The translations under genes and the position numbers were made by a program. Shown here piece after piece: positions 1 to 64,000 of a stretch of 64,000 nt of DNA (the stretch's first letter is position 1; each line of letters begins with the position of its first letter). The DNA is taken from positions 1-64,000 of the forward strand of contig NZ_RXHS01000013.1 in assembly GCF_004138125.1 (NCBI RefSeq), in the 5' to 3' direction. The DNA is from Seramator thermalis (lineage in GTDB: Bacteria > Bacteroidota > Bacteroidia > Bacteroidales > Dysgonomonadaceae). The notes beneath the pieces were generated by a model. It saw only the letters and a list, made by a program, of their open reading frames with translations, made no database searches and was not told where the DNA came from.

Positions 1-190
1 TCCCTGTGTTATAGGGTATTAGTCCGTCTTTCAACGGGTTATCCCCTTGTAGTAGGCAGGTTGCATACGCGTTACTCACCCGTGCGCCGGTCGCCACCCG
101 TGTATTGCTACACCGTGCTGCCCCTCGACTTGCATGTGTTAGGCCTGTCGCTAGCGTTCATCCTGAGCCAGGATCAAACTCTTCGTTGTA
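1..190 (-). rRNA. rrs: 16S ribosomal RNA, 5' end (partial)
   Basis: The reverse complement reads as the start of a Bacteroidetes 16S rRNA: the universal AGAGTTTGATCCTGGCTCAG primer site lies at about 163-182, followed by the helices leading into variable region V1/V2. Only about 190 bases are inside the window; the rest of the gene, and presumably the rRNA operon, lies to the left of base 1. The mature 5' end is placed near 190 by analogy with other 16S genes and may be off by several bases. Confidence 0.97.
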
Positions 191-362
191 TATTGTTTTT
201 TTGTTCCCTTGAACTTGCCATCTTTCGGCTTCTGTTCACTCTTAAAAAAAACCTTACCCCTTTACGAGTCAATCCACTTAAATTCGGCTCCTTCTTGTCA
301 CGACTTCTTTTCCTTTATATTCCGTCGTTCCTTCGTTTCTAATTGAACGGGTACCAATCTCT

Positions 363-382
363 CTTGTATCTTCCGATACAAG
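363..382 (-). other. Stem-loop in the 16S rRNA leader
   Basis: An 8-bp perfect inverted repeat (CTTGTATC / GATACAAG) has a four-base loop that reads GGAA in the transcript, a GNRA-type tetraloop. It lies between the rRNA promoters and the mature 16S 5' end, so it would be part of the precursor leader. A role in processing or leader folding is inference. Confidence 0.55.
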
Positions 383-492
383 CCTTGTATACTGCTTTGT
401 CTTAAAAAAAAACGTGTATGGAATGTTTTCAAAGATCTTCTTATCTCTCCTTCAGAACTCCGGATTAATCCGTTCGTCCTCAAAAGCGGGTG

Positions 493-524
493 CAAAGATA
501 GATACTATTTCCTTTCGGTCCAAA
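493..524 (-). promoter_or_regulatory. Proximal rRNA promoter (Bacteroidetes -33/-7 type)
   Basis: On the minus strand TTTG (521-524) is followed after 20 bases by TATCTTTG (493-500), an exact match to the Bacteroidetes consensus TTTG-N19-21-TAnnTTTG. Transcription would start near 485 and run through a leader of about 295 bases into 16S rRNA. Confidence 0.85.
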
Positions 525-662
525 TATTTTTTCGATCTTTTTTTTGAAAAAAAAATTTTGAATGAAATGATTTTGAATTTCAATTCATTAGGATCTATCA
601 GTCTTTCTAATCCTGTTCGTTGTCTCTTCAACGAACACCCGATTTTTTATCGGAAAGGGCTA

Positions 663-695
663 CAAAGATAATGCTTTTATATGATACCAAACAAA
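663..695 (-). promoter_or_regulatory. Distal rRNA promoter (Bacteroidetes -33/-7 type)
   Basis: A second TATCTTFG-class box, reading TATCTTTG on the minus strand at 663-670, has two overlapping-register TTTG copies upstream (688-691 and 692-695). The outer one gives a 21-base spacer. It lies 170 bases behind the proximal promoter, giving a tandem arrangement as is common for rRNA operons. Confidence 0.75.
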
Positions 696-967
696 CTTTT
701 CGAAATATTTTTTCGGATACCTTCAATTTAAATTTTAAAAATGGCTAATACCATAAAAATCAACAGGAAAATAAATTGAGGATTTTTCAAGTTGCGACTA
801 TAGGAAACGAAAATCATAAAAATTCCATTCGTATAGCAATCCTATTTATAATAAATGAGTGCGGGGTATTCTCTGAATGATGAATAAAAACGAATTTTGG
901 CAAGTCTGTACGTCGATTGAAAATTATCATGTAAATTTGCAATGACTAAACAAATCTATATAGAATA

Positions 968-3034
968 ATGAAAAAAGGACTATTTATGCTTACAACCATT
1001 TTTCTGCTTGCCGGCTGTAATGGCGGGAAAAAAGCAGAAACACAGCCTGCTACAACGGATGACGGCATCGATTCGACATTTGAATATCGGGTAGATCGGT
1101 TTGCCGATATTGAAATTCTTCGATATCCCGTACCCGGATTCAATAGTTTGTCGTTGCAACAAAAGGTACTTATCTACTATCTTTCCCAAGCGGCACTTGA
1201 AGGACGTGATATTCTCTGGGATCAGCACAATCGCTATAATTTGACAATTCGTCGGGTATGCGAAGGGGTTTATGAAAACTATATGGGCGACAAATCTACC
1301 GAAGACTGGAAAAATTTTGAGACCTATCTCAAACAAATTTGGATGGCCAACGGCATTCATCACCATTACTCGGAAGACAAAATATTGCCGAAATTTTCGA
1401 AAGAATATTTCTCAACTATCGTCAAATCGGTTGATCCGGGGCGAATGCCTTTCCGTGATGGGATGGCTGCCGATGAAACATTGACGGAAATTGTGCCTGT
1501 GATGTTCGATCCCAACATTATGCCCAAGCGAATGAATCAGGCTGCCGGAGTAGATTTGATAAAAACATCGGCGGTGAATTTTTACGAAGGTGTAACGCAA
1601 AAGGAAGTGGAGAATTTTTACAACAAGATGAAAAATCCCAACGATGCTACGCCTGTTTCTTACGGACTCAACAGCAAAGTGGTGAAAAAAGATGGTGTCG
1701 TTGCCGAACAAGTTTGGAAACAAGGTGGAATGTATGATAAAGCCATTACTCGAATTATCGGCTGGCTCGAAAAAGCAGCGGGCGTTGCCGAAAACGAACA
1801 GCAAAAGGCAGTCATCAATACCCTTATTGATTTTTACAAAACAGGTGATCTGAAAACATTTGACGATTATTCCATCAAATGGGTGTCGGATACAAGTTCG
1901 TACGTTGATTTTGTGAACGGATTTATCGAAACTTACGCCGATCCGCTTGGGATGAAAGGTTCGTGGGAATCGATTGTAAATTTCAAAAACATCGAAGCAA
2001 CCAAACGCACCGAAACTATCAGCGCAAATGCACAATGGTTTGAAGACAATTCACCAATCGATCCAAGATTCAAAAAATCGGAAGTGAAAGGTGTCTCGGC
2101 AAAAGTTATCACTGCCGCCATACTCGGTGGCGATTGCTACCCGGCAACGCCAATCGGAATTAACTTGCCAAATTCCAATTGGATACGTGCTCAACATGGC
2201 TCGAAATCGGTTACCATCGAAAATATCACATATGCTTACGACAAGGCTGCCGAAGGCAACGGATTCAACGAAGAATTTATGTGGAGCGACGACGAAAGAA
2301 CTCTTTCGAAAAAATATGGTTCACTGACAGACAATTTACACACAGACTTGCACGAATGTCTTGGTCACGGGTCGGGCAAGCTCCTTCCCGGCGTGGATGG
2401 CGATGCTCTGAAAGCCTACGGCTCTACATTGGAAGAGGCCCGTGCCGATTTATTTGCACTCTATTATCTGGGGGATCCCAAATTGGTGGAATTGAAATTG
2501 CTTCCCGACAACGAAGCCTATAAAAGCGAGTATTATGAATATATGATGAATGGTGCCATGACACAGCTCACACGCATCAAACCGGGAAAAACGATAGAAG
2601 AGGCTCACATGCGCAACCGTGCGCTCATCGCCAATTGGGTGATGGAAAAAGGGAAGGCCGATAGTGTAGTTGTATTCAAACAAAAAGAGGATAAAACATA
2701 CGTTGTCGTAAACGACTACGACAAATTACGAGATTTATTCGGAAAATTGTTGGCCGAAGTACAGCGTATTAAATCGGAAGGTGATTATGAAGCAGGAAAA
2801 AAACTTGTGGAAACCTACGGAGTGAAAGTCGATCCGAAACTCCACAAAGAAGTTCTTGCTCGATACGAAAAACTGAATCTTGCACCCTACAAAGGCTTCG
2901 TGAATCCGGTTTACAAACCCGTAACCGATGCTAATGGCAAAATCACCGACATTACTATTTCCTACGACGAAAACTACATTGATCAGCAATTGCGTTACTC
3001 GCGTCAGTATTCGGTATTGCCTCTCAAAAATTAA
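968..3034 (+). CDS. Dipeptidyl-peptidase III (M49) lipoprotein
   Basis: This zinc dipeptidyl peptidase of family M49 removes dipeptides from the N-termini of oligopeptides. The first zinc motif HECLGH spans residues 462-467. The second, EEARAD, spans 489-494, with Glu490 the expected third ligand. Both the HECLGH wording and the 28-residue spacing to the third ligand fit the Bacteroides-type enzymes, which are shorter in this segment than the human protein. A signal peptide ends in a good lipobox (LAG-Cys17), so the mature protein should be membrane-anchored and exported, unlike the cytosolic eukaryotic form. Length (688 aa) is normal for the bacterial branch. A TAnnTTTG box at 932-939 fits a promoter just upstream. 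A strong terminator follows. Confidence 0.93.
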   Translation: MKKGLFMLTTIFLLAGCNGGKKAETQPATTDDGIDSTFEYRVDRFADIEILRYPVPGFNSLSLQQKVLIYYLSQAALEGRDILWDQHNRYNLTIRRVCEGVYENYMGDKSTEDWKNFETYLKQIWMANGIHHHYSEDKILPKFSKEYFSTIVKSVDPGRMPFRDGMAADETLTEIVPVMFDPNIMPKRMNQAAGVDLIKTSAVNFYEGVTQKEVENFYNKMKNPNDATPVSYGLNSKVVKKDGVVAEQVWKQGGMYDKAITRIIGWLEKAAGVAENEQQKAVINTLIDFYKTGDLKTFDDYSIKWVSDTSSYVDFVNGFIETYADPLGMKGSWESIVNFKNIEATKRTETISANAQWFEDNSPIDPRFKKSEVKGVSAKVITAAILGGDCYPATPIGINLPNSNWIRAQHGSKSVTIENITYAYDKAAEGNGFNEEFMWSDDERTLSKKYGSLTDNLHTDLHECLGHGSGKLLPGVDGDALKAYGSTLEEARADLFALYYLGDPKLVELKLLPDNEAYKSEYYEYMMNGAMTQLTRIKPGKTIEEAHMRNRALIANWVMEKGKADSVVVFKQKEDKTYVVVNDYDKLRDLFGKLLAEVQRIKSEGDYEAGKKLVETYGVKVDPKLHKEVLARYEKLNLAPYKGFVNPVYKPVTDANGKITDITISYDENYIDQQLRYSRQYSVLPLKN

Positions 3035-3062
3035 CGATCGACAAGCATCCAATATACTCGGA

Positions 3063-3098
3063 TAAGCGTTTTGGATCATCTGAAACGCTTATTTTATT
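3063..3098 (+). terminator. Rho-independent terminator after the M49 peptidase gene
   Basis: A 9-bp perfect stem (3063-3071 with 3083-3091) has a loop of about 11 bases, partly closable by a wobble pair, and is followed directly by TTTTATT. It lies 29 bases after the peptidase stop codon and before folC. Confidence 0.85.
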
Positions 3099-3135
3099 GA
3101 TGCCTCATCAAAAAACAAATTCATAAAACGGAAAA

Positions 3136-4434
3136 ATGACTTATCAGGAAACGCTCGATTATCTCTATCGCCAGATGCCCGAATATCAACGTATCGGCCA
3201 TTTGGCTTACAAACCAGGCCTCGGCAACAGTCTCCTGCTCGACGAACTGTTTGGCCATCCTCATCGCAAATTCAAAACCATTCACGTTGGCGGAACAAAC
3301 GGAAAAGGCTCTATCTCCCATCTGTTGGCAGCTGTTCTCCGGCAATCCGGCTACAACGTAGGACTATATACTTCTCCGCATTTGATAGATTTTCGAGAGC
3401 GCATTCGTGTCAATGGTGAAATGATTGACAAACAATACGTGATTGACTTTGTGGAAAAATACAGAAGTGAATTCGAACCCGTGATGCCTTCGTTCTTTGA
3501 GCTGAGCATGGAAATGGCTTTTCTGTATTTTACAGAGCAAAAAGTGGATGTAGCCGTGATTGAAGTAGGCCTGGGCGGACGATTGGACAGTACAAATATT
3601 ATTTCGCCCGACTTGAGTATCATTACCAACATCGGATTTGATCACATGAAATATTTGGGCAACACCTTGCCCAAAATCGCAGACGAAAAAGCCGGAATCA
3701 TCAAGCCGCACACGCCGGTGGTGATTGGCGAGATAGAGCAGGATGACGTGCAGAAAGTATTTGTAGATAAAGCCAAGTCGGTGGAAGCGAAAATCATTTT
3801 TGCCGAAAAGGCAATGCCCGACTACAGCGCACAACCGAATAATGGCAAATGGCTCATACAAAGCAATATATATAGAAATCTGACTAACGAACTGGGCGGA
3901 TTTGCGCAGGAGAAAAATTCGAAAACAGTGCTTGTGGCCATCGAAGAATTGAGAACACTGGGATATAATATTCCAACCGAAGCTGTTTACAAGGGATTCG
4001 AAAACGTAACCCGTCTGACCGGACTAATGGGGCGCTGGCAAGTTTTGCAGGAAAAACCGAAAGTGATTTGCGATACAGGACACAATGCTCATGGCATTCG
4101 CTATGTTGCCCGCCAACTCGAAACGGAAAAATATCATCAGCTGCGAATAGTTATCGGAATGTCCAACGATAAAGATGTAGATGCAGTGCTGTCGCTATTG
4201 CCCAAGCATGCAACCTGCTATTTCACTCGAGCTTCAGTGGACAGAGCTCTCGACGAAAAAATACTCGCGACCAAAGCTTCCGGCTTCGGATTGAAGGGTG
4301 ATGCGTTTCACACTGTGGCCGATGCCGTTGCAGCAGCAAAAAATGATTCCGCCGACAACGATCTTATCTTTATCGGCGGAAGCAATTTTGTAGTAGCCGA
4401 TGCACTTCCCCTATTTTTCCCCTCAATAGAGTAG
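3136..4434 (+). CDS. folC: Folylpolyglutamate synthase / dihydrofolate synthase
   Basis: A cytosolic ATP-dependent ligase that joins glutamate to dihydropteroate and/or lengthens the folate polyglutamate tail. The Mur-ligase-type phosphate-binding loop GGTNGKGS is at residues 52-59. Further family landmarks are the SPHL segment, the VEVGLGGRLDSTN block and the DTGHNAHG block near residue 315. Length (432 aa) is typical for FolC. It sits alone behind a terminator. Its last 12 bases overlap the end of the convergent small lipoprotein gene on the other strand. Confidence 0.95.
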   Translation: MTYQETLDYLYRQMPEYQRIGHLAYKPGLGNSLLLDELFGHPHRKFKTIHVGGTNGKGSISHLLAAVLRQSGYNVGLYTSPHLIDFRERIRVNGEMIDKQYVIDFVEKYRSEFEPVMPSFFELSMEMAFLYFTEQKVDVAVIEVGLGGRLDSTNIISPDLSIITNIGFDHMKYLGNTLPKIADEKAGIIKPHTPVVIGEIEQDDVQKVFVDKAKSVEAKIIFAEKAMPDYSAQPNNGKWLIQSNIYRNLTNELGGFAQEKNSKTVLVAIEELRTLGYNIPTEAVYKGFENVTRLTGLMGRWQVLQEKPKVICDTGHNAHGIRYVARQLETEKYHQLRIVIGMSNDKDVDAVLSLLPKHATCYFTRASVDRALDEKILATKASGFGLKGDAFHTVADAVAAAKNDSADNDLIFIGGSNFVVADALPLFFPSIE

Positions 4435-4902
4435 AACTATTCGGAAAGCATAATTTTGCTGAGCATCGGGATCTTTATACAAATCCGATTCCTTTATAAA
4501 GAAAGCAACCGTACTCGGGTTCCCGAGTTGATAGTCGCAACTGATGGTTTCAGTGAAAATATTTCCGTTGCCGTCACTCCATGTTTCTACATAAGGCAAA
4601 AGTTTCTGCACTTCGCCGGAGTCTTGTGTTCTCAAAAACAAATAAGCAAGCTGTGCCCCTTCTTCGTAAATATTCGAGGTGAGTTCGGGCAAACTTTTGA
4701 CGGCCTCCCACTGCGATTTGTTATCGTTCCATATCCAATCCTCCTTACTTACGGCGATATTCACAATTGTCCATTGTCCCTCCAACGAATTGTTGATCAT
4801 TTGCTGCACTTCATAGTCGGTCAACGTATCATCCGTGGAACAGCCAAATCCTAAAAATAGTCCCGCAATTGCCAATGTGGCATTCATTAACTTTCTTTTC
4901 AT
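4423..4902 (-). CDS. Small putative lipoprotein, unknown function
   Basis: I do not recognise a family. The 159-residue product starts with a short basic, hydrophobic leader and a cysteine at residue 21 (GFG-Cys, an imperfect lipobox because the -3 residue is Gly). The mature part is hydrophilic and acidic, with regular spacing of Trp and aromatic residues (QWTIVNIAVSKEDWIW), as in small beta-sheet, lipocalin-like secreted proteins of Bacteroidetes; that likeness is an impression only. The 3' end overlaps folC by 12 bases in convergent orientation. Confidence 0.7.
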   Translation of the reverse strand: MKRKLMNATLAIAGLFLGFGCSTDDTLTDYEVQQMINNSLEGQWTIVNIAVSKEDWIWNDNKSQWEAVKSLPELTSNIYEEGAQLAYLFLRTQDSGEVQKLLPYVETWSDGNGNIFTETISCDYQLGNPSTVAFFIKESDLYKDPDAQQNYAFRIVLLY

Positions 4903-5068
4903 ATTCGATCTTATTAATATTATGATTTTCTGACAACAAGAATCAACAATAGTTTAATGAGTGCAAACTTTTTGAAACGAATGTTCAAGACTTGCTCTCA
5001 CTTTGACTTTATACTTATAATACTTCTTATATCCTGCCGGATAGCAAATTTTCGATATCGCGAAAATA

Positions 5069-8000
5069 CTATTCTTCCATCAATTTACTCGGCGTAATAT
5101 TAAATTGCTGTGTGAAGCAACGAGTAAAATATTTCGGATCGTTGAATCCAACTTCATAAGCAATATCCGAAATGGTCTTATTGTTGGTTCCCTTGTTGTG
5201 AAGAATGAGATTGTAAGCCAAATTCAGCCGATAAATGCGAATAAATTGTCCGGCAGATTTTCCACTCAACGCATTAAGTTTCTTATTCAACAAAGATTTG
5301 CTGACATTCATTGCTTCCACAAAATCGCCAACATCAAATGACGGATTTTGATAATTTTGTTTCATAATTTCGAGCACCTTATCCATGAATTTTTTGTCTT
5401 TCGACTCTTCACTCAATTCGAGTACCGAAGTATCCATTTCGTTTGTCATTCGTTTTTGATACCGATCTCTTGCTTTCAGCATATTTTGTATGCGCGCCAA
5501 CAGAACATCTTCGTTGAAAGGTTTTACTAAATAAGAATCTACCCCAAGACGATAACTTTCAGTTCGAGTTTTATCTGACGATTTGGCCGTAAGCATCAAA
5601 AATGGAATATGCGAAAGCTCAATATTCTCTTTCACCCTCTTCGATAATTCCAAACCATCCATAACAGGCATCATCAAATCGCTGATAATAAAATCAATGT
5701 CGTGTTTTTGCAAAATAGTCAGTGCTTCTTCACCGTTAGCCGCTTCTATGGTATTATAGTATGGATTCAGAATCGAAGAAATGTATCTTCCCATATCGAT
5801 ATTGTCTTCCACAATTAGGAAGGTGAGTTTGTCCGTGCTCCATTCTTTGTAATTTTTTTTGTCATTCGCAGCGTCATTCTGATTGACGGAAATTGACTGA
5901 CTTGACACAGATTCGGACGAACTTGGATTTGTCCTATGCAACGGCAAAACAATTCTAAAAGTGCTTCCTCCTGTTTTATTGTTCTTTGCCCAAATATTTC
6001 CCCCAAGCATTTCTATGATTTGCTTGCACAAATATAATCCTATGCCCGTTCCACTTTGCCCATGAACAGGATAACGTAAATGATTCCGACTTTGATAAAA
6101 ACGTTTGAATATTTGATCCAAATCTTCCTCCGGGATGCCCATTCCCGAATCTTTTACGCCAATATATAATTTTTCGTATTGCGAGTTTGATTTATCTTTG
6201 AATGATTTGACGTATAGGGTTATTAATCGGCCGTCAGGCGTATATTTTATGGCATTCGACAACAAATTTGTAAGTATTTTGTGCAAAGCTTCTTCATCGT
6301 AAAAAAATTCAGGTTCCGGCAAATCACACACTATCCTCAATTCGAGATTCCGTTCGTTCAACTGAAATGCAAACTGTTCACAAAGCGATTTCAAGAAAAA
6401 TTCGAAATTTCCACGCTGATAATTTATTTCCGTCCTTTTGGATTCAATTTTCTGAAAATCCATCAATTGATTGATCAGCGAAAGCAAATATTTCGAATTA
6501 CGCTCCGCAAAATTAAGCTGCTCGATGACGTATGGGTTTGTACTCAACCGCAAGGCTCGTTCGACGGGGCCGGTAATCAAAGTAATCGGAGTACGAAATT
6601 CGTGAGACAAATTGGTAAAGAAATCCAATCGTTCCTGATTCATTTTCTGCACTTTTCGCGACATATCAACAATCTGTTGTTTTTGACGTAAGATTTCCTC
6701 TTTTTGTTGATTGAGGGCAACATTTTGTTGCGCCAATTCAAATTTTTGCTTTGTCAGTATTTCATTTTGATTTTCAAGTTGTTGGGTTCTGTCTTCTACT
6801 ATTTTCTCCATTTTTTTGTGCTGCTCTTCATACGACCGGATACGCCAAAAATACCACGACAAAATCAGAAAAATCACAAAAGCGATAATCATCGATTTAA
6901 ACCAGAATGTCTTATAAAAAAAGGGTTTTATTCGAATTTCAAATTGTGTTATCTCGCCATAATCTTTCCGGTTTTTGGGCGTATATTTCACCTGAAAAGT
7001 ATATTTGCCGGCCGGCAAATTCATATATGCCACAGAATGCTCGTTTTTAGGCAGCTCAATCCAATTTTCATCATAACCCGAAAGTCGATAAGAATAAACA
7101 TAATTATATATTGAAGAGTAATTTAATGCCGAAAAACTTATCTTGAACGATCTTTCTTTTTCGTGGATCGCCATACGATCGCTGATCGAAATATCCGAAT
7201 CGATAAATTTTCCGGGAAAAACCGGTTGATTATTTACGATCAGATTTGTCAAGGTTACCTTATATTTTTTTACGTTCGAAAAAATAGATGTTGCATCAAT
7301 GCCGATTAACCCATCCACAGTGCCAAAATATAACGTTCCATCGCTGCTTTTACAATATGCATTCCAATAAAACTGATTACTGCCCAATCCGTCTTCTTTG
7401 TATAAATTTGAAAATTGGAAATTTTTGCGGTCAAGAAAAGACAATCCGTTATTCGTGCTAATCCACAAATTACCCGAATCGTCTTCCACAATGCCTTTCA
7501 CATTGTTGCTTACCAAGCCGTCGGCCATTGTATAAGCTTTGAACGAAACCTCGCCCTGATTGTCGATTATACGTTTATACAAGCCAAAGCCATCGCTTCC
7601 CAGCCATAAAATGCCTTTGCTGTCAAGATAAATGCAGGTAATTTTATCGATTAATCGCGACTGAGGATCGTCCAATTTATATTTGTAGTGCTTATACGAG
7701 AAATAATTATCGCTGCCGCGATTCAAATTTATTGCATAAACACCTTCGGCGCAACCAATCCATAATTGGTTTTTTTCATCAATCGCCGAACCAACAATAC
7801 CACTGATGGCATTTGACGATTGGTCGCCAAACGGAACTTTCAACGTTTCTGTATTCAAGTCGTAGAAATATAATCCTTGATTCGTTCCCAGCCACATGCC
7901 CCGATTGAGTTTGTCATACTGAAGCGCACCGACAAAATCAATCAAAAAACCTGCTTCGCTCGAAGAATTCAGGTATTTGGAGGCGGGTTTCGCCGGATTT

Positions 8001-9334
8001 TTTCTATCCAGTAACGTAACACCGTTTCCCCATGTCCCCACCCAAAGGCGATCTTTATCGTCGATACTCAATGCACTTACCGAATTATGGCTCAAGTGCG
8101 CAGACGAAGTCGTTGTAAAATGTTCGAAAAATTTTTCTCCACGCTTTTTCAGATTCAAGCCCCCTTCAACAGTTCCCACCCACAAATTTCCATCCTGATC
8201 TTCCAAAATCGAGTTTACAGGATTCTTGGAAATGCTGCCGGGCATATTTTCTTGATGCGTATAAATTTTCACGAAACTATTTCGAGGCGAGATTTTATTC
8301 ACTCCACCGGTTTCCGTTCCTACCCAAAGAACATCTCCCGACGAATACAGACAGTTCACAAAATTACTGTTCAACATGATTTTAGTCGTGATTTTGTCCT
8401 GACAGATGCGCTCAAATTGATCGGTTGACGGCTGATAAATATTTATGCCGTTAAATGTTGAGGCAATCAGTATTTTGGAAGGAGTAACACACAAATCGGT
8501 TATAAAGTCCTGCGATATCGATCGCTCATCAGCCTCGTCATGTACGTATATTTTTACGGCATCTTCGTTTTTATAATATCGGCATAAACCTCTGTCTGTT
8601 GCAATCCATACTTCATTTTCTTTCAACAGGATTTTATTAATCCTTGTATTGCGCCGAAAAATCAGTTTTTGAGAAACCGATTGTGTTCTTATCAAATGCC
8701 TGCCGTTGTCAACATACGTTTTTAAAATTTCGTCATTTACACCTATCCAAATATTTCCATCACCATCGATATCGGACAAAGCAATATATCTCACGGGCTG
8801 ATTGTCTATTTTCAGTTTGAAAACCGTTTCGATTTCACCATCTGCATTCAAATCAATCTTATATAACGTATTTATCGAAAATAACCAAAAATCGCCTTTC
8901 GAATCTTTCTCCAGATTAAGAATAGGTTGCTTTAAAAAAGAAAAATCAAAATCGCTATTCTTAAACAAATCCACAAGTTTCTGTTCGGCAAACGACAACA
9001 CATCCAATCCACCATCCGAAGCAATCCACAGTCTTCCAAAATCATCCTCGCATACCCTGTGCACAAAGTTTCCTTTCAAATTGACGGGAAAACTGTTCAT
9101 GGAATAATGAACAAATTCATAACCGTCAAATCGCGAAAGGCCGCCTCCGGTAGCAAACCAGACAAATCCGAGTCTGTCTTGATAAATATCGTCAACATAA
9201 TTGTGCATCAATCCATCATCCATTTCAATATAATCGAGTAGGAAATCATCGGAAGTGAAATTTTGAGCCAAGCACAAAAACGAGGACAACAAAAGCAATA
9301 ACGTTAAAGTAAAATAAGGCCGCATGTTCAACAT
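5069..9334 (-). CDS. Hybrid two-component system sensor-regulator (HTCS)
   Basis: One polypeptide combines all parts of a Bacteroidetes polysaccharide-sensing HTCS. It has a signal peptide, a long periplasmic two-bladed propeller region of Reg_prop repeats (many LWIGT/LWVGT motifs), a Y_Y_Y domain, one transmembrane helix, a coiled coil, a histidine kinase (H-box LSHEFRTPITLI), an ATPase domain (NLLSNAIKYTP), a receiver domain (IISDLMMPVMDG) and a C-terminal AraC-type helix-turn-helix. Counted from the longest frame start at 9391, the phospho-acceptor His is residue 930 and the receiver Asp 1238. I prefer a start at Met20 or Met23 of that frame (9334 or 9325), directly before RPYFTLTLLLLLSSFLCLAQ, because the earlier residues spoil the signal peptide. 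It diverges from the arabinan enzymes and very probably controls them. Confidence 0.94.
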   Translation of the reverse strand: MLNMRPYFTLTLLLLLSSFLCLAQNFTSDDFLLDYIEMDDGLMHNYVDDIYQDRLGFVWFATGGGLSRFDGYEFVHYSMNSFPVNLKGNFVHRVCEDDFGRLWIASDGGLDVLSFAEQKLVDLFKNSDFDFSFLKQPILNLEKDSKGDFWLFSINTLYKIDLNADGEIETVFKLKIDNQPVRYIALSDIDGDGNIWIGVNDEILKTYVDNGRHLIRTQSVSQKLIFRRNTRINKILLKENEVWIATDRGLCRYYKNEDAVKIYVHDEADERSISQDFITDLCVTPSKILIASTFNGINIYQPSTDQFERICQDKITTKIMLNSNFVNCLYSSGDVLWVGTETGGVNKISPRNSFVKIYTHQENMPGSISKNPVNSILEDQDGNLWVGTVEGGLNLKKRGEKFFEHFTTTSSAHLSHNSVSALSIDDKDRLWVGTWGNGVTLLDRKNPAKPASKYLNSSSEAGFLIDFVGALQYDKLNRGMWLGTNQGLYFYDLNTETLKVPFGDQSSNAISGIVGSAIDEKNQLWIGCAEGVYAINLNRGSDNYFSYKHYKYKLDDPQSRLIDKITCIYLDSKGILWLGSDGFGLYKRIIDNQGEVSFKAYTMADGLVSNNVKGIVEDDSGNLWISTNNGLSFLDRKNFQFSNLYKEDGLGSNQFYWNAYCKSSDGTLYFGTVDGLIGIDATSIFSNVKKYKVTLTNLIVNNQPVFPGKFIDSDISISDRMAIHEKERSFKISFSALNYSSIYNYVYSYRLSGYDENWIELPKNEHSVAYMNLPAGKYTFQVKYTPKNRKDYGEITQFEIRIKPFFYKTFWFKSMIIAFVIFLILSWYFWRIRSYEEQHKKMEKIVEDRTQQLENQNEILTKQKFELAQQNVALNQQKEEILRQKQQIVDMSRKVQKMNQERLDFFTNLSHEFRTPITLITGPVERALRLSTNPYVIEQLNFAERNSKYLLSLINQLMDFQKIESKRTEINYQRGNFEFFLKSLCEQFAFQLNERNLELRIVCDLPEPEFFYDEEALHKILTNLLSNAIKYTPDGRLITLYVKSFKDKSNSQYEKLYIGVKDSGMGIPEEDLDQIFKRFYQSRNHLRYPVHGQSGTGIGLYLCKQIIEMLGGNIWAKNNKTGGSTFRIVLPLHRTNPSSSESVSSQSISVNQNDAANDKKNYKEWSTDKLTFLIVEDNIDMGRYISSILNPYYNTIEAANGEEALTILQKHDIDFIISDLMMPVMDGLELSKRVKENIELSHIPFLMLTAKSSDKTRTESYRLGVDSYLVKPFNEDVLLARIQNMLKARDRYQKRMTNEMDTSVLELSEESKDKKFMDKVLEIMKQNYQNPSFDVGDFVEAMNVSKSLLNKKLNALSGKSAGQFIRIYRLNLAYNLILHNKGTNNKTISDIAYEVGFNDPKYFTRCFTQQFNITPSKLMEE

Positions 9335-9498
9335 ATGAAATCGAAGGTGTTTGCACAAAATTAGAATAAAAAAAGAATTGACTGAAAGCATAAATCATGT
9401 TTTTAAGCAAAAACGCAATTTATCCACCATGTGTGTTCATATCTCCTCCTGTAATAAGTAAACAAGCCGTTTATTTGCCATATTATAATTTTTGCATG

Positions 9499-11001
9499 AT
9501 GAAAAAGACATTTTGTTATTCAAAGTTAGCAGTTTTATTTCTTTTCTTGACAATGGCCTTTTCGTGCCGTCAAAAACAAACATTGTCGTTGCCCGCGAAT
9601 CAGCTTAATCCCTGGAACGACGATTATTCTTCCGTCTCGGATATGGGCGATTATCTAAAATGGGGTACCTACAATGTGCACGATCCTTCATTCAAACAAT
9701 TTGGTGAATATTTCTACATGTATTCAACCGATGCCATCTATCGCGAAAACAGGAAGAAAGCTGCAGAATTAAATGTCCCGATCGGCTATATTCAAATGCG
9801 ACGATCAAAAGATCTGGTCCATTGGGATTTTCTCGGATGGGCTTTCCCGAAAATTCCACAGGAAGCCATAGATTGGGTACGCACCAACAACAATGGCAAA
9901 GGTGCCACAAACATTTGGGCCCCATACATCACAAAACATGGCGAAACATATCGATTGTACTATTGCGTGTCGGCTTTCGGCAAAAAAACTTCGTACATCG
10001 GACTTGCCGAATCTCGGTCTCCCGAAGGACCCTGGACACAAAAAGGATGCGTCGTAAAGACAAATAATGAGTCGCCCATGAATGCTATCGATCCGACTAT
10101 TGTCGAAGATTCTGAAACAGGAAAATCTTGGATGATTTACGGTTCGTTTTTTGGTGGTTTATATTGTGTCGAAATCGATCCGACATCCGGATTAACCAAA
10201 AACAAGAACGATATGGGGCATCTCGTCGCCCGACGAGCCAATTATAAAAAGGATAATCTCGAAGCTGCCGAAATTATTTACAACCCCGATTTGAAGGAAT
10301 ATTTTCTGTTTGTCTCTTACGATGCACTCATGACAACCTACAACATTCGAGTAGGAAAATCGAAACATCCCGAAGGCCCTTATTTTGACTATTTCGGGAA
10401 AAATATGGCAGACACTACCGACAATTTTCCGATTCTTATTGCCCCTTACAAATTCGAAAATCATTCAGGATGGGCAGGAACAGGACATTGCAGTGTCATC
10501 CGCACCGATAAGGGAAAATATTTCACGGCTCACCAGGGCCGCTTATCTCCAAGAAACGAATTGATGGTACTGCATGTTCGCGAAACATTTTTCACTCCTG
10601 ACGGTTGGCCGGTCGTGTCTCCCGAACGCTATGCGGGTGAAATTTCAGCCAAAATTTCAAAAAAAAATATTCCGGGCCGTTGGGAAATAATCAGGGTTCA
10701 TGAGCCTTTGCTGAATCGTAGTCTCGAAGCCGGTCAAGTACTTTGGGGTGAAGGAGAAACGATAAAAGGAGAAGTCAATGTTTCAAAATCTTACTTTTTC
10801 GGTAAAGACGAAAAAATAAATCACGAAGGAAGTTGGAATTTTGATGAAAAAAAACAACTTTTATCAATCGAAATCGAAGGGGACAGCATTGATAATTTGA
10901 TTATTTTTGCCGGACACGATTGGGAAAAACAAGCAAATACGCTTATGTTTACCGGATTGGACTGCGACGGAAGAGCAGTTTGGGGAAAAAGAATTGAATA
11001 A
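9499..11001 (+). CDS. GH43 arabinanase-like lipoprotein
   Basis: A secreted glycoside hydrolase of family 43, most like endo-1,5-alpha-L-arabinanases, which cut the backbone of pectic arabinan. The start was moved to 9499 (or 9496), where a clean lipoprotein signal begins (Cys23 in AFSC); the open frame back to 9397 lacks such a signal. The five-bladed propeller triad is visible: a base Asp in VHDPSF, the pKa-tuning Asp in NAIDPTIV and a Glu in NLEAAEI. The GTGHCSV segment holds the His that often binds a structural ion. About 150 C-terminal residues form an extra beta domain of the kind seen after bacterial arabinanases. It is first in a three-gene run with GH51 and GH43. Confidence 0.9.
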   Translation: MKKTFCYSKLAVLFLFLTMAFSCRQKQTLSLPANQLNPWNDDYSSVSDMGDYLKWGTYNVHDPSFKQFGEYFYMYSTDAIYRENRKKAAELNVPIGYIQMRRSKDLVHWDFLGWAFPKIPQEAIDWVRTNNNGKGATNIWAPYITKHGETYRLYYCVSAFGKKTSYIGLAESRSPEGPWTQKGCVVKTNNESPMNAIDPTIVEDSETGKSWMIYGSFFGGLYCVEIDPTSGLTKNKNDMGHLVARRANYKKDNLEAAEIIYNPDLKEYFLFVSYDALMTTYNIRVGKSKHPEGPYFDYFGKNMADTTDNFPILIAPYKFENHSGWAGTGHCSVIRTDKGKYFTAHQGRLSPRNELMVLHVRETFFTPDGWPVVSPERYAGEISAKISKKNIPGRWEIIRVHEPLLNRSLEAGQVLWGEGETIKGEVNVSKSYFFGKDEKINHEGSWNFDEKKQLLSIEIEGDSIDNLIIFAGHDWEKQANTLMFTGLDCDGRAVWGKRIE

Positions 11002-11021
11002 AAATCATAAATATAACTCTC

Positions 11022-13007
11022 ATGAAAAAAAATCTTTTTTTGGCACTCATTATTTGTTGTGGAATCACTTCTTTTATTTCCACAAACGCACAAATCAATC
11101 AATTTGTGATACAAACGAATAAAATCGGTTCCGAAATTCAGCCCACAATGTACGGCTTATTTTTCGAAGATATCAATTATGCCGCCGATGGCGGACTGTA
11201 TGCCGAATTGATTAAAAATCGTTCTTTCGAATTTCCTGACAATTTTATGGGTTGGAAAATATTTGGCAAAGTAAGCTTGAAATACGACGGCCCATTCGAG
11301 AAAAATCCACACTATGTCCGGCTCGAATATCCGGGACATGATCACAAACGCACCGGATTGCAAAACGAAGGATATTTTGGTATAGGTGTGGAACAAGGAA
11401 AAGAATATCGTTTCTCGGTTTGGGCTCGTGTTGCTAATGACGCATCCAAAATACGCATTCAGTTAATCGACGAATCATCGATGAAGGAACAACAAGCCGT
11501 TGCTTCTCAAGATTTGATTATCGATTCCAAAGAATGGAAAAAATACCAACTTATCCTGAAGCCGTCCGAAACGGTTTCAAAAGGACAATTACGAATCTTT
11601 CTCGAATCGAAAAATCCGATCGATCTCGAACACATTTCTTTATTTCCTGTAGATACTTGGAAGGGACACGAAAATGGATTAAGAAAGGACTTAGCCCAAG
11701 CGCTTTACGATATTCATCCCGGCGTTTTGCGTTTTCCGGGCGGATGCATTGTTGAAGGAACGGATTTGAATACCCGTTATAATTGGAAAAACAGCATCGG
11801 GCCGGTAGAAAACCGTCCTCTCAACGAAAATCGTTGGCAGTATACCTTTCCTCACCGATTCTTTCCCGATTATTTTCAAAGTTACGGTTTGGGTTTTTAC
11901 GAATATTTCATCCTTGCCGAAGAAATTGGGGCCGAACCTTTACCGGTTTTGAGCTGTGGATTGGCATGTCAATTTCAAAATAACGATTCGAGTGCACATG
12001 TACCCGTTTGTGATTTGGGAAGCTACATCCAGGATGCTCTCGATTTGATAGAATTTGCCAATGGCGACGTTCATACCAAATGGGGAAAAATCCGTTCCGA
12101 AATGGGACATCCCCAACCTTTTAATCTAAAATTTATAGCCGTGGGTAACGAACAATGGGGCAAAGAATACGTTGACAGACTGCAGCCTTTTGTTGAAGCT
12201 ATTCGCAAAGCATACCCAAATATTAATATTATTGGAGGCTCCGGTCCCGGATCGGAAGGCGATCAGTTCGATTATTTATGGCCTCAAATGAAAAAATTGA
12301 AAGTCGATTTGGTGGACGAACATTTTTATCGTCCCGAGAACTGGTTTCTTTCTCAAGGAGCTCGATACGATTCGTATGATCGAAAAGGCCCAAAAGTTTT
12401 TGCAGGCGAATATGCTTGCCACGGAACAGGGAAAAAATGGAACCATTTCTACACTTCATTGCTCGAAGCAGCCTTCATGACGGGCATGGAACGCAATGCC
12501 GACGTTGTACATATGGCCACCTATGCTCCTCTGTTTGCGCACGTGGATGGTTGGCAATGGCGTCCCGACATGATTTGGTTCGATAACTTGCGTAGCGTGA
12601 AAACCGTTAGCTATTACGTTCAACAACTCTATTCACAGCACAAAGGCACAAATGTTCTTCCTATGACAATGAACAACAAACCCATATGTGGTGCACCCGA
12701 TCAAAATGGGTTATTCGCAAGTTCTGTATGGGACAAGAATACTAATGAAATCATTGTGAAAATTGTAAATACGTCTTCCCAGCCGCAACAAATCGATCTT
12801 TCTTTTCCCGCATTGAAAAAGAAAGAAACGCTTTCCGGAGGAAAACTCATCACGTTATCGTCCGATAATCTTGATGGAGAAAACACACTCGACAATCCAT
12901 TGGCTATCGTGCCTAAATATTCCGAGTTCGATTTTGCGGGTAATCATCTCAATATTAATGTCAATCCGTACACATTTGTCATATACTCCTTCAAATTCCA
13001 TAAGTAA
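11022..13007 (+). CDS. GH51 alpha-L-arabinofuranosidase
   Basis: An exported enzyme that removes terminal arabinofuranose from arabinan and arabino-oligosaccharides. An N-terminal signal peptide ends near NAQ (about residue 24). The family opening GLFFEDINYAADGGLYAELI is present, then an inserted carbohydrate-binding-like beta domain (about 85-205), then the catalytic barrel. The acid/base is Glu377 in AVGNEQWG and the nucleophile Glu463 in FAGEYA. A beta domain closes the protein. Length 661 aa fits the Bacteroidetes GH51 type with an insert. It lies 20 bases after the GH43 gene and 5 bases before the next GH43 gene, so the three are almost surely one operon. Confidence 0.94.
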   Translation: MKKNLFLALIICCGITSFISTNAQINQFVIQTNKIGSEIQPTMYGLFFEDINYAADGGLYAELIKNRSFEFPDNFMGWKIFGKVSLKYDGPFEKNPHYVRLEYPGHDHKRTGLQNEGYFGIGVEQGKEYRFSVWARVANDASKIRIQLIDESSMKEQQAVASQDLIIDSKEWKKYQLILKPSETVSKGQLRIFLESKNPIDLEHISLFPVDTWKGHENGLRKDLAQALYDIHPGVLRFPGGCIVEGTDLNTRYNWKNSIGPVENRPLNENRWQYTFPHRFFPDYFQSYGLGFYEYFILAEEIGAEPLPVLSCGLACQFQNNDSSAHVPVCDLGSYIQDALDLIEFANGDVHTKWGKIRSEMGHPQPFNLKFIAVGNEQWGKEYVDRLQPFVEAIRKAYPNINIIGGSGPGSEGDQFDYLWPQMKKLKVDLVDEHFYRPENWFLSQGARYDSYDRKGPKVFAGEYACHGTGKKWNHFYTSLLEAAFMTGMERNADVVHMATYAPLFAHVDGWQWRPDMIWFDNLRSVKTVSYYVQQLYSQHKGTNVLPMTMNNKPICGAPDQNGLFASSVWDKNTNEIIVKIVNTSSQPQQIDLSFPALKKKETLSGGKLITLSSDNLDGENTLDNPLAIVPKYSEFDFAGNHLNINVNPYTFVIYSFKFHK

Positions 13008-13012
13008 CCGAT

Positions 13013-13972
13013 ATGAATAAATCAACCATCGTAGCTGTTTTTGTATCACTTTTCGCGACCTCAATATTTGCAGTTGAAAAAGACACTACTTTTGTTGCTC
13101 AGGGCAATCCTGTCGTTCGATACAAATATACGGCCGACCCTGCAGCACTTGTGCATGACGGCAAAATATATATTTATGCCGGTCACGACCAATGCCCGCC
13201 GCCCGAAAATCGATATGTAATAAACGAATGGTGCGTATTTTCGTCTTCCGACATGAAAACATGGACAGAGCACCCCACCCCACTCAAAGCCACCGATTTC
13301 GGTTGGGCAAAAGGCGATGCATGGGCAAGCCAGGTAATCGAACGAAATGGTAAATTTTATTGGTACGCCACAGTAGAACATAAAACCATTCACGGAAAAT
13401 CAATCGGAGTTGCCGTTTCCGATTCGCCGATCGGGCCTTTCAAAGATGCTCGTGGATCGGCTCTCATCACAAACGATATGACAACAATCACACACATTTC
13501 GTGGGACGATATCGACCCGACAGTCTTTATTGATGACGACGGACAAGCATATCTCTTTTGGGGAAATACCCAATGCTACTATGCCAAACTCAAAGAAAAC
13601 ATGACAGAACTCGACGGACCAATCATGCCCGTTTCACTGCCGCGTTTCACCGAGGCTCCTTGGATTCACAAAAAGGGCGATTGGTATTATCTCTCCTTCG
13701 CATCAGAATTTCCCGAAAAGACTTGCTATGCAATGAGTAAAAATATCAACGGACCTTGGGAATATAAAGGAATCCTCAACGAATTGGCCGGCAACTGCAA
13801 TACCAACCACCAGGCGATCATCGAGTTCAAGGGCAATTGGTATTTTATTTACCACAATGGAGGAGCTAATGTCAACGGAGGAAGTTTTCGCCGATCGATT
13901 TGCATCGATCGTCTGTACTATGGGAGCGACGAGACGATGAAGCGAGTGAGAATGACTTCCGAAGGAATCTGA
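13013..13972 (+). CDS. GH43 beta-xylosidase/alpha-L-arabinofuranosidase family protein
   Basis: A secreted single-domain family 43 hydrolase of 319 residues. A signal peptide ends after about residue 20 (SIFA). The three catalytic carboxylates are readable: Asp42 in YTADPAAL, Asp168 in DDIDPTVF and Glu214 in FTEAPWIH. The HISWDDIDP block is typical of the GH43 branch acting on arabino- or xylo-oligosaccharides; substrate cannot be fixed from sequence, but arabinan is likely from the neighbours. It starts 5 bases after the GH51 stop. No carbohydrate-binding module follows, whereas many relatives carry one. Confidence 0.92.
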
Positions 13973-14055
13973 ACAATGGCAAAATACTTGTCTGAAAGAA
14001 GTACCATTTGTCAAACCTCTTCTGTTTACGTCTCTATTTTCTGAAAAGAAAGTAC

Positions 14056-14063
14056 TACCTTTG
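14056..14063 (+). promoter_or_regulatory. Promoter -7 box for tyrS
   Basis: TACCTTTG matches the Bacteroidetes -7 element TAnnTTTG and sits 37 bases before the preferred tyrS start. No clean TTTG is seen at the -33 distance. The box overlaps the earlier possible start at 14061, arguing against that start. Confidence 0.5.
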
Positions 14064-14099
14064 CACCCAATTCATAAAAAACGGAAAAATAAGAACGAT

Positions 14100-15392
14100 A
14101 TGAATTTTGTAGAGGAACTTCGTTGGCGTGGCATGATTCAGGATATTATGCCGGGGACAGAAGAACAATTGATGAAAGAACGCACTGCCGGATATCTTGG
14201 AATAGATCCGACGGCAGATTCACTGCACATCGGACATTTAGTGGGCGTGATGATGTTAAAACATTTTCAGCGTGCGGGCCACACTCCGATTGCATTGGTG
14301 GGAGGCGCAACCGGCATGATCGGAGATCCTTCGATGAAATCGGCAGAACGAAATCTGCTGGATGAGGCCACGCTCCGACATAACCAGGAAGCCATCAAAA
14401 AGCAGCTGGCCAAATTTCTCGATTTCGATGGCAATGTTCCCAACAAGGCGATCATGGTGAACAACTACGATTGGATGAAAGACTACACTTTTCTGAATTT
14501 CATTCGCGACATTGGAAAGCATATCACCGTTAATTATATGATGGCAAAAGATTCGGTCAAAAAACGTCTGAGCGGCGAATCGAGTGAAGGAATGTCATTT
14601 ACCGAATTCTCTTATCAGCTTTTGCAAGCTTACGATTTTCTTTATTTATATCGCGAAAAAGGTTGCCGTTTGCAAATGGGCGGTTCCGACCAGTGGGGCA
14701 ACATCACTACAGGAACAGAACTGATACGACGCAAAGAAGGCGGCGAAGCTTTTGCACTTACCTGTCCGCTTATCACAAAAGCAGACGGCGGAAAATTCGG
14801 AAAAACCGAAAGTGGCAATGTGTGGCTCGATCGCCGATACACTTCTCCTTACAAATTCTATCAGTTTTGGATTAACGTCAGCGATGACGATGCCGAAAAA
14901 TATATCAAAATATTTACGGCACTTTCAAAAGAAGAAATTGATTCGCTCGTCGCACAACAAAAGGAAACGCCTCATCTTCGACCGCTACAAAGGCGATTGG
15001 CTGAAGAAATCACCATAATGGTTCATTCACGCGAAGATTATGAATCGGCTATCGATGCCTCGCAGATTCTTTTCGGTAAATCTACATCAGAAACGCTCCG
15101 ATCGATTGACGAGGAGACCTTTTTGCAAGTATTCGAGGGAGTTCCGCAATTTCATGTCTCGAAAGAAAAACTGGCAGGAGGCGTCAAAGCCGTTGACTTA
15201 CTCACAGAAATTGCACCCGTTTTCCCGTCTAAAGGCGAGATGCGCAAAACTTTACAGGCCGGTGGAGTTCTAATAAATAAGGAGCGCCTCGACAATGCCG
15301 ATAAAATTATTGATGCTGCAGCGCTGATCGGTGGAAAATATATCGTGGCACAACGCGGCAAAAAATCATATTTTCTGCTCGTAGCCGAATAA
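14100..15392 (+). CDS. tyrS: Tyrosyl-tRNA synthetase
   Basis: A class I aminoacyl-tRNA synthetase that charges tRNA-Tyr. The HIGH signature appears as HIGH in [10 protein letters not shown], the second signature as KFGKT, and the tyrosine-binding region as [14 protein letters not shown] and [12 protein letters not shown]-terminal S4-like RNA-binding domain follows (about residues 350-430). The start at 14100 gives [11 protein letters not shown], the normal beginning of bacterial TyrRS. The 13 extra residues of the longer frame are lysine-rich, unlike the family, and would overlap the promoter box. The product is 430 residues, a usual length. Confidence 0.96.
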
Positions 15393-15444
15393 GAATCTCA
15401 GATAACCCATGGTACGGGAATCTCAACAAAAAAATCCCTGTATA

Positions 15445-15476
15445 TTTGGCCGATTACGATAAATATTATACTTTTG
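15445..15476 (+). promoter_or_regulatory. Promoter of tRNA-Gln
   Basis: TTTG (15445-15448) is followed after 20 bases by TACTTTTG (15469-15476), an exact fit to the Bacteroidetes -33/-7 consensus. Transcription would begin near 15483, about 20 bases before the mature tRNA. Confidence 0.8.
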
Positions 15477-15503
15477 CACTGCTTTTCACGAAGCAATAAG
15501 GAT

Positions 15504-15574
15504 TGTCCCATGGTGTAATGGTAGCACATCTGATTTTGGTTCAGCCAGTCCAAGTTCGAATCTTGGTGGGACAA
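15504..15574 (+). tRNA. tRNA-Gln (anticodon TTG)
   Basis: The cloverleaf is complete: acceptor arms TGTCCCA/TGGGACA, a D arm around AATGGTAG, an anticodon arm CTGAT-TTTGGTT-CAG region with anticodon TTG, and a T loop TTCGAAT. The first pair is U-A, a glutamine-tRNA identity element. CCA is not encoded. Confidence 0.95.
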
Positions 15575-15580
15575 CAACAT

Positions 15581-15621
15581 AGGAGCAAGTAGTGATTGAA
15601 GCTACTTGCTCCTATTTTTTT
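15581..15621 (+). terminator. Rho-independent terminator after tRNA-Gln
   Basis: A 12-bp perfect stem (15581-15592 with 15602-15613) and a 9-base loop are followed by ATTTTTTT. It lies directly after the tRNA and ends 17 bases before the stop of the convergent permease gene. Confidence 0.92.
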
Positions 15622-15637
15622 CGGGTAATCTTTTGTT

Positions 15638-16993
15638 TCAAACAAAGATACTCGTAATCATCACAAAAGCTAATCCGCAAAGTGCGATTACCGATTCCAT
15701 GATGGTCCAACTTTGCAAAGTTTGCTTTTCGTTCATCCCCAAATATTTCCCTACCAGCCAAAAACCACTGTCGTTGACATGCGAAAGCATAGTTGCTCCC
15801 GATGAAATGGCTATAACAATCAAAGCTCGCTGAGGATCACTCAACCCAAACTGTTCTATCACGGGAGCTACGATACCTGCTGCCGTAATCATGGCTACCG
15901 TTGCCGAGCCTTGCGTAACACGCACAACAGCTGCAAGCAGCCATGACAGCACCAAAGGAGGCAAGGGTGAACCGGCCATCGATTCGGCCATCATTTGCCC
16001 TATTCCGCTATCCACAAGCACTTGTTTAAGCACTCCGCCTGCTCCGGTTACAAGAATGATAATTCCGGCAGGTCCGAGGGCCTTGTTGCTCAAGTCGAGA
16101 ATGGTTTTCTTATCCATTCCACGTCTGATTCCCAAAAAATACATAGCCGCAAGGGTAGCAATAATAAGAGCAGAAAACGGATGTCCCACAAATTCCAAAG
16201 CATCAGTCAATACGGATTTTTCAACCATACCCGACGAAACAGCTACTCCTGTAAATGTATTCAATAAAATCAACAACAAGGGAATTGCAACTATCCAAAC
16301 AATGAGTCTGAAAGAAGGAAAATCGCCCGAATCTGTATCCGGTGAGGTTACATTCATTTCGGGAGGTACTTCCAAATAAATTTTTTTTGCGATAAATTTC
16401 CCAAAAACAGGTCCCGAAATTGCAACAGTCGGTAAACCCAGCAATATTCCAAACAAAATAATCCATCCGAGCGGTACATCAACTATATTGGCTACGGCAA
16501 CCGGACCGGGCGTTGGTGGCACAAAACTATGAGCAACAGCTAAACCTGCAAGAAGGGGGATTGCATAATAAAGTAGCGACTTCCCGGTATCGCGAGAAAG
16601 AGAATAAACAATTGGAACAAGAATAATGAACCCAACATCGAAAAAAACCGGGATGGCAACAATGAAACCTGTAAGTGTAAGCGCCCACGGTGTACGATCT
16701 TTCCCAAATTTTTTGATCAGGTAATGAGCAAGCGATTCAGCTCCACCCGAACTTTCGAGAATTTGTCCGAAAATAGCTCCAAGGCCGACAACTGTCGCCA
16801 CGAAACCAAGCGTGCCGGCCATACCTTCTTGAATGGACTTTGTGATGGAACTCAGCGGCATTCCTGCAGCAATCCCAACAAAAATGGCTGTGATGAGCAA
16901 CGCTATAAAAGCACTGATTTTCAGCTTCAACACCATGAAAAGCAGCAATGCCACAGCCAAAACAACAATTATAGACAAAAATATGGGAGACAT
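15638..16993 (-). CDS. GntP-family gluconate/organic acid:H+ symporter
   Basis: An inner-membrane secondary transporter of the GntP family with about 12 hydrophobic helices over 451 residues. Family landmarks include an N-terminal helix followed by FVGIAAGMPLSSI, the GLGAIFGQILESSGG segment, FVPPTPGPVAVA and HVNDSGFWLVGKYLG near the C-terminus. Substrates of the family are gluconate and related sugar acids such as glycerate or ketogluconates; which applies here cannot be told. No sugar-acid kinase or dehydrogenase gene lies beside it, so it appears to be a single-gene unit. Confidence 0.92.
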   Translation of the reverse strand: MSPIFLSIIVVLAVALLLFMVLKLKISAFIALLITAIFVGIAAGMPLSSITKSIQEGMAGTLGFVATVVGLGAIFGQILESSGGAESLAHYLIKKFGKDRTPWALTLTGFIVAIPVFFDVGFIILVPIVYSLSRDTGKSLLYYAIPLLAGLAVAHSFVPPTPGPVAVANIVDVPLGWIILFGILLGLPTVAISGPVFGKFIAKKIYLEVPPEMNVTSPDTDSGDFPSFRLIVWIVAIPLLLILLNTFTGVAVSSGMVEKSVLTDALEFVGHPFSALIIATLAAMYFLGIRRGMDKKTILDLSNKALGPAGIIILVTGAGGVLKQVLVDSGIGQMMAESMAGSPLPPLVLSWLLAAVVRVTQGSATVAMITAAGIVAPVIEQFGLSDPQRALIVIAISSGATMLSHVNDSGFWLVGKYLGMNEKQTLQSWTIMESVIALCGLAFVMITSIFV

Positions 16994-17142
16994 GGTAAAC
17001 GAGTTTATTAATTCAGCGGGTAAAATTAGAATTAAGTAACAAATAATAAAAGATTAATCAGATTTTTGTAATAAACAATCTGTATAAAAAAGTTGTTTTT
17101 TACTCTCCCCCGACAACTGAAACATGATAATTATTGGTTCAG

Positions 17143-17180
17143 AAAAAAGAGAAAGGAGTCCATATCTCGAACTCCTTTCA
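17143..17180 (-). terminator. Terminator after the Oar-like receptor gene
   Basis: A 9-bp perfect stem GAAAGGAGT/ACTCCTTTC (17151-17159 with 17171-17179) is followed on the minus strand by a T-rich tract (TCTTTTTT). It is 125 bases beyond the receptor stop. The rest of the 310-base gap 16994-17303 is AT-rich and shows nothing else. Confidence 0.7.
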
Positions 17181-17303
17181 TATTTCATAATTTATCCAAC
17201 GATTCACTAAATTCTCGTCTCAAAATCCAATTTTGCTTTTTTTCATTGCTATCAAATATTGTAACGAGAATTATAGAATAAACATCGGCATAAATTTATT
17301 TTT

Positions 17304-20300
17304 TTAATTGAATATATATCTCAATCCTAATTGCAATTTCCACGTCTCACCATAATAGTAATTTGTTGTGAAAGTTTGAGTCGGATATACATTATTACCG
17401 TCTTTATCTTTTATTTTCACAAAAGAAAATGTAGGTACGTTCGATGCATCTTTTCCTTCATATTTGAGAATGGCTCCGCCATTGGCCGACGACATATTTT
17501 TAGAAATACCCCATTCACTATTAAGCAAATTGCCAAAGTTGAGAATATCTACCGTAAATTGTAACGTATTGGCCGAATTCCCTGCTTTTACCTTGAAATC
17601 TTGAGCAAACCTCAAATCGAAATTATGTACCCACGGAGCCATAACAGAATTAGCTCCTGCATATTCTCCTTTATGCTTTTTCAGATATTTATCCTGACTC
17701 ATAAATTTGAAAAATGCATCTTCATCCTCCGTCGTCTTAAATTTTATATCACCTTTAGCCTTTGGGATATAAATCAGATCAGTATTATATGTATCGCCAT
17801 TCATATCGTTTGAGTATGTAAAGCTATATTCTCTCGGAGACGCGCCTGAATAAAAAATACTGATTGACGATGCCAAATGATCATTGGCATAAGGAATACG
17901 ATAAGAAACAGACCCGATAACCTTGTGAGGAACTACATACTGCGAACGTTGAAGAGAAGGAAGATGTGGCCCGTTGATAGCCAAAAGGCCACCATAAGCC
18001 GAACCGGCATTACTTCCAGGCATTCCTGTAATTTCTCTCGATTCGGTAATAGTATAAGCCGCCATCAAATTCAGCCTTTTAACGGGTTCAGCCGTTACGG
18101 TGATATTTCCGATAGCGCCCCAACCATCAGTATTATTGCTTAACACAAAAGCGTTTCTCGATTGATATCGGTAATTTGCGGGATAAATATATCTGTTATC
18201 GGGCCCCGAAAAACGTTGCCAAGTTTCGTCCACAGGTTTTAAACTGTAATTCTTAAGCATTACGCTGTAGATACTTTTAGTAAAGATGCCTTCTACGGTC
18301 ACGGCCATTGGGAATGAAAATGGCAACTGATAATCAACGGCCAACGAAGTTTTAAATATCTGAGGCATTCTGAAATCCGGATCAATTCCTGCTATTTCGC
18401 TCGGAAGTGCTCCATCTTCGGGTGAAATTGTTTTTTTCAATCCCAATTTGTCAATCATTTCATTGACATCGGTAATCATCGGTCCGGCCAAAGTTGCCAA
18501 GATTGGATCAGACTTGTCTATCATCCCATTTTTGTAGGTTGTAACTGCTCTGAAACTCCCCTGCACCATGCCCGAGTTGGTAGGCATATTGGTAAAAAAT
18601 ACCAAAGGTAACCTTCCGGTAAACACACCTAAACCTCCACGGAGTTTCAAGGACTGATCACCTTTCAGATCCCAAGTGAAACCGACACGGGGGGAAAGAA
18701 GTACTTTGGCATCAGGCCATTTGCCGGTATCTATTTTTTTCCCGCCAAAATCCAAATCATAAATGGCATTGTTGCGAATAAGATTATCAACGTAAGTAAT
18801 ATAATCGGCACGAAGTCCATAAGTTACTTTTGCATTCTCAGAAACACTGAATTCATCCTGCACATAAGCCCCAAACTGATGAAAAGCAACTTCTGCGGCA
18901 GGTTTTTCCTCACCATTGTAACCATAAGTAAGTGCAAAATCAATAGGAGCTGCTTGATTCAGAAAATCGTCAATACTTGCATATCTATAATAGCCCGTGC
19001 CATTTCGCATGTAGGCATTATTAGCCATCTGATATTCGTAACTTAATCCTGCAGTAATTTTATGATTGTTTAAATAGTAGGTGAAGTTATCGATTGCAGT
19101 GATCACCTCATTATTAACTCCATTATTCCATGTAAAGAGTTCATATCCTGCCGAAATATATGGTTCTACGATAGGAACCCCATTTGCATCTCGTCCGGCA
19201 AGAATATCGATAAATGGGAACTTGGCAGAATTAGAACCTCTTACATCTTCTATTTTGGAGTAAGTCGTGATAAACTGATTTGAAATCTTATCTGAGAAGC
19301 GACTGTTTAATTCACCCGAGAATGTATTCACAATGTTGTCCATCGAATACAGAGAATTGGAGAAGGCCATTCCGTACTGAGAAATACGGTCATAACCCGT
19401 TATTCTGTTCCTGTATCCGGCATCCGTAGAATTCCCGTTAGTAGGATTCCATGCTTCGTTTTTTGTATAATTATAGCGTAAACTGAGTTTGTTTTTAGTA
19501 TTAATGTTCCAGTCGATGCGGGCTAACAGTTTCATATTGGTTTCATCTCCGGGATAATCTGTATAAGATCCCGGATCGTAACCATAATTTTCGAGGAGAT
19601 GATTTTTTACTCTCTCCATATCTGCGACACTTACACGCGAAAGAGACTTATCGGGATCGGCAACTCCGTTTGGAGAAGGACGCCAAGTGACTACTTGGCC
19701 CGGCCTTTTTTCATACTCACCATTAACAAAAAAGAACAATTTGTTTTTGATGATGGGACCGCCCAATGTCATACCATAAATTTCTTTCGATTCTTCGGCT
19801 CTTTCTCCAAAATCTATATCACCAATTTTGTTTCCTCTCAAATCCTGATTATAATAGTAAGTATATGCCGATCCTTTAAAAGTGTTTGTTCCCGATTTCG
19901 TAATAGCATTGATGCCTCCACCGATAAAGTTGGTTTGACGAACATCATACGGAGCAACAACAACCTGAACTTCTTCGATTGCATCCAACGAGATTGGATT
20001 TCCACCTCCCGGCAAGCGATCGCTTAACCCAAAATTATTGTTGAAATTAGCACCATCGATGGTGAAGTTTGTACTGCGTCCGTCTCCGGCAGCAATACTC
20101 ATCCCCGAAGCATAAGGCGATAATTTGGCAATGTCTGTTATGCTTCTGGTCATCTTTGGCATATTTTCGATTTGTGAAGTCGAAACATTGGTGGATGCAC
20201 CCGTTTTTTCGCTCGAAAACCGAGTTCGCTGAGCTGATACCACTACTTCGCCAAGCGTAACCGCCTCTTCGCGGAGTTCTACATTCAGGGCATAAGTTTC

Positions 20301-20603
20301 GCCCAACGAAAGGGTAATATTTTCAGTGACAAATTTTCCGTAACCAATGTAAGAAATTTCAACCCTGTAAGGACCCCCTACACGCATACCGTTCAACGAA
20401 AAACGGCCTTCGGTATTGGTTACTGTACCATACGTAGTCCCGGAAGGAACGTGAGTTGCAACAACGGTTGCTCCAATTACCGGACCTTCTTTGTCGGTAA
20501 CACGCCCACTCATGCTCGAAGTGGTCACCTGTGCATGTACCTGCAGTGCCGCAACGATCGTCAAAACAAGCGTTGCTGCAAAAAATCTGATCTTTTTAAT
20601 CAT
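17304..20603 (-). CDS. TonB-dependent receptor, Oar-like with carboxypeptidase-regulatory-like domain
   Basis: A large outer-membrane beta-barrel (about 1,100 residues). A signal peptide ends at VHAQ. It is followed by a carboxypeptidase-regulatory-like Ig domain (GRVTDKEGPVIGATVV through GYGKFVTENITL, about 35-115), a TonB plug (ENMPKMTRSITDIAKLSP, FTIDGANFNNN) and a long barrel ending in an aromatic residue pair (LGLRYIFN). The plug wording with FIGGGINAITKSGTN is typical of the Oar/OmpA-related receptor class, whose substrates are mostly unknown. I take Met4 of the 20612 frame as start because it begins MIKKIRF; 20612 is also possible. A TACTTTTG box on the minus strand (20644-20651) is a plausible -7 element. 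There is no SusD partner, so a Sus-type role is unlikely. Confidence 0.92.
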   Translation of the reverse strand: MIKKIRFFAATLVLTIVAALQVHAQVTTSSMSGRVTDKEGPVIGATVVATHVPSGTTYGTVTNTEGRFSLNGMRVGGPYRVEISYIGYGKFVTENITLSLGETYALNVELREEAVTLGEVVVSAQRTRFSSEKTGASTNVSTSQIENMPKMTRSITDIAKLSPYASGMSIAAGDGRSTNFTIDGANFNNNFGLSDRLPGGGNPISLDAIEEVQVVVAPYDVRQTNFIGGGINAITKSGTNTFKGSAYTYYYNQDLRGNKIGDIDFGERAEESKEIYGMTLGGPIIKNKLFFFVNGEYEKRPGQVVTWRPSPNGVADPDKSLSRVSVADMERVKNHLLENYGYDPGSYTDYPGDETNMKLLARIDWNINTKNKLSLRYNYTKNEAWNPTNGNSTDAGYRNRITGYDRISQYGMAFSNSLYSMDNIVNTFSGELNSRFSDKISNQFITTYSKIEDVRGSNSAKFPFIDILAGRDANGVPIVEPYISAGYELFTWNNGVNNEVITAIDNFTYYLNNHKITAGLSYEYQMANNAYMRNGTGYYRYASIDDFLNQAAPIDFALTYGYNGEEKPAAEVAFHQFGAYVQDEFSVSENAKVTYGLRADYITYVDNLIRNNAIYDLDFGGKKIDTGKWPDAKVLLSPRVGFTWDLKGDQSLKLRGGLGVFTGRLPLVFFTNMPTNSGMVQGSFRAVTTYKNGMIDKSDPILATLAGPMITDVNEMIDKLGLKKTISPEDGALPSEIAGIDPDFRMPQIFKTSLAVDYQLPFSFPMAVTVEGIFTKSIYSVMLKNYSLKPVDETWQRFSGPDNRYIYPANYRYQSRNAFVLSNNTDGWGAIGNITVTAEPVKRLNLMAAYTITESREITGMPGSNAGSAYGGLLAINGPHLPSLQRSQYVVPHKVIGSVSYRIPYANDHLASSISIFYSGASPREYSFTYSNDMNGDTYNTDLIYIPKAKGDIKFKTTEDEDAFFKFMSQDKYLKKHKGEYAGANSVMAPWVHNFDLRFAQDFKVKAGNSANTLQFTVDILNFGNLLNSEWGISKNMSSANGGAILKYEGKDASNVPTFSFVKIKDKDGNNVYPTQTFTTNYYYGETWKLQLGLRYIFN

Positions 20604-20805
20604 AATAGCCAATTATTAATTAGAAATTTTAAATTAAGCGCTACAAAAGTACAATAAAAAATTGTAAAAAGCGTTACGAAATTGTTACGTTTTATCGACA
20701 CTTATGTAAAAAAAATAGTTCGATATTTGAATGTTAATTAAAAGCATTTAATGCCTCCAAAATAAGTTATTAAACAAGCCACAAACCTATATTGTTCCCG
20801 TAAAC

Positions 20806-20853
20806 AAAAAAAAGCGCAGAACATTCGAGATGGATCTCTTTGTCCTACGCTTT
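20806..20853 (-). terminator. Terminator after groEL
   Basis: A long hairpin on the minus strand (20841-20853 pairing with 20811-20823, 13 bp with two G-T pairs, plus an inner GAGA/TCTC stem) runs into TTTTTTT. It lies 27 bases beyond the groEL stop. Confidence 0.88.
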
Positions 20854-20879
20854 CGTCTGTTTTATCAGAGGTTATGCAA

Positions 20880-22541
<1,662 letters not shown>

Positions 22542-22589
22542 CTAGTTGATTTATATTTTCGAATTTTCCATATTCATTATTCGAAAATA

Positions 22590-22862
22590 TCAAGCGAAGA
22601 TTGCTAAAATGTCAGATTGACGCATGATGAGATATTTTTCGCCATCGATCTCGATTTCGGTGCCTGCGTACTTTCCGTACAAAACCTTGTCACCTTCTTT
22701 TACTACCATTTCTTCGTCTTTTGTACCGTTTCCAACGGCAATTACGTCACCTTTCAAAGGTTTTTCTTTTGCTGAATCCGGAATAATGATTCCACTTACT
22801 GTTTTTTCTTCTGCGGCAGCCGGTTTAACCAACACTCTATCTGCCAATGGTCTAATATTCAT
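22590..22862 (-). CDS. groS: Co-chaperonin GroES (Hsp10)
   Basis: The heptameric lid of the GroEL cage. The product matches GroES end to end: [13 protein letters not shown], a mobile loop around [18 protein letters not shown], then [16 protein letters not shown] and the C-terminal [11 protein letters not shown] prefer the start at 22862 (Met-Asn-Ile), the usual beginning in Bacteroidales, over the frame start at 22871, giving 90 residues. Confidence 0.97.
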
Positions 22863-22931
22863 ACGCTTCAAAAAAATTAAAGTTTATACTATTATTGAAT
22901 GAATTAATTTTTAAATCGACATTTCCTATAT

Positions 22932-22947
22932 TGCGAATTTTGTGCCA
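22932..22947 (-). promoter_or_regulatory. Sigma-54-like sequence upstream of groES
   Basis: The minus strand reads TGGCACAAAATTCGCA, which fits the -24/-12 pattern TGGCACG-N4-TTGCW at the GG and GC positions, with one T-to-C change in the -12 box. A start near 22920 would leave a leader of about 58 bases. Roughly half a chance match of this quality is expected in a window this size, so this is tentative. The rest of the gap 22872-23178 shows nothing else clear. Confidence 0.25.
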
Positions 22948-23178
22948 AACTTATCGGAATAGATCCTTTTTTATTCAATATCATTTTATATTCTTACCAA
23001 CTGACATATTTTCAGATTTAAGTTGTCATGTTTTGTGTTTTTCTGTCGAACGAAACAGATAGAACATTAAATCTATAATAAACAGAAGAATAAACCTGTG
23101 TAAATGTTTGATTCGTATATAAAACACAGGCCTTTTAGAATCAGGAAAATCTATAGGAGAATCTACGAAGAAAATTTT

Positions 23179-25038
23179 TTACGGGTAATTTAACTTTAGT
23201 TTCAGTAGTTTTCCATCCATTGCGGAGACATAAATTTCATTGTTGTCGGCCGGCAATATCATATTGATTAAAGCATCGGAAATACGGTATTTCCAAAGAT
23301 AAGAGCCATTGTCAGCCCGATATGCATAAATCAACCCTTTATCGGTGGGAGCGAGGACCACTCCTTTTTTTTCGACCACCGCCGTTGGAGCTAATTCATA
23401 ACCCATATTCTCTCCGGAGGAAATCCAATTAACATTTCTGAAAGGGACGGTTGCGTCCAAAGCGATGATTCTGCCTTCCATTGTTTTGGCATAAACGGTA
23501 TTTCCGTTTTCGGAAATACCAATCGATTCCCGAACACGGTTTACAGGGTCAGAATATCTCCAAATGACCTTCCCTGTCTTTTTATCAAGAACGGTCATAT
23601 AACGGTCGGGTGAAACCAGATAAATTCTTCCATGCGATTCTGTCGGCCACACCTGTGCGGGCGAAAACATTCTATTGGCCTGACCGCTACTCCACTTCCA
23701 TTTAAGCCACCCATTGTGTGAATCAAGAGCGTAGAATTCGTTGCCCCAACTTCCAAAGAATACCTTTCCGTCATTGACAAGTGGGCGAGTAACTACGAAA
23801 TTTCGAACACTGTCAAAATCCCATGCCAAATGTCCATTGTCAACACGCCATGCTCGACAATGGCCATCACCTCCTGCCACAATCACCTTGTTTTCGACAC
23901 ATACAGGGGAAGAAACAATTGCTTTATCCGTTTTTAATTTATGCAGCAATTTTCCGCTTCGGACATTCAAACCATAAATGCACGAATCTGTAGAAGCACA
24001 CCATACTACACCTTTATATACAGTGGGAGTAGAATAAATTTTTCCCTTGGTTTGGTACGACCACACGTTTCTCCCGTTTGAAGTATTCGCAGCCTTTATT
24101 TCTCCACCCGTATTGGTATAAATAATCAGATTGTCTTCTACAGTCATGCCTCCCCCGATATCGCTTTTTTCCTCTATACTCCATACTTTTTCCACAAAAG
24201 GATTTTCCTCATTTAACGAATAATCGGGTCGAGGAGGATCTACAATCCACTTTGGCCGCTCTGTAGTCGAGTAAAGTACCCAAGGCAACAAAGTTTCTCC
24301 CGAAACAAGACGTTCTTGAAGAATAATCGAATCAGAAGAGACCGTAATAATATTGTATCCGCCATAAGTATCGTTTGCCCTTAAATTGGAGCGACACATC
24401 GCAGCATTCGCCCCTTCAAAATTCAAAGATCTGTTTGCGTGACCATGTCCGCAAAGCAGTAGTTTAACATTGTAAGGACGTAAAGCATCCAACACCTCAA
24501 ACCAATTATTCAACGAATGATCCATCGGATAGTGATTTATATAAACGATGGGGGTTTCTACATTGGTTTCACGAAGTCGATCGTGCAACCATGCGATATT
24601 TTCACGCGGAATCTGACCCGGCCCCATACGCATATTTGGTCCGGAAGCTAAACCGAGAAACTTGTATCCGCCATATTCAAATCCGAAGGTTTCGCTACCG
24701 AAAATCTGTTTAAAGCTGTTCGTTCCGCTTTCCGACCAATTAGAATCGTGGTTGCCGGGAATTACATAATATGGTTTTCTCAATGCCGAAAGGAGCTTTT
24801 TGGCTGTCATCAATTCTTCATCGGTTCCAAATTCGGTAACATCACCCGATACTATCACAAATGCAATATCCGACTGCATATTGATATCGTTAATCGTTCG
24901 CGAAAGGTCTTCCTCACTCGTCGAACTTCCGATATGAGTGTCGGTGACCAATGCAAATCTGAAAGGTAAATCGGACGATTGAGCGAAAATACCGACCCCG
25001 ACAATCAAAAAAACTTGCAAGAGAAAAAGCTTATTCAT
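23179..25038 (-). CDS. Secreted metallophosphoesterase fused to a PQQ-type beta-propeller
   Basis: An exported two-domain protein (619 aa). After a signal peptide (about 1-20) comes a calcineurin-like phosphoesterase with all metal-binding blocks: DTH at 33-35, then GDVTEFG, GNHDSN, NHYP and GHGHAN. From about residue 290 to the end there is an eight-bladed PQQ/WD40-like propeller (repeats such as VWSYQTKGKIYSTPTVYKG and GKVIWRYSD). Its substrate is unknown; such fusions are probably periplasmic or surface phosphoesterases with the propeller as a binding platform. Its start codon overlaps the stop of the esterase gene by 4 bases (ATGA), so the two are translationally coupled. Confidence 0.9.
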   Translation of the reverse strand: MNKLFLLQVFLIVGVGIFAQSSDLPFRFALVTDTHIGSSTSEEDLSRTINDINMQSDIAFVIVSGDVTEFGTDEELMTAKKLLSALRKPYYVIPGNHDSNWSESGTNSFKQIFGSETFGFEYGGYKFLGLASGPNMRMGPGQIPRENIAWLHDRLRETNVETPIVYINHYPMDHSLNNWFEVLDALRPYNVKLLLCGHGHANRSLNFEGANAAMCRSNLRANDTYGGYNIITVSSDSIILQERLVSGETLLPWVLYSTTERPKWIVDPPRPDYSLNEENPFVEKVWSIEEKSDIGGGMTVEDNLIIYTNTGGEIKAANTSNGRNVWSYQTKGKIYSTPTVYKGVVWCASTDSCIYGLNVRSGKLLHKLKTDKAIVSSPVCVENKVIVAGGDGHCRAWRVDNGHLAWDFDSVRNFVVTRPLVNDGKVFFGSWGNEFYALDSHNGWLKWKWSSGQANRMFSPAQVWPTESHGRIYLVSPDRYMTVLDKKTGKVIWRYSDPVNRVRESIGISENGNTVYAKTMEGRIIALDATVPFRNVNWISSGENMGYELAPTAVVEKKGVVLAPTDKGLIYAYRADNGSYLWKYRISDALINMILPADNNEIYVSAMDGKLLKLKLNYP

Positions 25039-25868
25039 TTTTGTCGGATGGTTGAATTAAAATATTCATCGAAGAATAAGGCCTGAAATTTTATCGCATT
25101 TCTCCAATAATTCCAGTCGTGCTGACCCGGACGTGAAATAAAATCATGTGGAATATTTTGATACAACAATTTTTCATGCAATTTTTTATTCACTTCGTAA
25201 AAGAAATCTTCTGTACCGCAATCAATAATAATTTTGAGTGAATTGGGTGTAAGCAGATGAAGCTGATTGATTACGGAATTTTCTTCCCACCTTCGGGGAA
25301 ATTCGCGTTGCGCGCCCAATCGCTTAGCGATATCCCAATTCTGAGGAAACGGCCGTATATCTACCCCTCCGCTCATACTTCCACAAGCACCGAACACATC
25401 CTGATGTCTGAATGCCAAATAAAGTGCGCCATGTCCTCCCATACTCAGTCCGGTGATTGCTCTTCCTTCGCGGGTAGGATGTGTTCGATAATTTTTATCG
25501 ATCCACTCAACCAGTTCTTTCGAAATATAGGTTTCGTATCGAAATGTCGAATCGACGGGGCTATCAAAATACCAGCTCCCAAAACCACCATCAGGGCACA
25601 CCACCATCATCTGATGAGTATCGGCTATCAGCCCGGCTTCGGGCGAACGTCCCCAATCGGCATAGCTGCCACTGTAGCCGTGGAGCAAATACAAAACCGG
25701 ATATGGATGATCTGTTTGTGAGTATGTATCGGGCACGATAACCACTGCCTTGATACTTTTGTTCATGGCATTGCTGTGAGTAAATACAGTGTCGATTTTA
25801 GCTCCAAAGGCCGTCGAACAGGTAGTCAATAAAAAAGAAAAAAGAAAAAAGAGATTGATTCGTTTCAT
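25035..25868 (-). CDS. Secreted esterase D / feruloyl-esterase-like alpha/beta hydrolase
   Basis: An exported serine esterase of the family that includes esterase D and the feruloyl esterase domains of xylanases. The nucleophile is Ser142 in GLSMGGHG. The oxyanion region is LLHGYSGSYADW and the catalytic His is probably in RPGQHDWNYW near residue 255. The N-terminal 22 residues form a signal peptide. First gene of a two-gene unit with the metallophosphoesterase-propeller protein. Candidate substrates are acylated sugars or phosphate-ester analogues, but none can be fixed. Confidence 0.88.
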   Translation of the reverse strand: MKRINLFFLFSFLLTTCSTAFGAKIDTVFTHSNAMNKSIKAVVIVPDTYSQTDHPYPVLYLLHGYSGSYADWGRSPEAGLIADTHQMMVVCPDGGFGSWYFDSPVDSTFRYETYISKELVEWIDKNYRTHPTREGRAITGLSMGGHGALYLAFRHQDVFGACGSMSGGVDIRPFPQNWDIAKRLGAQREFPRRWEENSVINQLHLLTPNSLKIIIDCGTEDFFYEVNKKLHEKLLYQNIPHDFISRPGQHDWNYWRNAIKFQALFFDEYFNSTIRQK

Positions 25869-25999
25869 GACAATGTCTTTATAAAGAAGTAAAAATACAA
25901 AACCTGTACAAAATCTTCATAACATTCCGAAACTTTTTCTTACTTTTGGATCATAAAAAAACAAAGAGTATTCGCTAAAAACGCTTTTAACAAGAAAAT

Positions 26000-26332
26000 A
26001 TGGAAATTCAATTCAAAATAGACAATCATCAGCAAGGGTCTTTTTTCATAGAGGAAAGCGGCAATCAAATTGCAGAACTCGATTTCGCAATCAACGGCGA
26101 CGTGATCAATGCTTACCACACAGGCGTGAGAAAAGAATACGAGGGACAAGGTATTGCCGGTAAACTTTTCGACAAACTTGTGTCTTACGCACGCGAACAT
26201 GGCTATAAAATCATTCCGACGTGCTCTTACATTCTGGCAAAATTTCGACGACATCCCGAACTTTTCGACGACATTTGGGTTCATAGCCAAGATGAACCGT
26301 CAGGAGATGCATGCGGAGTGAAACCACGATAA
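26000..26332 (+). CDS. GNAT-family N-acetyltransferase-like protein (NATD1/COG2388 type)
   Basis: A 110-residue single-domain protein with the short GNAT fold of the COG2388 group: a YHTGVRKEYEGQGIAGKL acetyl-CoA loop (Q/RxxGxG/A pattern as EGQGIAGKL) and the conserved end CSYILAKFRRHPEL. Substrates of this group are unknown. A TACTTTTG box at 25941-25948 is a likely -7 element. It is followed 16 bases later by the DUF4126 gene. Confidence 0.88.
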   Translation: MEIQFKIDNHQQGSFFIEESGNQIAELDFAINGDVINAYHTGVRKEYEGQGIAGKLFDKLVSYAREHGYKIIPTCSYILAKFRRHPELFDDIWVHSQDEPSGDACGVKPR

Positions 26333-26348
26333 TTTTCTCATAAATAAT

Positions 26349-26990
26349 ATGATTATAGCAGCTTCTCTTCTGAAAATAGCTTCCGAAGTCAATATCGAAA
26401 CCATCAGTGCAATTGCACTCGGTATCGGATTAAGTGCTTCCACCGGCTTCAGGGTATTTCTCCCATTATTGGTTGTGGGACTGGCCTCTCATTTCGGATT
26501 TCTCGTTCTCGACGATGCATTTGTATGGATGGGATCTACTCCCGCACTACTTTGCTTTGGAGTAGCTGCAATAGGTGAAGTACTGACTTATTACATTCCT
26601 TTTATCGACAACGTGATGGATAGCATCGAAATGCCTTTGTCGATAGCCGCAGGGACACTTTTGATGACATCGGTTTTTCCGTCCGACAGTGAGTGGATGA
26701 AATGGGTTATGGGATTTATCATTGGAGGAGGTGCTGCTGCTACCATCCAGAGTGGAAGTGCAATCTCGAGACTGATGTCGAGTAAGATTACTGCAGGCAC
26801 CGGAAATTGGGTCTTTTCAACGACCGAAGGAATATCGGCAGTCATTCTTTCCGCATTGGCCATCTTTGCTCCGGTTTTCGTAGCAATTTTAATGGTCGTG
26901 CTCATTGTGGTAATCCTCCGAATTGTATATTACAAACTTCTCCGCAAAAAGAAAAGGCAGACCAATCGAGAAGTAGAAGATATGGAGTAG
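26349..26990 (+). CDS. DUF4126 integral membrane protein
   Basis: A 213-residue membrane protein with about five to six hydrophobic helices and a strongly basic tail (KLLRKKKRQTNREVEDME). The N-terminal GLSASTGFRVFLPLL block, the YYIPFIDNVMDSIEMP segment and the GGGAAATIQSGSA segment match the DUF4126 family, which has no known function. It probably shares a transcript with the GNAT gene upstream. Confidence 0.85.
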   Translation: MIIAASLLKIASEVNIETISAIALGIGLSASTGFRVFLPLLVVGLASHFGFLVLDDAFVWMGSTPALLCFGVAAIGEVLTYYIPFIDNVMDSIEMPLSIAAGTLLMTSVFPSDSEWMKWVMGFIIGGGAAATIQSGSAISRLMSSKITAGTGNWVFSTTEGISAVILSALAIFAPVFVAILMVVLIVVILRIVYYKLLRKKKRQTNREVEDME

Positions 26991-27293
26991 GCACCCATTC
27001 GTCATCCATTGCTCATTTTGCAGAAATTAGCAAAATATAAGTCACTTGAAGTAAGATAAGCTTCACAGACAATCTGAAAGCTTGTCGTTACCCGGATTAT
27101 GAGTCGCATTGCCATCGCAAGAATTTAAACCCCGGAGACTTGTTCTAAACCAAACGAGTTCAGAAATAATGAACTTCGACATTTTTTTATTCTGATAATC
27201 GGCAAACATCCACAAGGCAATGGAAGGCGATAAAGCAAAAAAGTGAATCCGACGATCCACTTTTTTTAAATAACCACAGTCAAATACGAAAAC
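26991..27293. other. Intergenic region 26991-27293
   Basis: About 300 bases between convergent DUF4126 and PHP genes. It holds the terminator described at 27237-27267. A 65-codon open frame on the minus strand overlaps that terminator and shows no protein-like features. Confidence 0.6.
27237..27267 (-). terminator. Terminator after the PHP gene (possibly bidirectional)
   Basis: Arms 27237-27249 and 27254-27266 pair with one A-C mismatch around a CGAC loop. T runs flank both sides on the respective transcripts, so it could stop transcription from either direction. Confidence 0.75.
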
Positions 27294-28442
27294 TTATTTC
27301 AACGGGAAACTAACATTCAAATGTTTATTACTGCGAATATATGTAGAGACGACGTCGTAAGAAAGAGATGATTGTCCTCCGGCAGCAGAAATTATCTGAA
27401 AAGAACGCGGATACAATATGATTTGTTTCGTTGCATTGCCTTCCGATAAAACCAGCTCGAAATAAAGATCACTGTTATTCCGGATTTCGTAATAATTTAT
27501 TGTGTCTCCGTTGTCTTTTTTCTCCGTAAAATGAGAAGGCATTAATTGAACGCAAGCATCGAAAAGATTCCGTACATGCTCTTCCTTTCCGGCCAAAATT
27601 TTGCTTGCCCAAGCAACGGTTCGACCTTCATCAAGAGCTTCACGGATAGATTCGGGAGTTCTGTCTTTTGCCATCACCAGCGTCATAGTTCTGTGCACAT
27701 ATTCTTTACTGCGATCGTAATCATGATCGATCAGATTGTGAATATCGGAAGTCCCCATCACGGTCAGGTCTTTATCCACACACCAGTCAAGAGCTTTCAG
27801 ATGAACTCCGAACCCGTTAATTACCTCAATGCCGTGCAAGGCATTATTTTTATAAAGATCGTCTATCAATGGAAGCCATTCATAAGATCCCTCAATATTG
27901 GGTTGCCATCCGGGATGGTTCCAAAAGATAAAAGCATTTTGTTCGGCTGCTTTCATCAGAGCGTCTCTATCGAACTCTTTTTTTCTATCTTCGATAAACG
28001 GAGACGAATCTTTAATAAAAATAGCATTAAAGTGTCCCGGAGGTGTATTGCGGGTAATCTCTGATCCTTTAACCAGGATGAGATTATTTTTTGGCGCCAC
28101 ATTTTTCAGCAACTCATGTGCACGATTATGATCGGTATTTACATCTGCCTTGTGGGGTTGATATTCGATATGATCGGTAATGGCGAAAGCATCCAATCCA
28201 TCCTCCCAAACTTCTTGATTGCGAATGGTGGGCCACACCAGCCCGTCGGAAAAAACTGTATGCATGTGAAAATCACATTTCAGCACTTTATATCCGTTCA
28301 CATCGGGGATGATGATATTTTCGCGCAATACAGGGCGACGATTTTCATCGAGATATATCATCCCATCGGTATTGGGTCGTTGTCCGAAAGCCAAAACAGA
28401 CAACAGTAAAAATCCGGCAAGTAAAAATTTTTTCTGATTCAT
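27294..28442 (-). CDS. Secreted PHP-domain phosphoesterase (Sb-PDE-like)
   Basis: An exported metal-dependent phosphoesterase of the PHP superfamily (382 aa). A signal peptide ends at AFGQ (residue 21). Metal-binding motifs include DFHMHTVFSDG, ITDHIEY, a later NHPGW and TSDIHN. These fit the periplasmic PHP group sometimes named Sb-PDE, acting on phosphodiesters. The gene lies directly behind the SusD-like remnant, and such PHP proteins often travel with SusC/SusD pairs, so it may be a survivor of a larger locus. A terminator follows. Confidence 0.88.
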   Translation of the reverse strand: MNQKKFLLAGFLLLSVLAFGQRPNTDGMIYLDENRRPVLRENIIIPDVNGYKVLKCDFHMHTVFSDGLVWPTIRNQEVWEDGLDAFAITDHIEYQPHKADVNTDHNRAHELLKNVAPKNNLILVKGSEITRNTPPGHFNAIFIKDSSPFIEDRKKEFDRDALMKAAEQNAFIFWNHPGWQPNIEGSYEWLPLIDDLYKNNALHGIEVINGFGVHLKALDWCVDKDLTVMGTSDIHNLIDHDYDRSKEYVHRTMTLVMAKDRTPESIREALDEGRTVAWASKILAGKEEHVRNLFDACVQLMPSHFTEKKDNGDTINYYEIRNNSDLYFELVLSEGNATKQIILYPRSFQIISAAGGQSSLSYDVVSTYIRSNKHLNVSFPLK

Positions 28443-28536
28443 AGCGCATAAAATTAATTAGGATTGTTGATAAGTTTAATTGTGGATATATAATTAGGTA
28501 AAAAAAGCGATTCTTATCGCAAATTTAATGTTTATT

Positions 28537-29217
28537 TTATTTTTGCCAAATAAGTAGAATATTAAAATCGTCTCCCCCCATATTTTCTTTTGCAGCCAGA
28601 TAATTATTCATGTTGTTTCGCTGAAGTATAGCGGGATATTTAAAACGTCTTGGCATCACATTACCGGTAGGCACACCATCTCCAACGGGCATTATCGGTA
28701 AACCCGTCCGATTGTATTTAAGTCCGGAGGTTTCATCAAACAGAAGATTTGCCGAATCCGGGTCCTGAAGAATTGTTTTGTACACTTCTATCTGCTTATC
28801 GAATTTCGAAGTAAAAATTCGTTCGTCACCCCTTGTTGCTTCGCTCATAGGATTATCTCCGAAACTATCCACCAAAATACTGTACATCCAACTCTTGAGA
28901 GTTTTAGCAATAGCACGATAGTTAGGTTCGTTGAGAGCTACGGCCTGTTTTTCCATCTCACGTATATTATTGAGCCACCGATAATAAACATTCCAATGGC
29001 CATCTCCTGCCGCATCGGTAATGTAATACCAACCCAATCCTCCTGTATTGTTTGTTGTTACGACACTCTGCATTAAGTGAAACGTAAAACCGTTATATCT
29101 GCTCCAGTTATAGCTGCCTACTTCATATAAAACAGGGTTCAGAAAAACGCCGGGATTGGATTCCTGCATTCGTGTAGGATCTGTATTCAAATCGTCAAAA
29201 TTAGAACAAGAAACAAA
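28537..29217 (-). pseudogene. SusD/RagB-like lipoprotein remnant
   Basis: A 217-codon open frame starting at a TTG encodes the N-terminal half of a SusD-like nutrient-binding lipoprotein (NTDPTRMQESNPGVFL, GWYYITDAAGDGHWNVYYRW, SWMYSILVDSFGDNPMSEA). Reading back in frame, the lipobox remnant FVSCSNFDDLN is still there at 29217, but a TGA at 29218-29220 cuts it off from any signal peptide. Complete proteins of this group are about 500 residues; this one stops at about 227, so the C-terminal half is also missing. There is no SusC gene beside it. It is therefore a decayed fragment lacking both ends. Confidence 0.85.
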
Positions 29218-29266
29218 TCAAGTCATGCTCTTTTGATAGTTTTCCGGCTATCCTTTCGATACATAA

Positions 29267-29944
29267 TTATTTCAACAAATCGGGCCTGAGTCGTTTCGTT
29301 CTTTCGAGCGACTGCTCCATCCGCCATTCGGCGATGTTGCGTTCGTGTCCCGATAGCAACACGTCGGGTACACGCCAACCTTTGTATTCGGCAGGACGGG
29401 TGTAAACAGGGGGAGCCAGCAATCCGTCCTGAAACGAATCGGAAAGTGCCGACTGTTCATCGCCAATAGCTCCGGGAATCACGCGCACCACTGCATCGGC
29501 TATCATGGCAGCCACAAGTTCTCCACCGGTAAGCACAAAATCGCCGATAGATATTTCGCGCGTGATAAGATGTTCGCGAACGCGATAATCCACGCCCTTG
29601 TAATGTCCGCACAAGATGATGATGTTTTGCTTGAGTGATAGTTCGTTGGCCGTTGCCTGCGTAAACTGTTCGCCGTCAGGAGTAGTGAAAATGACTTCAT
29701 CGTAATCGCGTTGCGATTTCAACTCACTTATAGCGCGATCGATAGGCTCTATCTGCATCACCATACCGGCTTCACCTCCGAAAGGATAATCATCCACCCG
29801 GTGATGACGAATGTCGGTGGAATAGTCGCGAAGATTATGCAGACCAAATTCCACAAGCCCTTTTTGCCGGGCACGCTTCAATATAGAGGTATTGAGTGCC
29901 CCTTCTATCATTTCCGGAAGAACTGTAAGTATATCAATGCGCAT
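29267..29944 (-). CDS. trmD: tRNA (guanine-N1)-methyltransferase TrmD
   Basis: A SPOUT-class methyltransferase that makes m1G37 next to the anticodon of several tRNAs, preventing frameshifting. Landmarks are [20 protein letters not shown], the [13 protein letters not shown] loop, the knot region [13 protein letters not shown] and the [15 protein letters not shown] block, and the C-terminal [20 protein letters not shown]. The start at 29944 or 29947 (Met-Met-Arg-Ile-Asp) is chosen because family members start right before this strand; the longer frame from 29977 would cross a terminator hairpin. Length about 225 is normal. Confidence 0.96.
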
Positions 29945-29947
29945 CAT

Positions 29948-29991
29948 AAAAAAATCGTATCCTTGAAACCGAGTCAAAGATACGATTTTTT
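29948..29991 (-). terminator. Terminator hairpin between the TonB receptor and trmD
   Basis: A 13-bp perfect inverted repeat (29949-29961 with 29979-29991) has a 17-base loop and ends in a run of seven T on the minus strand. It ends the receptor transcript 19 bases after the receptor stop, but its T run also lies within a few bases of the trmD start codon. Confidence 0.85.
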
Positions 29992-30009
29992 ATACCATCA
30001 AACAAGCAT

Positions 30010-32478
30010 CTAACTTCCGGTAGTTGTCGTGGTTTGAGTAGCACCCGCGCCCTGACTATTGGCTCCGTCATTCTTCAGATCGTCATTGGTGATGGTGCGC
30101 TGTACTTTTTTGATAGACGATTTCAGCTCACCAAAACGATATGAAACTCTCAAATTGAGCGACCGCATGGGCTGTATCATCTGCATTTGTTGCCGGAAGC
30201 CTTCACCTGTTGTCGTACTCTTAAACTTTATGTGTTCCGAAAATGGGTTTGAAACGGAAAGGTTGACATCCAATTTTTTGTTCAGGAAACTTTTGAGAAC
30301 GTTGAACGAATAGAAATAATAAGCCGATTGTTCGGTCTGCAACTGAATGCGATCGGAGAAAATACCCGCATTGGCTCCAATTCTGAAATCATGAGGCAAG
30401 GTCAGTGTCAGTCCGCCAAAGCCATGTCCGGCAAAACCGCTGTTTTTCAAATCACTGTTTGTTGAACTTTCGATATTCGTATAGTTGAAATTAGTATTTA
30501 CATACATCCTCAAAACCTGCGTTGGTGTCCAACTGACATAAAGATTCAGACCAATGCTCTGGTTTTTCCCTATATTGGCGTAGGTATTATTGGTAACACT
30601 ATCTTTCAAAAAACTGTATGAGGTAATGGCATTTTTGGTATAAGCATAGTTGAGTGAAGCATTCAAATTCACTTTTTGTGAAAAAGAGCCGAAAGTAAGA
30701 TTAAAATTATGAGTCTGTTCCGAATCCAATTTGGGATTTCCATAAGTGATATTGACAGGATTTAAATCATCAACGTAAGGATTCAAATACCAAATTCCGG
30801 GTCGCGAAATACGTTTGTTATATCCCACTCTTAGCGTTTGCGTCATGGCGAGCTGATATGAAAGCGTGAGCGAAGGCACCAAATCGAAAAAATTGTTTTG
30901 AATGGTATCATTAGCGCTCATAAAATGAATGTTCTGATCGGTATATTCGCCCCGTAGGCCGGCTTTAACACCAAACTTGCCGGTCTTGTAACCGTAGCCC
31001 ACGTATCCTGCCAGGATCCCTTGTGTGTGGTCGAGATCGTTTTTTCGACTTACGTCGTTTTTCCATTCCTCGGCATCTACGTCATAAAAAGTATTGTCGC
31101 CACGGCTGTTATTGTCTCTGTAGATATATTTTAATCCGGTTTCGATGCTGTGTTTGTTGGTCAAAGGATTGGTATAGTCGATTTGTCCGGTATGTTCCGA
31201 ACCACCGGCCTTGTTCTTGCTCCTTTGCCGATAACCTTCGGGATAAAAATAGTTCCCGGTAACATCGTAGTAATGGGTTTCGAAATCGCGATCGGAGGGA
31301 TTTTCTTCGTAACGATACGACATCGTCAGTAGCTCGTCTTTCTTTTTGAAAGTACGTTGATAATCGGCTGAAACGTTTATCCCGCCAAACTCCGAAGTGG
31401 AAGACGACTCGGAGTTGTAGCCGTAATTCTGATTGCCGACTGATTGAGCATTCGTGTAGCCATCGGAAGTAAATTTTCCGCCAAATCGCGAAACAGATAC
31501 GTTGAACAAGTTCAGCGTGTCGAGTTCGTAACTCAATCCGAGATTGAAGTAAAGGTGATTTCCATTGACCGAAGTCTTCCCATTTTGCGTCAGATTGTTT
31601 ACCGGATTCGGATCGAAATCTTCGCGTACGAAGGACGATTCGGACTCGGGTCGTTTGAAATGATTGTATCCTGCGTAACCGTTAAATCCAAATTTCCCGT
31701 ATTTAAGTGCCGCATTTCCATTGAGTCCATAACCTCCGTAGGTGTCGGTATTTGCACCAACCGAACCGGAGTAACCATCGTCGGAACGCTTATCGGTAAT
31801 AATGTTGATAATTCCCCCCACTCCTTCGGCATCATATTTTGCGCCCGGCTCGGTGATTACCTCAATGTCCTTCACATTATTGGCCGGCATGCTTTTGAGC
31901 ACTTGCGAAGGATTGCTCGAAATCATGTTCGAAGGTTTACCGTTGAGGTAAATCTTGTAGTTGCTCGAACCTTTCAACTGTATATTATCTTCACCATCTA
32001 CCGTAACCATAGGCACTTTGCGAAGCATGTCGAGCACGTTGGAGGTAGTTGCCTCGGGATCATCTTTGGCACTATAAACAAGCTTATCGATATCTACTTT
32101 CACCAACGGTTTTTGCGCTACTACACTAATCTCGTCAAGTTGTGTTGAGCTTTCGGTGAGTAATATAGTACCCAAATCTATCGAAGAATTTTCCTCTTTA
32201 ATCTCGATTTGTTGCTGAAGCGATTTCATACCTACAAATTGAAATGTGAGGATATATTTTCCGGATGATAAAGCGGTAGAAAAATTACCTTTTTCGTCTG
32301 TGGCAAGTTTTTTGATAATGGACTGAGGAGCATTCGCTTTGGCAATCGAAACAGTAGCATATGGAAGTGGTTCTTTTTCGGTGGGTCCCACGAGTTTTCC
32401 TTTGAGTGTAGGCAGTGATTCGGCGAACAGGGAAAAAGAAAACAATGAAATAAAAATAAACAACAATGTTCGTTTCAT
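30010..32478 (-). CDS. TonB-dependent receptor, outer-membrane beta-barrel family
   Basis: An outer-membrane protein of 822 residues. It has a signal peptide (ends AES, about 20), a carboxypeptidase-regulatory-like domain (TLKGKLVGPTEKEPLPYATVSIA, about 24-110), a plug (LDMLRKVPMVTVDGEDNIQLKG, SSNYKIYLNGKP, GVGGIINIITDKRSDDG) and a 14- to 22-strand barrel of the OMP_b-brl_3 type. The C-terminus is unusual: after the last strand come about 30 residues rich in Lys, Asn and Thr (GATQTTTTTGS), instead of ending on an aromatic residue. The ligand is unknown. Confidence 0.92.
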   Translation of the reverse strand: MKRTLLFIFISLFSFSLFAESLPTLKGKLVGPTEKEPLPYATVSIAKANAPQSIIKKLATDEKGNFSTALSSGKYILTFQFVGMKSLQQQIEIKEENSSIDLGTILLTESSTQLDEISVVAQKPLVKVDIDKLVYSAKDDPEATTSNVLDMLRKVPMVTVDGEDNIQLKGSSNYKIYLNGKPSNMISSNPSQVLKSMPANNVKDIEVITEPGAKYDAEGVGGIINIITDKRSDDGYSGSVGANTDTYGGYGLNGNAALKYGKFGFNGYAGYNHFKRPESESSFVREDFDPNPVNNLTQNGKTSVNGNHLYFNLGLSYELDTLNLFNVSVSRFGGKFTSDGYTNAQSVGNQNYGYNSESSSTSEFGGINVSADYQRTFKKKDELLTMSYRYEENPSDRDFETHYYDVTGNYFYPEGYRQRSKNKAGGSEHTGQIDYTNPLTNKHSIETGLKYIYRDNNSRGDNTFYDVDAEEWKNDVSRKNDLDHTQGILAGYVGYGYKTGKFGVKAGLRGEYTDQNIHFMSANDTIQNNFFDLVPSLTLSYQLAMTQTLRVGYNKRISRPGIWYLNPYVDDLNPVNITYGNPKLDSEQTHNFNLTFGSFSQKVNLNASLNYAYTKNAITSYSFLKDSVTNNTYANIGKNQSIGLNLYVSWTPTQVLRMYVNTNFNYTNIESSTNSDLKNSGFAGHGFGGLTLTLPHDFRIGANAGIFSDRIQLQTEQSAYYFYSFNVLKSFLNKKLDVNLSVSNPFSEHIKFKSTTTGEGFRQQMQMIQPMRSLNLRVSYRFGELKSSIKKVQRTITNDDLKNDGANSQGAGATQTTTTTGS

Positions 32479-32870
32479 AAATTCGTTTAAATTTTGGCAG
32501 GTACAATATTACTTCTCAAAATTACTAAAAAGAAGTAAGGTGAATACAGCATTGTTAAATAATTACACTTTATTACGAATATGTTTATTGGATTATCTTT
32601 TTTTAAAAATTTACTGTTGCTCCAAAATATTTTTGTTTCAAAATAGTATCAGCAGCAGGTTTTCAGTGTGTCAAGGCATGAAATATCGCCAAAGTGTTAA
32701 GATATTGCAGAATGAGGTGATATGTTGACAATTTTTGTCTGTCATCAATGCTACACGCTAAGTCACAAAAACATAACAAACCCGTAATTCAAACGTCCAG
32801 AACGGCGGTTATTTACTATTTTTGTTTCGCAAAATATGAGCGATGTGAATAAACCCTCAAAATTGATCAA
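32479..32870. other. Divergent intergenic region 32479-32870
   Basis: About 390 AT-rich bases between the receptor and the lysO genes, which are transcribed in opposite directions. A TATTTTTG box at 32817-32824 fits a -7 element for the lysO pair. I see no other feature; the short open frame across the region is a shadow. Confidence 0.5.
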
Positions 32871-33152
32871 ATGATTCAAATTCTACTTAGCATAATTTCG
32901 GGAGTAGCAGTGGGATACGCAGTGCGAAGGTCAGCTTTTACGAAATACGTGAGTCGTGTCATCCAAATCATCATTCTATTGCTGCTGTTTTTTTTGGGTG
33001 TTTCGGTGGGAAGCAACAAAGAAGTGGTGAATAATTTCGGAACTATAGGCCTCGATGCATTTGTCATTGCAGCTCTTGCCACGTTGGGAAGTTTGATTGG
33101 CGCAAGGATGGTTTACAAGCTATTTTTCGAACGTAAAAAAAACGATGTATGA
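32871..33152 (+). CDS. LysO-type lysine exporter, N-terminal subunit
   Basis: A 93-residue membrane protein with about three helices (GVAVGYAVRR, IIILLLLFFLGVSVGSN, AFVIAALATLGSLIGARMVY). It matches the N-terminal third of the LysO (DUF340) family, which exports lysine and thialysine in E. coli. The stop overlaps the next start (ATGA, 33149-33152), so both are coupled. The split into two genes is common in Bacteroidales. Confidence 0.82.
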   Translation: MIQILLSIISGVAVGYAVRRSAFTKYVSRVIQIIILLLLFFLGVSVGSNKEVVNNFGTIGLDAFVIAALATLGSLIGARMVYKLFFERKKNDV

Positions 33153-33754
33153 AAGATTCGCTACTCTACCTTGCCATATTTACCATCGGATTGGTGCTCG
33201 CATTATGGGGTGTTTTGCCCGACGTTCTGCTTTCGGCAAGCATATCGAAGTGGATACTCTATGGCCTTCTCTTTTTTGTGGGAATACAAATCGGTTCGAG
33301 TAAAGGAGCCTTTTGGGCTATACGATCTATAGGCCGCCGCATCGTGTGGGTGCCCGTTGCCACCACACTCGGGACATTTGCAGCAGCTGCCATCGCATCA
33401 CTCATCCTGCCATTGCGAAGTTTAACCGATTGTTTGAGTGTTGGCGCCGGTTTTGCCTACTATTCGCTTTCGAGCATACTCATATCGGGGTATCGGGGAG
33501 CCGAGCTTGGTACAATTGCACTTCTGGCCAATATATTTCGAGAATTTATGGTGCTCGTTTTTGCCCCGTGGATGGTGAAACATTTTGGACCGTTATCGCC
33601 TATTTGCGCCGGAGGCGCCACCACGATGGATACCACACTACCCGTCATCACCCGTTATTCGGGCACCGATTACGTGGTTGTAGCACTGTTTCACGGAATG
33701 ATCATCGATTTTTCCGTGCCTTTGTGGGTGAGTTTTTTCGCAGGGTTAGGATGA
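33149..33754 (+). CDS. LysO-type lysine exporter, C-terminal subunit
   Basis: A 201-residue membrane protein with about six helices that matches the C-terminal part of LysO. The GFAYYSLSSILI, ELGTIALLANIFREF and CAGGATTMDTTLPVI blocks are the conserved core. It should assemble with the 93-residue product made just upstream to form one exporter. Confidence 0.86.
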   Translation: MKDSLLYLAIFTIGLVLALWGVLPDVLLSASISKWILYGLLFFVGIQIGSSKGAFWAIRSIGRRIVWVPVATTLGTFAAAAIASLILPLRSLTDCLSVGAGFAYYSLSSILISGYRGAELGTIALLANIFREFMVLVFAPWMVKHFGPLSPICAGGATTMDTTLPVITRYSGTDYVVVALFHGMIIDFSVPLWVSFFAGLG

Positions 33755-33826
33755 AAATGACGATATGGAATAACTCTTTCGTGATCAAATTCAAGAAAAT
33801 AAATGAATAATCGTTGATCCCGATAT

Positions 33827-34087
33827 TTACTTCGAACCATTTGCTTTTTCACGCATAGTCTCTCTTATTTCATCCAGTTTTTCCAAGATTGCTTTGTTTG
33901 AAACGGTGATTCTATAATTCATCACGATAATTTTTATGGATACCAACAACACCCCTGCCTCGACGAGTATATCGTGCGTCAATCCTTTGACAAACAATGC
34001 TATCGTGAAAAGAAGAAATGTAACTATTATAACGATTAAGTCAATCGTAGATAAATATTTTCTCATACATTTTGTGAATTTGTTCAT
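33827..34087 (-). CDS. Small two-helix membrane protein, unknown
   Basis: Not recognised. The 86-residue frame has two predicted membrane helices (LSTIDLIVIIVTFLLFTIAL and ILVEAGVLLVSIKIIVMNY) and an amphipathic, charged C-terminal helix (ILEKLDEIRETMREKANG). The start could be Met1 or Met8. It stands alone, convergent with the lysO genes. Confidence 0.65.
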   Translation of the reverse strand: MNKFTKCMRKYLSTIDLIVIIVTFLLFTIALFVKGLTHDILVEAGVLLVSIKIIVMNYRITVSNKAILEKLDEIRETMREKANGSK

Positions 34088-34416
34088 TTTTTAAATTTTC
34101 AGCTCGTTAATGTACCGATAATCAAGCATGATTAAGCTAATGTGGTTTTAAGCAGTTTGATCTTAAATTATAACAAAATGAGAAACTGTCTCTTACGCCT
34201 CGCAAAGATAAATAATCTTGCTTAATTGACTCCATTTTCCGGCAAAATTCAATCACCTGACACAGCAATTGATATTATCACAAAATATGTATTTTGGGCA
34301 CAAAGTAGTGTCATGCGCACCAAATTTCTATATACCCATAGAAATGATAACCGGTTTTTCCGCAACTTTTCGGACTCTTTAATCGTTATAAACCGGTTAC
34401 AAAAAAAAACCGATAA
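34088..34416. other. Intergenic region 34088-34416 with paired palindromes
   Basis: No gene seen. It contains two copies of AACCGGTT (34349-34356, 34391-34398), extended to 10-bp inverted-repeat arms, just before the epimerase-like gene. Their centres are 42 bases apart, four helical turns, and so could be operator sites. Confidence 0.45.
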
Positions 34417-35328
34417 ATGCAGACAATCTTAATCACCGGTGGAACAGGTGTGATTGGTCGAGAGCTTAGTGCAAAATTAAGAAGCAAAGGATATCGGGTT
34501 GCCATTTTAAGCCGAACGACCAAGAAAAATGCCGATATTCCACATTACTATTGGGATATTCCTCAAAAAATGATTGAAAAAGAGGCCATCGAAACGGCAG
34601 ATTACATTATTCACTTGGCCGGAGCAAATATCGGAGACAAAAGATGGTCGAAACAGAGAAGGAAACTTATCATCGACAGTCGTGTTGAATCGGCCAATCT
34701 GCTTCTCGATAAAATTTCGGAAGCGCGCAAAAAACCGAAAGCTTTTATATCGGCATCGGCCATCGGATATTATGGAACGACGACCTCCGATAAAATTTTC
34801 TGCGAAACGGATCCTCCAGCCAACGACTTTCTGGGAGAAACCTGCCGACTATGGGAACAAGCGGCCGACAATTTCGAAAAAATGGGAATAAGAACCGTAA
34901 AAATCCGAACCGGGATTGTACTGTCAAAACAAGGAGGCGTATTGACCAAAATGTTGATTCCAACAAAGTTGGGCATAGGTTCGGCAATTGGCAGTGGGCG
35001 ACAGTATATGCCTTGGATACATATCGATGACTTGTGCCGCATCTACGTCAAAGCCATTGAAGACACCCAAATGAATGGTGCATACAACGCTGTCGCACCT
35101 GAGCAGCCGACCAACAAAGATTTTATCCGAACATTGGCGCATGTTCTGAGAAAACCATTTTGGGCGCCGGCTATTCCGTCATTGGCAATGAAAATAATAT
35201 TCGGCCGGATGTCTTCCCTTCTTTTGGAGGGAAGCAGAGTGTCGTCCGATAAAATCATAGCTTCGGGATACAACTTTCTTTTTCCATCCCTCGAAAGCGC
35301 ATTGACAGATTTACTTGTGAAAAAATAA
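34417..35328 (+). CDS. TIGR01777-family NAD(P)-binding epimerase-like protein
   Basis: A 303-residue short-chain dehydrogenase-like protein. The Rossmann motif TGGTGVIGREL is at about 7-17, the SASAIGYYG active-site region near 108-116, and a C-terminal DUF1731 domain (APAIPSLAMKIIFGRMSSLL) closes it. The family is widespread, named after SulA/YfcH, and its substrate is unknown. It is monocistronic. Confidence 0.9.
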   Translation: MQTILITGGTGVIGRELSAKLRSKGYRVAILSRTTKKNADIPHYYWDIPQKMIEKEAIETADYIIHLAGANIGDKRWSKQRRKLIIDSRVESANLLLDKISEARKKPKAFISASAIGYYGTTTSDKIFCETDPPANDFLGETCRLWEQAADNFEKMGIRTVKIRTGIVLSKQGGVLTKMLIPTKLGIGSAIGSGRQYMPWIHIDDLCRIYVKAIEDTQMNGAYNAVAPEQPTNKDFIRTLAHVLRKPFWAPAIPSLAMKIIFGRMSSLLLEGSRVSSDKIIASGYNFLFPSLESALTDLLVKK

Positions 35329-35463
35329 GCAATCAATCCCGTTTCGATATTCTCCTATTATATAGATGACCCTTCTATTCCCAAAGAAGTGCCCGGTAAC
35401 ACACAAGAATGACTACATTTTCGGAGAAAAACCCATCGTCATCACTCGCAGAAAACTACATCA

Positions 35464-36040
35464 GCGGAAAAAGTTGTGGTTTCTACACTTCGTGATGATG
35501 CAAATCCGTAGAAAATCGTTAAATAATGAGGCTGATTTAACACTCCTGTTACTCAAATTCCATCATCTTCACTCAAAGATGACACGTTCGGCGAGGAATG
35601 ACCCCCCGTTTTCACTGCGAAATGACACGATTGACCTGTCGTGACCTGTTATCTTGGAGTGAAGAAAGCATGTCCGTCGCAAAAAGTCATGGTTTCTACG
35701 TTGCAGATTACATGTTTTAGCCAAAAAATACCTATAGAATGTTAACATAAAAGGCAATTTGGCTCGAAAAAGTACCTTTCAGGAATGTAGACGGGGCAAT
35801 CGGCGGACAAAATTGCTCCGTCTACTTTGTAGAAAGTATGTTCGTCGGACAAAGTTGTACTTTCTGCACTTCAAGATAGGGCAATTTGGCGCCGAATCCC
35901 TATAGAATGTTAACAAGATTGGACGTTTTCATTCACATTTGCGAAATCTACAAAGTAGATATAACATTCTTTAAGTCGAACGTGGTTTCTACAAAGTAGA
36001 AAACAGGTCCGTCGGAGTCAAACGCGTTTTCTACATTTCT
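35464..36040. repeat. Degenerate interspersed repeat array
   Basis: Five or six imperfect copies of a unit containing (G)TCCGTCGGA-AAAGTTGTGGTTTCTACA occur near 35464, 35670, 35800, 35838, 35968 and 36005. CTATAGAATGTTAACA occurs twice (35732, 35900), and a GGGGCAATTT-GCCGAATC phrase recurs. Spacing is irregular, so this is not a CRISPR array. A 14-bp stem (35787-35800 with 35812-35825, one G-T pair) sits inside. Confidence 0.55.
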
Positions 36041-36380
36041 GACGGGGCAATTTTGTTGCCGAATCGATGAATTTTTACTTCAGAAACATGCAGATAATTT
36101 GCTGATATACATATATTAATGTCATCCTGAAAGCTTATGAAAGTAATTTGCCCGATTTTATTAACAAAACATCACAATTGCGAAAGTGAAAGAATGTGAA
36201 CATGGTTGGAGATTGGAGGTTGGGGAATGGAGGTTGGAATTAGTCGATAATTTACCGATTCGATGATTTATTGATTTACCGATGAATTCTATATGCAACT
36301 ATTCGGGCAGCACAGGGGTTATGATATTCTGAGGACGAAGCCAACTTCGCGTCTTTGCGCCTTCGTGGCAAATAAAAGTT

Positions 36381-36873
36381 CTGCCTTTCAGGCAGGTTTC
36401 TGACGAGGATCCATGACGCAGAATGAATTCTGAGGTTATGAAAATTCGGCTTTTCAAGCCAAAAACACTCTCGAAGACAGAAATATCCATCACAGTCGAA
36501 GTTTTCAATTCACCGTCTCACTTTTGCCTGAAAGGCAATAACTTTCATAACCGCAGGTCATCGACCTGCGGACAAAGACGTCCCTGCAATTGCTGCCTGA
36601 AAGGCAGAACTCTTGCCGTTGTACAAATAAATATCCACAACGGCAAAAAAAGAACAAACAAAACGAAAACTCGTAATTTAAAATTCTTATTTCTCTACTT
36701 CCCATTTCTCTACTTCTTGTTAATTCTCAATTGTCAATTATCCATTATCACTTACATCATAACACCTCCCCGCCTTCGGCGGTACCCCTCTTATCTTAAG
36801 AGGGGAGTCGGTCACACTTGCCATATAACTGTCCCCTTAAGATAAGGGGACAAGTGCTGCCGCCAGGCAGCAC
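36381..36873. repeat. Cluster of mini-hairpins with three-base loops
   Basis: Perfect hairpins: CTGCCT-TTC-AGGCAG (36381-36395), GGCTT-TTC-AAGCC (36448-36460), TTGCCT-GAA-AGGCAA (36524-36538), arms CCGCAGGTC/GACCTGCGG (36551-36571), CTGCCT-GAA-AGGCAG (36593-36607), CCGCC-TTC-GGCGG (36770-36782), arms CCCCTCTTA/TAAGAGGGG (36785-36805), GTCCCCTTA/TAAGGGGAC (36831-36851), and an 8-bp stem with a four-base loop (36854-36873). They resemble REP-type elements. Confidence 0.6.
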
Positions 36874-37266
36874 AGGGGTTATGATATACCTCTCACTTCT
36901 GACTTCTTCACTTCTTCCTTAATAGCGCAAATTTCCGAACTTGAAGAGTTGCGGTATTTCTCTTCTTTCATTTTTCCCTCATTATCAATTATTAATCAAC
37001 CGTGGGTTGGCCAAAAACGCCATTAATAAAACCAGCTATGTCTAAACGACAATATTTTTACTTTTATACATAAAAAATCATATAGTACCATAAATATTAA
37101 TTCTTTTTCAAAGAAAAATGCCAAATTTTATTTGATAATTATAGTCTATATACTATCTTTGAAATCGATATAAGATTTGTCACCGATTATTACCAATAAT
37201 AATGATCACAGCTTAAGAAAAAATCGCATTCAATTATTAAAAATCAAATACATAACAATTTTAACA

Positions 37267-37282
37267 GGGAGGAAATACTATG
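37267..37282 (+). promoter_or_regulatory. Strong Shine-Dalgarno site before the NrfD-like gene
   Basis: GGGAGGAAATACTATG contains a full GGAGG with seven bases to the start codon. Other genes in the window show no such site, as expected for the phylum. Confidence 0.7.
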
Positions 37283-38212
37283 TGGACAATAACACCAAGC
37301 ATTATTGAAAACGAACGGCCGGTGGACCGATTTGCTCTGCACTATGTCCCGCAAACCCATTGGCGCATTTGGCATGCCATTTGGTTTTGGGCGATGGGCA
37401 TCGGAAGCGGAGTTTTTTGTTTAAGGCAGTTTTTAGGGTTCAGCGGAGGCGGACTATTTTTGGGAATGAATGCCATTGATATCGTCGGATTGGTTTTGGT
37501 CGGCATCGGTGGAATTATTCTGATTCTCGATTTGGGAAAGCCTTTCCGATTTTTAAATTCATTACTCAAGCCTAAAAATGCATGGATTTCGCGAGGAGCC
37601 ATTTCGGACTTTGTATTTCTCGGAATTGGCGTTCTTTACGTCCTTCCCGGTCTGATTCCTTCGCTCCCCTGGTCGGATGCGGTATTTTCAGAAGCCGATG
37701 CTTTCAGTCGGATTCTCATCGTTCTGGCCATTTTCTTTGCTTTCATCATTATGATTTATCCCGGATTTGTGCTTTATTATTCTAAAAACATTCCTTTTTG
37801 GAACAGCATTCTAACGCCGGTATTGTTTTTTGAATTAGCTCTTACCAGCAGCTTCGGATTGTTGGGATTGATGGGAGCTTTGAATGGAGATTATCTTCCC
37901 GAAATTTTCTACATTTCGTTTATTACAACTCTTGTGGTGACGCTTGCAACGACTGTTCTTTATATTTTTGAACGAAAAAGTGTCGGGAATCCGTGCATCG
38001 AAGAATCCATTCGTTGTTTGTTGAAAGGGAAAGCCGCCGGATGGTTTTGGCTTTCGCAAATAATAGGGATCGTTGTTCCTATTCTGTTGTTGGCAACAAG
38101 AAGTGATGAATTTACCGTTCTGCTTTGGAGCGGCATCTGCACCATACTGGGGAGTTTTATGTTCCGATACAGTCAATTGATTGCCGGTTATCGCGTTTCA
38201 CCTTTAATTTAA
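37280..38212 (+). CDS. NrfD/PsrC-type membrane quinol subunit of a molybdopterin oxidoreductase
   Basis: An integral membrane protein (310 aa, about eight or nine helices) of the NrfD/PsrC family, which exchanges electrons with the quinone pool for molybdoenzymes of the polysulfide/thiosulfate/DMSO reductase type. The family signature LDLGKPFRFLNSLLKPKNAW followed by SRGAI is present at about 90-115. It is first in an operon with the catalytic and iron-sulfur subunits (gaps of 21 and 3 bases). The gene order membrane-catalytic-FeS is not the usual A-B-C order of psr/phs operons. Confidence 0.9.
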   Translation: MWTITPSIIENERPVDRFALHYVPQTHWRIWHAIWFWAMGIGSGVFCLRQFLGFSGGGLFLGMNAIDIVGLVLVGIGGIILILDLGKPFRFLNSLLKPKNAWISRGAISDFVFLGIGVLYVLPGLIPSLPWSDAVFSEADAFSRILIVLAIFFAFIIMIYPGFVLYYSKNIPFWNSILTPVLFFELALTSSFGLLGLMGALNGDYLPEIFYISFITTLVVTLATTVLYIFERKSVGNPCIEESIRCLLKGKAAGWFWLSQIIGIVVPILLLATRSDEFTVLLWSGICTILGSFMFRYSQLIAGYRVSPLI

Positions 38213-38233
38213 TAATAGAATAAAAAGACTGAT

Positions 38234-40651
38234 ATGAGTACAGAAATAAAAAAATTCTCGGCATGCGTTCCCAATTGTTGGATGAACTGCCGATTATATG
38301 CTCACGTTCGAGACGGAAAACTGGTTCAGACATCGGCCGCTCCTTTTCCCGATCCTTCCTACAATCGTATTTGCCTGCGAGGATTATCACACCCTCAGCG
38401 TGTCAACAGCAAAGACCGTATCCTTCACCCGATGAAACGAGTGGGCAAACGTGGCGAAAACAAATTCGAACAAATTACTTGGGACGAAGCCATCGATATT
38501 TTGGCCGACAATTTAAATAAAATCAAAGAAAAATACGGGTCAAAAGCCGTTGCATTTTTACCCTGGTCGGGTAGCTATGCAGCCATAAATGGCGGTATGC
38601 CCGGCGCCATCAAACGCTTTGCCAACCTTTTTGAAGGAACTGTCGTGGTAGATGGTGTCGATTTCGGAATGCCCACAGGTATGTCGCAAGTCGTGGCCAA
38701 TATGGCCGGCGGAATGGCGTCCCTTTTTTTGGGTCCCGAACCGAAAGATTTGAGCTATGCCAAAACCATCATCTTTTGGGGTACAAACATTACCGACTCA
38801 CAAGTGCACAACTGGCACTTCGTGCTCGATGCAATGGAGAATGGGGCAAAACTGATTTGCATTGATCCCCGTTACAGCGAAACGGCTGCCAAATCGCACG
38901 AGTGGGTTCGCGTTCGTCCGGGATCTGATTCCATTTTGGCTTTATCGATGATTCAGGTAATTATCGAAGAGAACCTGATTGATCGAGATTATTGCATTAA
39001 ACACACCGTTGCACCCTTCCTTGTTCGTCAGGACAACGGACTTTTCCTGCGTCAAAGCGATATCGACGGAAGCGATAATGCCGGATATCTGACAATGGAT
39101 GCCGATTCGAATAAACTTATAGCATTGGAAACGGTTGCAAATCCTGCCTTATTGGGCACTTTCGACGTTACCCTGCATGACGGATCAAAATTGCAGGTGA
39201 AAACGGCTTTGCAAATGCTGAAAGATGAAGCGGACAAATACAAACCGGCTGAAGCCGAAAGATTGACACTTGTCCCTGCCGATAAAATTGTAGAAATTGC
39301 TCGAATTTATGCAACAAATACCCCTTCAACCATCTATACAGGATTTGGGGTTGATCGATGGGATAATGCGGACCAAGTTGGTCGAGGCATTGCAACATTG
39401 GGTGTCATCACCGGTCAAATAGCCAAAAAAGGAGCCTCTCCTCTCGGTGCAATGGGACAAAGTGCTTTACAGTTTACCATATCGGATGCCGTAATGGGCC
39501 CGTGGACTTCACCTTCAGGCACAATGGCCGAATTGTTGAATTTCGTATTGCTGCAACAGGCTATTCTTACCGGAAAAGTAAATATGTGGGAGCCCAAAGA
39601 TCCGGCCAATCCTCTTGCCGGACCAACCGGTAAAGAGCCGGTTCCGAAAGATTGGCCTATCAAAGGTTTGATCTTGACTACCGGCAATATGGTGAGCAAT
39701 CATGCCGAACAAAAAGTTACCATCGATGAGATGTTCAGCGAAGATAAACTCGATTTTATTTGCTGCATCGATATGTTCATGACCGATACGGCTCGACAGG
39801 CCGATTTGTTCCTTCCTTGCACCAGCTGGTTCGAAAACGACGATATCGTAGGCGGACTTCATCCTTACGTCATGCGCATGGAGAAAGCCATTGAACCGAT
39901 GGGTGAAAGTAAAGGCGATTGGGATATTTTCAAGCTGTTAGCTCAAAAAATGGGTTGGGGCGAATATTTCAAGGGAGATGCAAAAGATCAAATCGATGGA
40001 ATCCTCGATGTATTGGGCAATCTTTTTGGAGATCATAAAGATAGGATATTAAAAGAGTTTAAGGAAAACGGAATAGCCCGGCTTTCCGATCCGAATGCGC
40101 TTCCATTTGCTGATGGCGTATTCTATACGCGAACAGGCAGGGCCGAATTTTATTCGGAAGGTGTGGCAACTGTATTCCCCAAAAGTATGCCTGCATTGCA
40201 GTTGCCTGTCAACGAAGGTCATAATCCATTGCCTCATTTTGTGCCACCAGCAGAAGCATGGATTGATAATCCGCTGATAAAAAAATATCCGCTCGCCTTA
40301 GCTACACTCCATACAAAATGGCGTGTGCATACTACTTTTTATGACGTTCCGGCATTACGGGAAATGGATCCCGAACCAGTGGTCTATCTCAATCAAAAGG
40401 AATCGAGTAAAAGAGGGCTTAAAGATGGCGATTACGTTACCGTATTCAACGACCGTGGTCATTGCGTTGTACGACTCGTGGTGGACGATTCCATCAACGA
40501 CGGAGGTGCAGCAATTCCCAAAGGTTGGCAGCGTCATCAATTCAAAGAAGGTGGATACCAGGAATTAACTAAAAATCATATCAATACGGTTCACTACGGC
40601 ATGTCGTTTTTCGATGCCTTGGTAGAAGTGAAAAAATGGGAAGGGAAATAA
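38234..40651 (+). CDS. Molybdopterin oxidoreductase catalytic subunit (PsrA/PhsA/DmsA-like)
   Basis: A bis-molybdopterin guanine dinucleotide enzyme of the DMSO-reductase superfamily (805 aa). The N-terminal 4Fe-4S site is CVPNCWMNC (Cys11, 15, 19) with a fourth Cys in RICLRG near residue 47. Cofactor-binding stretches follow: FWGTNITDSQVHNWH, CIDPRYSETAAKSHEWVRVRPGSD and a C-terminal dinucleotide-binding domain (FNDRGHCVVRLVVDD, IPKGWQRHQF). There is no twin-arginine signal peptide: the protein begins directly with the cluster domain. The molybdenum ligand cannot be assigned safely; the matching loop reads GVDFGMPTGMS (about 141-151). Substrate is unknown. Confidence 0.92.
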   Translation: MSTEIKKFSACVPNCWMNCRLYAHVRDGKLVQTSAAPFPDPSYNRICLRGLSHPQRVNSKDRILHPMKRVGKRGENKFEQITWDEAIDILADNLNKIKEKYGSKAVAFLPWSGSYAAINGGMPGAIKRFANLFEGTVVVDGVDFGMPTGMSQVVANMAGGMASLFLGPEPKDLSYAKTIIFWGTNITDSQVHNWHFVLDAMENGAKLICIDPRYSETAAKSHEWVRVRPGSDSILALSMIQVIIEENLIDRDYCIKHTVAPFLVRQDNGLFLRQSDIDGSDNAGYLTMDADSNKLIALETVANPALLGTFDVTLHDGSKLQVKTALQMLKDEADKYKPAEAERLTLVPADKIVEIARIYATNTPSTIYTGFGVDRWDNADQVGRGIATLGVITGQIAKKGASPLGAMGQSALQFTISDAVMGPWTSPSGTMAELLNFVLLQQAILTGKVNMWEPKDPANPLAGPTGKEPVPKDWPIKGLILTTGNMVSNHAEQKVTIDEMFSEDKLDFICCIDMFMTDTARQADLFLPCTSWFENDDIVGGLHPYVMRMEKAIEPMGESKGDWDIFKLLAQKMGWGEYFKGDAKDQIDGILDVLGNLFGDHKDRILKEFKENGIARLSDPNALPFADGVFYTRTGRAEFYSEGVATVFPKSMPALQLPVNEGHNPLPHFVPPAEAWIDNPLIKKYPLALATLHTKWRVHTTFYDVPALREMDPEPVVYLNQKESSKRGLKDGDYVTVFNDRGHCVVRLVVDDSINDGGAAIPKGWQRHQFKEGGYQELTKNHINTVHYGMSFFDALVEVKKWEGK

Positions 40652-40654
40652 ATT

Positions 40655-41341
40655 ATGGCAAATAAAAATAAGAAAAAACATTGGGGAATGGTGATTGACC
40701 TGACCCGCTGTGTGGGATGTCAGACCTGTGCGGTTGCTTGTAAGATAAAAAACAATTTGGCGGATGGTTTGTGGTGGAACAGGGTAATCACAGTGGGCGG
40801 CAACCACATTGATACCGCGGGGGGTACATACACTCACCCCATGCGCTATTCCATCCCGTTGAATTGTCAGAATTGCGAAAACCCGATATGTGTTGATGTT
40901 TGCCCGACAGGAGCTTCTTATCAGAGAGAAGAAGACAATCTTGTTCTGATCGATTACGACAAGTGTATTGGATGTCGGGCTTGCGTTGAAGCATGTCCGT
41001 ATGGTGTACGTCTGCCAAACCTTAAAGAGCCCCAATATGAGCATTACGATGTTCAACTCGGTTCGGATGAGGTCACGCCAAGATATCAGGGTGTAGTGGA
41101 AAAATGTACGTTTTGTGTGGAACGTATCGATCAGGGATTGAATCCTTTCTGCATTGATGTTTGTCCGGAACGTGCACGTTATTTTGGCGATTTAAACGAT
41201 GAGGACAGTGATGTTTCGAAACTCATCCGCGAGAATCCGGTTGAAACACTTCATCCGGAATTGGGAACGAAACCGAGCGTTTACTTCATTCCGCCAAACA
41301 AGAAAAAAACAACGCGTACAGGATTGGATTACATAAAATGA
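40655..41341 (+). CDS. Four-cluster ferredoxin subunit (PsrB/DmsB-like)
   Basis: The electron-transfer subunit (228 aa) between the membrane and catalytic subunits. It carries four ferredoxin-type cysteine groups: CVGCQTCAVAC, CQNCENPICVDVC, CIGCRACVEAC and CTFCVERIDQG followed by CIDVC, enough for four 4Fe-4S clusters as in DmsB/PsrB. The first gene after the catalytic subunit, with only 3 bases between. A C-terminal tail (KKKTTRTGLDYIK) has no obvious role. Confidence 0.94.
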   Translation: MANKNKKKHWGMVIDLTRCVGCQTCAVACKIKNNLADGLWWNRVITVGGNHIDTAGGTYTHPMRYSIPLNCQNCENPICVDVCPTGASYQREEDNLVLIDYDKCIGCRACVEACPYGVRLPNLKEPQYEHYDVQLGSDEVTPRYQGVVEKCTFCVERIDQGLNPFCIDVCPERARYFGDLNDEDSDVSKLIRENPVETLHPELGTKPSVYFIPPNKKKTTRTGLDYIK

Positions 41342-41413
41342 ATTGTGTACCGGATTGAACGATCGATCAATTGTTCTCATTCAAATTTTTTGATTGATCC
41401 TCGAAGAGAGCGT

Positions 41414-41827
41414 ATGGTATATCTTCACGATTTACCATACGTATCTTTCGATTATAATATCGGTCATCCTTTTAGTCCTCTTATACAAGTGAATGATCCT
41501 TATAAAATAGAAATCAAATTCTGGATTTCATACAACGGGAAATCGCTTCTCGGCAAAGGAAGGATGCAGCTGCTTCGACAAATCGATCGATATGGCTCGC
41601 TTCGACAAGCAGCCGAAGAACTCAATCTTTCTTATCGAAAAGCATATTACATGATCTATTCGATGAACAAAACTGCCGAACAACCAATAGTGGAAATGAA
41701 ACGGGGCGGAAAAAACGGAGGTTTGTCAGAATTGACACCTTACGGGAAATGGTTAATTCTGGAATTTGATAAAATTGAAAAACAATTAGATCAATTTATT
41801 CATTCCATCAACTTGACAACAGAATAA
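41414..41827 (+). CDS. Stand-alone ModE-type winged-helix regulator
   Basis: The 137-residue product (if it starts at Met 41414; a GTG at 41345 would add 23 residues) matches the N-terminal DNA-binding domain of ModE, the molybdate-responsive regulator: LLGKGRMQLLRQIDRYGSLRQAAEELNLSYRKAYYMI with the wing KRGGKNGGLSELTPYG. The molybdate-binding Mop domains of E. coli ModE are absent, which is common for ModE-like proteins in some phyla. It lies 3-72 bases after the FeS subunit and 56 bases before the TonB receptor, next to a palindrome that resembles a ModE site. Confidence 0.85.
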   Translation: MVYLHDLPYVSFDYNIGHPFSPLIQVNDPYKIEIKFWISYNGKSLLGKGRMQLLRQIDRYGSLRQAAEELNLSYRKAYYMIYSMNKTAEQPIVEMKRGGKNGGLSELTPYGKWLILEFDKIEKQLDQFIHSINLTTE

Positions 41828-41840
41828 TATTTTTTTACTT

Positions 41841-41867
41841 TTCGTTATTCATATCAGGAATAACGAA
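41841..41867. promoter_or_regulatory. Candidate ModE-type operator
   Basis: A perfect 10-bp inverted repeat TTCGTTATTC/GAATAACGAA with a 7-base spacer lies 17 bases before the receptor start. Its half-site CGTTAT resembles ModE operators of E. coli. It overlaps a near-consensus -7 box (TACTTTTC, 41836-41843), so binding would block transcription. Confidence 0.55.
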
Positions 41868-41883
41868 TCACAACAACGAAATA

Positions 41884-43848
41884 ATGAGGAGAGCAAATTT
41901 AACTTTACTGTTTACTTGTTTAATCTTGCGTGTCTTAAACGCAGAAGAGATAGATACAACTAAAATCTCGAATACCTTTCAACTGGGTGAAATCATTGTA
42001 CTTGCACCGAGAACAAACAATACAGTCAGCCAAACTCTGAATCTGCAAATGAACAATATAAATGTGAGTGAAGCTTTGAGATCTGTTCCGTCGGTGATTT
42101 TCGCCAACATGGGAGGGCGCTTCGAGCCAACAATTATCGTTCGGGGATTCGATATCAGAGGTATTCCCGTTTTCGTGGATGGTATTCCGCTGCAAATGCC
42201 TTACGACGGAGATATCGATTTGGGGCAACTCTCCACGTTCGATTATTCTCAAGTCTCGCTTACGAAAGGAATCGCACCGATGTCGCTCGGGCCCAACACC
42301 ATCGGAGGAAGCATCAACCTTGTAAGTTTTCAACCTACCGACAAAGTGGATGTGCAAGCTATAACCGGATGGGGGAGCGGCAACACTTACGAATATGGGA
42401 TAAATGCCGGAAGCAGAGGGGAAAAGTTCTTTGTGCAGGGGAGTTATTACGAACGCCACACCGACTATTTTATGCTATCGCATAGCTACCAACCTACAAC
42501 CTATCAGTCTGACAGAAAGAGGGATAATTCTTATTCGGATTTCCGGAAAGTAAATCTGAAAATCGGATACATTGCTGCACCGGATCAGGAGTTCACCCTC
42601 AACTATCAATATCAGAACAATGCAAAAGGAAATCCGCCATACAGTGGTATCGATGACAAGCAATCGACCCGATTTTGGCAATGGCCCGTATGGGAAAGAC
42701 AAAGTTTGTATTTCATTTCGAAAAACAAAATAAACGCAAACAACGATATCAAGACAAGTATTTACACAGACAAATTTTACAATGTGATGAAAAGCTACGA
42801 CGACCAATCGTACACCACGCAGAGTAAGAAATATGCCTTTACAAGCATATACAATGATCGAAATTTAGGTGGAAATGTGATTCTGTCAAATACGTCCGTA
42901 ACAAACAATCAACTGAATTTTTCGGTTCAGATCAATCGAAACGAACACAAATCGCACAACGAAGGGAATCCGCAGCTGACCAACAGCGATTTTGTGTGGA
43001 GTGCGGGATTGGACGATCGGTATTTGATAAACGAAAAATGGTCATTGACCGGAGGATTGTCTTATGCTCGACAAAAAAGTCTGAAAGAAGAAGATCAAGT
43101 TACAGATGAAGGAATTACCGAATTTCCCCAAAATTCGCATCAGGCAGTGAACGCGCAACTATCGGCCAACTGGATAGCTACCCAACAATTTTCGATGTCG
43201 GCTTACGTAGCTCGAAAAACTCGGTTTGCCACGCTCAAAGAACGCTATTCGTACAAGATGGGACAAGGACTCCCGAACCCCGATCTGCAACCCGAGAAAG
43301 CCACACATATCGATATTTCGCTCCAATACGGAGTGTCAAAAAACTTGTCGTTCAACAGTTCAATGTACTATATTCGTCTGCACGATGTCATTCAATCCGT
43401 AGATGGCATAGAGGGAAATCTGACTCAGATACAAAATGCCGGAGAAGCCCGCTTCAGTGGATTTGATGTGAGTTTGCACTATTTGATTCTGAAAAATTTG
43501 GATTTAACAACCTCCTACTCTTTTATCATTCAAAAAAACAAGACAAATCCTGAATTGCGATTCACGGATGTTCCCAAACACAAAGCATGGAGCAATCTGT
43601 CGTACCAACCGACAAATTGGGCAAAAGTAAGCCTTACTCACGAATACTATTCCCGCCGATACAGCCGTTCCTACGGCATCACGGCCGACGAATTTCATCT
43701 GTTCAATCTGCAGGGTTCACTTTCTTGGAAACAATTCACTCTTTATACAGGGATAAAAAACCTTTTCGACACAAACTATGCTTATGCCGAAGGGTATCCC
43801 GAAGCAGGAAGAAATTATTTTACGAAACTTGTATTCGAACTAAATTAA
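41884..43848 (+). CDS. TonB-dependent receptor in the molybdenum locus
   Basis: A 654-residue outer-membrane receptor. A signal peptide (about 1-20, ends LNA) is followed directly by the plug (GEIIVLAPRTNN, ALRSVPSVIFANMGGRFEPTIIVRG, VFVDGIPLQMPYDGDIDL) and a 22-strand barrel ending in KLVFELN. No carboxypeptidase-like domain precedes the plug, so it is of the siderophore/cofactor type rather than the SusC or Oar types. The ligand is unknown; the neighbours (ModE-like regulator, NTPase fusion, mobA) make a molybdenum or tungsten species the best guess. It lies 24 bases before the fusion gene, probably the same transcript. Confidence 0.9.
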   Translation: MRRANLTLLFTCLILRVLNAEEIDTTKISNTFQLGEIIVLAPRTNNTVSQTLNLQMNNINVSEALRSVPSVIFANMGGRFEPTIIVRGFDIRGIPVFVDGIPLQMPYDGDIDLGQLSTFDYSQVSLTKGIAPMSLGPNTIGGSINLVSFQPTDKVDVQAITGWGSGNTYEYGINAGSRGEKFFVQGSYYERHTDYFMLSHSYQPTTYQSDRKRDNSYSDFRKVNLKIGYIAAPDQEFTLNYQYQNNAKGNPPYSGIDDKQSTRFWQWPVWERQSLYFISKNKINANNDIKTSIYTDKFYNVMKSYDDQSYTTQSKKYAFTSIYNDRNLGGNVILSNTSVTNNQLNFSVQINRNEHKSHNEGNPQLTNSDFVWSAGLDDRYLINEKWSLTGGLSYARQKSLKEEDQVTDEGITEFPQNSHQAVNAQLSANWIATQQFSMSAYVARKTRFATLKERYSYKMGQGLPNPDLQPEKATHIDISLQYGVSKNLSFNSSMYYIRLHDVIQSVDGIEGNLTQIQNAGEARFSGFDVSLHYLILKNLDLTTSYSFIIQKNKTNPELRFTDVPKHKAWSNLSYQPTNWAKVSLTHEYYSRRYSRSYGITADEFHLFNLQGSLSWKQFTLYTGIKNLFDTNYAYAEGYPEAGRNYFTKLVFELN

Positions 43849-43872
43849 AAACGCTATTCCATACGCAAACAA

Positions 43873-45588
43873 ATGCCAACAAAAACAACTCTGAATGAAC
43901 AATGGATCAAAGCATCCATCATCGGTTCGATGTGGGCTTCGGTTGAGATCGTGTGGGGCAGTTTTCTGCATAACCTCAGGGTGCCACTCAGCGGACACAT
44001 CCTGACCGCCATTGGATTGATCATTCTTATATCGGCAAGCTACCGATGGAAAGAAAAGGGTTTGTTTTGGCGTGCAGGCATTATCTGTGCCTTGCTGAAA
44101 ACAATGTCGCCAAGTGCAGTGATTTTTGGACCAATGATTGCCATCTTGTGCGAAGCATTGTTGCTCGAGGCATCAGTCAGATTGTTAGGGAAAAACCGAA
44201 TTGGACTGATAATCGGTGCCATTCTGGCTATGTCGTGGAATTTGGTGCAAGCTATCTTCAGCAAAATAATCGCTTACGGATACAATCTGGTAAAACTTTA
44301 CGAAAGCATCATGTTGTATGCCCAAAAACAATTACACACCGACATTGATCTGGTTTGGGCTCCTATCGTTTTGTTGCTGGTCGTGTATGTTTTGTTGGGT
44401 TTAGGTACTGCCATTGCCGGTATCTTCATCGGGCAACGCCTCGAATCGTCCGATTTGAAACCACAGATGTTTGCAGAAAAAAACAATAACAATCTTCCAT
44501 TCGCAGCCAAATATTCTCAATTTCCTTTCGCGACCGCATGGTTGATTTTCGACATATTGGCAATCGTTGCCGTACTTACAACAGCCAATTTTATACCCCT
44601 CGAATTTTGGTTTGGTTTGAGCATTGCCATCGTTGCAAGCTGGATAATGCATTATAAATCAGCTTTGCGCCGACTGGCGCAACCCCGTTTGTGGATTTCG
44701 TTTTTCATCATCACGGTGATTGCAGCCGTATCCTTTTCGCGGTTTCAAGGCAATATATCGCTATGGGAAGGAGCACTGATAGGACTCGAAATGAATGTAC
44801 GGGCAATAGTAGTCGTTATCGGTTTTTCAGTTATTGGGACTGAACTCTATAGCCCGAAAGTCAAAAAAATATTCCAACGAGAATCTCTCGTTTCTCTTTA
44901 TACAGCGCTCGACTTGTCCGTTGAAAGCTTACCGAATATGATCACTTTGGTACCTAACTTGAAAAAGATTTTTAGTAATCCCATCGACATTGTTCGTAAT
45001 TTTTTGTCGTATGCCGAGTACAGAATGCATGAAATAGAAGCTCGACAACACCAACTTGCATCCATAGCAATCGTGACAGGGGAAAAAGGAAGCGGCAAAA
45101 CCCGTTTTATGAGCGAAACTGCAACTGAACTGAAAAAACGAGGCTTTGATGTAGGGGGTGTTTATACAAGAAAAATTATCGATAACGGGGAGATTACAGC
45201 CTATAGTGCCGTAAATATATCAAACTGCGAAGAACGGTCTTTTTTGAAAAAAAACAGTGAAGATTTGGGATTGAGAATCGGTGCCTTTTCCATTGACCCT
45301 GAAGGATTAGAGTTTGGGCGAAAAGCTATTGCACATGCTTCACAGGCAAACTTATTGATGATTGACGAGATAGGAAAATTAGAACTCGATGGAGGTGGTT
45401 GGTACGACGAATTAAGGTCACTTCCGCTCGAAAAGGAGCTGTTTATTATATTGTCCGTACGCCTTGAATTTTTATATGACGTCATCCATAAATGGAATCT
45501 GTATCCTTCGGTGATTTACAACGTATCCGAATCCAAACCCGAAAAATTGATAAGCGAGATTGAGTCTTATTTTGAATATGAAAAGTAA
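43873..45588 (+). CDS. Membrane transporter-like protein fused to a THEP1-type NTPase
   Basis: A 571-residue three-part protein that I do not find under one familiar name. Residues about 5-200 hold six hydrophobic helices, in the style of an ECF transporter substrate-binding S component (VPLSGHILTAIGL). Residues about 225-390 hold more helices and a cytoplasmic amphipathic part (MNVRAIVVVIGFSVIGTE, LYTALDLSVESLPNMI), like an EcfT/CbiQ coupling subunit; both comparisons are by topology only. From about 398 there is a clear THEP1/NTPase_1 nucleotide-binding domain: Walker A GEKGSGKT (403-410), GGVYTRKI, and Walker B LLMIDEIGKLEL (Asp498, Glu499). It could energise import of the receptor ligand. 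Its 3' end overlaps mobB by 22 bases. Confidence 0.8.
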   Translation: MPTKTTLNEQWIKASIIGSMWASVEIVWGSFLHNLRVPLSGHILTAIGLIILISASYRWKEKGLFWRAGIICALLKTMSPSAVIFGPMIAILCEALLLEASVRLLGKNRIGLIIGAILAMSWNLVQAIFSKIIAYGYNLVKLYESIMLYAQKQLHTDIDLVWAPIVLLLVVYVLLGLGTAIAGIFIGQRLESSDLKPQMFAEKNNNNLPFAAKYSQFPFATAWLIFDILAIVAVLTTANFIPLEFWFGLSIAIVASWIMHYKSALRRLAQPRLWISFFIITVIAAVSFSRFQGNISLWEGALIGLEMNVRAIVVVIGFSVIGTELYSPKVKKIFQRESLVSLYTALDLSVESLPNMITLVPNLKKIFSNPIDIVRNFLSYAEYRMHEIEARQHQLASIAIVTGEKGSGKTRFMSETATELKKRGFDVGGVYTRKIIDNGEITAYSAVNISNCEERSFLKKNSEDLGLRIGAFSIDPEGLEFGRKAIAHASQANLLMIDEIGKLELDGGGWYDELRSLPLEKELFIILSVRLEFLYDVIHKWNLYPSVIYNVSESKPEKLISEIESYFEYEK

Positions 45589-46130
45589 AATTGCCCGTTT
45601 TTGAACTGTAATCGGTTGATCCACTCTAACTGGACATCACGACTCTGATCGAAATAAAAAATTTTATCGGCAATATGTAAATATTGATCTACCTCTTTTG
45701 GGGGTCCCCAAGTAGGTATTCGCATCATCATCACGAAAATTCCGGGAACAATCACATCGCGTAGTCCGCGACTTTCGCACACCAATGGTTGTCCATGATC
45801 GTATTTCGCGCGAAACTCTTCAAAAGCCCGTTGTAGATATCCTTCAGTTGCACGAACATACACCACTTTATGCGCTCCGGATTGAAGCATCAGGGAAGTA
45901 TCTTTTGAAGAATCATCATCCGCCTCTTCCATAATGGAATATCCGGAAAATTCGCTTTCACTTCGATGATTGCCATGCATTTCCTTCTCGGCAGGATGAA
46001 TGCGCGTAAGTTTGAAAGCAGTTACCTCAAAATCGGAGGAGAACTTTCGAATTACATCGCAAGCTAAAGTGGTTTTGCCGGAATGTCGTGAATTGCCGCC
46101 AACAAGAAACAGATTAGGAACAGAAAGCAT
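45567..46130 (-). CDS. MobB-like P-loop protein
   Basis: A 187-residue P-loop protein with GGNSRHSGKTTLA at about 11-23. The P-loop start, the size and its place 15 bases behind mobA suggest MobB, the small GTP-binding partner of the molybdopterin-guanine dinucleotide pathway, but the later part (HPAEKEMHGNHRSESEFSGY, LVCESRGLRDVIVPG) is not a close MobB match, so only the family type is claimed. It is convergent with the NTPase-fusion gene and overlaps it by 22 bases. Confidence 0.65.
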   Translation of the reverse strand: MLSVPNLFLVGGNSRHSGKTTLACDVIRKFSSDFEVTAFKLTRIHPAEKEMHGNHRSESEFSGYSIMEEADDDSSKDTSLMLQSGAHKVVYVRATEGYLQRAFEEFRAKYDHGQPLVCESRGLRDVIVPGIFVMMMRIPTWGPPKEVDQYLHIADKIFYFDQSRDVQLEWINRLQFKNGQFYFSYSK

Positions 46131-46145
46131 TTGATGAATTGTTTT

Positions 46146-46748
46146 TTAAAGTTTTTTATCTTCTATATATTGGAGGGCAAACTTATAATCATCGAGAGTA
46201 TTTATATTGAAAAACAAATGACGATCATAAAACGTACTCCTATTGTCAATTTCTACAGCAGCATAGCCTAATCGATCAACGGCATCGTGCATCTTGTAGC
46301 AGCCCTTTTCTATCAATTCGGCAAAGGTTTCCGCACAACTTTTTCGATAAATTGCACAAAGAGGTTCAATTCTATTTCCGTCATGCACCGGCAGGGCACA
46401 TGAAGAGTTCCCGATATGTTGCAATAATAAAACAAACAAAGCTGATGGAACAAATGGCGTATCGCACGACAAAAAAACATTAAATTCCGTTACAGATTGC
46501 CGAAGGCATGAATAGATTCCACCCATTGGGCCGATATCGCGAAATACATCTTTCACGACAGGATGCGAAAATTGAGCGTACGCAGAATCATTGGCACTGA
46601 TCATTGTTTGCTCGGCGACTTCATCAAGCGTTTCGAGAGCATGCAGCACCAAAGGTTTTCGATCGAGTAACAGCATACCCTTATCGGTGCCCATTCGTGA
46701 GCTCTTACCCCCTGTCAAAATAAAACCACTGATATCCTTTCTATTCAT
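46146..46748 (-). CDS. mobA: Molybdenum cofactor guanylyltransferase MobA
   Basis: Transfers GMP from GTP to molybdopterin to give the guanine dinucleotide cofactor needed by DMSO-reductase-family enzymes such as the one encoded 5 kb away. The nucleotide-binding start GFILTGGKSSRMGTDKG is at about 8-24, the FLSCDTPFV metal site near 93-101 and the GNRIEPLCAIY block near 125. Length (200 aa) is normal. It is first in a two-gene unit with the MobB-like gene, transcribed towards the NTPase fusion. Confidence 0.93.
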   Translation of the reverse strand: MNRKDISGFILTGGKSSRMGTDKGMLLLDRKPLVLHALETLDEVAEQTMISANDSAYAQFSHPVVKDVFRDIGPMGGIYSCLRQSVTEFNVFLSCDTPFVPSALFVLLLQHIGNSSCALPVHDGNRIEPLCAIYRKSCAETFAELIEKGCYKMHDAVDRLGYAAVEIDNRSTFYDRHLFFNINTLDDYKFALQYIEDKKL

Positions 46749-46958
46749 AATAATGTTCTATTATTTCGATAAACTCCGAAATACTGCAAAAATACGTGAT
46801 AATTTTGAATCGTGCACAGCCAATTTGATTTAATGATTTAACGACAGGGGAATGATGAGGGGAAACTTTTCCTCTCGGACGTCGATATAAATGTCATAAT
46901 GAAAGCTTGCCGACAGAATAAATTTCCCGGTAAAAATCAATCAGAATAGAATTTTACT

Positions 46959-46966
46959 TATTTTTG
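46959..46966 (+). promoter_or_regulatory. Promoter -7 box for the proline dehydrogenase gene
   Basis: TATTTTTG matches TAnnTTTG and lies 40 bases before the Met at 47006. It favours that start over the in-frame Met at 46964, which would lie inside the promoter. No clear -33 box is seen. Confidence 0.45.
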
Positions 46967-47005
46967 CTGCCGAAAATCAATCTAAATACTTTTATCAAAA
47001 AACTC

Positions 47006-48202
47006 ATGCCTCAGTCCAATGCTAACACTGTCGATTTCCAAAACCTGGAAATCGCTTTCGCCAATCAATCAAACTCCGACCTGCGACAAACTCACCAACT
47101 CTTCAGAGTGATGAACAATGCCGCTCTTGTGAAGACAGGTAAATATCTCGTCAATTTCGCTTTTGCTCTTCATCTTCCGGTGAAAAAGATTATCGAGAAC
47201 ACGATCTACCGGCATTTCGTAGGAGGAACGTCCATCGAAGATTGCGCCCAAACCATTCGAAAACTGGCTCAACGAAACGTAGGTACTATTCTCGATTATG
47301 CACTCGAGGGCGAAGAAGACGATGCTATATTCGATGCCACCACCAACGAAGTAATACGTACGATTGAGTATGCTCACATCCATCGGGAGGTTCCTTTCAG
47401 CGCATTCAAAATCACCGGAATCGGACGTTTCCATTTATTGGAGAAAGTAAGCGAGGGTAACAAATTGACGTCCGACGAGAAATCGGAATTTCAACGTATC
47501 ATAGACCGAGTGGACGCTATATTCAAACGCGGGTTCGAATTGAATGTTCCTATTCTGATTGATGCCGAAGAGACCTGGATTCAACCTGTACTTGATAATT
47601 TGGTGATAGAAATGATGCGTAAATACAACAAAGAAAAAGCTATCGTGCAAAACACCTACCAAATGTATCGAACGGATTCGATTGAGCGGTTGATGCATCA
47701 CCACAAAATAGCACTTGATGAAGGGTTTAAATTCGGGCTGAAAATCGTTCGGGGAGCATATATGGAAAAAGAAAGAGCACGTGCCGCCGCAATGGGCTAC
47801 CCCTCGCCCATCCAACCGGACAAAGCCTCCACAGATCGGGATTTCAATAAAATTATTCACTACTTTGTGGAAAATGTCGATACAATCGACTTTATGGTGG
47901 CCACACATAACGAAGAAAGCACTCAACTCCTCGCATCTCTCATCGACTCGAAAGGACTCGAGAGAAACCATCCTTCCATCTATTTTTCACAACTCTACGG
48001 GATGAGCGATAATCTCACCTACAATCTGGCGGCAAATGGCTTCAACGTCGTGAAATATGTCCCCTATGGCGAAGTGAAAACAATGATGCCATACCTGTTT
48101 AGGAGGGCCGAAGAAAATTCGTCGGTGAAAGGACAAACGAGTCGTGAACTGAAACTAATCGAACAAGAGATTCGACGACGCAAACAGAATAAAAACAAAT
48201 AA
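47006..48202 (+). CDS. Proline dehydrogenase (monofunctional)
   Basis: A flavoenzyme that oxidises proline to pyrroline-5-carboxylate, passing electrons to the quinone pool. The PRODH barrel is evident: LIDAEETWIQP, KLVRGAYMEKERARA (as KIVRGAYMEKERARAAAMG), VATHNEES and the C-terminal substrate/FAD block VPYGEVKTMMPYLFRRAEEN. It is a single-domain enzyme (398 aa from this start) without the P5C-dehydrogenase or DNA-binding parts of E. coli PutA. It stands alone. Confidence 0.94.
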   Translation: MPQSNANTVDFQNLEIAFANQSNSDLRQTHQLFRVMNNAALVKTGKYLVNFAFALHLPVKKIIENTIYRHFVGGTSIEDCAQTIRKLAQRNVGTILDYALEGEEDDAIFDATTNEVIRTIEYAHIHREVPFSAFKITGIGRFHLLEKVSEGNKLTSDEKSEFQRIIDRVDAIFKRGFELNVPILIDAEETWIQPVLDNLVIEMMRKYNKEKAIVQNTYQMYRTDSIERLMHHHKIALDEGFKFGLKIVRGAYMEKERARAAAMGYPSPIQPDKASTDRDFNKIIHYFVENVDTIDFMVATHNEESTQLLASLIDSKGLERNHPSIYFSQLYGMSDNLTYNLAANGFNVVKYVPYGEVKTMMPYLFRRAEENSSVKGQTSRELKLIEQEIRRRKQNKNK

Positions 48203-48534
48203 GGATGGAGTATCGGGATAGTTGCTCGGCTATTTTTTCTTCATACTTTATCGAGATGCTTGGCGGGCAGCGGCAGACCTAAGAGATGCCGTTTTGATCT
48301 TCGCAATCGGGATCATCATTGTGTTTCCCTTTTTCATTCCCCTCAATGTAGCCGCAGGGGATGCAATTTTTTGATGACGGGCGCTTGTATTGCCATTTTT
48401 TTTGTATATTTGTAAGTTATTATAATTTGTACCGTTGCGTTATCTATTGCAATTGATTATGCAAATATACGTCGCACTATCGACATAAAAAATATTTGGA
48501 TGCATTATCGACGTATTTAATATTGTTTAAATAT
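48203..48534. other. Left part of the tRNA-Pro element: non-coding with gene debris
   Basis: About 330 bases without an intact gene. A short open stretch at about 48279-48377 would encode a hydrophobic peptide (AIGIIIVFPFFIPLNVAAG), possibly debris of a membrane protein. The last 70 bases hold the operator-like repeats of the next gene. Confidence 0.4.
48466..48516. promoter_or_regulatory. Three operator-like repeats before the repressor gene
   Basis: Three copies of a TATCGACGTA-type half-site: TATACGTCG (48466-48474, reversed), TATCGACATA (48478-48487) and TATCGACGTAT (48506-48516). They lie 19-69 bases before the start of the repressor-like gene, which suggests self-repression. Confidence 0.5.
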
Positions 48535-49236
48535 ATGGGGAATAAAACAAATTATTCCGATTGGGAACAAACAACTATTAATGAGCGCATTAAGTACATT
48601 GTTGATCATTTTTTTAAGGGCAATACAACGCAGATGGCGAAAGCTGTTTTTGTAAAACAATCTACTCTTAGGGATATTGTTGGTGAGCGAAATAGCACTC
48701 CGTCTTTCGATACAATAAAGCAAATTGTCGATTCTGCGTCCCTTAATATTAATCCGGAATGGCTCCTTACAGGGAAGGGTGAAATATTAAAATCTGACAA
48801 TTCTGTAAAAATATTTGTCCCCGAAGATCTACCCAAGCAGGTTGGCAGGTTGTACCGTGCCCCAATTTATGAATCATATCCGGTAAGCGCAGGACTTCAC
48901 GGATTGGCTGCAATCAGAGACGATAAGCCCGACGGATACGCATACACCACCATGCCGGGAGTTACTTTCTTTCCGGTTATCGGATGCAGTTTCGAGCCGA
49001 TTATCTATGCCGGCGAATATATAGGGGTGGTTAAGCTGAATTCATGGGATAGAGTGGATACCGAGAAGATCTATTTCATCATCACCAAAGAAGAGAGGAT
49101 GCTCAAAAGATTAAAGGTCGACAAAGACAGGGAAGACATATTGTGGTGTGTGTCTCCGAATTTTAGCGAGTTCAGCATTTTAAAATCGGATATCATTGAA
49201 ATTAATCATGTATTCTTTTATGGTAAAATGATTTAA
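48535..49236 (+). CDS. LexA/CI-like repressor with S24 peptidase domain
   Basis: A 233-residue regulator typical of phages and integrative elements of Bacteroidetes. The N-terminal third is a helix-turn-helix (TQMAKAVFVKQSTLRDIVGERNSTPSF, then INPEWLLTGKGEI). The C-terminal half is an S24/LexA-like domain with Ser in GCSFEP and a Lys-rich strand KEERMLKRLK that may hold the catalytic Lys. I start at the Met of MGNKTNYSDW (48535), since the earlier in-frame Met at 48496 would lie inside the operator-like repeats. If the domain is active, DNA damage could induce the element. Confidence 0.82.
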   Translation: MGNKTNYSDWEQTTINERIKYIVDHFFKGNTTQMAKAVFVKQSTLRDIVGERNSTPSFDTIKQIVDSASLNINPEWLLTGKGEILKSDNSVKIFVPEDLPKQVGRLYRAPIYESYPVSAGLHGLAAIRDDKPDGYAYTTMPGVTFFPVIGCSFEPIIYAGEYIGVVKLNSWDRVDTEKIYFIITKEERMLKRLKVDKDREDILWCVSPNFSEFSILKSDIIEINHVFFYGKMI

Positions 49237-49290
49237 AAGCATTGATGAGTAAACAATAATAAAATATTACATTATTTAAATCTACAAAAT

Positions 49291-49698
49291 ATGACATTAC
49301 TTAAATCTACAACTTACATCATCTTAAGCGTTGTCATCTTGGCAGCAGCTTGGTTGTTCTTTGGCTGGATAATTCCATTTATAATGAACCTTAGTTGGTT
49401 TTGGCTTTTTATTATTTTTAGTATAGGTGTAGGCTTATTAATCCCCCTGATTGGCATCCTTCCGGGTTTACTTGCATTGTTAGTTTCAAAACTAAGATCC
49501 GGGAATATCGTCGAAACTATTTTAGTCGTATTAATCGCACTTTATTTTTTAATATCGTCTGTAGCTACACCTTGGATTCAGGGAGCATCAGCCAATTTTA
49601 AATGGACAGTAACAGCCTTAGCTCATAATTTTATGGTAATAGGCGTTTATTGGGGAGTTACGCTTTCCCTACTTCTAAAAAAGATGAGTAACGGCTGA
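49291..49698 (+). CDS. Four-helix membrane protein of the element, unknown
   Basis: Not recognised. The 135-residue product has about four hydrophobic helices (IILSVVILAAAWLFFGWI, WFWLFIIFSIGVGLLIPL, ILVVLIALYFLISSVA, HNFMVIGVYWGVTLSLLL). It is AT-rich like the following gene and follows the repressor by 55 bases. Confidence 0.65.
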   Translation: MTLLKSTTYIILSVVILAAAWLFFGWIIPFIMNLSWFWLFIIFSIGVGLLIPLIGILPGLLALLVSKLRSGNIVETILVVLIALYFLISSVATPWIQGASANFKWTVTALAHNFMVIGVYWGVTLSLLLKKMSNG

Positions 49699-49702
49699 TT
49701 AT

Positions 49703-49739
49703 TTTAAAAAAGTAAACTTATTTAAAAAGTAAACTTATT
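49703..49739 (+). repeat. Two-copy tandem repeat before a start codon
   Basis: TTTAAAAA(A)GTAAACTTAT occurs twice head-to-tail (49703-49720 and 49721-49739, one A more in the first copy). The second copy ends exactly at the ATG of the next gene, so it may affect its expression. Confidence 0.6.
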
Positions 49740-50183
49740 ATGTTTAATTTATTCAAAAAGAAAAGATTGCCGGAAGGAACTAATACTGTTTCCGCCTTTA
49801 CGGATGATGAATTTCATAAGTTATACAGTTTAAAGTATTCTGCTTTTATTGATTATATAATTAAAGGTGGAGTTAATCGCGAAGCATATATGCAGCGGGT
49901 TTCTGGTTTTATATGTGAATATTTCCCGGAACCTATATCTGATATAGAAGGGATATTTAGATGGATAGAGTCAGCTTCAAAAGATGGAGTTATCTTTAAC
50001 GTTGATAATAAAACTGAATATGTTAGGGGGAAAACAAAAGAGATTTTTGCGAATTTATTATCACGAATGAAACAATCAAAGTATCTATTTAATGACCCTG
50101 TTGTCACGAATGAAATCGAAGAGGCTGTTTTTATGTGCATATCATTCGAAGTCTTTTTTAATCACATGACTTCAATAAAGTAA
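49740..50183 (+). CDS. Unknown acidic protein of the element
   Basis: Not recognised. A soluble-looking 147-residue protein beginning MFNLFKKKRLPEG, with AT-rich coding sequence and no signal peptide or membrane helix. It resembles accessory genes of integrative elements in composition only. Confidence 0.6.
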   Translation: MFNLFKKKRLPEGTNTVSAFTDDEFHKLYSLKYSAFIDYIIKGGVNREAYMQRVSGFICEYFPEPISDIEGIFRWIESASKDGVIFNVDNKTEYVRGKTKEIFANLLSRMKQSKYLFNDPVVTNEIEEAVFMCISFEVFFNHMTSIK

Positions 50184-50188
50184 ATCAT

Positions 50189-50401
50189 ATGCTGCTCGTT
50201 GAATCAATAAAGCGGTATGCCGGCAGGCTCAAAACCGACAAGGCATTGCTAAGCTATCTCGACACTGAAGACTTGGTTGCCAAGTATGATCCTGGCGTGA
50301 CGGTGGATGACGTTACGGATGAATGGCTTTCTGGGTTTAAAGGGTATGCAGGGGGAAGGCATGTAAGGAACGTGAGGAAGGTGCTGAATCAGCGAATGTA
50401 A
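50189..50401 (+). pseudogene. Tyrosine-recombinase core-binding domain fragment
   Basis: A 70-codon open frame. Its second half (VTVDDVTDEWLSGFKGYAGG followed by RHVRNVRKVLNQ) resembles the SAM-like core-binding domain of Bacteroides tyrosine recombinases, and even parallels the integrase on the opposite strand (ITVTWLQRFYDSL ... HMRNIRAVINFA). There is no Arm domain before it or catalytic domain after it. It runs tail-to-tail into the other integrase, overlapping its last 13 bases. Confidence 0.55.
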
Positions 50402-51509
50402 TCCAGAACCTTCCTGTTCGCCTGATCAACTTTTTTCAGATTAAAGTTCACGTACACTGATGTCACTCTCGATCCATACTCATGGCCCAGCGCTTCGGAG
50501 ATAATATCCCTCGTGATGTCTATACCTGCGGCTATCGATGCCCAGGTGTGTCGTGCATGATAAGTTGTCAGGTCCTGGCAGATAATCCCTGCGTCGTCCC
50601 TCATCATCTTCAACGCATAGTTTATACCCCTTTTAAAACCGTCGTAGTTTTTATACATCCTCAAGAAGGATACGAGCAGTTCGTCATCTGGATATCTGTC
50701 GATGATCGCTTGTGCTTCCGGTTCAATCTTGACAGAATAATGCTTGCCGGTCTTCATCCTGGTATATTCCAACCGTCCGTTCTTGACGCTTGTTTTTTTT
50801 GCGTGTAGGAGATCAGTCAGATTAATGCCGATAAGGTAGAAGGATAATATGAAACAATCGCTGAACGGCTTCCATTTGCCCTGATAGTCTCTCACACGTC
50901 TCAAGTCCTCAACGGATAGATCCCGGTGCTTGGTTTTTTCTTTGAGTATTTTGAATTTCCTGAAAGGGTAGTTCCGGGTATATTCTCTGTCGATTGCGAA
51001 GTTGATCACTGCCCGTATGTTTCTCATGTGGATTGCTTTCGTATTTACGGCCAGATCCAGTGAATCGTAAAATCGCTGCAACCATGTTACCGTGATATCA
51101 TCCAGGAGTGGATCATCCGTAATTTTTCTCATGGTCTCATCGTACAATCGCTTCGTATTCCCGTGTTTCGTATCGATAAATTCCCGGAAGACGCTTCGTA
51201 AAGTGTGTGTAGGTAATACGTCCTTGCTCAGATATGAACGGAGCTGAGCATCTGTTAGCGATAGTAGGACTCCATCCAATTCGAGAGACAACAGGATCTT
51301 GTCTATTTGCATCTTTTTGTTATTGATTGCCGCATCTTCGCCCTACTGTTCGCACCCTTAGTGATTTGCCTTCCTTTCCATTCAGATGCCAGACAGGAGA
51401 TCCCGGTATTAATCATGAACCTTGATCGATGAGTTATCATAATTTTAATTGGATATTCACCGTTATCTTTACGTCTTCTTTTATCTAAATACAATATTGA
51501 ACTTGCCAT
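50389..51509 (-). pseudogene. Tyrosine-recombinase integrase, frameshifted
   Basis: The integrase of the element, in two frames. The N-terminal Arm DNA-binding part (SSILYLDKRRRKDNGEYPIK, ITHRSRFMINTGISCLASEW) runs from 51509 to about 51340. The SAM-like and catalytic parts (from KILLSLELDG on, Met at 51312) are in another frame. Reading on in that frame upstream gives DAAINNKKMQID, so one missing base near 51338-51342 (ANSRA / DAAINN) explains the break. Catalytic residues: ARHTWA, GHEYG and the Tyr in SVYVNF. The first catalytic Arg position reads GIN (YLIGINLTDL), as in a known subgroup. Repaired length would be about 375 residues. Confidence 0.85.
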
Positions 51510-51650
51510 ATAGTTATTTATTTGACACAATATTTGACACACAAATTTGCATATAAAAACGGCAAATAACGGTAAAAACCCGATATGTTATTCAACATAC
51601 GGAACATAAAAAAGGCCCATGCATTACCGCAAGAGCCTTATTTTCAATTG

Positions 51651-51726
51651 TCGGGATGACTGGATTCGAACCAGCGACCACACGCCCCCCAGACGCGTAC
51701 TCTAAACCGGACTGAGCTACATCCCG
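51651..51726 (-). tRNA. tRNA-Pro (anticodon GGG)
   Basis: The minus strand folds into a full cloverleaf: acceptor CGGGATG/CATCCCG (perfect), D arm GCTC/GAGT, anticodon loop CTGGGGG with anticodon GGG, T loop TTCGAAT, discriminator A, no encoded CCA. Its 3' end faces the integrase, 110 bases away, making it the probable attachment site. Confidence 0.93.
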
Positions 51727-51889
51727 AAAATGAGAGTGCAAATGTATCGCTTTATTTTTATTTCGACAAATTTTTGCCATTTTTTTGCCCGTAAACGTAA
51801 TTTAGGACTTTCGCATGCCGAAGATTGAATTTTTATTTATTAATTTGCAAGGATAAACATTTCTTTTTTTAGTATTACATTTTAATCGA

Positions 51890-52936
51890 ATGACATTTTC
51901 AGCAAAACAAATCGCCGATTTTCTTCACGGAGAAATCGAAGGTAATCCCGAAGTAGTAGTAGAAACGTTCGCAAAAATAGAAGAAGGTAAACCCGGCTCA
52001 ATTACCTTTTTAGCCAATCCCAAATACACGCCTTATATTTACGAGACTAAGGCCGACATAGTGCTTGTAAACAAGGATTTTGTGCCTGAGAAACCCATCA
52101 AGGCAACTTTGATAAAAGTTCCGGATTCTTATGCCGCTTTGGCATTATTACTCGAAATGGCCAATAAAAACACTCCTGAAAAAACAGGAATTGCCTCAAA
52201 CTGTTCAATAGATCCGTCGGCCAAAATTGGAGAGAAAGCATACATCGGCGCTTTTGCGGTGATCGAAGAAAAAGTTGTGATCGGAAACAATTGCAAGATA
52301 TACCCTCAGGTTTATGTAGGTGATAATGTTACCATTGGCGACAATACCATCTTATATCCCGGTGTGAAAATTTATAGGGATTGTGTCATTGGCAGCAACT
52401 GCATTATTCACTCAGGTGCCGTGATTGGAGCAGACGGATTTGGATTCAGTCGCGAGAAGGAAGGATATCGCAAAATTCCACAAACAGGCAATGTGATTAT
52501 CGAAGATAACGTTGAAATTGGAGCAAATACAACTATCGATCGGGCAGTTATGGGGTCAACCATCATTCATCGCGGTGTAAAACTGGATAATCTGATTCAA
52601 ATTGCGCACAATTGTGAAATCGGGCAAAATACGGCAATGGCAGCTCAAGTGGGTATTGCCGGCTCTACCAAAGTTGGCGAAAACTGTGTATTTGGAGGAC
52701 AAGTGGGATTGGGTGGACATATTACCATTGGAAATAACGTACAAATCGGAGCACAATCAGGAATCATTAGCAACATAAAGGACGGCTCCGAAATCATTGG
52801 TTCTCCTGCGATGCCGGTCAAGAGCTTTTTCCGATCGAGTCTGATTATTCCCAAATTGCCCGACATGTATCGACAATTAAACGCTTTGGAAAAAGAAATT
52901 GAGTCGTTGAAAAAGCAACTCAAAAATCAAGAATAA
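51890..52936 (+). CDS. lpxD: UDP-3-O-acyl-glucosamine N-acyltransferase
   Basis: Third step of lipid A synthesis: adds the second acyl chain to UDP-3-O-acylglucosamine. An N-terminal uridine-binding domain (about 1-105; [18 protein letters not shown]) is followed by a left-handed beta-helix of hexapeptide repeats ([15 protein letters not shown]). The catalytic His is in [12 protein letters not shown] near residue 240 and [13 protein letters not shown] is conserved. Length 348 normal. Head of the run lpxD-lpxC/fabZ-lpxA. Confidence 0.96.
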
Positions 52937-53000
52937 CTCTCATTTTCTTTTTATTTGCCATCATCAGTAAGGATCTCAACAAAATTAACCAATTTTGTTG

Positions 53001-53008
53001 TATCTTTG
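53001..53008 (+). promoter_or_regulatory. Promoter -7 box before lpxC/fabZ
   Basis: TATCTTTG, an exact TAnnTTTG match, lies 39 bases before the GTG start of lpxC/fabZ. The -33 position shows no clean TTTG. It suggests that lpxC/fabZ has its own promoter besides any read-through from lpxD. Confidence 0.5.
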
Positions 53009-53047
53009 CGCGAAATTTAATTCGCATTCATTAAATTACGAACGATA

Positions 53048-54430
53048 GTGAAACAGAGAACGCTTAAAAACAGTTTCAGCTTGCAAGGGCAAGGACTTCA
53101 CACAGGATTAAACATAAAAATTACTTTCAACCCGGCGCCCGTCGATCATGGTTATAAAATTCGCCGCACCGATTTAGAAAATCAACCTTTAATCAATGCG
53201 CTTGCCGATAATGTAGTAGGCACGCAGCGAGGAACCGTTATCGGGTGTGGCAACGCAACCGTCAGCACGGTTGAGCATGGCCTTTCGGCACTTTATGCTC
53301 TCGGCATCGACAACTGCCTGATAGAAGTAAATGCTTCGGAGTTTCCGATATTAGACGGTAGTTCTATCGAATACGTAACTGCAATAAAAAACGCCGGTAT
53401 CGTTGAACAAGAAAAAGATAAGGATTTTTACATCGTTCGCAAAAAAATGGTAGTCTCGGATCCGGAAACCGGATCAAAAATTATTCTTTTGCCTGACGAT
53501 AGTTTTTGCATCAACTCGTTTATTGAGTTCGAATCGAAATATATTCCCAACCAATCTGCATCTATCGAAAACATGGCCGACTACGAAAAAGATATCGCAC
53601 CGGCCCGCACATTCGTGTTCGTGCGCGAAATCCAGCAACTTCACAAAGCAGGTTTAATAAAGGGTGGAAATCTGGATAATGCCATCGTGATTTATGAACG
53701 TGAATTACCACAGCACGAACTCGATGAATTGGCTGATCTGCTCAAAGTTGATCGGCACAATGCCAAGGAATTGGGCTATCTCAACCATCGGGCACTTTTA
53801 TTTCCCAATGAACCTGCCCGTCATAAAATTCTCGATATTATCGGCGATATGTCCCTGATAGGGAAACCCTTTCGAGGAAGAATCATTGCCACCAAACCGG
53901 GACACGGCATCAACAACAAAGCTGCACGCGCAATTAGAAAGGATATTCGTCTGAACGAAGTGCAGCCCCCTATATACGATCCCTGCATCGAACCTGTTTT
54001 GGATATCAATCGGATCAGGGAAATCATGCCCCATCGATATCCCTTTTTGTTGGTTGATAAAATCGTCGAAAAAACAAATCGCTACATTGTCGGCATCAAA
54101 AATGTGACTACAAATGAACCATTCTTTGTTGGCCATTTTCCTCAAGAACCCGTTATGCCGGGTGTTCTTCAGATAGAAGCTATGGCCCAGGTGGGAGGGT
54201 TATTCGTCCTGTCAGACCTAGAGGAGGCCGAGCGTTATTCGACTTATTTTTTGAAAATAGACAATGTGAAATTCAGACACAAAGTGGTTCCCGGCGACAC
54301 ATTGATTATTCGTGTTGAGCTGACAAGCGAACTTCGAAGAGGTATTGCAACTATGCGAGGAATTGTCTTCATTGGCGACAAAGTTGTTTCTGAAGCCGAT
54401 TTTACTGCGCAAATAATTAAGAACAAATAA
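53048..54430 (+). CDS. lpxC/fabZ: Bifunctional LpxC deacetylase / FabZ dehydratase
   Basis: A fusion usual in Bacteroidetes. The N-terminal part (about 1-305) is UDP-3-O-acyl-N-acetylglucosamine deacetylase, the committed lipid A step: zinc ligands are in STVEHGLSAL and in HKILDIIGD. The C-terminal part (about 320-460) is 3-hydroxyacyl-ACP dehydratase of fatty-acid synthesis with the active His in MPHRYPFLLVD and Glu in VLQIEAMAQ. Both compete for the same 3-hydroxyacyl-ACP pool, so a fused protein may balance lipid A against phospholipid. The start is GTG at 53048. Confidence 0.97.
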   Translation: MKQRTLKNSFSLQGQGLHTGLNIKITFNPAPVDHGYKIRRTDLENQPLINALADNVVGTQRGTVIGCGNATVSTVEHGLSALYALGIDNCLIEVNASEFPILDGSSIEYVTAIKNAGIVEQEKDKDFYIVRKKMVVSDPETGSKIILLPDDSFCINSFIEFESKYIPNQSASIENMADYEKDIAPARTFVFVREIQQLHKAGLIKGGNLDNAIVIYERELPQHELDELADLLKVDRHNAKELGYLNHRALLFPNEPARHKILDIIGDMSLIGKPFRGRIIATKPGHGINNKAARAIRKDIRLNEVQPPIYDPCIEPVLDINRIREIMPHRYPFLLVDKIVEKTNRYIVGIKNVTTNEPFFVGHFPQEPVMPGVLQIEAMAQVGGLFVLSDLEEAERYSTYFLKIDNVKFRHKVVPGDTLIIRVELTSELRRGIATMRGIVFIGDKVVSEADFTAQIIKNK

Positions 54431-54450
54431 CCGAATTTGTTATTACCCTT

Positions 54451-55236
54451 ATGAACAGCATTTCACCCTTAGCCTATGTACATCCCGAAGCCAAAATCGG
54501 CGATCGAGTTGTAATCGATCCGTTTGCTTACGTTGATCGAAACGTTGAAATCGGGGATGGCACGCATCTTATGACACATTCGACGATACTTTATGGCGCA
54601 CGCATCGGCGAAAATTGCAAAATTTTCCCTCATGCAACTATTGCTGCTATTCCTCAGGATCTAAAGTTTCATGGCGAAGAAACGGTTGCCATTATCGGAA
54701 ACAATACGACTATACGCGAATGTGCAACTGTCAACAGAGGTACCGCTTCGAAAGGTTTTACCAAAGTAGGCGATGATTGTTTGATCATGGCCTACAGCCA
54801 TGTTGCACACGATTGCATTCTCAAGGATCATATAATTATTGGCAACGCGACACAGCTTGCAGGTGAAATAGAAGTGGACGATTATGCAACTATCAGTGGA
54901 GGTGCACTTATTCATCAATTTACGAGAATTGGTGCTCATGTCATGATTCAAGGAGGATCGAAAATCCCCAAAGATATCCCCCCCTATATTATGGTAGGAC
55001 GAGAACCAATCACTTATGTCGGATTAAACGTCGTTGGATTGCGTCGAAGAGGATTCACGAGCGATCAAATCAATGCCATACAGGAAATCTATCGCACCAT
55101 TTACCTCTCCGGCCTTAATGTTTCGCAGGCATTGGATCGCATCGAAAGCGAAATGCCTGTTTCCTACGAAAGAGATCATATTCTCAACTTCGTGCGCAAC
55201 TCGTCGCGTGGGATTGTTCGTGGTAATTTAGACTAA
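54451..55236 (+). CDS. lpxA: UDP-N-acetylglucosamine acyltransferase
   Basis: First step of lipid A synthesis: moves a 3-hydroxyacyl chain from ACP onto UDP-GlcNAc. A beta-helix of hexapeptide repeats (VHPEAKIGDRVVIDPFAYV) with catalytic His in SHVAHDC near residue 124 and the conserved GLNVVGLRRRGF; C-terminal helical domain from about 190. Length 261 normal. It is 20 bases after lpxC/fabZ; agmatine deiminase follows 10 bases later. Confidence 0.97.
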   Translation: MNSISPLAYVHPEAKIGDRVVIDPFAYVDRNVEIGDGTHLMTHSTILYGARIGENCKIFPHATIAAIPQDLKFHGEETVAIIGNNTTIRECATVNRGTASKGFTKVGDDCLIMAYSHVAHDCILKDHIIIGNATQLAGEIEVDDYATISGGALIHQFTRIGAHVMIQGGSKIPKDIPPYIMVGREPITYVGLNVVGLRRRGFTSDQINAIQEIYRTIYLSGLNVSQALDRIESEMPVSYERDHILNFVRNSSRGIVRGNLD

Positions 55237-55246
55237 TCCAAATTTT

Positions 55247-56269
55247 ATGGCCAACATTGTTTTTCCTGCCGAATGGCATCATCAAAGTGGCATACAGCTC
55301 ACCTGGCCGCACGCAAACACCGACTGGTACAACATGCTTGAAGAAGTTACGCAATGCTTTGTGTCAATTGGAAAAGAAATCTTGAAGCACGAAAAATTGC
55401 TAATCGTTTGTCCCGAAGAAGACGAAGTTATCAAATATTTTACCAAAGAAGAGCAAAAACGAATCATCGTTGCGGAGCTCAAAAGCAATGATACTTGGGC
55501 TCGTGATCATGGCGCAATCTCAGTTTTTATCGATAACAAACCTACTTTACTCGACTTCAAGTTCAACGGGTGGGGTCTTAAATATCCGGCCGATCTCGAT
55601 AATCAAATTACGCGACTATTATACGATTTGGATGTTTTCAGACCTGAAGTGGGCTATATAAGTCATTTAAATTTTATCCTCGAAGGGGGCTCCATAGAGT
55701 CGGACGGAAAAGGGACAATACTTACTACTTCCGAGTGCCTTACTTCTCCCAATCGGAATCAACCTTTGAGTTTGGACGACTTGGAACAGACTCTGACAAA
55801 ATGGCTGGGAGCTCGTCGTGTACTGTTTCTCGATCATGGATATCTGGCCGGCGACGATACCGATCACCATATCGACACCCTCGCACGATTCTGCAACGAA
55901 CAGACAATAGCGTATGTAAAATGCGAAGACAAAAACGACGAACATTATGATGAATTGAAAGCAATGGAGATAGAGCTTAAAAATTTCACGACAGTCGAAA
56001 ATAAGCCCTATCATTTGATTCCGTTGCCAATGGCTGATGCCATGTATGATGACGGGTTCAGATTACCGGCAACTTATGCTAATTTTTTGATCATCAACGA
56101 TGCCGTACTAATGCCCTGTTATCAATCGCCCAAAGACGAAATTGCCAAAAAGCAGTTGCAAAAAGCTTTCCCTGATCGTGAAATCGTGGGTATCGACTGC
56201 CGTGTTCTAATCAAACAACATGGCTCACTCCATTGTGTAACCATGCAGTTTCCTCAAGGATTTTTGTAA
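55247..56269 (+). CDS. aguA: Agmatine deiminase
   Basis: Hydrolyses agmatine to N-carbamoylputrescine and ammonia. It belongs to the peptidyl-arginine-deiminase-like (PAD_porph) family: WPHANTDWYNM opening, NDTWARDHGAISVF, LEGGSIESDGKGT, GDDTDHHIDTLARF and the nucleophile Cys near the C-terminus in HGSLHCVTMQ. Length 340 is near the norm. The next gene catalyses the following step; together they make putrescine from agmatine. Probably co-transcribed with the lpx genes. Confidence 0.94.
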   Translation: MANIVFPAEWHHQSGIQLTWPHANTDWYNMLEEVTQCFVSIGKEILKHEKLLIVCPEEDEVIKYFTKEEQKRIIVAELKSNDTWARDHGAISVFIDNKPTLLDFKFNGWGLKYPADLDNQITRLLYDLDVFRPEVGYISHLNFILEGGSIESDGKGTILTTSECLTSPNRNQPLSLDDLEQTLTKWLGARRVLFLDHGYLAGDDTDHHIDTLARFCNEQTIAYVKCEDKNDEHYDELKAMEIELKNFTTVENKPYHLIPLPMADAMYDDGFRLPATYANFLIINDAVLMPCYQSPKDEIAKKQLQKAFPDREIVGIDCRVLIKQHGSLHCVTMQFPQGFL

Positions 56270-56313
56270 TACATCCGACAAACGTACACCTAACTTCTTT
56301 TCATGCCAACAAT

Positions 56314-57189
56314 ATGAAAACGGGAATCATTCAACAATCCAATACAGCAAATATTGAAGACAATATATCACGTTTGCAGTCGAAAATCCGCTTATTAGCC
56401 GATGAAGGGGCCGAGCTTGTGATATTGCAGGAACTTCACAACGGATTGTATTTCTGTCAAACAGAAGATGTTGCTGTTTTCGATCAAGCCGAAACAATTC
56501 CCGGACCGTCATCCGGAATTTTCGGAAAGCTCGCCCGAGAAACCGGATTGGTGATTGTACTTTCGCTTTTCGAAAAAAGAGCTGCGGGATTATATCACAA
56601 CACAGCTGTCGTCATCGAAAAAGATGGCAGCATTGCAGGGATATATCGCAAAATGCACATACCCGATGATCCTGCGTATTACGAAAAATTCTATTTTACA
56701 CCCGGGGATTTGGGATTCCATCCGATACAAACCTCAGTCGGCAAACTCGGCGTTTTGGTATGCTGGGATCAGTGGTATCCCGAAGCTGCTCGCCTGATGG
56801 CGTTGGCCGGTGCCGATGTTCTTATTTATCCTACTGCCATTGGGTGGGAATCGATGGATACAGAAGACGAAAAACAACGCCAACTGGATGCATGGATAAC
56901 CGTACAACGAGGTCATGCCGTGGCAAACGGTATCCCTGTGATAGCAGTCAATAGAACAGGATTTGAAGCTGACCCTTCGAAACAAACGAAGGGTATTACC
57001 TTTTGGGGCAATAGTTTTGCATGCGGACCACAAGGCGAAATACTCTATCAGGCACCTTTCGATCAGGAAATCACTCAAATTATCGATATCGATATCCGGC
57101 GGACCGAGAATGTCCGCCGCTGGTGGCCATTTATGCGTGATCGACGTATCGATGCCTACGACGAAATTACCAAACGCTTCAGAGACTAA
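56314..57189 (+). CDS. aguB: N-carbamoylputrescine amidase
   Basis: A nitrilase-superfamily hydrolase that converts N-carbamoylputrescine to putrescine, CO2 and ammonia. The Glu-Lys-Cys triad is in LQELHNG, YRKMHIPDD and VCWDQWYPEAAR. The ending NVRRWWPFMRDRRID is typical. The longer frame from 56233 overlaps aguA by 37 bases; the Met at 56314 starts MKTGIIQQSN, the usual family start, giving 291 residues. Confidence 0.94.
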   Translation: MKTGIIQQSNTANIEDNISRLQSKIRLLADEGAELVILQELHNGLYFCQTEDVAVFDQAETIPGPSSGIFGKLARETGLVIVLSLFEKRAAGLYHNTAVVIEKDGSIAGIYRKMHIPDDPAYYEKFYFTPGDLGFHPIQTSVGKLGVLVCWDQWYPEAARLMALAGADVLIYPTAIGWESMDTEDEKQRQLDAWITVQRGHAVANGIPVIAVNRTGFEADPSKQTKGITFWGNSFACGPQGEILYQAPFDQEITQIIDIDIRRTENVRRWWPFMRDRRIDAYDEITKRFRD

Positions 57190-57462
57190 TATAAACAAAT
57201 ACCTATATATTAGAAGCTTATAGTCCCGTAAAATTCCTAATACCGCACTTCTTACACTTGGCAATCCTCCAATATCATTTTTCTAAAAGTTAAAAATCTG
57301 CGTTACATCGTTTTTTTTGTAAAAAAAAAGTAACTTGCAATCATTTTAGCATAATATTTGTATTTCTACAATTTAAGAGATTAAGAATTGAGTAAAAAAC
57401 GTTAGTCTGTCATTTCACATGCGGAAACTAACAGAGTTTTTTGTCTCACAAAATTTTGGAAA

Positions 57463-59310
57463 ATGAATGCTCCCAATTTAGATTTAGTGGAAGAAACCAA
57501 AGTGGCTTTCGATGTGGAAGCCATCAACGAAATTATTGATAATATATATCATTATCTCAGTAAACATAAAGAATATCTGAATGGCCTGAACGTTTTTCCT
57601 GTACCCGACGGTGATACGGGATTAAACATGGTGCTTACAATGCAGGGAGCTATTGCTCATATACAGAAAAGCGAAGAAACTTATATTCATTCCGGTGAAT
57701 ATCTTGAAGACTTTGCAGAACAAATGCTTCTCAATAGCCGAGGGTGTTCGGGGGTGATTCTTTCGTTGTTTACACAAGGATTTACACAAATAACGGCTAA
57801 CAACGATTTTTCTAAAGAGAACATCTATCGGGCAATCGAAAACGGATATCAAAATGCTTATAACGGTACGGAAAATCCCCGGGAAGGCACGATGTTGACA
57901 TTGATGAGAGCTTTGAAGGAAAAGTATGCCGAACTGATGCCTCTGTATGATAATCCGTTAACCATTATCCAGCAATCTATCCCTTATTTGAAAGAAGTGC
58001 TGAATCAGACTCCCGAAATGCTCCCCGTACTCAAACAAGCAGGAGTAGTTGATTCGGGTGGTGCCGGTTTTGTTGTATTGCTGGAAGGGATTAACAAAGA
58101 ATTGAGTCAATATGTTGATAATGGCATTCCGTTGCATAACCTATTGAAAACAGCCCATGCCATTCAAAAATTGCTCAAGAAACGTCTGAAAAAAGCGCAT
58201 AAAGATCAAACAGCCTTATCAATTCTGAATTTGGATTTTTCACGAATTCGGAATAGCAGACTCGCTGAAGCATTTCAAAATGCAAAGGTTGCTCTAAGCA
58301 ATTTTCATCTCAATCACAACGGCAACGGAAAAACAATAAGTAGAGAAAAAATAATCGGAGATCTTCAGGAGATTGACAATTCATGGAATCCCGAAATAAA
58401 GGACAAATTCTGTACCGAATTTGTTCTCGAAACTGATCAAATAAAGAATAAAGATAAATTAAAAGAAAAAATCGGACATTATGGCGACAGCCTGATCATT
58501 GTCAACAGCAACAACAAATACAAAGTTCACATCCACACCAACAAGCCAAATGATGTTTTCGAAGAGGTGTCACGCTACGGAACACTACTTTTTACAAAAG
58601 TGGACGATATGAAAAAGCAGCATAAAAACTTTCTAAGCGACGATGTTGTGGATTACGAAAGAGATAAAAGCATCTTTTGTATTGTATCCGGTAAAGGATT
58701 TGCCGATATTCTGAAAAATTTGGGGGCCGACGATATACTTTGTTACGGCAAAAACAAACCATCTGTAAATCAATTAGTAAAAGGGCTCAATAATTTAAAG
58801 GCGAAAAACGTAATTGCAGCTTCTGACGACAGTGATATCCTGATGGCATTAAAATATGCCGCTTCGCTTTGCAAGGCAAATGTACATATCGTAGAATCTG
58901 ATAACCCGATTTCGCTTATCAGCATTATGATGAGTATTTCGAAGGATTATGATATTCAGACTACCTTCGAAACAGCGATGAACAATCTCGAAAACATTCG
59001 ATTTTGCGGTATCGCTCAATCATCACGTGATGTACTTGCCGAAGACGGAACACAGGTGCACAAAGGCGATTTTTTTGCCGTTTACAAAAAGAAAATTGTG
59101 CTGTCGAATCCGAGTAAAAATCAACTTTTGACAAATGTCATCGAAAAAATTGTTTCCAATAATAATAATTTGGTAACTCTATACAAAGGTGCAAACATCA
59201 AGAACGACGAACAGTTGATAAAACTATTGAAGGATAAATTTCCGTCACTTGATTTTGAAGAATATTACGGAGGACAACTCAATTACTTGTACTACATAAC
59301 TTTTGAATAA
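57463..59310 (+). CDS. Fatty-acid kinase FakA-like protein (DAK2 domain)
   Basis: The ATP-binding kinase subunit that phosphorylates fatty acids bound by FakB partners. Residues about 20-215 form the DAK2 nucleotide domain with the key loop FPVPDGDTGLNM; the rest includes a middle domain (about 315-420) and C-terminal DegV-like lobe as in FakA of Staphylococcus. Length 615 is slightly above the usual 550. It is followed 3 bases later by a FakB-like gene and then plsY, which together strongly support this role. Confidence 0.88.
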   Translation: MNAPNLDLVEETKVAFDVEAINEIIDNIYHYLSKHKEYLNGLNVFPVPDGDTGLNMVLTMQGAIAHIQKSEETYIHSGEYLEDFAEQMLLNSRGCSGVILSLFTQGFTQITANNDFSKENIYRAIENGYQNAYNGTENPREGTMLTLMRALKEKYAELMPLYDNPLTIIQQSIPYLKEVLNQTPEMLPVLKQAGVVDSGGAGFVVLLEGINKELSQYVDNGIPLHNLLKTAHAIQKLLKKRLKKAHKDQTALSILNLDFSRIRNSRLAEAFQNAKVALSNFHLNHNGNGKTISREKIIGDLQEIDNSWNPEIKDKFCTEFVLETDQIKNKDKLKEKIGHYGDSLIIVNSNNKYKVHIHTNKPNDVFEEVSRYGTLLFTKVDDMKKQHKNFLSDDVVDYERDKSIFCIVSGKGFADILKNLGADDILCYGKNKPSVNQLVKGLNNLKAKNVIAASDDSDILMALKYAASLCKANVHIVESDNPISLISIMMSISKDYDIQTTFETAMNNLENIRFCGIAQSSRDVLAEDGTQVHKGDFFAVYKKKIVLSNPSKNQLLTNVIEKIVSNNNNLVTLYKGANIKNDEQLIKLLKDKFPSLDFEEYYGGQLNYLYYITFE

Positions 59311-59313
59311 AAC

Positions 59314-60207
59314 GTGAATAAAATGAGCAGGAAAATTTTTATCATTGTAGGCGACAATTTAGGTTTGTCGAGACAACAAATCAACTACGATGCCCTCGAA
59401 ATTGTGAAATTTCCCGTTTTTGTAGGCGAAACCGAATATCGCCAAAGCGAAGAATACTCCGCAAGTTGGTTGATATCGAAATATGAAAACGAGAAAGTTG
59501 TTGCAAAATCATCCACACTGATTCATAACGAAATAGCAGAAATTGTTGAAAGGAATAGGGCAAATTACGATCTGTTTATTCATGTTGTAATGAGCAGCGG
59601 ATTGTCTGCAGCCTCATTCAGAGTTGCCGAGAATGTGAAAAAGCAATTCGAAAATATTGTTCCCATAATCAATGTAGATACAAAACAAGCAATCAATGGT
59701 GTGGGTAATATTGTACTGGGAATCATCGATTTAATCAAGACACAACCCGATCTGAGTATCGAAGAGCTTGAAAAAGCTTGCCAACAAATTGTGGAAAACA
59801 CTTTCAGCTGGTTTGTATTTTCAGATCTCGAATATCTTTATCGCGGTGGTCGTATTGGCAAAGCTCAATCACTGATGGGCAGCGTGCTTCACATCATCCC
59901 ATTGTTGGGGTTAATGGGCGACGAAAAAGAAGGTATCGTACTTGCTCAAGGCAAAGCCAGAACTTTCAGGCAGATTAACGACATGATAATCAATCAGATT
60001 AAAGCCAAAATGCAGGAAAAATCGGTTACGACTATCAAACGGGCCATTACTCTGCAAGGATATGGAGATAAAAACAAAGAAGCCATTGCCGAATTTATGG
60101 AAAAAATAAAAACCCTTCCCTGCAGCGAAATCATTCATGGCGAAGGAGGTTTGGTGGATGCCGTTTATTGCGGGCCGGGCGCTTATGGAATATCCATTCT
60201 TTTGTAA
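59314..60207 (+). CDS. Fatty-acid-binding FakB-like protein (DegV family)
   Basis: A 297-residue DegV-family protein, the lipid-binding partner presenting a fatty acid to FakA. Landmarks are the SSGLSAASFRVA loop, the FSDLEYLYRGGRIGKAQSLMG segment and the GPGAYGISIL end. It begins at the Met of MNKMSRKIFI or the later Met (MSRKIFI, 59323). It lies between fakA-like and plsY genes in one transcript. Confidence 0.88.
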   Translation: MNKMSRKIFIIVGDNLGLSRQQINYDALEIVKFPVFVGETEYRQSEEYSASWLISKYENEKVVAKSSTLIHNEIAEIVERNRANYDLFIHVVMSSGLSAASFRVAENVKKQFENIVPIINVDTKQAINGVGNIVLGIIDLIKTQPDLSIEELEKACQQIVENTFSWFVFSDLEYLYRGGRIGKAQSLMGSVLHIIPLLGLMGDEKEGIVLAQGKARTFRQINDMIINQIKAKMQEKSVTTIKRAITLQGYGDKNKEAIAEFMEKIKTLPCSEIIHGEGGLVDAVYCGPGAYGISILL

Positions 60208-60225
60208 TACGGTAAAAACTCAAAA

Positions 60226-60843
60226 ATGAACTCATTCATTTTATACATTGAGTGCCTGATTTCGGGATACTTGATCGGATCGATCTTATTTGCTTCTTTG
60301 ATTACGAAATTGGCTACGAATCAAAATATTCGTGAATTGGGAAATGGGAATCCGGGGGCTTATAATGTGTTTCGAAATGTCAACAAATTTTTGGGCATCC
60401 TCTCCGGACTGCTCGATGTTTCGAAATCTTTTGTTCCAATGCTGATTGCAAGCCGTTTTTTGCAAACTACAGACACTATAGCACTCGGATGTATCGGCAT
60501 TGGATCCGTTATCGGGCATGGTTATCCCCTCTATTATCGGTTCAAAGGTGGACGAGCAGCATCCACACTTTTAGGAATGTATCTGTTTTTTATACCGATT
60601 GAATTGTTGATCGCTCTCATTATCGATGCACTCATAGTTTTAGGCATTATCAAAAAGCAATATGGCATTTGGGGACCTTCCATTTTGATCGCATTGAGCG
60701 GAATCCTTTGTCTTTTTTTCCCGCACGAAACAAACATTAAGGTAATTGTGTGGATTGGAGCACTCGTCACGTTATATTTCAATCGGGATAAGCTTTTCGG
60801 CAAAAAGGAAAACCCTCAACCCGAAGTTTCAAAAACTGCTTGA
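60226..60843 (+). CDS. plsY: Acyl-phosphate:glycerol-3-phosphate acyltransferase
   Basis: Inner-membrane enzyme that uses acyl phosphate to make lysophosphatidate, the first step of phospholipid synthesis. Five or so membrane helices; motifs SGYLIGSILFAS, GNGNPGAYNVFRNV, IGHGYPLYYRFKGGRAAST. A basic tail (KLFGKKENPQPEVSKTA) ends it. Length 205 is normal. Being directly behind fakA/fakB-like genes, it can take their acyl-phosphate product. A strong terminator follows. Confidence 0.94.
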   Translation: MNSFILYIECLISGYLIGSILFASLITKLATNQNIRELGNGNPGAYNVFRNVNKFLGILSGLLDVSKSFVPMLIASRFLQTTDTIALGCIGIGSVIGHGYPLYYRFKGGRAASTLLGMYLFFIPIELLIALIIDALIVLGIIKKQYGIWGPSILIALSGILCLFFPHETNIKVIVWIGALVTLYFNRDKLFGKKENPQPEVSKTA

Positions 60844-60889
60844 ATTTGAAGATTTTCCGACAATGTGAAATACAAAACGATCATCAAAC

Positions 60890-60927
60890 AAAACGGCTTT
60901 AAGAATTTGATTCTCAAAGCCGTTTTT
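60890..60927. terminator. Bidirectional terminator between plsY and icd
   Basis: A stem of 11 bp plus 4 bp with one mismatch (arms 60890-60905 and 60911-60926) has a loop of five bases. It is flanked by A and T runs and can end both the plsY (plus) and icd (minus) transcripts. It lies 29 bases beyond the icd stop. Confidence 0.88.
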
Positions 60928-60956
60928 AGTTTTTGTATCCGATTGCATAAACGCGA

Positions 60957-62183
60957 TCAAATACTCAATTTTTTGTCGAGATTTTGTTTCAAGACAGTCA
61001 AAAAATCCTTAGTATTGAGGTATTTATCGGGAGTTGCGTTTTTACCATACACGAGCAGGGCGAGATCTTTAGTCATTTGCCCGCTTTCTACGGTTTCCAC
61101 ACAGACATGTTCAAGTTTTTGGCAAAAGTCTATCAGTGGCTGATTGTCATCGAGTTTGCCACGATGCATCAAGCCCTGCGTCCATGCAAAAATAGAAGCA
61201 ATCGGGTTTGTTGATGTTTCTTTTCCTTGCTGATGTTGACGATAATGGCGCGTAACTGTTCCATGGGCAGCCTCCGCTTCCACCGTTTTGCCATCAGGCG
61301 TAACCAATACGGACGACATCATGCCGAGCGAACCAAATCCTTGGGCCACTGTATCAGACTGAACATCGCCATCGTAATTTTTGCATGCCCAAACAAATCC
61401 TCCGTGCCATTTCATGGCCGATGCTACCATATCGTCGATCAAACGGTGTTCGTAGGTTATTCCTGCTTTTTGAAATTCGCTTTTGAACTCATTCTCATAA
61501 ACCTCAGCAAAAATGTCCTTGAAACGACCGTCGTAAGCTTTCAAAATCGTATTCTTGGTGGAAAGATATAGCGGATATTTTTTCGATAAAGCCATCTGAA
61601 ACGACGAACGAGCAAAACCATAAATAGACTCGTCCGTATTGTACATCGTCAGGGCAACACCGTCACCTTCGAAGTTGTAAACATCCCACGATTGGGTTTC
61701 TCCGGTATCGGAGGTAAAAGTCATCCGCAGCGTACCCTTACCTTTAATGATTTTGTCAGTAGCACGATACTGATCGCCAAAAGCATGACGTCCGATAATA
61801 ATCGGTTCGGTCCAACCCTGTACATAACGCGGAATGTTGCGACAAATGATCGGCTCTCGAAAAACAGTCCCTCCCACTATATTACGAATGGTTCCATTAG
61901 GCGATTTCCACATTTGTTTCAAGCCAAATTCTTTCACCCTTGCTTCATCGGGAGTGATTGTAGCACACTTGATACCTACATTATATCGTTTAATGGCTTC
62001 GGCTGCTTCCACGGTAACCTGATCGTCGGTGGCATCGCGATTTTCGATACTCAAATCATAATATTTGATATCGAGATCGAGATATGGCAAGATCAATTGT
62101 TGTTTGATAAATGCCCAAATGATGCGCGTCATTTCATCGCCATCAAGTTCTACAACAGGGTTCTTTACTTTAATTTTATCCAT
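60957..62183 (-). CDS. icd: NADP-type isocitrate dehydrogenase, eukaryote-like class
   Basis: Converts isocitrate to 2-oxoglutarate in the TCA cycle. The sequence is of the class II/homodimeric type shared with mitochondria and cytosol of eukaryotes: [12 protein letters not shown] start, [29 protein letters not shown], the RDATDDQVT block and [18 protein letters not shown]. Length 408 fits. It is last in a three-gene run on the minus strand with citrate synthase and a second, different ICDH. Confidence 0.95.
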
Positions 62184-62214
62184 GCAAATGATTTTTTCGG
62201 TGACAATTCCTATT

Positions 62215-63570
62215 CTAACGATTACTCATCGGTATATAATCTTGTTTTTCTCGCACATTCCTGTATGCAGGGCGGATGATGCGTTTGCTGCTGAAATTCA
62301 TCTCTTCGATGCGATGAGCCGACCATCCAACGATGCGTGCCATTGCGAACAAAGGAGTGAACACTTCGGGAGGCAGCCCCAATGCATCATAAACAAATCC
62401 TGAATAGAAATCGACATTGATACAAGTGCGAGATTTGGCTCCTTGCTTCTTATAATCGAGAAATACTTCTACGCTGCGATCGGCAATAATTTCCATAAAC
62501 TCGAATTCTTCTTCTCTGCCTTTTTCTTTGGCCAATTCTCGAGCCATCTCTTTGAGTAAAAGAGCACGCGGATCGCTGATTGTATAAACGGCATGCCCTA
62601 TCCCGTAGATCAAGCCGGAACGATCGAAGGCTTGTTTATTGAGAAGTTTGAGGAGATAATTGTCTATCTGACCGACATCTTTCCACTCGCTAATATTTTT
62701 CTTCATGTCATTGAGCATACCTCGAACCATTATATTAGCTCCACCGTGAAGAGGGCCTTTCAGTGAACCGATACCGGCTGCAATAGCCGAATAAGTATCC
62801 GTTTCGGTGGAACTCGTGACCCGCACCGAAAAAGTAGAGTTATTGCCTCCGCCATGTTCGGCATGAAGCATCAACGCCAAATCTAAGATTTTTACATCTA
62901 ATTCGGAATAGGCATCGCGTCCATTCATCATGAAAAGGAAATTTTCAGCAATCGAACGATCTTCGTAAGGATGTCGTATATGCATGGACCGCCCCAATTG
63001 GTCATGGCGCAAAACCTGGTAAGCATAAGCGATGATGGTGGGAAACTTGGCAATGAGATTGATCGATTGCCGTATAAGATTGTCGGGTGAAATATCGTCG
63101 GGATTCTCGTCATACGTATAAAGTTCCAAGACGCTTCGTGCAAGAATATTCATAATGTTTTTGCCGGTTAGGCTCAGAATGCTCATCGTTGTTCTGTGAT
63201 TTAAGGGCATCGTATGCCACAAAACTTCGGAAAAAGCATTCAACTCTTCTTTATTCGGAAGTTTGCCTGCGAGAAGCAAAAAGGCAGTTTCTTCAAAGCC
63301 TAAACGATTTTCTTTCTGCACACCGTGCACCAAGTCTTCGACATCCATTCCACGATAATAAAGTTTACCCGGAATCGGTTTAAGAGTCCCATCTTCCTGA
63401 CGTTCGTATCCAACTACATCCCCCACGCGTGTAAGTCCGGCCAATACACCGGAATGATCTTCGTTGCGAAGTCCACGTTTTACACCCATTTTCACAAAAA
63501 GATCTTTGTCGATATTGCTCGTTTCGACAATTCTATCTGACAAAAGTTTAATCAATTCATTGTTATCCAT
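62215..63570 (-). CDS. gltA: Citrate synthase
   Basis: Condenses acetyl-CoA and oxaloacetate to citrate. Active-site blocks are present: [24 protein letters not shown] (His), [14 protein letters not shown] and [17 protein letters not shown] (Asp). Length 451 is longer than E. coli GltA (about 427), with an N-terminal extension of about 40 residues; this is normal for the type seen in Bacteroidales. It lies 31 bases before icd and 86 bases behind the second ICDH. Confidence 0.96.
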
Positions 63571-63656
63571 ATACTATAATTTTTATCAATTGTTTCATAC
63601 GATAGGGACTTGCAAAGCTATGTGCCCACTTCAAGTTGTCCTACTTGATTGTTATT

Positions 63657-64000
63657 CTATAAATTTTCAATTATTTTCTCAGAAAATTCGCTGGTGGACA
63701 ATACTGTGCCATTTTTCATAAATTTGGAAAGATCGAAAGTTGCAAAACCGTTCGAAAACAAATACTCCATCGACTTGGTAATCAATCTTCCCGCTTCATC
63801 CCATCCCAAATATTCAAGCATCATAGCACCGGAGAGCAACATGGAGGATGGATTTGCAAGGTTTTTCCCTGCTATATCGGGAGCAGTGCCATGCGTCGCC
63901 TCAAAAATGGCATGACCGGTCAAATAGTTAATGTTTGCACCGGGTGCTATCCCAATCCCTCCAACCATAGCAGCCATCTGATCCGATATATAATCACCAT
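63657..64000 (-). CDS. Isocitrate dehydrogenase, E. coli-type (C-terminal part)
   Basis: The last 114 or so codons of an isocitrate dehydrogenase related to E. coli Icd: GDYISDQMAAMVGGIGIAPG, EATHGTAPDIAGKNLANPSS, MLLSGAMMLEYLGWDEAGRLI, then SEFSEKIIENL. The gene is open at the window edge and continues to the right. It belongs to a different ICDH class from the gene at 60957-62183, and precedes citrate synthase by 86 bases in the same direction. Confidence 0.93.
   Translation of the reverse strand, partial: GDYISDQMAAMVGGIGIAPGANINYLTGHAIFEATHGTAPDIAGKNLANPSSMLLSGAMMLEYLGWDEAGRLITKSMEYLFSNGFATFDLSKFMKNGTVLSTSEFSEKIIENL

Follow-up and report, generated by a model that had tools for sequence, protein, structure and literature searches.

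A membrane-protein fusion with a THEP1 NTPase, proposed to take part in molybdenum cofactor salvage in Bacteroidota

Introduction

Several described systems come close to the locus reported here. ECF transporters have the same general plan together with predicted micronutrient uptake. The ModABC transporter with its regulator ModE likewise serves molybdoenzymes, and a ModE-type regulator is also found in the present locus. In vitamin B12 uptake and cobinamide salvage, BtuB-BtuFCD likewise combines a TonB receptor, an inner-membrane system and a guanylyltransferase that acts after import. Caenorhabditis elegans takes up the finished molybdenum cofactor of other organisms from its diet, by a membrane passage that has been called unknown (PMC9793310). 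In the literature searched, with subscription papers and preprints outside the search, no molybdenum-cofactor transporter is named, and nothing specific was found on THEP1 with ECF transporters or on molybdopterin uptake; one paper speculates that another class of outer-membrane protein might act in molybdopterin uptake.

The THEP1 family (NTPase_1, PF03266), which includes Aquifex aq_1292 (1ye8) and human HCR-NTPase (2i3b), consists in its known members of soluble, single-domain proteins. The Aquifex enzyme hydrolyzes ATP and GTP very slowly, at 5-9e-3 per second (PMC1079890). Here we describe a THEP1 domain at the end of a membrane protein, encoded in a 64,000-nucleotide stretch of Seramator thermalis DNA (the window), and propose that this protein probably supplies the inner-membrane and cytosolic components of a molybdenum cofactor salvage system.

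Results

Operon and layout of the fusion gene

The fusion gene is an intact open reading frame with an ATG start codon, which closes a tight run of plus-strand genes encoding a molybdoenzyme, a regulator and a TonB receptor. The features of the locus are as follows.

37280..38212, plus strand: NrfD-type membrane anchor of the molybdoenzyme (PF03916)
38234..40651, plus strand: molybdopterin oxidoreductase catalytic subunit, 805 aa (PF00384, PF01568)
40655..41341, plus strand: 4Fe-4S ferredoxin subunit of the molybdoenzyme (profile searches)
41345..41827, plus strand: ModE-type winged-helix regulator (TIGR00637, 2.4e-23, below its curated cut-off)
41884..43848, plus strand: TonB-dependent receptor, 654 aa, predicted outer-membrane partner (PF07715)
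43873..45588, plus strand: S-T-N fusion protein, 571 aa (open reading frame, profile search and relatives)
43873..44448, plus strand: S module, residues 1-192 (model, conservation, stand-alone gene in loci L082-L090)
44509..45048, plus strand: T module, residues 213-392 (model; stand-alone gene in L082, L083, L084, L085, L087, L088 and L090)
45058..45585, plus strand: THEP1/NTPase_1 domain (N), residues 396-571 (PF03266; fold match to 1ye8 and 2i3b)
45079..45102, plus strand: Walker A, GEKGSGKT, residues 403-410 (translation; present in 42/46 N domains)
45364..45369, plus strand: Walker B, DE, residues 498-499, within the THEP1 signature DEIGxxEL
45567..46130, minus strand: MobB-like P-loop protein, weak match, tail to tail with the fusion gene
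46146..46748, minus strand: MobA, molybdenum cofactor guanylyltransferase (TIGR02665, 1.7e-36, 126 bits against a cut-off of 151.85; PF12804)

The spacer between the TonB-receptor gene and the fusion gene is 24 nt. The operon's oxidoreductase is the only Molydop_binding match in the host genome (G000), which is 99.97% complete. In other lineages, the TonB receptors that adjoin the system are related to the window's receptor over their full length, with 25-42% identity. The ModE-type regulator, which lacks a molybdate-binding domain, has an additional N-terminal stretch of ~65 residues, and its relatives adjoin the system in L030, L034 and L115. The MobB-like gene overlaps the 3' end of the fusion gene by 22 bp and, among the loci compared, occurs in the host genus only. 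Further downstream, a tyrosine-recombinase-like gene (50389-51312, minus strand) and an S24-type repressor-like gene (48496-49236, plus strand), both recognized by eye, are possibly remains of a mobile element.

Two membrane modules form a family new to the databases

Residues 1-393 gave no Pfam or NCBIfam match in profile searches. A model of these residues, built with 53 relatives, reached a pLDDT of 90.3 and a pTM of 0.88. In this model, the helices of residues 9-192 make up the S module, and four membrane helices spanning residues 221-325 make up the membrane part of the T module; behind them, short helices of amphipathic or polar character (residues 328-392) run into the NTPase domain. 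Across the family, the S residues W21, E25, G29, H33, P38, G41, K76, G136 and G176 are near-invariant, of which W21, E25, H33 and K76, situated in the S helices, are candidate binding residues. The last membrane helix of the T module carries a near-invariant M-x-x-R-A motif.

The preliminary description had recognized two membrane halves, an S-component-like and an EcfT-like one. The division into two modules holds, but no resemblance of either to its proposed counterpart was detected. An internal duplication was considered as well, and no relationship between S and T was found. In a full-length model built from 11 sequences, the membrane matches (ABC exporters and MFS) were spurious, with RMSD values >20 and TM <0.2, and only the NTPase match was usable. 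Neither Pfam, NCBIfam nor the PDB contains this membrane family.

The NTPase domain belongs to the THEP1 family

Residues 400-563 match NTPase_1/THEP1 (PF03266) with 66.4 bits against a cut-off of 23.9, and the top Foldseek matches of the modelled domain are 2i3b and 1ye8 (E values of 8e-6 and 2e-5, TMt of 0.72-0.73), which identify it as the THEP1 variation of the RecA fold. It scored 13.7 bits with the MobB profile PF03205, below the cut-off of 26.6. The earlier assignment to a genuine, non-ABC THEP1-type NTPase is thus confirmed by profile and fold, as are the Walker A and Walker B positions given with it. A hydrophobic stretch followed by DE, the Walker B pattern, is present in 43/46 N domains, and DExGxxE in 42/46. 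Walker A and B are kept in 42-43 of the 46 N domains, and the window's NTPase retains the ASCE catalytic glutamate; NTP hydrolysis by the domain is predicted.

Relatives carry the three modules in several arrangements

S-T-N fusions, searched for in part with the window protein as the single query, occur in L030-L039, L047, L080, L081 and L112-L128 in addition to the window. They share 28-92% identity and come from many independently assembled genomes, which rules out a chance or assembly fusion. An S-T protein is accompanied by a separate N gene in L097 and in L044-L046, where N-MobA-ST operons adjoin narGHJI. N-S-T fusions were found in L089, L091-L093 and L095; in L082-L090, S and T are separate genes with a TonB receptor behind them, in some cases along with N. 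The stand-alone modules have about 200 aa (S) and about 180 aa (T).

The S-module tree sets the N-S-T fusions off from the S-T-N fusions as a single clade (100/100), so the NTPase has been joined to the membrane protein in two orders. This repeated joining, together with the separate-gene versions, indicates that S, T and N function together. Two further points of the preliminary description hold: three modules on one chain, each of which exists as a separate gene in relatives, and an NTPase tied to a transport-like membrane part. A T gene was not detected near S and N in L041, L129 and L130; the S match is weak in L129 (1.2e-4) and L130 (0.0076), and the motif WGxxEAxxGxxLH is present in both. 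The genome of L085 has a second, diverged S-module gene (17888-18469) without a T gene alongside.

Elsewhere, the enzyme partners are NarGHJI, DMSO-reductase-type or xanthine-dehydrogenase types, and the adjoining cofactor gene suits the enzyme. MobA stands by bis-MGD enzymes and adjoins the system in the window, L032, L042, L044-L046, L086, L098 and L129; MocA/XdhC types stand by xanthine-dehydrogenase types and adjoin it in L041, L116 and L119. The cofactor genes retained near the system thus encode steps later than Mo-molybdopterin, which is where the MobA step lies. In many fusion loci, a molybdenum gene is absent from the available stretch. A DUF364/DUF4213 gene lies directly upstream of the fusion gene in L034 (10344-11153), L035 (5987-6796), L115 (823-1635) and L121 (9205-10008); a published DUF364 structure suggested a pterin- or flavin-like ligand, and DUF364 has been reported close to molybdate and tungstate transporters.

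The system accompanies molybdoenzymes in genomes without cofactor synthesis

Despite its molybdoenzyme, the host genome gave no match for MoaA, MoaC, MoaE or MoeA in profile searches, and none whatsoever for ModB. Since MoaA is scored weakly by the profile PF06463 in this order, its absence is weaker evidence than the absence of MoaC and MoeA. This molybdenum context and the absent cofactor synthesis had been missed when the fusion was read as a transporter-like NTPase protein.

Among 31 genomes of the host family, the system is present in 11/11 with a molybdopterin oxidoreductase and in 0/20 without (P = 1.2e-8; the Fisher tests used here and below ignore shared descent), or in 9/11 if S-T matches alone are counted (P = 2.7e-6). 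Contrasts between genomes with and without it are found within four genera (g3, g6, g10 and g11). Among 50 relatives, all 16 genomes that have the enzyme but lack MoaC carry the system, and both genomes with the enzyme and without the system have MoaC. Across a phylum sample of 395 genomes, the system was found in 13/17 genomes with the enzyme and without MoaC versus 5/149 with both (P = 2.5e-12), at an enzyme cut-off of 1e-12 for PF01568 that was chosen after the list had been seen and at which G284, with the system beside an oxidoreductase, drops out. The PF01568 matches thereby excluded, from 1e-4 to about 1e-10 and mostly in open reading frames of about 1000 aa, we interpret as alternative complex III subunits. 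Of the four exceptions in the phylum, three come from one family in which the other members have MoaC, and two of these three are incomplete. Altogether, the system is linked to molybdoenzymes without cofactor synthesis. Its genes and those of the molybdoenzyme often share one operon, and part of this co-occurrence is therefore co-inheritance.

Most carriers lack MoaA, MoaC, MoaE and MoeA together. Some also make the cofactor (G041, G057, G059, G076, G122, G179, G208 and G248), of which G208, G122, G248, G179 and G076 have MoaA and MoaC; in such genomes the system may be redundant or serve a different substrate. G041, G057 and G059 are the cofactor-making carriers among the relatives, and the same three have a strong ModB-like permease (133-143 bits); ModB itself scores above its cut-off in four relatives, none of them a carrier. 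In G055, which lacks MoaC, MoaA and MoaE, genes for MoeA and a MogA-type protein lie directly behind the fusion gene, as if metal-free molybdopterin were imported and the metal added by the organism itself. Two single genomes depart from the pattern. For G421, which has a molybdopterin oxidoreductase but no MoaC, the system was not detected; G048 carries the system and gave no Molydop_binding (bis-MGD enzyme) match.

Discussion

A proposed route for cofactor salvage

Where a genome has molybdoenzymes and the last nucleotidyl-transfer step of cofactor synthesis and none of the earlier steps, molybdopterin or the finished cofactor must come from outside. Since the TonB receptor and the S-T-N proteins are the only system here that tracks the enzyme without synthesis, we propose import through the receptor and S. 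The TonB receptor would bring the finished cofactor, as Mo-molybdopterin or a nucleotide form, through the outer membrane; in some species, the cargo may be metal-free molybdopterin instead. The S module, whose membrane helices contain conserved polar residues, would then bind the cofactor and carry it through the inner membrane. The least certain step is the third, in which T would couple S to the THEP1 NTPase, and ATP or GTP hydrolysis would power release or block return; the NTPase may also pass the cofactor onward. MobA, a neighbour of the fusion gene, would finally add GMP to give bis-MGD for the operon's oxidoreductase, a step at which the adjoining MocA/XdhC-type protein would replace MobA for a xanthine-dehydrogenase-type enzyme. 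A slow turnover like that of Aquifex THEP1 is compatible with such a role, as a trace cofactor requires few turnovers. The free cofactor is considered unstable and salvage presupposes a source of it, which counts against the proposal, as do the carriers that make their own cofactor, the fusion loci without a molybdenum gene, the missing T gene in L129 and L130, and the exceptions G421 and G048.

The strongest competing view keeps transport as proposed and assigns the NTPase a different part, that of a cytosolic MobB-like adaptor, or a processing enzyme, receiving the cofactor from S for delivery to MobA. We regard this as a reasonable though less probable reading. N is tied to MobA in the N-MobA-S-T operons of L044-L046 and, as a P-loop protein, weakly resembles MobB; in three loci S and N were found with no T detected, and the slow Aquifex enzyme would suit an adaptor as well. 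However, the position of N directly behind the amphipathic end of T, or ahead of S, suits a role in a membrane cycle; the ASCE-type catalytic glutamate is retained, and the window has a separate MobB-like gene too.

It is unlikely that the fusion is a derived ECF transporter, with the THEP1 NTPase in place of the EcfA ABC ATPases. The order and size of the modules do recall an S-component plus EcfT, including the four membrane helices of T and the cytosolic amphipathic helices behind them, and the substrate is of the micronutrient type. However, the ECF S and EcfT kinship suggested in the preliminary description found no support. The T profile aligned to CbiQ with an hhalign probability of 0.1%, compared to 95.7% for a held-out CbiQ against the same small profile, and the S profile to CbiM with 0.2%. 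Against PDB sequences, the S profile found nothing at E ≤ 10, thus no solved S-component, and the T profile neither EcfT nor any other transporter. T also lacks the second EcfT coupling motif and the final membrane helix. Foldseek placed nothing in the PDB at E ≤ 0.001 beside the S+T model; by this search the modelled structure showed no relation to ECF proteins, an outcome that the preliminary description had named as speaking against its reading. The genomes agree: a CbiQ gene is absent from every system-bearing genome among 61 relatives, and PF09819 (ABC_cobalt) from the host genome. A motif scan, which left a few more distant loci outside, found no ABC ATPase gene adjoining the system except one of Pst type in L091. 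As judged from sequence, the fusion would resemble ECF transporters in outline only, with a substrate module, a second membrane module with cytosolic helices and an NTPase, and would fall outside that family. Transport stays the best reading, on grounds other than ECF kinship.

Import of molybdate or tungstate in place of ModABC, with the cofactor made by unrecognized enzymes, appears improbable. It would fit the ModE-like regulator within the operon, the reports of DUF364 by molybdate and tungstate transporters and the absence of ModB above its cut-off from the carriers among the relatives, and it would benefit those carriers that make their own cofactor. Molybdate would, however, be useless to most carriers with their missing synthesis genes; the three cofactor-making carriers among the relatives are the very ones with a strong ModB-like permease, and the ModE-like protein has no molybdate-binding domain. 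Least credible is a membrane sensor or a maturation factor that inserts the cofactor into the molybdoenzyme: the shared operon with enzyme and regulator would suit it, and maturation factors can contain NTPase domains, but the system accompanies unrelated enzyme classes (NarG, DMSO-reductase type and xanthine-dehydrogenase type), a TonB receptor comes along, and the cofactor supply of genomes without synthesis would be left unexplained.

If cofactor salvage is correct, many of the Bacteroidota that have nitrate reductase or another molybdoenzyme would be cofactor auxotrophs supplied by their neighbours, on whom their respiration of nitrate or sulfur compounds would rely, and the molybdenum cofactor would be a shared nutrient of microbial communities, as vitamin B12 is. 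The THEP1 family, its human member included, would gain a cellular setting, and current databases would be missing one more membrane family. The question is open to direct testing in a cultured species, as Seramator thermalis m5, which is in culture, shares this operon (L109).

Comparison with known systems

In the resources used, no precedent is known for the membrane family, for its combination with THEP1 or for the predicted cargo. The chances are about even that a TonB receptor, together with a new membrane family powered by a non-ABC THEP1 NTPase, here makes up the first system dedicated to uptake of the molybdenum cofactor or molybdopterin. The domain shares sequence, fold, Walker A and DEIGxxEL with THEP1 proteins; unlike their soluble forms, it is part of a membrane protein, or is encoded alongside one, in molybdenum loci. 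Compared to ECF transporters, no relation of either membrane module by sequence or fold was detected, the NTPase is not of the ABC type, and a TonB receptor is the partner. In contrast to ModABC, the locus has no periplasmic binding protein and no ModB or ModC, and most carriers could not turn molybdate into cofactor. BtuB-BtuFCD differs in that BtuFCD-type proteins have no part here and the predicted cargo is the molybdenum cofactor. With the uptake in C. elegans, the proposed system would share the use of finished cofactor made by others, there by an animal and here by bacteria.
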